37,850 bases of DNA from contig JANTGK010000011.1 in NCBI GenBank assembly GCA_024762935.1, positions 1-37,850 on the forward strand, in the 5' to 3' direction. Positions within the stretch are counted from its first letter, which is position 1; every line of letters begins with the position of its first letter. Source of the stretch: Candidatus Peregrinibacteria bacterium. Lineage in GTDB: Bacteria > Patescibacteriota > Gracilibacteria > CAIRYL01 > GCA-016699755. A program made the translations under genes and the position numbers. The notes beneath the pieces were generated by a model. That model was not told where the DNA came from. It did not search any database and saw nothing but the letters and a program-made list of their open reading frames with translations. This document shows, piece after piece, positions 1 through 37,850 of this stretch.

Positions 1-846
1 TGGGGGCCAGTCGACCTCTACGTCGGAGGGGCGGAACACGCCGTGCTTCACCTTCTCTATTCTCGGTTTTGGCACAAGGTGTTTTACGACATGGGGCTCG
101 TTTCTACAAAAGAACCCTTCAAAAAACTCATGAATCAGGGGCTTATCTTGGCAGAAGATGGGCAAAAGATGAGTAAGTCTTTGGGGAATGTCGTCAACCC
201 CGATGAAATTGTCGAAGCATACGGGGCAGATACGCTCCGCATGTACGAGATGTTCATGGGGCCATTTGAGCAGAGTAAGGTGTGGAATACGGGAGCAGTT
301 GAAGGAATGTACAAATTTCTTCAGCGAATTTGGAGGCTTTATTCCACAAAAAAGATTGGGAGTGAACACTCTCCTCCAGAGGCATTCCAAAAACTCACGC
401 ATAAAACGGTCAAAAAAGTAACGGGAGATATCGAAGGGTTTAAGTTTAATACAGCCATTTCACAGATGATGATCTTTGTAAATGAAGCACAAAAGCTCGA
501 TGCTCTTCCCGAAAAAGCGATGAGAAAATTTATTCGAATTCTCGCTCCTTTTGCTCCTCATCTCGCAGAAGAAATTTGGAGTGAGATCTTTCAGGAAAAG
601 GAGACAATTTCATTTGCTCCGTGGCCTTCGTTTGACGATTCCCTTACACAAGATGACGAGATACAACTCGTATTGCAGGTAAATGGAAAACTCCGCGCAA
701 CAATCTCTGTTCCGGCAGACATCCAAAAGGATGAGGCTATCATGCAGGCAAAAGAGAACGAAAAGGTACAAAAATTTACCGAGGGAAAAACACTCATAAA
801 AGAGATCTTTGTTCCGGGAAAAATTGTAAACCTTGTCGTGAAATAA
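1..846 (+). CDS. leuS: Leucyl-tRNA synthetase, C-terminal part (5' truncated by window edge)
   Basis: Frame open from base 1 (WGPVDLYVGGAEHAVLHLLYSRFWHKV...), KMSKSLGN catalytic motif, anticodon-binding domain and C-terminal region; stop TAA at 844-846. Confidence 0.95.
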   Translation, partial: WGPVDLYVGGAEHAVLHLLYSRFWHKVFYDMGLVSTKEPFKKLMNQGLILAEDGQKMSKSLGNVVNPDEIVEAYGADTLRMYEMFMGPFEQSKVWNTGAVEGMYKFLQRIWRLYSTKKIGSEHSPPEAFQKLTHKTVKKVTGDIEGFKFNTAISQMMIFVNEAQKLDALPEKAMRKFIRILAPFAPHLAEEIWSEIFQEKETISFAPWPSFDDSLTQDDEIQLVLQVNGKLRATISVPADIQKDEAIMQAKENEKVQKFTEGKTLIKEIFVPGKIVNLVVK

Positions 847-894
847 TATATAAACTTTTCTTGTAATTATATATAAACTTTATATATACTATAT

Positions 895-2262
895 GTGTTT
901 TTTATACATATAGTGCAAATAAAAATATCCTCACCAAATCCAAAAAAAATAAATAACAAAGTAATATCTACTTTTTTGAATAAAAATTATTTTTCTTCTG
1001 ATGAGTGGACAAAATTTGTAAAAAAGCAAAACAATCCAAAGTATAAATCGTGGAAAGAAATTCAGCGATCACTCACTATTCCTTTAAAACTAAGGCCAGA
1101 AGAGGCATTTAAACTTCTTAATATCGATAGACGAGCTTCAGCAAAACAAACACCTATCTGTGATAAACAAGGTGTACCATTTGTGTGGGAAGAGCTCAGT
1201 CGATTTCGTTTTTTCTGTGATGATTTTGCAAAGAATTTTGGCGCATATAAAACTAAAAATACCCTTTCTGATGAAAAAAAAGACCTCCAGAGAAAAAAAA
1301 TATTTGAAGGTACTGTTGAAGAAGCCATTGCCTCTTCGCAAATGGAAGGGGCGATTATTACGAGAAAGCAAGGGAGGGAACTCTTGAGGTCAAAGAGAAA
1401 GCCAAAGACAAATGCTGAAATTATGGTTTTTAATAACTACAGAACAATTATCCGTATAGAAAATGAATGGAAACACGAAAAAATGAGTGAAAGTCTTTTA
1501 ATCCGAATACAAGAGAGTCTTACAAAAAATACGCTTGAGAAGCCACAGCACGAAGGGCAGCTTCGAAAAGATGCCGATAATATTGTCGTTGGTGATAAAC
1601 TGCAAGACAGAACGGCTTTTGTACCACCAACAGAAAAACAGATGAAAAAACAACTCATCCGCCTTATCGATTTTGCAAACGATGAACTTGCTCATGATGA
1701 ATACTTTGGAGATCTTCCAAAGGCTATTCTTCTTCACTTCTGGATTGCCTATCTCCATCCATTTTGTGATGGGAACGGAAGAACAGCACGGGCCATATTT
1801 TACTGGTATCTTTTACGGAATAATTATCCGTATATTGGGTTTTTACCGATATCTACACGAATTAAAAAATCAAAAAATTCCTATGAACAAGCCTTTCTTC
1901 TCGTAGAACAAGATAATAACAATCTGACATATTTTTTTGATTACATCATCAGGCAGATGAAAATTTCTATAAAGGATTTTCAGGAGTATGAAGAGAGACT
2001 CGAACAAGAAGAACAAAAAAATATTGAGATCAGTAAAAAATGCTCAAACCTCAATGATCGACAAATAGAACTGCTTCAATATTTTCTCCAACACCCAAAT
2101 GAGTACACTACCTTTGGTCGACATCAATCGTATCAGGAGGTGTCACATGTTACCGCACGAAAAGACCTCCTTGCCTTAGAAGAAAAAAACTACCTTTCTT
2201 CACGAAAAAAAGGCAAACACATATTTTTCTCCCCTACCAAAAAAGTACAAACACTCTTGTAA
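895..2262 (+). CDS. Fic family protein
   Basis: Fic motif HPFCDGNGRTAR; upstream SSQMEG matches the (S/T)xxxE(G/N) inhibitory motif; C-terminal winged-helix-like region. Exact start uncertain. Confidence 0.9.
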   Translation: MFFIHIVQIKISSPNPKKINNKVISTFLNKNYFSSDEWTKFVKKQNNPKYKSWKEIQRSLTIPLKLRPEEAFKLLNIDRRASAKQTPICDKQGVPFVWEELSRFRFFCDDFAKNFGAYKTKNTLSDEKKDLQRKKIFEGTVEEAIASSQMEGAIITRKQGRELLRSKRKPKTNAEIMVFNNYRTIIRIENEWKHEKMSESLLIRIQESLTKNTLEKPQHEGQLRKDADNIVVGDKLQDRTAFVPPTEKQMKKQLIRLIDFANDELAHDEYFGDLPKAILLHFWIAYLHPFCDGNGRTARAIFYWYLLRNNYPYIGFLPISTRIKKSKNSYEQAFLLVEQDNNNLTYFFDYIIRQMKISIKDFQEYEERLEQEEQKNIEISKKCSNLNDRQIELLQYFLQHPNEYTTFGRHQSYQEVSHVTARKDLLALEEKNYLSSRKKGKHIFFSPTKKVQTLL

Positions 2263-2304
2263 AGTGAGAAGAGAGGCCTCAAGGGGTCGCATATATATAA
2301 AGGG

Positions 2305-2422
2305 TGCACAACGTTTTTCACTCGCTATGCGTCTTCGCGAAATAAAAATGAGCAGAGAAAGAAAAGATATTCCTCTTTTTTATTGAAACAATAAATCGTG
2401 AAGCGATCCATGATGTTTGTTT
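2305..2422 (+). repeat. Repeat A copy 1 (~118 bp)
   Basis: tgcacaacgtttttcactcgctatgcgtcttcgcgaaataaaaatgagcagagaaagaaaagatatt...aaatcgtgaagcgatccatga is near-identical to 3027-3145. Confidence 0.85.
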
Positions 2423-2489
2423 TTTTGAGAATTTTCTCGTGCGGAATCTCCCCTTGCTTTTTTATAATAAAAGTATAAAAATCTCATTA

Positions 2490-2540
2490 CTTTGTTTTTT
2501 GCCAAGGAGCACGGGAGTCCGTTGCTTCGCAAAAGCAGAG
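2490..2540 (+). promoter_or_regulatory. Structured leader element L1 upstream of small ORF 1
   Basis: Stems CTTTG/CAGAG, TTTTGC/GCAAAA, GGAGC/GCTTC and ACGG/CCGT around a GAGT loop; same architecture as 3328-3380 with compensatory differences. Confidence 0.6.
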
Positions 2541-2572
2541 TATCAGGTTAAAAACATAGGAGAAATACTAAG

Positions 2573-2812
2573 ATGTCTAGCAAAGATGGGTATGTTCAAT
2601 TAGCTGAAATCAAAGATCTTTCTGAGATGGATCTTGCGATATTGGTTGAAGAAATGTTGAACGATGAAAGAAGGTTTTCAATGATGGCTTGGAGGGTTGT
2701 TTCCAAGCTTCAGTCCCTCGCTTTGACAGATGAGGAAAAAAATCTACTTGCTCCAGAAGCAAACCTGAATGATCTCGTAAGGTCTCGACACTGTATAGTA
2801 TCTGCTACCTGA
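2573..2812 (+). CDS. Small hypothetical protein 1 (79 aa) of a cassette
   Basis: ATG preceded by AGGAGAAA; similarity to ORFs at 3421 and 3738 (LSEMDLAILVEEMLNDERRFSMMAW...PEANLNDL). Confidence 0.6.
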   Translation: MSSKDGYVQLAEIKDLSEMDLAILVEEMLNDERRFSMMAWRVVSKLQSLALTDEEKNLLAPEANLNDLVRSRHCIVSAT

Positions 2813-2818
2813 TTGTCC

Positions 2819-2846
2819 GGCGAGCGTAGAGAAATCTGCGCTCGCC
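2819..2846 (+). other. Terminal hairpin T1
   Basis: GGCGAGCGTAGA-GAAA-TCTGCGCTCGCC: 12-bp stem with one G.U and a tetraloop, 6 nt after the ORF 1 stop; T6 run 8 nt downstream. Confidence 0.8.
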
Positions 2847-2936
2847 AACACACCTTTTTTGCAGAAAGAGAAAAACTTCACGTTTTTGCGAATCACGAGT
2901 AAAAAATGAGTTACCTGTTAGGACTAGAGAACATAA

Positions 2937-2982
2937 TGTGCAGAATTCACTTTATTCGCTATGCGTCTTCACGAATCAAAAG
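2937..2982 (+). repeat. Repeat A, partial copy
   Basis: tgtgcagaattcactttattcgctatgcgtcttcacgaatcaaa resembles the first ~45 bp of repeat A. Confidence 0.65.
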
Positions 2983-3026
2983 AGTAAAAGAGAAGCACAT
3001 TCTTTTGTCGGAGATGGAAAATATAA

Positions 3027-3145
3027 TGCACAATGTTTTTCATTCGCTATGCGTCTTCGCGAAATAAAAATGAGCAGAGAAAGAAAAGATATTTCTCCAC
3101 TAAAATCAAATAACAAATCGTGAAGCGATCCATGAATTTTGTTTC
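3027..3145 (+). repeat. Repeat A copy 2 (~119 bp)
   Basis: Near-identical to 2305-2422. Confidence 0.85.
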
Positions 3146-3179
3146 TGTGGGTCTTCTGCACCTCTTTCTCAGGAATTTT

Positions 3180-3227
3180 GCGCGGAGCCTCCCTCCCTTT
3201 ATCAAAGGGAGGGTTGGGGAGGGATTT
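3180..3227. repeat. 48-bp GC-rich palindromic interspersed repeat, copy 1
   Basis: gcgcggagcctccctccctttatcaaagggagggttggggagggattt; 45/48 identical to 6136-6183; internal inverted repeat CCTCCCTTT/AAAGGGAGG. Confidence 0.85.
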
Positions 3228-3327
3228 CCCCCTCTCTTTCCTCCCATTAAATACTCATAAATAAGAGTTAAAAAAATAATATAAATAAATTATTGACAAA
3301 TTATTTGAGGAGTATAAGATTCCTCCA

Positions 3328-3380
3328 CTTTGTTTTTTGTCAAGAAGTACGGGAAACCGTCACTTCCGACACAAACAAAG
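3328..3380 (+). promoter_or_regulatory. Structured leader element L2 upstream of small ORF 2
   Basis: Stems CTTTG/CAAAG, TTTGT/ACAAA, GAAGT/ACTTC and ACGG/CCGT around a GAAA loop; same plan as L1. Confidence 0.6.
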
Positions 3381-3420
3381 TTCCAGGCACTTAACATTCA
3401 CGCAAATGAAAGGAAATCCA

Positions 3421-3681
3421 ATGGAAAAGAAAATGCAAGAAGTAGGAGTTCGCACAGCGAAGCTCCTTACTAGTCCAGAAAAAATGAACCAAAAGGTTCA
3501 GCAGATGATTGCTGAAGGTATATGTTTCACAGAAGCTGCATGGCATCTTCTCGAAGATTATGCTCGGGTGCAATGGATTGCACCTGCCGACCAACTCAAG
3601 GTTTCTCCGGATGCAAACCTGGAAAAACTTGAGGCACCAAAGGCTTCTGAAAACACCTTATTACTAGTAAAATCCGCCTGA
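3421..3681 (+). CDS. Small hypothetical protein 2 (86 aa) of a cassette
   Basis: ATG preceded by AAAGGAAA; MEKKMQEVGVRTAKLL...VQQMIAEGICFTEAAW...SPDANLEKL aligns with ORF 1. Confidence 0.6.
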   Translation: MEKKMQEVGVRTAKLLTSPEKMNQKVQQMIAEGICFTEAAWHLLEDYARVQWIAPADQLKVSPDANLEKLEAPKASENTLLLVKSA

Positions 3682-3687
3682 AAAACC

Positions 3688-3715
3688 GGTGAGCGTAGAT
3701 TTATCTGCGCTCGCC
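3688..3715 (+). other. Terminal hairpin T2
   Basis: GGTGAGCGTAGA-TTTA-TCTGCGCTCGCC, 12-bp stem with two G.U pairs, 6 nt after the ORF 2 stop. Confidence 0.8.
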
Positions 3716-3737
3716 ACAACCTTATTTGGAGAAAACC

Positions 3738-3938
3738 ATGGGAAGAGAAATACAACCGGGAGAGGTAATACACCTCTCTGAAGATGATTTTAAAGTTTTG
3801 CTCAACAAAATACTGGCAGAGGCATTGTCCTTTTCTCCTCTCGAAAAAGGAGACCCTCTACCCCAAACAAAATACAAAGGAGGTAAGTGCCTAAAAACAA
3901 CAAGTGCAGAGAAATCTGCGCTTGTTCACCCTGCCTAA
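3738..3938 (+). CDS. Small hypothetical protein 3 (66 aa), possibly truncated paralogue
   Basis: MGREIQPGEVIHLSEDDFKVLLNKILAEALSF...; N-terminal half aligns with ORFs 1 and 2; 3' end reads through hairpin T3. Confidence 0.45.
   Translation: MGREIQPGEVIHLSEDDFKVLLNKILAEALSFSPLEKGDPLPQTKYKGGKCLKTTSAEKSALVHPA
3899..3926 (+). other. Terminal hairpin T3
   Basis: AACAAGTGCAGA-GAAA-TCTGCGCTTGTT, 12-bp stem with one G.U; covaries with T1 and T2. Confidence 0.8.
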
Positions 3939-3949
3939 AATGTTTTGTA

Positions 3950-4249
3950 CTATCCACAAACATTTAGGACAGTGTAGTTTAGTTTTTGCTTCTTCAAGCG
4001 GAATTTCAGGATACCAAACTGAAGAGGTGAGAGAAAATGTTTGGATTTTTGAGGACGTTTATCGTTGAAGTATTTTAGTGATAACATATTTTGTTTTTGT
4101 ATTTTCTGAAGGGAAGGAAAGGCTCTTCCTCTATAAACCTCTTCTTCATCGATTCGATGTGTTCGTTCAACGTGTGAATTTAATCGAGGGTAGGCAGGAG
4201 GGATGAGCCGATGTTTATAGTCAAAAAGTTGGCACCCACGATGCTTCAA
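3950..4249 (-). pseudogene. Remnant of an integrase-core (IS481-like) transposase C-terminus
   Basis: PRLNSHVERTHRIDEEEVYRGRAF...YFNDKRPQKSKHFLSPLQF resembles rve-domain C-terminal motifs; upstream sequence has stops and no catalytic core is readable. Confidence 0.65.
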
Positions 4250-4505
4250 AGTTGTACTTTGAAGCTATAGATACAAAAATAAAACTCATCTACTCATGGC
4301 TGCAGTCAGGAGAAATGAGGAGGAGGTGTATCGTTTTTACTCCAGTTTATTTATATAAACTGTTTGTGTGCTCTGTGTTACACTTGTTTTACGGTCGTAT
4401 TAAAACACTATGCGGGTAGGCCCACTAATCTCATTGAGTATATTTCTCTTTCATTATTCATGAATCCTTCTTCGTTAATCCTTCTTTTTTTGGTATAATG
4501 CATAT

Positions 4506-5813
4506 ATGCAAAAAACAGCAATACAAATATGTAAAAAACTTCAAAATGCTGGGTTTGAGGCTCTTTTTGCCGGAGGAGCTGTTCGTGATCTCTTAATGGC
4601 TCGCAATCCAGATGATATTGATATCGCTACCAATGCAAAGCCAGAGGAAATTGAGGCCATTTTTGAAAAGAGCTTTGCCATTGGAAAACATTTTGGAGTG
4701 ATTCTTATTGAAGAAAATGGGCACCATTTTGAGATTGCTACGTTTCGGAGCGATGGCGGATATACCGATGGTCGTCGGCCAGATGCGGTATATTTCACTG
4801 ATAAAAAAGAAGATGCCCTTCGGCGTGATTTTACCTGTAATGCTCTTTTTTGGGATCCCATAGCAGACAAACTGTATGACTATGTTGGAGGAGAGCAAGA
4901 TATTAAAGAGAAAGTCCTTCGATTTGTCGGTGAGCCAGAGAGTCGCATTCGTGAGGATTACCTCCGTATATTACGAGCAGTGCGATTTAAAAATCGTCTA
5001 GAATTTACCTATGGTCCAAATCTAGAAGATGCCCTTCGGCAGCATGCCACCCTTGTTTCTGCCGTGTCAGCTGAGCGTATTAATACAGAGCTCACAAAAA
5101 TGTTACTCTCTTTAAAACGCACTTATGCTTTTTCTGATTTGGAATCTTTAGGGATTCTTCGGGTCATTCTCCCAGAAGTAGCAAATCTCACAAAAATTAC
5201 CGATGGAACAGGGGACAAAAATGTTTTTGAGCATACTATAGATTGTTTGTATCATGTTCCAAAAAACCCAGACCTCACCTTGGTTTGGGGACTCCTTCTT
5301 CATGATATTGGAAAAGCGACAACACTCGTTCATAAGGCCGATCGAAATCATTTTCCAGGACACGAGAGAGCATCGGAAAAAATGGCAAAAAAAATATGTA
5401 ATCGTTTAAAGTTTTCTCGTTTCCAAAAAGATAAGATTTGTTGGCTTTGCAGAGAGCATATTCCCTTCTATAATGTTCTGAAGATGAGCTACGTGCACCG
5501 AATGCATTTTTATGATCATCCTTTTTTCCGAGATCTCATTGACCTTTGTCGGTATGATGCTCTCGGGAGTGATGGTGATGATTCATTAGTAGATGTTATT
5601 GAAGCGGATTACAAGAAGGCACATGAGCAAAAATTGCTTCCACAGTTTCACCCTCGTCTCTTGGGGGGTGGGGAGATTATGGAGATTGCTCATATTGAGG
5701 AAGGAGCAAAAATCGGAGAAATAAAAAAAATTCTTCGAGACAAGCAGATTGCCGGTGAGATTTCGACCAAAGAAGAAGCAAAACAAGTCGTATTGCAGAT
5801 TTTATCTGAATAA
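4506..5813 (+). CDS. cca: CCA tRNA nucleotidyltransferase / polyA polymerase family with HD domain
   Basis: GGAVRDLLMARNPDDIDIAT, RRDFTCNALFW, RIREDYLRILRAVRF, LLHDIGK. Confidence 0.93.
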   Translation: MQKTAIQICKKLQNAGFEALFAGGAVRDLLMARNPDDIDIATNAKPEEIEAIFEKSFAIGKHFGVILIEENGHHFEIATFRSDGGYTDGRRPDAVYFTDKKEDALRRDFTCNALFWDPIADKLYDYVGGEQDIKEKVLRFVGEPESRIREDYLRILRAVRFKNRLEFTYGPNLEDALRQHATLVSAVSAERINTELTKMLLSLKRTYAFSDLESLGILRVILPEVANLTKITDGTGDKNVFEHTIDCLYHVPKNPDLTLVWGLLLHDIGKATTLVHKADRNHFPGHERASEKMAKKICNRLKFSRFQKDKICWLCREHIPFYNVLKMSYVHRMHFYDHPFFRDLIDLCRYDALGSDGDDSLVDVIEADYKKAHEQKLLPQFHPRLLGGGEIMEIAHIEEGAKIGEIKKILRDKQIAGEISTKEEAKQVVLQILSE

Positions 5814-6135
5814 TTTTGCAAGAGCCTTTCTTCCGGTGTCTATTTCGTCAAATACTTTATTTCCAAAAGTGAGTACTGGAGATTCTTGTAGAAATTTTGG
5901 GCGAAAACTCTCTCCCTGCTCATCTGGCTGAGTTTCACATCTTCCTGAGTCAGGCGTTTTTGGAAACTTAATTATCTGTCCTTTTCCATTTTTTACAAAA
6001 GAAGAGGGTATTATTCTTGCTCTTTTGGGATAAGTCAATATCTTGAGTTTTTGTATGAATAATTCCTGTCTTGAGAGTTTTCGGGTATGAGCGTAAATCT
6101 TCTTGGTACTAGTAATTCTTTGGAGGGTTTTTATG

Positions 6136-6183
6136 GCGCGGAGCCTCCCTCCCTTTACAAAAGGGAGGGCTGGGGAGGGATTT
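6136..6183. repeat. 48-bp GC-rich palindromic interspersed repeat, copy 2
   Basis: gcgcggagcctccctccctttacaaaagggagggctggggagggattt; 45/48 identical to 3180-3227. Confidence 0.85.
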
Positions 6184-6238
6184 TTAGAAATCTTATTTGG
6201 AGTCCGCTTGGAGTGGGCTGCTTAGCATTTATGATTCT

Positions 6239-7195
6239 TTACAGCCCTTCTAATGGCACCATATCTACAGGTACCACCTCCGTTGGTTTTGAAACCTTGA
6301 GAGTAAAACAGTATACCCCTTCTGTGTGAGTCCAGTTTTTATCATATGGGCTGTATTGAGGGATATCGTCATCATGCGTGTTATCTCGCTCAAAATTGGC
6401 GCAGAGTTCATATTTTCGCTCATCTATTTTTTTGTATGTTATGCCCTTTTCCTTTATTTTTTCAATGCTCGGCATATAATACTGAGGGCTTGTGAGTTCA
6501 GAAAGCTCGTTTGGAATTTTTTGTTCAATACGATGATATGATTCTATCTGATCATTGATAGTACTGAGCATTTGCTCCGTGTCTCTATCTATTTTTCTGA
6601 GTTTTGTCTCTGCGGGATTCTCCATAATAGTAAGTGACCATATAAAGGGAATCAGTACAACAATCCAATATGCTATGCCCCAGAGTTTATTTTTCTTTTT
6701 TCGTGACTTCTCACTCGCATTTTTCATGTCCATGAGATAGTAGGTGAATATTCCACCTGCAACCACAAGAATAGTGAGTGCTTTGAGAAAAAATCGAATG
6801 GTGAGTTCTCCGTCTAAAAAGCTAAAAATAGTGGTAATAAGATCACCCATGACCGTGGCAATAGTGACGAACATAATAAGGTAGGTCAGCCATCGACGGA
6901 CACCAGAATCTTGATCGAGGTTTTTTTTCGCAATGGAGCGATTAATAATTCGGCTTAAAAAATAAAATACCGGAGCCGCGACAATGAGTGCAGCAATAGA
7001 GAATTTTACAGATCCTTGGCTAAAATCATTCCCATTGATCACTTCTGGGAAATAGTAGTTTATGACCTGAAAAAATAATCCACCAACTGCAAATGCTACA
7101 AAAGCGAGTGCAAAAAAACTAGTGAGATAAAAAAATGCATGTTGAGCTGAGTTTGCCTTGTGTTTTAAGAGGTCCATTTTTTTTAAAAAGAGCAA
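6239..7195 (-). CDS. Multi-TM membrane protein, DUF5671-like N-terminal domain
   Basis: Several hydrophobic segments (AFFYLTSFFALAFVAFAVGGLFFQVINYYFPE...), 318 aa; C-terminal soluble domain. Confidence 0.75.
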   Translation of the reverse strand: MLFLKKMDLLKHKANSAQHAFFYLTSFFALAFVAFAVGGLFFQVINYYFPEVINGNDFSQGSVKFSIAALIVAAPVFYFLSRIINRSIAKKNLDQDSGVRRWLTYLIMFVTIATVMGDLITTIFSFLDGELTIRFFLKALTILVVAGGIFTYYLMDMKNASEKSRKKKNKLWGIAYWIVVLIPFIWSLTIMENPAETKLRKIDRDTEQMLSTINDQIESYHRIEQKIPNELSELTSPQYYMPSIEKIKEKGITYKKIDERKYELCANFERDNTHDDDIPQYSPYDKNWTHTEGVYCFTLKVSKPTEVVPVDMVPLEGL

Positions 7196-7443
7196 TATTT
7201 AGGATTTCACAATCATTAAAAAATGTCTATAAGATTTGAGAGTGGTCTTTAAAACACATTATTCGATATTTTTGTCGAGTTTAATAATTTCTTGGGATTT
7301 TATGCTTCCCGAAACATTCTCATTATTTTTTGAGAAATGGAAAAGGAAAAGTTATTTACAAATGGAAAAGTAAAAATTTAGAATTACCCCCAGTAAATGA
7401 TATCTTTTTGCAACGTTATCTTTCATTTTTATAGCATGTATTT

Positions 7444-8118
7444 ATGATGTACCCCGAGATACATGACATTGTTCGCTCAAAACGAAGATCTGTCTCTCTT
7501 GAGATTACTAGTGACGCACGACTTCTTGTTCGTGCACCGAATCGAATGCGAATGGATCAAATATTATCCATTCTTCATGAAAAACGAAATTGGGTGTGGA
7601 AAAAACAAACAGAAATGCGAAAAAAGAAACTCTCTCGACCACAAAAAAAATACAGAGCGGGTGAGAGATTCCTTTTTATTGGAAAGGAGTATCCTTTGGA
7701 AATTATCCAGGAATCTTCTTCACCGCTTTTGTTAAAAAAATCATTCTTATTAGGAGATAAATACATATTAAATGCACAACAAGCATTTGAAAAATGGTAT
7801 CGTGAGCAAGCAAAAAAAATACTATCTGAAAAAGTCTTCTTATGTGCAGAACGGGCTGGTGTATCATTTGGAGCAGTAAAAATTACGGGAGCAAAAAAAC
7901 GATGGGGATCCTGTACATCAGAAGGGAATATCAATTTTTCTTGGCGTCTAATATTGGCCCCAGAGCATATTATTGACTATGTTGTCGCACATGAGGTCTC
8001 ACACTTAAAAGAAATGAACCACTCTCCCCGTTTTTGGAGGGTAGTATCGCATCTTTATCCAGAATATAAAAAAAGCAAACAATGGCTTTGCAAGAATGGG
8101 CACAAATTAGACCTGTAG
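7444..8118 (+). CDS. YgjP-like (SprT-like) metallopeptidase domain protein
   Basis: WGSCTSEGNINFSWRLILAP, YVVAHEVSHLKEMNHSPRFW zinc-binding HExxH-type motif. Confidence 0.9.
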   Translation: MMYPEIHDIVRSKRRSVSLEITSDARLLVRAPNRMRMDQILSILHEKRNWVWKKQTEMRKKKLSRPQKKYRAGERFLFIGKEYPLEIIQESSSPLLLKKSFLLGDKYILNAQQAFEKWYREQAKKILSEKVFLCAERAGVSFGAVKITGAKKRWGSCTSEGNINFSWRLILAPEHIIDYVVAHEVSHLKEMNHSPRFWRVVSHLYPEYKKSKQWLCKNGHKLDL

Positions 8119-8122
8119 GAAG

Positions 8123-8155
8123 AGACACACCACTCTGTATCATAGTGGTGTGTCT
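8123..8155 (+). terminator. Hairpin between convergent genes, likely rho-independent terminator
   Basis: AGACACACCACT-ctgtatcat-AGTGGTGTGTCT, perfect 12-bp stem followed by TCATTTTC; between YgjP (+) and ClpC (-) stops. Confidence 0.65.
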
Positions 8156-8162
8156 TCATTTT

Positions 8163-10805
8163 CTATTTTCTTGGAGTCACTGATGCTGCTTTTCTTTTTG
8201 TAACAATTTTAGCTTTCTCAGGAGTCTTTTTTTTCGATACTGTTGCTGTAATTTTTTTATCAGATTTCTTTTTTTCCAGATTCACATTCACTCCTTCGGG
8301 AGAGTCGATGAGGAGGAGTTCACTAGCAATCACATCTTCTGCGTAATCAGATATCATGCGACGAACTTTTCTTGCTCCCGATTTTTGCTCAAAGCTTTTT
8401 TCTGCGAGAAAAGTAATGACCTCTGGAGAATACGTAAGATGGATACTTTTTTCAGCCATGCGCTGTTTGAGTTCTTCCATTTGAATGTGAACAATTTTTT
8501 TAATGGATTGAGAAGTAAGAGCATGAAAGACAACAACAGAATCAACTCGCCCGAGAAACTCTGGTCGAAAGTGCCTTTTGAGTTCATCGAGAACAAACAT
8601 CCTTTTTTCTTCAAATTCTTGTTCTGCTTTTTTGAGATTTTTTCCTGCAGTAGTAAAACCAATTTTGACAGCTTCGTCAGTGAGAGCTTCTGCACCAAGG
8701 TTTGATGTCATAATAATAATAGTGTTGCGGAAATCGACTTTTCTCCCCTTTCCATCAGTGAGTTCACCATCTTCCAAAATTTGTAGGAGAACATTCTGGA
8801 AATCAGCATGTGCTTTTTCTATTTCATCAAAGAGAATGATAGAGAAGGGTTTTCTCCGTACTGCTTCAGTGAGTTGTCCGCCTTCTTCATGCCCGACATA
8901 TCCAGCTGTTGCCCCTAAGAGTCGAGAAACATTGTGTCGTTCCATAAACTCACTCATATCTATTTTTACGAGATGATCTCGACTACCAAAAACTTCTTCA
9001 GCAAGCACTCGCACAAGTTCAGTTTTTCCGACACCAGTGGGTCCAAGAAAGAGAAAGCTTCCAATTGGTCTTCTGCTATCAGAGATTCCTGCACGACTTC
9101 TTCGAATCGATCGGGCAATTTCATGGATGGCACTTTCCTGTCCGATAACTTTTTTCTCGAGGTTTTTTTCTAGGGCCAAAAGTTTTTCACGCTCTGATTT
9201 TACCAGTCGAGTTACTGGCACACCGCTGATTCTGGAAATAGTTGCTGCAATATCAAATTCTGTAATAGGGATAGAAGGTGTATTTGGTCTTTTTGCAGTT
9301 CGGATTTCTGATATTTTATCTCTGAGCTTCTCTTCTTCCTTTTTCCATTCGAGTGCCTTTTCATAGTTCTGGTTCTTTACGGCCTCCTCTTTCTTTTTTG
9401 TTATTTTTGATATTTGTTCATCTATTTTTTGAATTTCCTCAGAATGCCCCTTGCTTCGGCCTCCTTTTTTAGCACATGTCTCATCAATAAGGTCAATAGC
9501 TTTGTCTGGAAGAAAACGATCAGCAACATATCTCTTCGAGAGATTTACAGCCTCTGCAACAGCCTCATCTGATATTTTTACATGGTGAAACTCCTCAAAT
9601 ACTCCTCGTATTCCTTTTAAAATGGTAATGGAATCTTCTATACTTGGTTCTTCAACGGTGATGGGCTGAAAACGCCGCTCAAGTGCCTTATCTTTTTCAA
9701 CGTATTTGCGGTATTCGTCATGAGTGGTGGCACCGATGACTTGGATTCTCCCGCGCGAGAGAGCTGGCTTGAGTATATTTGCTGCATCAAGTGATCCTTC
9801 GGCTGATCCAGCTCCCACAACAGTATGGAGCTCATCGATAAAAAGAACGACATCTCCTTCTGCTTCAACGAGTTCTTCGATTACCTCTTTGAGTCGTTCC
9901 TCAAATTCACCACGATATTTTGTTCCAGCAACGAGTGACCCCATGTCAAGTGACAGAAGACGTTTTCCAAGAAGTGAATCTGGTACACTTCCGCGTTCAA
10001 TGCGTTGCACAAGTCCTTCAACGATTGCTGTCTTTCCTACTCCAGGTTCCCCGACAAGAACAGGGTTATTTTTTGTTTTTCGATTTAAAATGGTAATCAT
10101 TCGCTCTATTTCTTGATCTCTTCCAATGACAGGGTCAAGCTTTCCAGTACGACATTCTTCCGACAGGTCGGTAGAAAAAAAGTCGAGTGCAGGAGTATCT
10201 GATTCTTCATTACCCTCTCTTTTACTACTTCCTTTGTGTTGATAAGAATCACTAAAATCTTCATTTGGACGCATTCCGGCAATAGCTCCTTGGAGTCCAC
10301 TCAGGAGATTTTCCAATGTATTAATCATATTTTCTGGTGCCTTTCCGTTTCGGTTTCCTTCGGCAATTTGTGTAAATATTTCTTCAAGCTGTTTTTTGAT
10401 TTCAGTAGTATTTATTTGAATTTTTTTCATAATTCTTGTGCCTGCAGCATTGTCGTACTCCAACATAGAAAAGAGGAGATGTTCAACTCCTACAAATTGA
10501 TGGCGGAATTGAAAAGACATCTTAATAGCTCCTTCTAATACTTTTTTCAGTTCAATGGAAAGCCCACCGGCTTTATCTGCTTCAGGTTTTTCACTCTCTT
10601 GAGCAAGGAGCGGCATTATTACTGCCGTTGTGACGCCTGCACGAGAAAGGAGTGAGAAGGCAAGTGTTTTATCAGTATTGAGTATACCTGCCAATAAATG
10701 ATGTGTACCTATAGCATTTGATTTGAGTCGACGTGCTTCAGATTCCGCCATTTTCAGAGCATGTTGTGCTTCCGGAGTGAATTTATCAAAGGGTGTATTT
10801 GACAT
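8163..10805 (-). CDS. clpC: ATP-dependent Clp protease ATP-binding subunit ClpC
   Basis: Clp N domain, two Walker A motifs (GEPGVGKTA, GPTGVGKTE), UVR-like mid region, Lys-rich C-terminal tail. Confidence 0.95.
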   Translation of the reverse strand: MSNTPFDKFTPEAQHALKMAESEARRLKSNAIGTHHLLAGILNTDKTLAFSLLSRAGVTTAVIMPLLAQESEKPEADKAGGLSIELKKVLEGAIKMSFQFRHQFVGVEHLLFSMLEYDNAAGTRIMKKIQINTTEIKKQLEEIFTQIAEGNRNGKAPENMINTLENLLSGLQGAIAGMRPNEDFSDSYQHKGSSKREGNEESDTPALDFFSTDLSEECRTGKLDPVIGRDQEIERMITILNRKTKNNPVLVGEPGVGKTAIVEGLVQRIERGSVPDSLLGKRLLSLDMGSLVAGTKYRGEFEERLKEVIEELVEAEGDVVLFIDELHTVVGAGSAEGSLDAANILKPALSRGRIQVIGATTHDEYRKYVEKDKALERRFQPITVEEPSIEDSITILKGIRGVFEEFHHVKISDEAVAEAVNLSKRYVADRFLPDKAIDLIDETCAKKGGRSKGHSEEIQKIDEQISKITKKKEEAVKNQNYEKALEWKKEEEKLRDKISEIRTAKRPNTPSIPITEFDIAATISRISGVPVTRLVKSEREKLLALEKNLEKKVIGQESAIHEIARSIRRSRAGISDSRRPIGSFLFLGPTGVGKTELVRVLAEEVFGSRDHLVKIDMSEFMERHNVSRLLGATAGYVGHEEGGQLTEAVRRKPFSIILFDEIEKAHADFQNVLLQILEDGELTDGKGRKVDFRNTIIIMTSNLGAEALTDEAVKIGFTTAGKNLKKAEQEFEEKRMFVLDELKRHFRPEFLGRVDSVVVFHALTSQSIKKIVHIQMEELKQRMAEKSIHLTYSPEVITFLAEKSFEQKSGARKVRRMISDYAEDVIASELLLIDSPEGVNVNLEKKKSDKKITATVSKKKTPEKAKIVTKRKAASVTPRK

Positions 10806-10927
10806 AAAAGTGTATAAGACAAAATGAGTTCAGCATATTCTCGCAGAAAATTCGAGAAATGGAAAGGAAAGTTGCGTGCAAAAAGTAAAAAACTTTGTGA
10901 AAATATATTCACAGCATCTGCAAAAGA

Positions 10928-13093
10928 GTGATTACCATAAAACAACTCATTCGGGAAATTGCAAAAAAGCATCCTCATATAGATACAAAAGTACTTATGA
11001 GAGCATATGAATATGCCTCTACGAAATGCGGAGGCATGAAGCGTTATAGCGGCGACCCTTGTGTTACTCATCCTCTTTCTACGGTAAAGATACTTATTGA
11101 TTTTACTGAGCAGCAAGAGGTATTTTTGGCAGCACTGCTTCATTATGTTCCTCGAATTTACCCCGATTCCATCGCGGAAATCCGTGAACTTTTTGGAGAA
11201 GAAACATCTTCACTTATTGAAGGGGTAGTACGCCTTGCTCATGTAAAAATAGAAAAAAATAATCGACAGCTTGATTCTCTCAGAAATATGTTTCTGGCGA
11301 TGGCAAGCGATATCCGAGTGGTGATTATTAAGCTCGCATGTCGATTACATAATATGCGGACGCTTCAGTTTCTTCCTCCTGATGCCCAAAAGGACATCGC
11401 ACAAGAAACACTCTATGTATATGCGCCCATAGCGAATCGCCTCGGTATCTATGCCCTGAAAGGACCGCTAGAAGATCTCTCTTTCTTCTATCTTTTTCCA
11501 AAAGAACATCATGATTTGAGTGTACAGATGTCAAAACATGAACCCTATCGTGACCGAGTCATCAAGCAGATTAATGCCACTATTAAAGGTATGATGAAAG
11601 AGCATGGTATTAATGGAGTAGTAAGTGGTCGTATTAAGCACCTCTACAGTATTTATCAAAAGATTAAGCAAAAACGGAAGGAGTCAGTTGATGATGTATA
11701 CGATATTTTTGCTATTCGAATTACTGTTGACACCGTTGCTGACTGCTATGGAATGCTCGGTATCATTCATGAGCATTATGTTCCTATTGGGAATCGTTTT
11801 AAGGACTACATAGCAGTTCCAAAACCAAACGGATACAGAAGTCTCCATACAACAGTTATCGGACTCTCTCGGAGTGCAAAGAAGACATTTCCTGTAGAGA
11901 TTCAAATTCGTACAAAAGAAATGAATCAGGAGGCTGAGTTTGGAATTGCTGCCCACTGGCACTACAAAGAAAAAGCAGGGAGTATTCCAAAAAAATCAGA
12001 CTATCCTCGTGATTGGGTTGATGGTTTAGCCGATATGGAGGATCAGCTAAAGGAGAGTCCTGAGTTTATGGAGGAGGTCAGTGAAGACTCCTTTAATGAC
12101 AGAATATATGCTATCACTCCAAATGGTGAGATTAAGGACTTACCACTTGGAGCTTGCCCTATTGATTTTGCTTTTGCTGTTCATTCAGATATTGGTCGAC
12201 ATATGCGGCTAGCAAAGGTAAATAAACAACTTGTCCCACTTGATTACAAAATTAAAAGTGGAGATATTATTGAAATCATCACCAGTAAAGATGCAAAACC
12301 AAACCAAAATTGGTTGGCTATGTGTACTACCTCAAAGGCAAAACATCATATTCGATCATTTTTAAATAAAAAAGACTCAAACACCCTCATTCGAGAAGGT
12401 CGCGAAATACTCAATAGACTCGCTCTTCAACAACACCTGCCTGAACTGGATCAAACTCTTTCTGTATTAAAACAGTATAAAAATAAAACTCGGAATAAAC
12501 GCCAGAGAGAGGAGCTCCTCTTGCGAGTCGGAAATGGATCTCTTTCGGCGAACAAGGTAATACATGATATTGCTAATAGGTTTCCTGTGAAAAAGAATGA
12601 ATCTCCGCTCGTAAAAAAGAAATCTAAAACAATTTCCAAGAAGGAGAATGAAGAAGTAAAAGTTATTATTGGAGAAAGTCATGATATCCCATTGCGAATG
12701 GGGTCCTGTTGTAAGCCAAAACCAGGAGATAAAATCGTTGGTTTTGTTACTCGCGGTGCACATGTCACTATTCATCGGACTGACTGCAAAACGCTTACCA
12801 AGCTTGACCCTCGCCGGCTTATTAGTGCTCGATTTGAAACAGAAAAAGCACCTAAAAAAACCGTTCTCAGTGTGCACCGAGGCGCCGACCGGGTTGGATT
12901 TGTCCACGATATTCTTACTGTTTTTGCGAATCATAACGCAAATCTTACCGGGTTTTCTTTTGAAGATCGCAGTTCTGTTTCAGCACATATTCTCTTCACC
13001 ATAGAGTTTGATGAATCTGATCAATTGCAGAGAATCATCGAAGACATAAAAAAAGTAGATGGGACGATGAAGGTGAGAGAGAAAAAACAATAA
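10928..13093 (+). CDS. relA: RelA/SpoT homologue, synthetase-type (degenerate HD hydrolase motifs)
   Basis: GTG start; VSGRIKHLYSIYQKI, RFKDYIAVPKPNGYRSLHTTV, VEIQIRTKEM, TGS, CC-containing zinc-finger-like region and ACT domain; HD motif reads LLHYVPRI. Confidence 0.93.
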   Translation: MITIKQLIREIAKKHPHIDTKVLMRAYEYASTKCGGMKRYSGDPCVTHPLSTVKILIDFTEQQEVFLAALLHYVPRIYPDSIAEIRELFGEETSSLIEGVVRLAHVKIEKNNRQLDSLRNMFLAMASDIRVVIIKLACRLHNMRTLQFLPPDAQKDIAQETLYVYAPIANRLGIYALKGPLEDLSFFYLFPKEHHDLSVQMSKHEPYRDRVIKQINATIKGMMKEHGINGVVSGRIKHLYSIYQKIKQKRKESVDDVYDIFAIRITVDTVADCYGMLGIIHEHYVPIGNRFKDYIAVPKPNGYRSLHTTVIGLSRSAKKTFPVEIQIRTKEMNQEAEFGIAAHWHYKEKAGSIPKKSDYPRDWVDGLADMEDQLKESPEFMEEVSEDSFNDRIYAITPNGEIKDLPLGACPIDFAFAVHSDIGRHMRLAKVNKQLVPLDYKIKSGDIIEIITSKDAKPNQNWLAMCTTSKAKHHIRSFLNKKDSNTLIREGREILNRLALQQHLPELDQTLSVLKQYKNKTRNKRQREELLLRVGNGSLSANKVIHDIANRFPVKKNESPLVKKKSKTISKKENEEVKVIIGESHDIPLRMGSCCKPKPGDKIVGFVTRGAHVTIHRTDCKTLTKLDPRRLISARFETEKAPKKTVLSVHRGADRVGFVHDILTVFANHNANLTGFSFEDRSSVSAHILFTIEFDESDQLQRIIEDIKKVDGTMKVREKKQ

Positions 13094-13125
13094 TAATTTT
13101 TTTGATATGGGGAGGGAGGAACTTT

Positions 13126-14247
13126 TTAGCTATCCTCTCTTGTAATTTCCACAGCAACGACATCATGTCCATGTGCTGGTTCATATTTCGATCCTTCTGG
13201 TTCATCAAGCCAGAACCAAGAGTTGAGATTCTGTGTTCTATATCCTTGTCTACTGAGTTTTTTTCCAAAAGAGGGATTTATACAATTCAAGTTTCTATTA
13301 CAATCGAGGAGAGGGTGTCCATTTGTATCGACCTCCCTGGTGGATATATCAGTAAAGAGAACAAGCTTTCCATCGGGATTTTTTGTGAACCAATTATCAA
13401 CAACAAGAGGCATAATCTGATCATTATACTCTTTGATGAGTGAAAAAATATCCGCTCTTCCATTCGCTATTTCTTCGTCATCCCATTCTTCTTTCTTTGC
13501 CTGCTGATAGAGTCTCTTCTCTATTTGTTTTTGAAGAGGAAGAAGTGTGGCGGTTTGCACCATAAGTGAAAATCCGAGACCAACCTCAGGAAGATTTTTT
13601 TCTGTGTTAGTAAGTCCACCTTGTATAGCATGTTTCATACGCACTGCTGACATCATTGTATCACGTATGCTGCCTATTATTGTTCCAACATCCTGCTGAT
13701 TACTGTGACTGATTTCATCAATAAGTCCACAAAGGCTGGCAGAAATACCTCGACTAACATCATATTGAATAAATGTCGTATTGAGAGGATCCCCCTGTTG
13801 AGAGAGAGAATAATGTTTCAGGTAATCGTCTACACCTTGCAGTGCTGTTGGAGATATATTTGTAAACAGAAGGTCTTCTGTGTCAGAGAAGAGTTCTAAA
13901 ATCGATGGATTATTCTCGGTATCAGAATTTTTGTTTTTTCCTCTATAATTTAGAGGGATGCATCCATCTTCTAGATCATCCCAAGTTCCTCCTACTATTT
14001 CGACGCCTTCCTTTCTTCGGTCCTCTTCGTTTATAAGAGTTTCTTGAATGACTTCTTTTATTTTTCTGTAGTGACCATGTTCCCATAGTGCCCATTGATC
14101 TTTTCTGTCTGGGGAGTACCGTTCTCCCATATATTCATCATATAGGCCTGCTGCCCTATCAATATTGGGGTCATCCTTAAAAATACGTATAATTCTTGTT
14201 TCATGAGACACATCTCCCGGTAGTGTTTTCTCTTTCTCTGTTATCAT
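13126..14247 (-). CDS. Hypothetical protein, 373 aa, no recognised family
   Basis: Long ORF between the two RSH genes; no motif recognised. Confidence 0.75.
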   Translation of the reverse strand: MITEKEKTLPGDVSHETRIIRIFKDDPNIDRAAGLYDEYMGERYSPDRKDQWALWEHGHYRKIKEVIQETLINEEDRRKEGVEIVGGTWDDLEDGCIPLNYRGKNKNSDTENNPSILELFSDTEDLLFTNISPTALQGVDDYLKHYSLSQQGDPLNTTFIQYDVSRGISASLCGLIDEISHSNQQDVGTIIGSIRDTMMSAVRMKHAIQGGLTNTEKNLPEVGLGFSLMVQTATLLPLQKQIEKRLYQQAKKEEWDDEEIANGRADIFSLIKEYNDQIMPLVVDNWFTKNPDGKLVLFTDISTREVDTNGHPLLDCNRNLNCINPSFGKKLSRQGYRTQNLNSWFWLDEPEGSKYEPAHGHDVVAVEITREDS

Positions 14248-14296
14248 TATAGAGCAGTAGATTCGAAGGAGTAAGGTGGTATACTTTATGAGTCTT

Positions 14297-16285
14297 CTAC
14301 TCTCTTGTCAATTCTTTTACCCCATCTATTTCGGAAAGCTCATCGATGATTTCGCTTGTTTGCTTATAATCTTCTGTTTCAATATCCATTTTATACAGAG
14401 CATCTTTTGAAGGGCGCAGTGAGAAGACCTTGAGTTTAGAGACGTTGAGCTTCTTTTCAGCGATTATCTGGAGAATATTTAAGAGCATTCCTGGTTTATC
14501 GATTGATCTGATGTTTAGACTGATAACCATTGTGTCTCTTCTCTGAACATTTGATGTAAAGAAAAAATAAAAGGTATGAAAAAATTCTTTTATAATGCCG
14601 TCCCAAAATGAAAGAAGGGGATTTTCTTTTCGAATATTCATGGTGATTTGGAGATATTTTTGTATAAATTCTTTCGGGCTTATAATTCCTTTTCCAATGT
14701 TGGAAATTATTTCTTCGTACGTATTATCGGGGAATTGAGCAATGATTTTATTTTTTATTTTATCATTTATTATAAAACTTCGTTTCTCTCCTGCTTTTAC
14801 AAATTCAGTAGTAACAGAATCTACCCCCCTCTTGTACAATTCCTTTTTTGAGAGGTGGGAGAGCCATTTAATGATATGATGCTTTGCAATGCTCGTCCGC
14901 GTGTGGTTGAGCCAATATGTTTTCAGATGGGTTTGTTTGCCATAGAGCAGCTCTACAATTTGGCCGTTTTTTAGTGTTAATGTTGGAGGACATAATTTTC
15001 CATCAATCTTCACTGCTTTTAAAAGGTGTGCTTTATCGCAGTCGTACATATAAGCAAAGTCAATGCCGGTTGCATTTTTTGGCAGAGGTACTGTTTTTCC
15101 TTCTTCAGAAAAGATGATGATTTTTTTCTGAAGAATATCTGTCTTCAGGTCACTGAGGTATTGCTGAGAAGTATAATAGTTCTTATCAAGTGCCGTTAAT
15201 GAGAGGTTTATCATCTCCTTTGGGAACTGCTCTGGTGAAAAATAATAGGCACCACACATATTTATCCTTTCCATTGCTTTTGTTTGAATATGGATCTCAC
15301 ATTTTTTTCCAGAATGAATAAATACAGAGGTATGAATCGATCGATATCCATTGTTTTTTGGAAGGGAGATAAAATCTATAAATTCCTTTTCTTTCCAAGA
15401 GTAATTTCCATGAATACCACCAAGGGTCACGTAGCAATCATTAATAGTTTCAGTAGAGATATCTATGAAAAAGGGTTCAATGTGATTAGTTTGAGTAGGT
15501 GCTGTTGAAATGGCCTCTTCTTCAAAAAGCTCACGGGGAGATTTAAAGATAATGGAAGTTTTTGCAATAATTTTCTTTTTAGAAAGCAGGTCTTCGATTT
15601 CTTTTTTGTATTTTTGAATATTTAAAAGATTCTCTTTTTTAAACTTCTCAATATATGTCAGAAAATATTTGTTTTTTTCTGCATGTCGAATGGGGAAACA
15701 ATGTTTCTCAAATATTTGTTTAAATTTCCAGACTCCAAAGAGTTTTGCGAGAGGGTAGTAAATATTCATGGTTTCCTCGGCGATGCGAAGTGCCTTAGCA
15801 TCCCTGAGCTTATCGAGTGTTTCTGTGTTATGGGCTCGATCTGCCAGTTTAATAAGAATCGCTCTTTCATCGGTGATGCCTCCAGAAAACATTTTTCGAA
15901 AAGTAGCTGTTTTATTTTCGTCTGGTGAGCTAAACAGATTTATATTTGAAACCTTGGTAATACTATCTGTTATGGTGGCAATTTTTTTTCCAAACTCCTT
16001 TTCCACATCCTCAAGGGTAACGTCGGTATCTTCAACGGTATCATGAAGAAGAGCAGCAATAAGACTCTCTTCGTCTGCTCCTATCTCTAAGAGTAACATC
16101 GCAACAGCAACCGGATGCGTGACATAATCTTCTCCTGTTTTTCGTTTTTGTCCTTTATGGGCTTTTTCAGCAAATTCATAGGCTCTTCTGATTTCCCCCG
16201 AATGAATATCGGATCTTTTTTTGAGTGCCTTTTCGAGATCTTTGAGGTGCATTTGTCTGATTATCAATGGTACCAGAATTCTCAA
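14297..16285 (-). CDS. RelA/SpoT homologue, hydrolase-type (degenerate synthetase domain)
   Basis: VTHPVAVAMLL, ALLHDTVEDTDVT, IKLADRAHNTETL intact; synthetase region FKSPRELFEEE and EFIDFISLPKNNGYRSIHTSV degenerate; TGS and ACT present. Confidence 0.92.
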   Translation of the reverse strand: MRILVPLIIRQMHLKDLEKALKKRSDIHSGEIRRAYEFAEKAHKGQKRKTGEDYVTHPVAVAMLLLEIGADEESLIAALLHDTVEDTDVTLEDVEKEFGKKIATITDSITKVSNINLFSSPDENKTATFRKMFSGGITDERAILIKLADRAHNTETLDKLRDAKALRIAEETMNIYYPLAKLFGVWKFKQIFEKHCFPIRHAEKNKYFLTYIEKFKKENLLNIQKYKKEIEDLLSKKKIIAKTSIIFKSPRELFEEEAISTAPTQTNHIEPFFIDISTETINDCYVTLGGIHGNYSWKEKEFIDFISLPKNNGYRSIHTSVFIHSGKKCEIHIQTKAMERINMCGAYYFSPEQFPKEMINLSLTALDKNYYTSQQYLSDLKTDILQKKIIIFSEEGKTVPLPKNATGIDFAYMYDCDKAHLLKAVKIDGKLCPPTLTLKNGQIVELLYGKQTHLKTYWLNHTRTSIAKHHIIKWLSHLSKKELYKRGVDSVTTEFVKAGEKRSFIINDKIKNKIIAQFPDNTYEEIISNIGKGIISPKEFIQKYLQITMNIRKENPLLSFWDGIIKEFFHTFYFFFTSNVQRRDTMVISLNIRSIDKPGMLLNILQIIAEKKLNVSKLKVFSLRPSKDALYKMDIETEDYKQTSEIIDELSEIDGVKELTRE

Positions 16286-16306
16286 CTAATGAAAAAATCA
16301 ATTCAT

Positions 16307-19300
16307 TTATGGTGTTATTTTTTTTGTTTTTCGCGACAACCACTGAAAGATCCAGTACAAGATAAGGCTGACAATAATCATAATAAGACCAGGAATGATT
16401 TTTCCGTGCATAAGGGAAATCACGGCATTTGAGGCAACAGCAATCATAAGCATAAACAGAAGGGTTGTACCCTTTTCTTTTTCAAACTGATAAAACGTAA
16501 TAGGGGTAACAAAGAGTGTCAAAAAGGAAGCAACCATAAGCCCAAAAATAATAGTGTAGCTGAGTCCTGCCCAGAATTGATCTTGAAAAATGAGTGGAAT
16601 AATTCCTGCACTAGTGGTGAGGGTGGTGAGAACCACAGGAATAAATCGTGATGTTCCTGCATCTACAATACTCTCTGCGAGGGGGGAATCTTCTTGTGGC
16701 TGTGTTTCCTGAATGTTCTTTTTCGATGTATTATTTTTATTCATTTGATCAATCATAATAATGGCATCATTGACAACAATCCCCGCAAGAGCAATAGCTC
16801 CAAGAATATACGCAAGACTTCTTGGGGTGCCGGTGAGCCAGAGACCGACAGATACTCCTATTTGAGCAAAAAGAATGGTAAATAAAATAAGGAGCGGCTG
16901 AATATATGTATTAAACTGAACCACAAGAATAAGAAACATAAGCAAGAGAGCAATTATGAATCCTTTGCCAAGATCAGCCATAAGATCAGCATTTTCTTCG
17001 TTCTCTCCAGCATTTACAATATCGATACCATCGGGAATGGTGATATTTTCCTTTGTAATCATTTCTAAAAATGCATTGGTGACTTCTTCGGCATTTCCTG
17101 TTTCTGAGAGAAGGCTTGATACCGTAAAAGCAATATCTCCATCGCTTCTTCGGACAGCGGCGAGGGCGTCTCTCCGCTCTATTTTTACGATGTCGCGGAT
17201 GGGAATAGATCCTCCGTTTATTGAGTAGACCCGAATATCTTCGATTGCTTGAAGGGTATCGATATCTTTTTCATTTACTTGTACAACAACATCAATATCT
17301 CTTCCGTCGCGAGTAATGGTCGCAGCAGTTGTTCCCTGAAGAGAGGTTCGGATGATTCCTGGAACAGAATCTGGGTCTATGCCGAGTGAAATGGCCTTTT
17401 GTCTGTCTACTCGAAAACGGAATTCACCTGGAATTTCCTCAATATTATTTTTTACTCCACTTGTTCCAGGAATTTTTCTGAGTTTTTCTGTAAGCTGCAA
17501 AGTAAGTGCTTTGGCATCACTAATTTTTTCTCGGTCACGGGCGACGATTCGGAATCCAACAGGGAATTCACTTGGTGGTCCATTTTGTGCACTTCTAGCA
17601 CGAATTAATGCCATATTCTTTTCTGCAATACTATCAGTTTGCTTAAAAAATTCTTTTTCCAGCTGAACAGAGCTCATCATATTTTTTTCTTTCCTCTTTT
17701 TTTCTGTTAGGAGTTCAATCGAAATATCAGCAGATTTTCCATCTATATGTGTTTCTACAAAGAGCACTTCTGGGTATTGTCTGACAACGTCTTCTACCTC
17801 TTCAGCGACGATGAGTGTCTTTTTGCTTGTTGTTCCTTCGGGCATATCGACACTAATACTCAAAAAAGGTTGGTCGCTCTGAGGAAAGAGCTCAAATTTT
17901 AGAGGAATTTGAAACGATGCGAAGAAGAGGAAAACAACACCTCCTAAAATGGTGAGACGATATACTCTCCGAGAAAGAAATTTTTGGAGAGCTTTTCCAT
18001 ATTTTTTAATAACGGTATTTGTTTTGTCAGTAATGACTTTTCGGAAACATCGAGAGAATATTCGAATGCGAGAAAAGTATTTCATATTTGAGCATTGACT
18101 CTTCTCTGCTGTTTTCCCAACGGTGTGTTCGATTTCATCTATTTTTTTATAATTTGGGAGCAGTTTTGATGCATATACTGGAATAAGGAGAAGAGACACA
18201 GCAAGAGAGGTACCCAAAACGATGATGACAGTAATGGGGATAAAACTCAGGTATTGTCCTAAAATTCCAGAAAGACTGAGAAGAGGAATAAAAACGGCAA
18301 GGGTCGTGAGTGTTCCAGAGAGAAGGGGGCCTCTGTATTCATGAAGAGTTAAGAGTGCCGCCTCACGTCTGCTATACCCTTGTTTGATAAAATGATGTGC
18401 TCCTTCAACGATTACAATCGCAGTATCGACTAAAATTCCCAAAGAGAGAATCATAGAAAAATTGGTCATAAAATTCAGTGTCTTTCCAAAGAGCGCCAAA
18501 ACTCCAATTGCTACCAAAAAGGTTATGGGAATCACAATCGAGGCAACGAGTCCCTCCATCACTCCCACAAAAAAGAAGATGAAGAGCATTACGATGAGTA
18601 CAGACTGCAGCCCACTGGTAATAACTTGCTTGTAATCGTCCCTCATGGTGTCTGCCATTTTTCGGGTGAACTGAATATCCATATTTGAGGGGAGTTTTTC
18701 CGCAATATATTTTTCCACTCTTTTTCTCGTTCGTTCATCAACCTGCAAAATATCACTTTCTGATTTTCGAGAGACAGAAAGCTCTACAGCTGGCTGTGGG
18801 GGTGAATTTTTCTGTTGAAAAGATACTGGGGTAGGTGAATTGATGAACCAAAACAGAAGAACTATAAGTCCGGTACTGAGAGGTACCCAGCGCGGAAGGC
18901 TACAGAGTCCGGCCGTAATGGGAAAAAGCCAAAGAACAAAGAGAACAAGAGTAATAGCAAGGGGAATAAGAACACCCACTTTCAAGTGCGTTACTCCATC
19001 AGAAACATGAGATGCGAAATTCCAGATTTTTTCTCCAAAGGAATACTCCCTCTTTTGTTCTTTTTTCGCCTGTATAAAACGAGTAATAGTAGTATTGGTA
19101 TCTTCTTTACGTTCGTAGACATGTGCGATGTCACCAACAGTAATAAGAGAAGGAATGCCATCTTTTCCAACATCTTTGATAACAATATCTTGTATATCTT
19201 GAGCAGTTTTATGTTTCCCTTCAAATCGAAGAGAATAGTCAAGATTATCGATTTCGAAGTTTCCCAGGGGAGTATCTTTATGAGAGCTTCGAATGGCATT

Positions 19301-19951
19301 TACTACTGTACTTGGTGATAATCCGAGACTCTCAATTTTTTGACGGTCGAGATCAACAGCGATTTCCCTCTCTATCGCACCAACAACGTTTACCTGTGCA
19401 ACATCTGGTATATTTTCGAGTATGCCCTTGAGGTCTTCTGCTGTGTCAGTCAGCTCTAGTGGTGAAGCTGCTCCAGAAATAAGAATGGAAAGGAACGGTT
19501 CGAGAGAACTATCGATTTCTGTTATGTGTGGATCGTTATCGATTTCTGCCGGAAGAAATGGTTTTGCTTCATCGACTTTACTCCGAATATCTCCCATTGC
19601 CTTTGTCATATTTTGACCTGGCTCAAACTCAATAGTAATTGATGAAAGGCTATTTCGAGACACAGAGCTGTACTTATTGATACCACTAACATTCTTAATC
19701 TTCTCTTCAATTTCTTGGGTAATAAGAGTGTCAACGTCAATGGCCGATGCACCGGTAAAACTAGTGTTAATGTTTACCACCCCAAAGGCGATGTATGGAG
19801 CTGATTCTTTGGGAATAGTGATGGCTGAAAGAAGCCCCCATATTGCTGCAGTGAGACCAATCAGAAGAGCGATTTTTGGTCGGCGAATCAAAAAAGCTCC
19901 AGGGCCATGGTAGTTTTTTGCAATGGTTTTGAGGTGACGATCTTTATGCAT
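16307..19951 (-). CDS. Efflux RND transporter permease (AcrB/MMPL-type), 1214 aa
   Basis: RND architecture: PKIALLIGLTAAIWGLLSAITIPKES, GILVDTAIVIVEGA, GIVVNDAIIMIDQMN, two porter halves. Confidence 0.95.
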   Translation of the reverse strand: MHKDRHLKTIAKNYHGPGAFLIRRPKIALLIGLTAAIWGLLSAITIPKESAPYIAFGVVNINTSFTGASAIDVDTLITQEIEEKIKNVSGINKYSSVSRNSLSSITIEFEPGQNMTKAMGDIRSKVDEAKPFLPAEIDNDPHITEIDSSLEPFLSILISGAASPLELTDTAEDLKGILENIPDVAQVNVVGAIEREIAVDLDRQKIESLGLSPSTVVNAIRSSHKDTPLGNFEIDNLDYSLRFEGKHKTAQDIQDIVIKDVGKDGIPSLITVGDIAHVYERKEDTNTTITRFIQAKKEQKREYSFGEKIWNFASHVSDGVTHLKVGVLIPLAITLVLFVLWLFPITAGLCSLPRWVPLSTGLIVLLFWFINSPTPVSFQQKNSPPQPAVELSVSRKSESDILQVDERTRKRVEKYIAEKLPSNMDIQFTRKMADTMRDDYKQVITSGLQSVLIVMLFIFFFVGVMEGLVASIVIPITFLVAIGVLALFGKTLNFMTNFSMILSLGILVDTAIVIVEGAHHFIKQGYSRREAALLTLHEYRGPLLSGTLTTLAVFIPLLSLSGILGQYLSFIPITVIIVLGTSLAVSLLLIPVYASKLLPNYKKIDEIEHTVGKTAEKSQCSNMKYFSRIRIFSRCFRKVITDKTNTVIKKYGKALQKFLSRRVYRLTILGGVVFLFFASFQIPLKFELFPQSDQPFLSISVDMPEGTTSKKTLIVAEEVEDVVRQYPEVLFVETHIDGKSADISIELLTEKKRKEKNMMSSVQLEKEFFKQTDSIAEKNMALIRARSAQNGPPSEFPVGFRIVARDREKISDAKALTLQLTEKLRKIPGTSGVKNNIEEIPGEFRFRVDRQKAISLGIDPDSVPGIIRTSLQGTTAATITRDGRDIDVVVQVNEKDIDTLQAIEDIRVYSINGGSIPIRDIVKIERRDALAAVRRSDGDIAFTVSSLLSETGNAEEVTNAFLEMITKENITIPDGIDIVNAGENEENADLMADLGKGFIIALLLMFLILVVQFNTYIQPLLILFTILFAQIGVSVGLWLTGTPRSLAYILGAIALAGIVVNDAIIMIDQMNKNNTSKKNIQETQPQEDSPLAESIVDAGTSRFIPVVLTTLTTSAGIIPLIFQDQFWAGLSYTIIFGLMVASFLTLFVTPITFYQFEKEKGTTLLFMLMIAVASNAVISLMHGKIIPGLIMIIVSLILYWIFQWLSRKTKKITP

Positions 19952-19965
19952 AGAATCAGATATAT

Positions 19966-21885
19966 TTAGAGGTTCTCTTCTGACTCTATTTTTTCTGTTG
20001 TGGTTGGCAAGGCAATGACGTCTCCTTCTTTGAGAGAGAGGACAGGCTCAGGGACAATAAGTTCCCCTTCTGTAAGACCCTCAGTTATTTCAATATCATT
20101 ACCATATCTCTTTCCAAGGGTAACAGACCGTTTCTCAGTCATATATGTCGTTTCATTCCCTTGTTCTCCTTCTCCGACAATAAATACTGTTGGAGGATCT
20201 TGTGAGAGAAGGGCTTTCTGAGGAATAAGAAAAATCTCCTTTTCTGTTGGAAGAGAGAGAGTGGCTGTTGCAAAAATATTTGCAGGAATATTTCGATTGG
20301 TGTTCTGAAAAGATATTTCGATTGTAACTCGTCTCGTCACTTCATCGGCTGTGGGGAATATCTTTGAAACCACTCCCTCGATTTTACCAAAAGCCTCAGC
20401 TGTTACTGTTGCTTTCATTCCTAGCTGGACTCGAGGGAGGTCTTGAATATCAATATCACCTTTTAGAAGAAGTGAGTCTACTTGGGCAATGGTAAAAAGA
20501 GGAGATCCAATCGCAACAGTATCTCCTGTCTCTACTTGTTTTTTTATAACAACCCCATTCACTGGTGCAATGACATTCAGTTTTGATGACTGAATCAGCG
20601 CTTTATTATAGGCATTTCTTGCAGAATCACGGTTTGCAGTGGCCTGCTGGATTGAAATTTCATTCTGTTTTTGAGTAAGGGAGAGTTGTGTAGAAGCACT
20701 TTCGAGAGTGTTTTTAGCAATTGATATTTGATTTTCTGTTCCAACCTTTGACACATCTCCTCCACTTTTGATCTGTTCGAGATTTTTCTCTGATTGTGTA
20801 AGCTGTTCTTCTGCCTGTTGTAGGGCTAATTCAGCATTTCTTATTTGTTGCGGCTTATTGATATAAAAATCTTTTTCTTGCTGAATAATGGCGGTAACTG
20901 ATGAAATAGTGCCTTCTACTGTCGATCGAGAGGCCGCAATGCTTGTTCGGAATGATGAGAGCTCTGCATCAGTAAAATTTCCACCAGAAATCGTTTTTTT
21001 CAGCATGACATCAATACTCTGAAGAGTTGTTCGAATATCATCTGAAAGTCCAAGGATATCTTCAGGAGAGACAGACTTTGGGTCTGATATATGCTGCTTC
21101 TCAAGGGTCTCAAAAGTATTCCAGAGTGTCCGAAATAGATTTTCACTATCTATTTTTGTCTGCGGATCTTTGAAGCCAAGATATACTTCGAAGCGATCAT
21201 TTTCTTTTCGAGTCTCTATATTTACCCCCATTATTTCATCAGCACTCTGAAGGACGCTCCTATACGTGCTCATGGCATTACTAATGACATTTTCCTTATT
21301 TTCGAGGATGTCCTGCTCTCTCTTGTTGAGATTCTCTTTTGTCTCATCAATTGTTTTTTTTGCATTATCGAGGTTGATTTTTGCCAACTCGACACTACTT
21401 TCTGCAGCACCTACTTGTGCCTCAACAGAGGATCCTGTTGAATTATCTGTTCGTTTGGCATTGGAGAGATTCTCTTCAGCCTGTACAACAGCTATCCGGG
21501 CACTCTCCTGATTTTGTTCTGCTTGTTTTCGAGTTAATTCCAATGCTCGATTCGCATCTGATAATGCTATTTGGGCACCACGAAGATCAACGTGCAAGAG
21601 GTTTGTATCTTCAAAAAATTGGAGGAGTGGTTCACCAGCACGAACAATATCGCCTTCCGAAGCATAAATTTCTCGAATAACACCAGATACCTCTGCAGCA
21701 ACAAGAGATTGAAATTTTGGCTGTAATGTTCCAGATATTGTAAGAGTTGGAGTAACAGAGGTTCTCTCAATAGCAAGAAGAGGGATGTTTTTTGCTTTGA
21801 TTTCAGGTGTTTCTTCTGTTGCATCTTTTTGACACCCTGTTGTTACAGCAAGAAGAAAGAATGAGAGGATTAAGATTTTTTTCAT
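19966..21885 (-). CDS. Efflux RND transporter periplasmic adaptor subunit (HlyD/MFP family lipoprotein)
   Basis: Lipobox MKKILILSFFLLAVTTGC; biotinyl-lipoyl-like halves (EVSGVIREIYASEGDIVRAGEPLLQF ... VIAPVNGVVIKKQVETGDTVAIGSPLFTIA) flanking a long coiled coil. Confidence 0.92.
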   Translation of the reverse strand: MKKILILSFFLLAVTTGCQKDATEETPEIKAKNIPLLAIERTSVTPTLTISGTLQPKFQSLVAAEVSGVIREIYASEGDIVRAGEPLLQFFEDTNLLHVDLRGAQIALSDANRALELTRKQAEQNQESARIAVVQAEENLSNAKRTDNSTGSSVEAQVGAAESSVELAKINLDNAKKTIDETKENLNKREQDILENKENVISNAMSTYRSVLQSADEIMGVNIETRKENDRFEVYLGFKDPQTKIDSENLFRTLWNTFETLEKQHISDPKSVSPEDILGLSDDIRTTLQSIDVMLKKTISGGNFTDAELSSFRTSIAASRSTVEGTISSVTAIIQQEKDFYINKPQQIRNAELALQQAEEQLTQSEKNLEQIKSGGDVSKVGTENQISIAKNTLESASTQLSLTQKQNEISIQQATANRDSARNAYNKALIQSSKLNVIAPVNGVVIKKQVETGDTVAIGSPLFTIAQVDSLLLKGDIDIQDLPRVQLGMKATVTAEAFGKIEGVVSKIFPTADEVTRRVTIEISFQNTNRNIPANIFATATLSLPTEKEIFLIPQKALLSQDPPTVFIVGEGEQGNETTYMTEKRSVTLGKRYGNDIEITEGLTEGELIVPEPVLSLKEGDVIALPTTTEKIESEENL

Positions 21886-22466
21886 TTTTTTAGAAGAGAG
21901 AGAAGGTGATCACAGAGTTCTTTTGGGTTCCAAGGGCACTCTTTTTTCCCTGTTGGGTCTGGTATTGTAAAACATAAACCAAGAAAATCAAGGAAACCAA
22001 GAATGATTTGTGCAGATTTTCCTGGATCTTTTTCTTGAAAGATTCCCTTTTGAGCCCCCTCAGAGACAATTTCTTGAAATGTCATAAGCACTTTATTGCG
22101 TTCTTCAACGAGCATGGCAAACAGGTCTGCATCATTTGCAAAGATTTGCCGAAAAATATATTGGGAAATACCATGTTCTTTTTGCATGTCTTGCAACATA
22201 TGCGTAATCATTTTTGTGAGTTTTTTATCTGCCGGTAAATCTTCTTCAGCTATTTTTTGGAGGACACGATTTCTCTCTGCCGGAAGTGATTGCATGACAG
22301 CGGTAATAAGGTCCTTCTTGTTTTGGAAAAAATAATAGAGAGCAGATTTTGTTACCCCACATTTTTTGGCAATTCCGCTCATAGAAATATTGCCCTTCCC
22401 CTCAGCAAGAAGTAGTTTTGTAGCCTCAAGAATACTCTGACGTGTATTTTTTTCTGAAGATGTCAT
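21882..22466 (-). CDS. TetR/AcrR family transcriptional regulator
   Basis: N-terminal HTH RQSILEATKLLLAEGKGNISMSGIAKKCGVTKSALYYFFQNKKDLI; 4-nt overlap with the MFP gene. Confidence 0.93.
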   Translation of the reverse strand: MTSSEKNTRQSILEATKLLLAEGKGNISMSGIAKKCGVTKSALYYFFQNKKDLITAVMQSLPAERNRVLQKIAEEDLPADKKLTKMITHMLQDMQKEHGISQYIFRQIFANDADLFAMLVEERNKVLMTFQEIVSEGAQKGIFQEKDPGKSAQIILGFLDFLGLCFTIPDPTGKKECPWNPKELCDHLLSLLKK

Positions 22467-22497
22467 GCTGAAAAAAAATAAATGAAGTGTCCTTTTT

Positions 22498-22519
22498 ACT
22501 GACCGACCGGTCGGTCAGT
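22498..22519. promoter_or_regulatory. Perfect 22-bp palindrome, probable TetR-family operator
   Basis: ACTGACCGACC|GGTCGGTCAGT, 31 bp upstream of the tetR start codon. Confidence 0.85.
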
Positions 22520-22653
22520 TTCTTCCTTTTCAAAAAAGGAGTCAAGTTTTTTTTGACGTTTCATATCATTCTACACGTACTTTCTCTAATATGCAAGTTT
22601 TTATTATCTTTTAGATATCTATTGTATAAAGGCTCGTCCCCATTCTCTGTTCT

Positions 22654-23217
22654 TTATTTTTGAATTCGCTTTTGAAAATCTTTTGTATCTGTATTAATTT
22701 GAATAATATCTCCTTCATTGACAAAGAGGGGAACCTGAATAACGAGATTATTTTCTAGTGTGGCTGGCTTTGTTCCTCCTTGGGCAGTGTCACCTTTTAC
22801 TCCTGGCGGTGTTTCTTTTACTGTAAAGCAGAGCGATGTGGGGAACCGTACTCGGAGGGGTTGTCCCTCAAAGTGTTGAATATCAATATCTTCTCCCTCT
22901 TTTAGGAGAAGGGCGTCATCTCCAAGAATTTCTTCAGAAATGGTAAATTGCTCGTATGTTTCTGCATTCATAAATTCGTATTCTTTGCCGTTTTTATAGA
23001 GATATTGTGCCTTAAAATACCCTACCTCTGCTGGTTGAAGTTTCTCATTCCCTTGAAAAGTTTTTGGTACGACAGCACCAGTTTTTAAGTTTTTCATAGT
23101 GGTCTTCAGGACACCCGCTCCACGAGCTTGTTTGCTGTGCTGGCAGGTGGTAACAAGAAATGGATCACCATCGATAATTACAGTATGACCGACACGAAGT
23201 TCACCAAGGGAGTACAT
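22654..23217 (-). CDS. efp: Elongation factor P
   Basis: Full-length EF-P: DGDPFLVTTCQHSKQARGAGVLKTTMKNLKTG ... PPGVKGDTAQGGTKPATLENNLVIQVPLFVNEGDIIQINT. Confidence 0.95.
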   Translation of the reverse strand: MYSLGELRVGHTVIIDGDPFLVTTCQHSKQARGAGVLKTTMKNLKTGAVVPKTFQGNEKLQPAEVGYFKAQYLYKNGKEYEFMNAETYEQFTISEEILGDDALLLKEGEDIDIQHFEGQPLRVRFPTSLCFTVKETPPGVKGDTAQGGTKPATLENNLVIQVPLFVNEGDIIQINTDTKDFQKRIQK

Positions 23218-23262
23218 AATATTGATAAAATAGCAGTAAGAAGTATAGAGAAAAATAAAAAA

Positions 23263-23598
23263 TTAAAAACCTGAAATACTTTTTTGTTTCAGTTTCCTTA
23301 TTTTTTTATTTCCAAATATCGAGCCATACCTCAGCATAGGGCACAGCAATGTATAACCAGAGAATATAGAGAACAATCCCGACAAAAAGGATGATAAATA
23401 CTGTATTAATAATTGTATTTCTTTCTCTTTTACAGCATCATATGTGCAAATTCCTTTTTTTTGAAAATAGAGAATAAGTAAAAGGGGCAAAAAAATAAGT
23501 CCTGCAATACGAAATGCCCACATTTCATTCACCATAAAAACTATCAACAAGACTGGCAGCAAAACTAACACTTGCCAGTCCAAATAAGACGAGAACAA
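23263..23598 (-). CDS. Small putative membrane protein
   Basis: 111 aa with hydrophobic segments; no family recognised. Confidence 0.35.
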   Translation of the reverse strand: MFSSYLDWQVLVLLPVLLIVFMVNEMWAFRIAGLIFLPLLLILYFQKKGICTYDAVKEKEIQLLIQYLSSFLSGLFSIFSGYTLLCPMLRYGSIFGNKKIRKLKQKSISGF

Positions 23599-23782
23599 GT
23601 GGCGACAAACAATAAAGAGATACTATCAGGATAGGAATCCAGTGATTTTTAGAATTTCACGAATGTTCATGTCTCCATCTTCTCATATTTCATAAAAGAA
23701 ACAGAGGAAATGTTGTAATTCGTACAACAAGTAATCTTTTTTCATGGTGTACTGAATCCCTATGTTAATTTTTTTTTAAATA

Positions 23783-24238
23783 CTATGTATTGGTGTCTTC
23801 AAATAATCCTGAAATTTCTTGTTTAAATTCATCAACATCTTTAAATTTTCGGTACACACTTGCGAATCGAATATATGCAATCTGGTCGAGTTTTTTGAGA
23901 GCCTCCATCACCCTCAATCCAATTTCTTTACTGGTAATCTCTGGTTGGCCAGCCCAGTCTTCTGAAAGTTCTCGGACGACTTCTTTGATTTGATCTTTTG
24001 AAATAGGCCTCTTCCCACATGCAACGGATATGCTTTGTGCGAGTTTTTCAGAAGAGTACTTTTCAGTAATGCCACTGCTTTTTTTTACGAGAAGATTTCC
24101 TGTAGAAATTCGCTCTGTCGTAGAAAATCGAAAACCACATTTATCACATTCACGACGTCGGCGAATAGCTCGTCCTTCTCGTTCAGGGCGAGAATCAATA
24201 ACCTTTGTATCCGAATGATGGCATTTTGGACACAGCAT
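23783..24238 (-). CDS. nrdR: Transcriptional regulator NrdR
   Basis: Zn ribbon MLCPKCHHSDTKVIDSRPEREGRAIRRRRECDKCGFRFSTTER plus ATP-cone. Confidence 0.96.
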   Translation of the reverse strand: MLCPKCHHSDTKVIDSRPEREGRAIRRRRECDKCGFRFSTTERISTGNLLVKKSSGITEKYSSEKLAQSISVACGKRPISKDQIKEVVRELSEDWAGQPEITSKEIGLRVMEALKKLDQIAYIRFASVYRKFKDVDEFKQEISGLFEDTNT

Positions 24239-24275
24239 AGAGAGAAAAAATATTGGATGACAAAAGGAGTATATC

Positions 24276-25205
24276 CTATTTTTTCATTTTTTCTAAAACC
24301 CCTCGAAGATTTTCTGGAAGAGGGGCATGAATGGTTACTGTTTTTTTTGTTTCTGGGTGAGGAAAAGAAAGGGACTGAGCATGAAGAAACTGACGCTTGA
24401 GTCCGTGGGTTTTTTGAAATACTTTATTATGTGTAAAATCACCATGATGATTATCTCCAACGAGAGGGTTTCCAATAGCTGCAAAATGAGCACGAATTTG
24501 GTGTGTTCGACCTGTTTCTAAGAGAACATCAACAAGACTTGCCTCTGTAAATTCTTTTTGGAGGTGGTAGTGGGTGATGGACTTTTTGCCGGATCCGGAA
24601 ATCATTTTTTTTCCTGACTCCTGTCTCTTGAGAGCAATATTTATTGTTCCATTTTTCTGAGGAAGTTTTCCGAATACAAGGGCAATATACTGTTTCTCAA
24701 AGCATCCTTTCTTGAGACTTTCTAAGAGTTTTCGAACGGTTGAGCCATCTTTTCCCAGTAGAAGAACACCAGATGTGTCTTTGTCGAGGCGGTGGATGAG
24801 CCGGATGATGAGGTTGGGGTACATTGCTGAAGCGAGTTCGATAATACTTCTCCCCGTTGGTACCCCAGTTCCTGGGTGGACAGAAATCCCTGCTGGCTTA
24901 TTTATGGCAACAAGGTTGTCATCTTCAAAAAGAATTGGAAAATTTTTCTGAAGGACTTTTTTTGGAATGGTAATCGGTTTTTTCTCTCCTTCTTTTTTTC
25001 TTGGGCCAGGAATAAAAAATATTCGAACCTCATCTCCTTGGGCAAGAATTTCTTCCCCTTTCGCTCGTTTATTGTTGAGCTTCACTTTCTTTGTCCGTAA
25101 AAAGCGATGAAGAGCAGAAAGACCAATATCTGGAAAAGTTTTTCGCATCCATCTGTGGAGCCTCATTCCTTCATCATCTTTGGAAATTTGAAATATATTA
25201 TTCAT
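24276..25205 (-). CDS. RluA family pseudouridine synthase with S4 domain
   Basis: RLIHRLDKDTSGVLLLGKD, TGRTHQIRAHFAAIGNPLVGD. Confidence 0.94.
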   Translation of the reverse strand: MNNIFQISKDDEGMRLHRWMRKTFPDIGLSALHRFLRTKKVKLNNKRAKGEEILAQGDEVRIFFIPGPRKKEGEKKPITIPKKVLQKNFPILFEDDNLVAINKPAGISVHPGTGVPTGRSIIELASAMYPNLIIRLIHRLDKDTSGVLLLGKDGSTVRKLLESLKKGCFEKQYIALVFGKLPQKNGTINIALKRQESGKKMISGSGKKSITHYHLQKEFTEASLVDVLLETGRTHQIRAHFAAIGNPLVGDNHHGDFTHNKVFQKTHGLKRQFLHAQSLSFPHPETKKTVTIHAPLPENLRGVLEKMKK

Positions 25206-25282
25206 ATGAGGATACTATCATAAATTTCTATTTCGTCTTTTTTAGAGATTTGGCACAATAGTGTTAGTTTTTTTAAAAAATT

Positions 25283-25579
25283 ATGTTCGGACAAATGAAA
25301 GATCTCTATAAAATGCAGAAACAAGCAAAAGAGATGAAAAAAATGCTGAAGACCATAGAAGTCGAAGCAGAGGAGGACGGAATCCTTGTTGTAGTAAACG
25401 CTTCTCAAGAAGTGATTTCTATCGAAATCGATGATGAAATTCTTAACCCTGGGAATAAAAAAAGGATTGAGAAGGGCATCATGGTTGCTCTCCAACGAGC
25501 CATGAAAAAAAGCCAGGAGATTGCTGCAGAAAAAATGAAGCCTCTTATGGGAGACATGGGTCTGCCTGGTGGTCAGTAA
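25283..25579 (+). CDS. ybaB: YbaB/EbfC family nucleoid-associated protein
   Basis: MFGQMKDLYKMQKQAKEMKKMLKTIEVEAEEDGILVVVNASQEV. Confidence 0.9.
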   Translation: MFGQMKDLYKMQKQAKEMKKMLKTIEVEAEEDGILVVVNASQEVISIEIDDEILNPGNKKRIEKGIMVALQRAMKKSQEIAAEKMKPLMGDMGLPGGQ

Positions 25580-25591
25580 TGTTCTTGTTTT

Positions 25592-26617
25592 ATGGATTTT
25601 TACTCTCGCAAGATTGGGCGGAAAAGGAAAATACTAAAGATAGGTTTGGCAGTGGCTATTATTTGTATCTCTGTGCTTCTTGTTCTTCAAGAGGGGTATT
25701 ACCGATATACATTGTATGCCCCCAATCTTTCTTCTGCAGAGCTTACTCCATTTATTATTCAAAAAGGGGAACTCCCCGATCATATTGCACAACGTCTTCA
25801 AAAGGAGGGTCTTATTCAGTCTTCTTGGGTTTTTCTTCGTTATGCAGAGCGGTCGGGAGATGCGCAAAACTTTCAGGCTGGTAAGTTTTACCTTCATGCC
25901 AATATGCCATATTCAGAACTTTCTCATACACTAACGAAGGCTGCTGTTGATGAGGTATCGATTACTCTTTTGGAAGGTTTTACTAATCAAGATATAGATG
26001 ACCTTCTGGTGCATCTTGATTTGGCTGAACCTGGCGAATTTTTAGAATGTGTGCAGACATGTGATTTTAAGAATTACCCTTTTTTACCGAAAGATGTACA
26101 TCTCCGAGAAGGATTTTTCTTTCCGGATACATATTATGTGATTCCAGCACGGTTTAATGTTGAGACTTTTGCAAAACGACTTCTTTCTACTTTTGATCAG
26201 AAAACAAAATCTATTTTTTCTGCCTCAAGTCGAAACGAGTGGGATATCTTAAAAATGGCATCAATTATCGAAAAAGAATCACGGGATGGCGATGAAAGAC
26301 CTATTGTTGCCGGAATCTTGTGGAAACGACTCGATAATGGGTGGATGCTTGGCGCTGATGCTACTACACGTTTTATTACAGGAAAAAAAACAGAAACCCT
26401 GACTGCAGAAGATCTCAGTGATAAAAATCCTTGGAACACAAGAGCAGTAAAGGGTCTTCCTCCAGGAGCGATTTGTAATCCTGGACTTTCGTCTATTTGG
26501 GCCGCAGCTAATCCTGAAGAAACCCAGTACTGGTATTATCTTCATGGGCCTAATGGGGAAATTCACTATGGAATAACCATTGATGATCATTCCGCCAATA
26601 AGGCTGACTACTTGTAG
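25592..26617 (+). CDS. mltG: Endolytic transglycosylase MltG
   Basis: N-terminal TM; MASIIEKESRDGDERPIVAGILWKRL; NPWNTRAVKGLPPGAICNPGLSSIWAAANPE. Confidence 0.94.
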   Translation: MDFYSRKIGRKRKILKIGLAVAIICISVLLVLQEGYYRYTLYAPNLSSAELTPFIIQKGELPDHIAQRLQKEGLIQSSWVFLRYAERSGDAQNFQAGKFYLHANMPYSELSHTLTKAAVDEVSITLLEGFTNQDIDDLLVHLDLAEPGEFLECVQTCDFKNYPFLPKDVHLREGFFFPDTYYVIPARFNVETFAKRLLSTFDQKTKSIFSASSRNEWDILKMASIIEKESRDGDERPIVAGILWKRLDNGWMLGADATTRFITGKKTETLTAEDLSDKNPWNTRAVKGLPPGAICNPGLSSIWAAANPEETQYWYYLHGPNGEIHYGITIDDHSANKADYL

Positions 26618-26633
26618 GAGTATAACTTTACTG

Positions 26634-27290
26634 CTAAATATCTGCAAAAAATATATGCATATTATTGTGTTTGAGAAGTCTTTTTGCTGGATATTCTTCT
26701 GATGATTTTTTCCCAGTGAAGAGCTCGTCTAAAACCTCTCTTTTTGAAGAGCCTTGTAGTAAGATAATGAGTTTTTTCATACGGAGTATTTCAGGAAAGG
26801 TCATGGTGACTCGTTTTGTAACGGCAAATTGATCTGTTTCCGAAAAGGTGGCAAGGAGTTTTTTTTCTTTTGCAGCAGAAGAGTGAGGAAAAAGTGAGGC
26901 GGTGTGTCCGTCAGGTCCAATTCCTAAGATACCAACATCTATTGCTCCTGCCTTCTGAACAATGGCATTGTATTCCTGTGCTGATTCTTTCCAATGATTG
27001 CTTTTTTCAGTATTCCAAAAGTGAAAGTTGGCCGGAACAGGAAGGTGTTCTCGGATAAGTTTTTGATTTGAATCGGTGTGATCTCGTGGCACAAAACGTT
27101 CATCAACAACAAAAATATCTCCTTTTTTCCAATCAATATTTCTTTTAGAGAGCTCTTCATATACCGGTGCCGGCGTGCTTCCTCCAGAAAGGGCGAGAGA
27201 AAAATGCTCTGGGAGATGAGCAGTAATTTCATCTGCAGCAGCAGAAATCCATTCTTTTTGTGAGGAGTATGAATGAACAGTGGGTATCAT
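26634..27290 (-). CDS. pgl: 6-phosphogluconolactonase
   Basis: FSLALSGGSTPAPVYEEL, VVDERFVPRDHTDSNQKLIREHL, GILGIGPDGHTASLFPHS. Confidence 0.92.
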   Translation of the reverse strand: MIPTVHSYSSQKEWISAAADEITAHLPEHFSLALSGGSTPAPVYEELSKRNIDWKKGDIFVVDERFVPRDHTDSNQKLIREHLPVPANFHFWNTEKSNHWKESAQEYNAIVQKAGAIDVGILGIGPDGHTASLFPHSSAAKEKKLLATFSETDQFAVTKRVTMTFPEILRMKKLIILLQGSSKREVLDELFTGKKSSEEYPAKRLLKHNNMHIFFADI

Positions 27291-27372
27291 AAATGGTGAA
27301 TATAACTACTGTGGAGTATACTCTTTTTTCGAGAGACAACACCGAGAAAGTGGAGTGAAAAAAAGCTATGAA

Positions 27373-29469
27373 TTACACTATACAATTTACATCGACCGCA
27401 AACGTTCCTCTTCTTGGGCAGACAATAAGGGGGTTAATTTCAAATTCTTGGATTTGTGGGTAGTCCATCATAATTTGCCCTACTCGCTCAATAACCTCAG
27501 CAATATTCTTGATGTCGACTGGCTTCTCTCCTCGAGCCCCTTTTAGGAGTTCAATGGTCTTTATTTCTTCCACCATATGCATTGCCTCATTTTTTGTAAT
27601 GGGGGCGATTCGGAATGTAACATCTTTCAAAATCTCCACATATATTCCTCCGAGTCCAAACATAAGCATATGACCAAATTGAGGGTCTTTTTTTGCACCA
27701 ATGATGACTTCTTTTCCAATGGGAACCATCGGTTCAATAGTGATGCCTTCGATTTTTGCTTTTGGATTATATGTTTTAACATTGTCGAGAATCTCTTGCC
27801 ATGCACTCTTGAGTTCTTTTTCATTCTCAATATCAATACGAATTCCTCCCGCATCTGTTTTGTGGTAAATCTCTGGTGAGGCAATTTTCATAACAACGGG
27901 GTATCCTATTTTTTTTGCAAATTGACATCCTTCTTTTTCAGTTTTTGCGAGTTGCATCTTTGGACACTTAATTCCATATGCATTCATAAGGGTTTCGATT
28001 TCATGGGGAGAAAATCTTTCTCCTGATTTTTTGGAAGCAAAAATGGCGTCAAGTTTTTTTCTTCCGAGGACTTTTTTTTGTACTTCTTTTTTTCGGAGGC
28101 GGTTTTTTTCATGTTTTTTCCATTCTGCATACTGATACATATGGTCCAGTGCGAGAATTGCTCGTGACGGAAAGACAAAGTTTGGAAAATGATTGCGACG
28201 GAAGACAGTATATCCTCGGCGTACGCTTTCTCCTCCCATAAAGACGCTCATAACTGTTTGTTCTGGATACTGATGTGCAAGTGATGTTGTAATTTCTGCT
28301 ACTTTTTTCACTTCTGTCATTATCTGTGGAGTGAGGACAACCAGGAGTGAGTCAATCTCATTACTCTCAAGAAGTGTTTGTGCAGCATGTTGATATCGTT
28401 TTGCGGGGGCGTCTCCGATAACATCTACAGGATTATGGAGTGAGGCTGTTTGTGGAAGACCTTTGCTGAGCTTTTCTTGTGTCTGTTTTGATATATCTGC
28501 AAGTTTTAGAGTTGTGGTGCTCAGGGCATCTGTTGCCATAATTCCTGGTCCACCTGCGTTTGTGATAATACCAACTCTTTTTCCCTTTGGTGGTTGCTGA
28601 GCACTAAAAGCTTTTGCAAAATCAAAGAGCTCCTGTGTTGATTCAGCACGAATGATTCCTGTTTGCTCAAAGGCGGTACTTACAGCAATGTCAGAACCAG
28701 CGAGGGAGCCCGTATGAGAAGATATTGCTTTTGTTCCGGCCTCAGATGTCCCTGATTTGACAATAATAATAGGTTTTTTAAGACTCACTTTTCGAGCTAT
28801 TTTCATAAAATTCTTTCCATCGGCAATGCTCTCTAAGTACATGAGAATGACTTTTGTTTTTGAGTCATTTCCGAGATATTCAAGGAGATCATTCTCTGTT
28901 ACACCTGCTTTATTCCCCATACTGATGATTTTTGAAAATCCGACTCCACTTTCATATGCCCAATCGATAATGGCAACAGCCATAGCACCAGACTGAGAAA
29001 TGAGACTCACATTTCCTTTATTCGGCATTCCCTCAGCAAAAGAGGCATTCATATCGATATCGGTATTTATAATTCCCAAACAGTTGGGACCAATCAGGCA
29101 GATGCCATATTTTTGAATGATATTTTGAAGATCTTTCTCTCGCTGTACTCCTTCTCCTCCAACTTCTTTAAAACCAGCAGAGATAATAGTGATATTCTTA
29201 ATCCCGTGTTTACCACACTCTTGGATTGTTTTATTCACAGTGCTTGCGGGTATTGCTACCAGAACAAGATCAGGGATTTCTGGGAGATTTCTAATACTCG
29301 TGTATGTTTTTAATCCAAGGATTGGTTGTCCTTTTGGATTAACTGGATAGATTTTTCCTTTATACCCGAGGTGTTTGATATTGCTGAGAATATCAAAACC
29401 GAGCTTTCCCGGTGTTGATGATGCTCCAATGAAAGCAATTGATTTCGGAGCGAGTGTAGTTTTGAGCAT
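27373..29469 (-). CDS. Acetate--CoA ligase family / acyl-CoA synthetase (ADP-forming), fused alpha-beta
   Basis: CoA-binding domain (IAFIGASSTPGKLGFDIL), succinyl-CoA ligase-like region with SSHTGSLAGSD, C-terminal ATP-grasp. Confidence 0.92.
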   Translation of the reverse strand: MLKTTLAPKSIAFIGASSTPGKLGFDILSNIKHLGYKGKIYPVNPKGQPILGLKTYTSIRNLPEIPDLVLVAIPASTVNKTIQECGKHGIKNITIISAGFKEVGGEGVQREKDLQNIIQKYGICLIGPNCLGIINTDIDMNASFAEGMPNKGNVSLISQSGAMAVAIIDWAYESGVGFSKIISMGNKAGVTENDLLEYLGNDSKTKVILMYLESIADGKNFMKIARKVSLKKPIIIVKSGTSEAGTKAISSHTGSLAGSDIAVSTAFEQTGIIRAESTQELFDFAKAFSAQQPPKGKRVGIITNAGGPGIMATDALSTTTLKLADISKQTQEKLSKGLPQTASLHNPVDVIGDAPAKRYQHAAQTLLESNEIDSLLVVLTPQIMTEVKKVAEITTSLAHQYPEQTVMSVFMGGESVRRGYTVFRRNHFPNFVFPSRAILALDHMYQYAEWKKHEKNRLRKKEVQKKVLGRKKLDAIFASKKSGERFSPHEIETLMNAYGIKCPKMQLAKTEKEGCQFAKKIGYPVVMKIASPEIYHKTDAGGIRIDIENEKELKSAWQEILDNVKTYNPKAKIEGITIEPMVPIGKEVIIGAKKDPQFGHMLMFGLGGIYVEILKDVTFRIAPITKNEAMHMVEEIKTIELLKGARGEKPVDIKNIAEVIERVGQIMMDYPQIQEFEINPLIVCPRRGTFAVDVNCIV

Positions 29470-29574
29470 GGTATTTTTCTATTTTATGTATATTATACAC
29501 TTTTTTTAGCATATATACAAAAGAGAGGATATAGAGTGACAAAAAGAGAAAAATGTACTACTGTTTGATTCGTT

Positions 29575-30333
29575 TTGGAGTATTTGGAGTATATGTCAAA
29601 AAAACGTGATGAATTGCGGCTTCTTCTCCTTCAGAATAGGGAAAATGAATTTATCAGGAGAGATGAACAACGAGTCTTTGCATATCACTGTGGCATCAAA
29701 AGAAGTCAGATAGACATTCTGAATGTTTTTGATTCTCCCGATTATCCACTTGATATTCTTGATCAGTATGATGCACTGCTTGTTGGGGGAGCGAGTGAGG
29801 TATCGGTAAGTGAGCCAGAAAAATATCCTTTTCTCGTACGAGAAAAAGAGCTTCTCCTTTCAGCAGCAGAGAAAAATATTCCTGTTTTTGCATCTTGTTT
29901 TGGTTTTCAGCTGGCAGTATTAGCATTTGGAGGGGAAATTATAAAAGACACTCAAGAATATGAGATGGGCACTATTCCTGTTCGAAGGACAGAGGCTTCT
30001 AATAATGATCCTCTTTTTCAGGGTATTCCTTCTCAGTTTTTGGTTGTTTCAGTACATCAAGAAAAGGCACTTTCTGTACCTGATAATTGTGAACTTCTTG
30101 CCTTTACTGATGCCTGTTGCCATGCATTTCGTGTAAAGGAAAAACCTTTCTGGGCTTTTCAATTTCATCCAGAGATTAACCTCGAGACTCTTGTATCATG
30201 GCTAACAATTTATAGTGAAAAATACACAGAAGACAAGGAACATCTTCACAGAACAATCGAAAAATTTACTGATACACCTGATGCTCACCATCTTTTGAAA
30301 AATTTTACAGAGAACGTACTCCTAAAAGAGTAA
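29575..30333 (+). CDS. Type 1 glutamine amidotransferase
   Basis: Nucleophile elbow PVFASCFGFQLAVLAFGG and late FQFHPE motif. Confidence 0.87.
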   Translation: MEYLEYMSKKRDELRLLLLQNRENEFIRRDEQRVFAYHCGIKRSQIDILNVFDSPDYPLDILDQYDALLVGGASEVSVSEPEKYPFLVREKELLLSAAEKNIPVFASCFGFQLAVLAFGGEIIKDTQEYEMGTIPVRRTEASNNDPLFQGIPSQFLVVSVHQEKALSVPDNCELLAFTDACCHAFRVKEKPFWAFQFHPEINLETLVSWLTIYSEKYTEDKEHLHRTIEKFTDTPDAHHLLKNFTENVLLKE

Positions 30334-30337
30334 AAAA

Positions 30338-30928
30338 CTATGAGAACAGTCTTTTTTGTTCCAGGAGAGTTCTGAGGGGGTCAAAACTTTTTCGATGATC
30401 TGGAGTTAATTTTTTTTCTCGGATGAGTGCCATGTGGTGAGCAACACCATATCCCTTGTTTTTTTCAAACTGAAATTCTGGATATTTCTCGGCAAGGAGT
30501 TTCATTTTTTGATCACGGGTCACCTTTGCAACGATGCTAGCAGCCGCAATTTCAGGAAACAGGGAATCTCCTCGAACAAATTCTTCAGATGAAGTCTGAA
30601 AAACAAAATGATCTCGCCCATCAACAAGGAGGTGATCTGGTTTTTTGCGGAGCAAGGAAAGGGCACGGTTCATAGCTAAATGTGTCGCCTTTTTAATGCC
30701 GAATTCATCAATTTCTCTTGCACTTGCTTCTCCATAAGCATATTCACAGGTCTTTATAATCCAGTGAAAGGCCTCTTGTCTCTTTTTTTCTGAAAGTATT
30801 TTTGAGTCTTGAATGAGTGCTTTTGGATACGGTCTTACGAGAATGACAGCTCCGGCAATAACTGGTCCAGCAAGACACCCACGGCCTGCTTCATCGATAC
30901 CAGCAATAATTCGTTGCGATTTTTTCAT
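30338..30928 (-). CDS. rnhB: Ribonuclease HII
   Basis: IAGIDEAGRGCLAGPVIAGAVIL, AAASIVAKVTRD. Confidence 0.96.
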   Translation of the reverse strand: MKKSQRIIAGIDEAGRGCLAGPVIAGAVILVRPYPKALIQDSKILSEKKRQEAFHWIIKTCEYAYGEASAREIDEFGIKKATHLAMNRALSLLRKKPDHLLVDGRDHFVFQTSSEEFVRGDSLFPEIAAASIVAKVTRDQKMKLLAEKYPEFQFEKNKGYGVAHHMALIREKKLTPDHRKSFDPLRTLLEQKRLFS

Positions 30929-30969
30929 AAAATTTTCATACTCTCTTTCGTCTATTATTTCAAAAAACT

Positions 30970-31224
30970 ATGGGAGAACAAATACTCGTTACTGGCGAGA
31001 TGACTATTCAAGAAATAATTGATTTGTATCCCCTGACAATGGAAGTGTTTGCAGAATGGGGACTCGGCTGTGCAACATGTCATATCGGTGCCATTGAGAC
31101 TCTTGAGGAAGGAGCCCTTGCTCATGGATTTGCCCCCGAAGAAGTAGAGGAAATTATTAGCGATCTCAATGATATTGCCCATGAGTGTAAGCGGCAAGAA
31201 GAGGATAATACGAAAACAAAGTGA
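30970..31224 (+). CDS. DUF1858 domain-containing protein
   Basis: MTIQEIIDLYPLTMEVFAEWGLGCATCHIGAIETLEEGALAHG. Confidence 0.88.
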   Translation: MGEQILVTGEMTIQEIIDLYPLTMEVFAEWGLGCATCHIGAIETLEEGALAHGFAPEEVEEIISDLNDIAHECKRQEEDNTKTK

Positions 31225-31265
31225 GCACCTGAATTATTTTTCTTGCTCTTGGGTTATAGGAAATT

Positions 31266-31604
31266 TTACTCAATATCAATGACCTCTACCATTGCGCTTG
31301 GTGCATTCTTCTTGACAGATTGAATGCCATTTTCGCACGATGCTCTCGATTCATATGTTTGACTTGTTCCAATAATCTGACCATTTGTGGCACGAAGGTT
31401 GAAGCATGGCTTTCTTCCAGTATTAAGTTTTCGTTCATACAGTTCATCTTTAATAGCATTTTTCTTAACCGATTCAATCCCATTTTCGCATGCAGAGATT
31501 GTTGTATACATTTCACTTTTTATAATGATTTCTCCATTTGTAGCCTTGAGAATAAAGTAATACTGACCATCTTTGGATTTTTTGATTTCAAACTTTCCAA
31601 GCAT
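31266..31604 (-). CDS. YegP family protein (tandem DUF1508)
   Basis: Two repeats: GKFEIKKSKDGQYYFILKATNGEIIIKSEMYTTISACENGIESVKKNA / RKPCFNLRATNGQIIGTSQTYESRASCENGIQSVKKNA. Confidence 0.9.
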   Translation of the reverse strand: MLGKFEIKKSKDGQYYFILKATNGEIIIKSEMYTTISACENGIESVKKNAIKDELYERKLNTGRKPCFNLRATNGQIIGTSQTYESRASCENGIQSVKKNAPSAMVEVIDIE

Positions 31605-31708
31605 TATTTTTGGTGAAAGAAAGTAGTTTTATCCTCACCTTTCTTTTTTCAATATGTCAAGAAGAAGCTATTGAAAATAGAGTGTTGATATTGAATAATC
31701 CTCGTCGT

Positions 31709-31784
31709 GTTCCCGTAGCTCAGTGGATAGAGCGTTCGGTTGCGGTCCGAAAGGCCACAGGTTCGACTCCTGTCGGGAACGCCA
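31709..31784 (+). tRNA. tRNA-Arg (anticodon GCG), CCA encoded
   Basis: Cloverleaf: acceptor GTTCCCG/CGGGAAC, anticodon arm TTCGG-TTGCGGT-CCGAA, T arm ACAGG-TTCGACT-CCTGT, 3' CCA. Confidence 0.95.
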
Positions 31785-31866
31785 GTTTTTATAAAAAGAG
31801 TTTTTCCCTGTTGCTTTTGGTATTTATTTTTCTGTAGACTGGATACTCGAAGCCGTAGATTCGCCT

Positions 31867-31943
31867 GCCCGCGTAGCTCAATTGGATAGAGTACCTGGCT
31901 TCGAACCAGTAGGTTGGGGGTTCGAGTCCCTCCGCGGGCGCCA
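31867..31943 (+). tRNA. tRNA-Arg (anticodon TCG), CCA encoded
   Basis: Acceptor GCCCGCG/CGCGGGC, anticodon loop CTTCGAA, T loop TTCGAGT, 3' CCA. Confidence 0.94.
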
Positions 31944-31985
31944 TTTCCTTGAAAATAAAAATCCCATATACATATTTATGAGAAA

Positions 31986-32606
31986 ATGAAAAAAGTGATT
32001 TTTTGGGATTTTGACGGTGTTATTGCTGATAGTTGGGATTTTGTTTTCGGGTATTGGAAAAGGGTTTTTGAAGAATTTGACAAGCCTCTTTCTTCAGAGC
32101 ATTTTCAGGAAGTTTTTGATGGACATGATTCTTGGGATATCTTTCAGCAATATGGTGCAGAAATGCCTATGAAAGAAAAATACTCTCTGTATGAACGAGA
32201 CCTCTATCCGAACGATGTTCAACTATTTGATGGAATGATGCATATATTTGCATTGATAGAAAATAATTTTGACTCTCATATTATTTCTGCAAATCAAAAA
32301 CAAGTATTAGAAGATTCATTAAAAAAACACGGTGCACGTCATTTTTTTCAGGAAGTTCACGGAAGAAATGATCCCCGGAATAAATCGGAGAAAGTAATAT
32401 CGATTCTGAGCAGCTATAGGAAGAAGCCCGACTCTTGCTTTTTTATTGGTGATACTGTTGGAGATATTATGGAAGCAAAAAAAGCGAATGTTCCATCAAT
32501 TGGTGTTTCTTGGGGCTACCATAGTTATGAGCGAATGAGAAAATCTTCTCCTGATTTCCTTTTTCGTCATCCATCAGAACTATCAGAATTATTGTTGAAG
32601 AAATAA
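31986..32606 (+). CDS. HAD family hydrolase
   Basis: FWDFDGVIADSWDF, SANQKQVLEDSLKKHG, CFFIGDTVGDIMEAKKANVPSIGVSWG. Confidence 0.9.
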   Translation: MKKVIFWDFDGVIADSWDFVFGYWKRVFEEFDKPLSSEHFQEVFDGHDSWDIFQQYGAEMPMKEKYSLYERDLYPNDVQLFDGMMHIFALIENNFDSHIISANQKQVLEDSLKKHGARHFFQEVHGRNDPRNKSEKVISILSSYRKKPDSCFFIGDTVGDIMEAKKANVPSIGVSWGYHSYERMRKSSPDFLFRHPSELSELLLKK

Positions 32607-32717
32607 TTTCTATCAAAAGAACTTCACCATTGATGTTTTTTTATACACCTCACTTGAGAAACATCTTTATCGATGAAGATATTTTTGGTATACTGTGCGC
32701 AGTTTTTCTAACATTAA

Positions 32718-33986
32718 ATGCCAAATATATCTACCGTTCATGCTCGTGAAGTCCTTGATTCTCGTGGAAATCCTACTGTCGAAGTAGAAATGACACTTGA
32801 AAACGGAGTGTACGGAAGAGCGATTGTTCCTTCTGGTGCAAGTACTGGTATCCATGAGGCGCTTGAACTTCGTGATGGAGATAAAAATAGGTACTTAGGA
32901 AAAGGGGTTTTGAAGGCAGTAGAAAATGTAAACACTGAACTCGCAAAAAGAGTTATTGGTATGGACACTACTCATCAAGAGGCTCTTGATAAGGCCATGA
33001 TCGAGCTTGATGGGACACCAAATAAGTCTCGACTTGGGGCAAATGCGATTTTAGGAGTATCACTGGCGGCGGCACGTGCGGCTGCAGGTGTTAAAAATAT
33101 CCCTCTTTCTGATCATTTTGCTGATATCGCGGGTCTTAAAAGACCGACATTGTTGCCAACACCCATGATGAATGTCATTAATGGTGGCTCGCATGCAGAT
33201 AGTGGTCTAGAGATTCAAGAATTTATGGTTGTTCCGACAGGGGCACCAAATTTTAGAGAAGCACTCCGGTATGGGTCAGAAACATTTCATCATCTCAAAA
33301 AGATTCTTTCTTCTCGGGGAATGGTCACAGCTGTTGGAGATGAAGGAGGTTTTGCTCCGCATTTACAATCGAATGAAGAAGCGATAAAAGTTCTTTTGGA
33401 AGCAATAGAATCTGCCGGTCATACAGGAAAGATGAAAATAGCTATGGATGTTGCTGCATCTGAATTTTATGAAAATGGTACGTATATGATTGAAGGAACA
33501 AAAACTGCTGATGACATGGTCGAATACTTTCAGGGGCTTGTTGATCGGCATCCTGAAATTATTTCCATTGAAGACGCCTTTGCTGAAGACGATTGGGATG
33601 GATTTGTAAAAATGAATGCAGTGATGGGTGAGCGTATTCAACTGGTTGGAGATGATCTTCTGGTGACAAATCCAGAACGTATAAAAAAAGGAATTGACTT
33701 GAAAGCAGGAAATTCAGTTTTGATTAAGCTCAACCAAATTGGGTCAGTCACCGAAACGATTCAAGCGGTGAAAATGACACATGATGCCGGATGGACAGCC
33801 GTTATCTCTCATCGAAGTGGAGAGACAGAAGATACCACAATTGCACATTTAGCGGTTGGACTTGAAACAGGGCAAATCAAAACAGGGTCACTTTCTCGAA
33901 CTGATCGAATCGCAAAATATAATCAGCTTCTTCGAATAGAGGAGCGAATTGGTTCTGCTGCTCGATATTCTGGAGAAATTCGTTAA
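32718..33986 (+). CDS. eno: Enolase
   Basis: [66 protein letters not shown]. Confidence 0.97.
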
Positions 33987-34105
33987 AAATTTTTAGTCAC
34001 TTTCTTTGTGAAGAGGAAATAATAGATTTTATTGTCTAGTATTTTCGTGAAACACTTTTCTCTTTTTTTCGTTTAATAAAGCGATGATTAACCAAAAAAG
34101 AAAGA

Positions 34106-35932
34106 GTGGAGAAAATACTGAAAAAATACCGGCAACTACTTGGCTTTCCCCATAAAGAATTTCGCAAGATGTTACGAAAAAAAGTGATTCATCGTTTTAT
34201 TTGTGATGATCAGTTTTTTGCTGAATCTCTCCCGTATCGTTTGCCAATTTCTCCGGCTGATGATTTTCGTGTTCGTTTGAAGAATGAGCTTCTGAGCAAG
34301 GAGAGTAAACCAAAAAAATCTTTCTTTCGATTTTGGGTTCCGTCAGATGTCCCACTGTCATTTTCTTTTTTTCGAGCTACTGCTTCTGTTGTTTTATCGT
34401 TTTTAGTTTTTTCGACGGCCATTTTATTGAGTATTTCTCCTAAAAGTCGTGCATCAGATAATACAATGATTACATCAGTAGTTGGTGATGTATTTTCATC
34501 ACATAATAGTGATAATCAACATCCTCTCTTTTCTGGTGAGTCCGTGGGTGAAGGTATGGTGATAAGTACAGGAAAGTATTCAGGAGCCACTCTCCGTTTC
34601 TTTGAAGATTCTGCCTTGCGACTTGATGAAAATTCAGAAGTATATATTCGTCTTCTAGATCCTCATCCGACACAAAATGACTTAGGAGAAGTTCAAGTAG
34701 ATCTTCTTTCTGGAAGAGTCTGGGTAAAAACATTCTCTTTAAGCGAAGAATACTCACGATTTATTCTTTCTCTTCCCCATAATCAAATTATTATCGATAG
34801 CGGCGGAGCAGTCGATGCGTCTATCAATAGTGATAGTGAGCTTATTCGATCGTGGGATCGTCTTGTTCGTGTAAAGGATGAAGACAATGGGGGGCTTCTT
34901 CTTGCTGAGGGAAGACAACTTCTTGATCATTTTAAATATACAACAGTTGAAAAGATTTCTCTTTCAGAAAAGGACACTGCGTGGGTTTTGGGGAATCAAG
35001 CATGGGACGATAAATTGAGTGAATATTTTATTGAAGAAAAAATGCAGCGAAAAAAGAAAGAGGCTGCTTCTAAACTGAAAAAACTGAGAGAGGCTTTTAT
35101 ATCCCCCTTTACGAGTTCTTCTGATGTGGAAATGATGGAATTAGAATCATTATTTTTTGATTCGTTGTCTCAGATTTCTTCTCGGTTTGATGAGCAGAAT
35201 CAAGATTTTTTTGCCACTTTCCGAGAAAAATGTCGTCAGTTTCACGTTGATCACCCAGAGGAACTTGAGGCATTTTTCGCATCTGCTGAAAAAACACTTT
35301 ATTCCGTCCTTCCGGATTCTCCTTTCTATGTGGCGAAAGAAACACTTGATGCATTAAAAAATGAATTTGTTGAAGAAGAGGAGCAGGCTCTTCTGATTGA
35401 AAAGGAACGCACAAAACGTCTTTGGGAAGCTCGACTCTTGGCTGATGCCGGTCAGGTAGCGATGGCTGAGGAGATTATTCGTGAAAAAGTAGATGAAATA
35501 GAGAACACCGATGCCGACCTTACACCCGAAATTCTCGCACAGAGACAACAACAAATGGTGGCTCTCGGACAGATGGAGTCAGTAGAATCATCTGAGAATG
35601 TTGCTGACCAAGCAAAACAGGAGCTTATTCAAAAGACTTCAGCACTTGTTCGTCCGGGCTTTCCAACAGGACATGTTCAGACTTCTACAGAACAGGCACA
35701 TGACATCATATTTCGTGTAAAGAAGTATGAAAGCCAGCGAGGGCAAGAAAATAGTCTTCGAATTCAATTAAAAAACATGGATAGTATTGCCGATAATATC
35801 CCTCTTCTTTTAGAGGTGAAAAATCGTCTTCCAGATAATTTGAAGAGTGAAGTTGATGAGAAAATTCTTGAAATTTTAGGAGAAGAACAAATAAAAGCAG
35901 TAGATGATTCTCTGTTTAGCATTGAGCAGTAA
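34106..35932 (+). CDS. FecR domain-containing membrane protein
   Basis: GTG start; N-terminal ~90 aa, single TM (FRATASVVLSFLVFSTAILLSI), FecR-like domain (VGDVFSSH...SGESVGEGMVISTGKYSGATLRFFEDSALRLDENSEVYI), long helical C-terminus. Confidence 0.8.
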   Translation: MEKILKKYRQLLGFPHKEFRKMLRKKVIHRFICDDQFFAESLPYRLPISPADDFRVRLKNELLSKESKPKKSFFRFWVPSDVPLSFSFFRATASVVLSFLVFSTAILLSISPKSRASDNTMITSVVGDVFSSHNSDNQHPLFSGESVGEGMVISTGKYSGATLRFFEDSALRLDENSEVYIRLLDPHPTQNDLGEVQVDLLSGRVWVKTFSLSEEYSRFILSLPHNQIIIDSGGAVDASINSDSELIRSWDRLVRVKDEDNGGLLLAEGRQLLDHFKYTTVEKISLSEKDTAWVLGNQAWDDKLSEYFIEEKMQRKKKEAASKLKKLREAFISPFTSSSDVEMMELESLFFDSLSQISSRFDEQNQDFFATFREKCRQFHVDHPEELEAFFASAEKTLYSVLPDSPFYVAKETLDALKNEFVEEEEQALLIEKERTKRLWEARLLADAGQVAMAEEIIREKVDEIENTDADLTPEILAQRQQQMVALGQMESVESSENVADQAKQELIQKTSALVRPGFPTGHVQTSTEQAHDIIFRVKKYESQRGQENSLRIQLKNMDSIADNIPLLLEVKNRLPDNLKSEVDEKILEILGEEQIKAVDDSLFSIEQ

Positions 35933-36059
35933 ACGTAAATAAATGTGAAGAAGAGAATTGTAATGTTCTTTTATGCGTGATTGTTTGTTTTTTTTATAAA
36001 AAGAGAGGGTTTGTGATACATGTATGGAATGGAGAAGGAAAACACGGTAGAGTGTCATT

Positions 36060-37781
36060 ATGAAAAAAACAGTTCACTCGGCTGCTTCTGAGATTGTTCT
36101 TCGAGCTTTTCATTTAAAAATTGAGGATAAAGACTCCCTCACAAAAGTAAAGAATGAAGTCTGTAAGGAGTTCAAAATCAATACATTCTCCGACATGGAG
36201 CTTCTTTCTGCATATAGAACGCTCGAAAAAGAAAAGAGAATAAAACCTTCAGAATGTATTAAAAAACTTCTTCAAAAACGGAGCATACGTACTCTTTCAG
36301 GCATTGCTCCTGTTTCGGTTCTTATGCCTCCAGCACCATGTAAAAGTGCCTGCGTATACTGCCCTTCTGAACGAGCAAATAGTGACGGAAAAACACTTTT
36401 TCAGATTGATACTGAAAAGAAATATGGCAGACAGAATGTCCCAAAAAAGTTCCAACGCCCAGGAGCATTAGTGATGCCAAAGAGCTATATCAGTAGTGAA
36501 CCAGGGGCAATGAGAGCACTTTTAGCTGGATTTGACCCTTTTGTTCAAATATCTCGGAGATTGGCATCATTGGAGCGTACTGGTCACTCAGCTGAAAAAT
36601 GTGAACTTATCGTTCAGGGAGGGACATTTTCTGATCTTCCAAAAAGATCACGAACCCATTTTATTACTCGTTGCTATCAGGCGTTTAATGAGGGCGGCGA
36701 ACAGAAGAAGCCTTCCAGAAGTACTCTCTTGATGGCACAAAAGAGCAACGAGGTGGCTCGACACAGAATAATTGGACTGACACTTGAAACACGTCCTGGG
36801 AGTGTTACTCCAGAAGAAATACGAGAATTTCGAAGGCTTGGCTGTACTCGGGTTGAGCTTGGTGTTCAGACATTAGATGATGATATTACAAAAAAGACTC
36901 GACGACTTCAGTCTCGTGAAGAAGTTGTTCGTGCAACGAGATTATTGAGACAGGCAGGGTTTAAGATTTGTTATCATATAATGCCGGGACTTCCCTTTTC
37001 TACACCTGAGAAAGATTTAGAAACCTACCATGAAATATGTAATAATCCCGATTTTTGTCCAGATTTGATTAAAATATATCCGTGTGCTGTTGTTCCATTC
37101 TCTGAGTTAGAAAAATGGTATAAAACAGGAAAATTCCAACCATATTCAGATGAAGTGCTTTTTGAATTGCTCTGGAAGATGAAAAAAAGAACTCCTCCTT
37201 GGATTCGTATTTCTCGCCTTGTGCGAGATATTCCAGGAACTGCTATCCTTGGAGGAAGTAAAAAAACGAATCTCAGACAGCTCATTCAGGAAAAAATGCA
37301 CAAAAAAGGTGAAAAGTGCAGTTGTATTCGTTGTCGAGAGATACGTGATCAAATATTTGACAGAAAAGATGTCAGATTCGTAGAGCGAATATATGAATCT
37401 GCAGGAGGGGAAGAGCACTTTTTGAGTTATGAACTACCCGATGGAACACTCTTAGCCATGTTACGACTGAGGATACCTGGAAAGAATGAAAAACCACTCT
37501 TTTTGGCTCTCTCTCAAGCAGGAATAATTCGAGAATTGCATACGTTTGGACATGCCCTCCCTGTAAAAATGACAAAAGGGCAATCAGTTCAACATATTGG
37601 CTTCGGAAAGCAACTTCTTCAAGATGCGGAACGAATCACATCTGCCAAAGGCCTTTCTAAGCTTACTGTCATCTCTGGTGTAGGAGTAAAAGAATTTTAT
37701 CGGCAGATTGGCTTCTCTGATAGTGGGACATATCTTGTTAAGAAAATAAATGAACAACCCATCGAAAAAATCTATCAATAA
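36060..37781 (+). CDS. elp3: Elp3 family tRNA uridine(34) modification radical SAM/GNAT enzyme
   Basis: MPPAPCKSACVYCPSE radical SAM cysteines, LETRPGSVTPEEIREFRRLGCTRVELGVQTLDDDI, C-terminal GNAT domain (HIGFGKQLLQDAERI). Confidence 0.93.
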   Translation: MKKTVHSAASEIVLRAFHLKIEDKDSLTKVKNEVCKEFKINTFSDMELLSAYRTLEKEKRIKPSECIKKLLQKRSIRTLSGIAPVSVLMPPAPCKSACVYCPSERANSDGKTLFQIDTEKKYGRQNVPKKFQRPGALVMPKSYISSEPGAMRALLAGFDPFVQISRRLASLERTGHSAEKCELIVQGGTFSDLPKRSRTHFITRCYQAFNEGGEQKKPSRSTLLMAQKSNEVARHRIIGLTLETRPGSVTPEEIREFRRLGCTRVELGVQTLDDDITKKTRRLQSREEVVRATRLLRQAGFKICYHIMPGLPFSTPEKDLETYHEICNNPDFCPDLIKIYPCAVVPFSELEKWYKTGKFQPYSDEVLFELLWKMKKRTPPWIRISRLVRDIPGTAILGGSKKTNLRQLIQEKMHKKGEKCSCIRCREIRDQIFDRKDVRFVERIYESAGGEEHFLSYELPDGTLLAMLRLRIPGKNEKPLFLALSQAGIIRELHTFGHALPVKMTKGQSVQHIGFGKQLLQDAERITSAKGLSKLTVISGVGVKEFYRQIGFSDSGTYLVKKINEQPIEKIYQ

Positions 37782-37850
37782 TATATATAATTACTATTAA
37801 AAATAGTGTGTTTGAGGATGGTATTTTGAAATTTTTTAAGTAATTCTTTT

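What the first reader, a model, noticed from the sequence alone, without database searches (positions are those of the whole stretch)
2573..3938. Array of three apparently paralogous small ORFs in a repeated cassette
ORF 1 (2573-2812), ORF 2 (3421-3681) and ORF 3 (3738-3938) align without gaps over a short core: LSEMDLAILVEEMLNDERRFSMMAW / ..QKVQQMIAEGICFTEAAW / LSEDDFKVLLNKILAEALSF. ORFs 1 and 2 also share a C-terminal PEANLNDL / PDANLEKL block. Each carries the same hairpin at its 3' end, and ORFs 1 and 2 have the same structured leader. I recognise no known family. This looks like a lineage-specific small-protein cassette copied in tandem.
Basis: partly seen in the sequence, partly recalled or inferred. 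Interest (0 to 1): 0.7.

Follow-up and report, generated by a model that had tools for sequence, protein, structure and literature searches.

The report
Orphan small-protein gene pair, shared RNA hairpins
Two small protein genes, found nowhere else in any collection searched, sit side by side in an apparently ultra-small (CPR-type) bacterium, each between matching RNA hairpins that probably protect its message; a third small gene beside them is partly a scrap copied from an unrelated gene.

Summary
The observation mostly holds. ORF1, ORF2 and ORF3 are open, have ribosome sites and coding-like codon usage. ORF1 and ORF2 are real but old paralogues: 14 identical residues of 42 aligned, beyond shuffles and all 445 fragments of window genes. 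Their leaders form the same 53-nt hairpin, apparently starting at the transcription start, and all three ORFs carry the same 12-bp 3' hairpin, with compensatory changes.

ORF3 is not a clean third copy. The half of its 'core' that should match ORFs 1 and 2 (KILAEALSFSPLEKG) is a 47-bp, 98%-identical, same-frame fragment of a lamin-tail-domain gene on another contig. Only its first ~20 residues may be related to ORF1.

No relative was found in 357 genomes of the class, a 381-genome phylum-level sample, phages, plasmids, viral contigs or family libraries. The genome-contig scan failed.

The RNA 'wrapper' is 79-80% identical between copies, while ORF DNA is near the random level (67.5% against 62%): an old duplication, not a fresh tandem copy. 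Best reading: orphan small-protein genes on hairpin-capped, stable messages. Protein function is unknown; interest is moderate to low.

The parts
2305..2427 (+). Upstream non-coding repeat D1, copy a
   Evidence: 87% identical over 123 nt to 3027-3149; no significant fold; no other copy in the genome
2454..2482 (+). Putative promoter of cassette 1 (TTGCTT ... TATAAAAA), by eye
   Evidence: sequence reading; same distance to the leader start as in cassette 2; not found by the consensus scan
2489..2541 (+). 5'-terminal leader hairpin 1
   Evidence: fold z -3.7; pair counts against leader 2; only two matches to model R1 in 357 genomes
2573..2812 (+). ORF1, 79 aa orphan protein
   Evidence: GGAG upstream; paralogue of ORF2
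2819..2846 (+). 3' hairpin 1, 12 bp, GAAA loop
2929..2981 (+). Partial extra copy of D1
   Evidence: family D2
3027..3149 (+). Upstream repeat D1, copy c
3293..3320 (+). Promoter-like site of cassette 2 (TTGACA, 16 nt, TAAGAT)
3327..3381 (+). 5'-terminal leader hairpin 2
3421..3681 (+). ORF2, 86 aa orphan protein
3688..3715 (+). 3' hairpin 2, between ORF2 and ORF3
3738..3938 (+). ORF3, 66 aa chimeric reading frame
   Evidence: first 23 aa weakly like ORF1
3807..3853 (+). 47-bp fragment copied from a lamin-tail-domain gene (C2:30089-30135), same frame
   Evidence: 98% identity, E 6.8e-16; donor gene is PF00932, 4 stretches
3899..3926 (+). 3' hairpin 3, inside the end of ORF3

Best explanation
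Two orphan small-protein genes arose by an old duplication. Each is expressed from its own promoter as a short mRNA with a hairpin that begins at or next to the 5' end and a 12-bp hairpin just after the stop; ORF3 rides behind ORF2. The two hairpins most likely shield the message from nucleases, so that a short mRNA is long-lived and yields much small protein. Shown: the ORFs, the paralogy of ORF1 and ORF2, the shared RNA structures, and absence from the related genomes and databases searched. Inferred: transcription start, message protection, high expression. The molecular role of the protein is not established; low-confidence models suggest a small mainly helical soluble protein.
For: Coding signal: codon log-odds 0.17, 0.34 and 0.31 in frame, against genes 0.35 +/- 0.12 and off-frame -0.69 +/- 0.29; zero stops in frame for all three, against 4 to 7 in the other forward frames; codon-position differences 23/10/30 over 42 aligned codons of ORF1 and ORF2. 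RNA structure. Promoter-like site 7 nt before leader 2. 5' stem-loops (recA, vacA and others) and 3' hairpins are reported to stabilise bacterial mRNAs (PMC7509114). No transmembrane stretch is visible in the sequences.
Against: Only two full copies exist, so covariation counts are small, and for the leader no better than shuffles of so few rows (117 of 500). No transcript or peptide data. The 3' hairpins lack an adjacent U-run, so they are not plain terminators. Promoter 1 is weak.
Confidence: 0.5

Rival explanations
1. The RNA is the main product: a structured, perhaps dual-function, small RNA, with the ORFs secondary. The hairpins are what selection keeps and the encoded proteins drift.
For: Leader and 3' hairpin are 79-80% identical between copies while ORF DNA is 67.5%, near the random-gene level of 62 +/- 3%; hairpin pairs change on both sides.
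Against: Codon usage, Shine-Dalgarno sites, no stops, and fewer second-position than third-position differences in the aligned core.
Confidence: 0.15
2. The leader hairpin is a regulatory site (protein-binding or autoregulatory) that controls translation of each small ORF, rather than a stabiliser.
For: The apical sequence ACGGGANNCCGT and the CAAG bulge are among the best kept parts.
Against: The Shine-Dalgarno lies outside the hairpin, no competing fold or terminator is seen in the leader, and no Rfam family matches.
Confidence: 0.2
3. Integron-like gene cassettes: the 3' hairpins are recombination sites and the ORFs are captured cargo.
For: ORF followed by an inverted repeat, repeated in an array, with divergent cargo.
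Against: Each full cassette has its own promoter-like region and leader; no attC core motifs by eye; the tyrosine recombinases in the genome are below the IntI cut-off and their matches skip part of the IntI model (positions about 180-220 or 180-232).
Confidence: 0.04
4. Decaying debris in a repeat-rich spot: small ORFs without function, kept open by chance.
For: A copied lamin-tail-domain fragment, a transposase remnant and two kinds of repeats lie in the same 2 kb; no relatives anywhere searched.
Against: Two ORFs with near-saturated silent sites are still open, codon-like and paralogous in protein.
Confidence: 0.11

Closest known systems
5' stabilising stem-loop mRNAs (E. coli ompA type) with 3' protective hairpins
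   Same: Hairpin at or next to the inferred transcript start, Shine-Dalgarno left free, and a 3' hairpin
   Different: Encodes a tiny orphan protein; both ends are repeated as a set in two tandem genes; no half-life data
Taxon-restricted (orphan) small-protein genes of CPR bacteria
   Same: Under 100 aa, no family match, found in one genome only
   Different: Tandem paralogues with conserved structured untranslated regions
Type I toxin genes (hok, tisB and similar)
   Same: Small ORF on a short, strongly structured mRNA, in tandem
   Different: Encoded proteins are charged and look soluble, not membrane peptides; no antisense promoter was identified
Integron gene cassettes
   Same: Small ORFs each followed by an inverted repeat
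   Different: Own promoters and leaders, no IntI over cut-off, no attC core seen

Membership tests
Stabilising 5' stem-loop mRNA (ompA type) | Hairpin within a few nt of the 5' end | tested here: inconclusive
   Hairpin found; start inferred from a promoter-like site 7 nt upstream, found by scan in copy 2 only
Stabilising 5' stem-loop mRNA (ompA type) | Longer mRNA half-life caused by the hairpin | not testable with these tools
   Needs an experiment
Three-member paralogous ORF family | All members share sequence beyond chance | tested here: not met
   ORF1-ORF2 met; ORF2-ORF3 p 0.65; ORF1-ORF3 rests partly on a copied lamin-tail-domain fragment
Integron cassette | IntI integrase in the genome | tested here: not met
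   No match over the TIGR02249 cut-off; below-cut-off matches also occur in all 14 control genomes. The genome is 96% complete, so a missing gene is not fully excluded.
Type I toxin | Hydrophobic membrane peptide | tested here: not met
   Sequences are charged throughout, with no long hydrophobic stretch (read by eye)
Known protein family | Match in Pfam, NCBIfam, PHROGs, PADLOC or PDB | tested here: not met
   folds
Known RNA family | Rfam match at gathering score | tested here: not met

The most novel reading that the evidence does not exclude
A conserved RNA wrapper (5' hairpin plus 3' hairpin) acts as a carrier for fast-changing small proteins: selection holds the wrapper while the payload diverges or is partly rebuilt from other genes, as in ORF3 with its lamin-tail-domain fragment, so the site is a place where new small genes are made.
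Probability: 0.1. Interest if true: 0.65.

Novelty: new member of a known kind. Interest (0 to 1): 0.3.

Why it matters
It is a small, testable case of orphan genes in what appears to be a candidate-phylum bacterium, in which the RNA frame is kept better than the protein, and one neighbouring ORF can be seen to have taken in a fragment of another gene in frame. It adds an undescribed small-protein family and RNA leader known so far from one genome only.

Tried and rejected
Weak class-level profile hits: the two checked, G187 and G188, are chance matches in or across unrelated coding sequence; the third (G124, E 0.036) was not followed up. The one order-level DNA match over the promoter region (G134) lies antisense inside a long ORF, and the other order-level matches are short and mostly A+T-rich. 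Hairpin-like matches in five other genomes carry two mismatches each and are of about control frequency. A RiPP precursor was considered from the C-terminal shape and dropped: no NCBIfam match. Structures: ORF1 model pLDDT 74, ORF2 model 54; no PDB or viral fold match for the ORF1 model, and the ORF2 model was too poor to search. The CCA-gene upstream regions in three order-level genomes show no obvious matching small ORFs.

Full report
Setting. The window is the whole of contig C11 of an 82-contig, 1.38-Mb genome. The finding lies between a Fic-domain gene (895-2262, PF02661) and a CCA-adding-enzyme gene (4506-5813, PF01743). It is followed on the minus strand by a remnant of a transposase integrase core (3950-4249, rve_3, E 3.6e-6).

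Observation. Codon log-odds trained on eleven large window genes give 0.165, 0.339 and 0.308 for the three frames, against 0.354 +/- 0.116 for gene pieces and -0.69 +/- 0.29 for off-frame pieces. All three therefore look coded.

Paralogy. ORF1 against ORF2: local score 50 against a shuffle mean of 26, p about 6e-4, above every one of 445 fragments of the window's genes in both directions. Identical residues include F, AW, Q, D, K and PxANL, with silent changes at most of the identical codons; differences by codon position over 42 codons are 23, 10 and 30. Because the codons were paired by a protein alignment, that pattern is somewhat biased towards third positions. ORF2 against ORF3 is at the shuffle level (p 0.65). 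ORF1 against ORF3 scores 44, but this includes a stretch that is not native.

ORF3 is chimeric. Window 3807-3853 is 98% identical (46 of 47, E 6.8e-16) to C2:30089-30135, inside an open frame of at least 825 aa with four lamin-tail-domain (PF00932) stretches, and in the same frame. In that protein the segment fits the recurring domain pattern, so it is the likely donor and ORF3 the receiver (inference). A direct repeat AACAAAATAC stands at 3804 and 3866, spacing 62, which fits insertion of a short piece. The first 23 residues of ORF3 keep a weak similarity to ORF1 (score 32, p 0.002 to 0.005).

RNA wrapper. The leaders 2489-2541 and 3327-3381 fold into one long hairpin (z -3.7 and -3.5); two pairs are changed on both sides and every pair is kept. 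With only two rows this is not significant against shuffling (117 of 500), but sliding the structure destroys it. The 3' hairpins fold at z -5.5 to -6.6 and keep 12 of 12 pairs in all three copies, with three pairs changed on both sides (19 of 500 shuffles). A promoter-like site ends 7 nt before leader 2, and a weaker look-alike stands at the same distance before leader 1 (read by eye), so the hairpin probably begins at or next to the transcript's 5' end. No U-run follows the 3' hairpins directly.

Age. Identity between the two copies is 87% in the far upstream repeat D1, 79% in the leader, 80% around the 3' hairpin and 67.5% in the ORFs, where random gene pieces give 62 +/- 3%. Third codon positions differ at 71% of aligned codons. 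The duplication is old, and the RNA parts are better kept than the protein; D1 may be younger or homogenised.

Distribution. A two-row protein profile finds only the two own copies in 357 genomes of the class and in a 381-genome phylum-level sample (the two sets overlap). The two weak hits examined are chance. The leader model finds only the two own copies in the class. The hairpin at two mismatches or fewer occurs at about control frequency elsewhere. DNA of the locus finds nothing convincing in the order. Viral contigs, phages with ORF2, plasmids with ORF1, Pfam, NCBIfam, PHROGs, PADLOC, PDB and Rfam give nothing significant. The genome-contig scan did not complete. So 'lineage-specific' means known from one genome, and the relatives held are distant: the same family holds only one other genome.

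Structure. AlphaFold with the two-row alignment gives ORF1 a mainly helical model (pLDDT 74, pTM 0.59) and ORF2 a poorer one with a similar N-terminal order of elements (pLDDT 54); the two are not independent. The ORF1 model has no fold match.

How it works. The most likely reading is that each gene makes a short mRNA capped at both ends by hairpins. In other bacteria 5' stem-loops and 3' hairpins lengthen mRNA life (PMC7509114). That predicts abundant small proteins. What the proteins do is open; a soluble helical protein is the most that can be said, from low-confidence models. Rivals are a functional RNA with a secondary ORF, a regulatory leader, an integron-like cassette (disfavoured), or debris.

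Verdict. Real, orphan, partly misread, and modest in interest. The most unusual features are the conserved wrapper around a diverged payload and the gene fragment captured in frame in ORF3.

Noticed in passing
window 3807-3853 and L003 1501-1547 (C2:30089-30135): A 47-bp, 98%-identical, same-frame fragment of a lamin-tail-domain gene lies inside ORF3, next to a 10-bp direct repeat AACAAAATAC at 3804 and 3866.
   Followed up: yes
window 2305-2427, 2929-2981, 3027-3149: Repeat D1 occurs upstream of each cassette and holds a palindrome-like TTCGC-N11-GCGAA; it could be an operator. Not found elsewhere in the genome.
   Followed up: partly
window 3185-3232, 6136-6183; C12:31006-31043: A small G+C-rich palindromic repeat (CCTCCCTTT..AAAGGGAGGG..GGGGAGGGATTT) occurs at three places in the genome.
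   Followed up: no
window 3950-4249 (-): Truncated integrase-core (rve_3) transposase fragment directly downstream of ORF3.
   Followed up: partly
window 895-2262: Fic-domain protein similar to SoFic (PADLOC PDLC03963, E 2.2e-42) directly upstream on the same strand.
   Followed up: no
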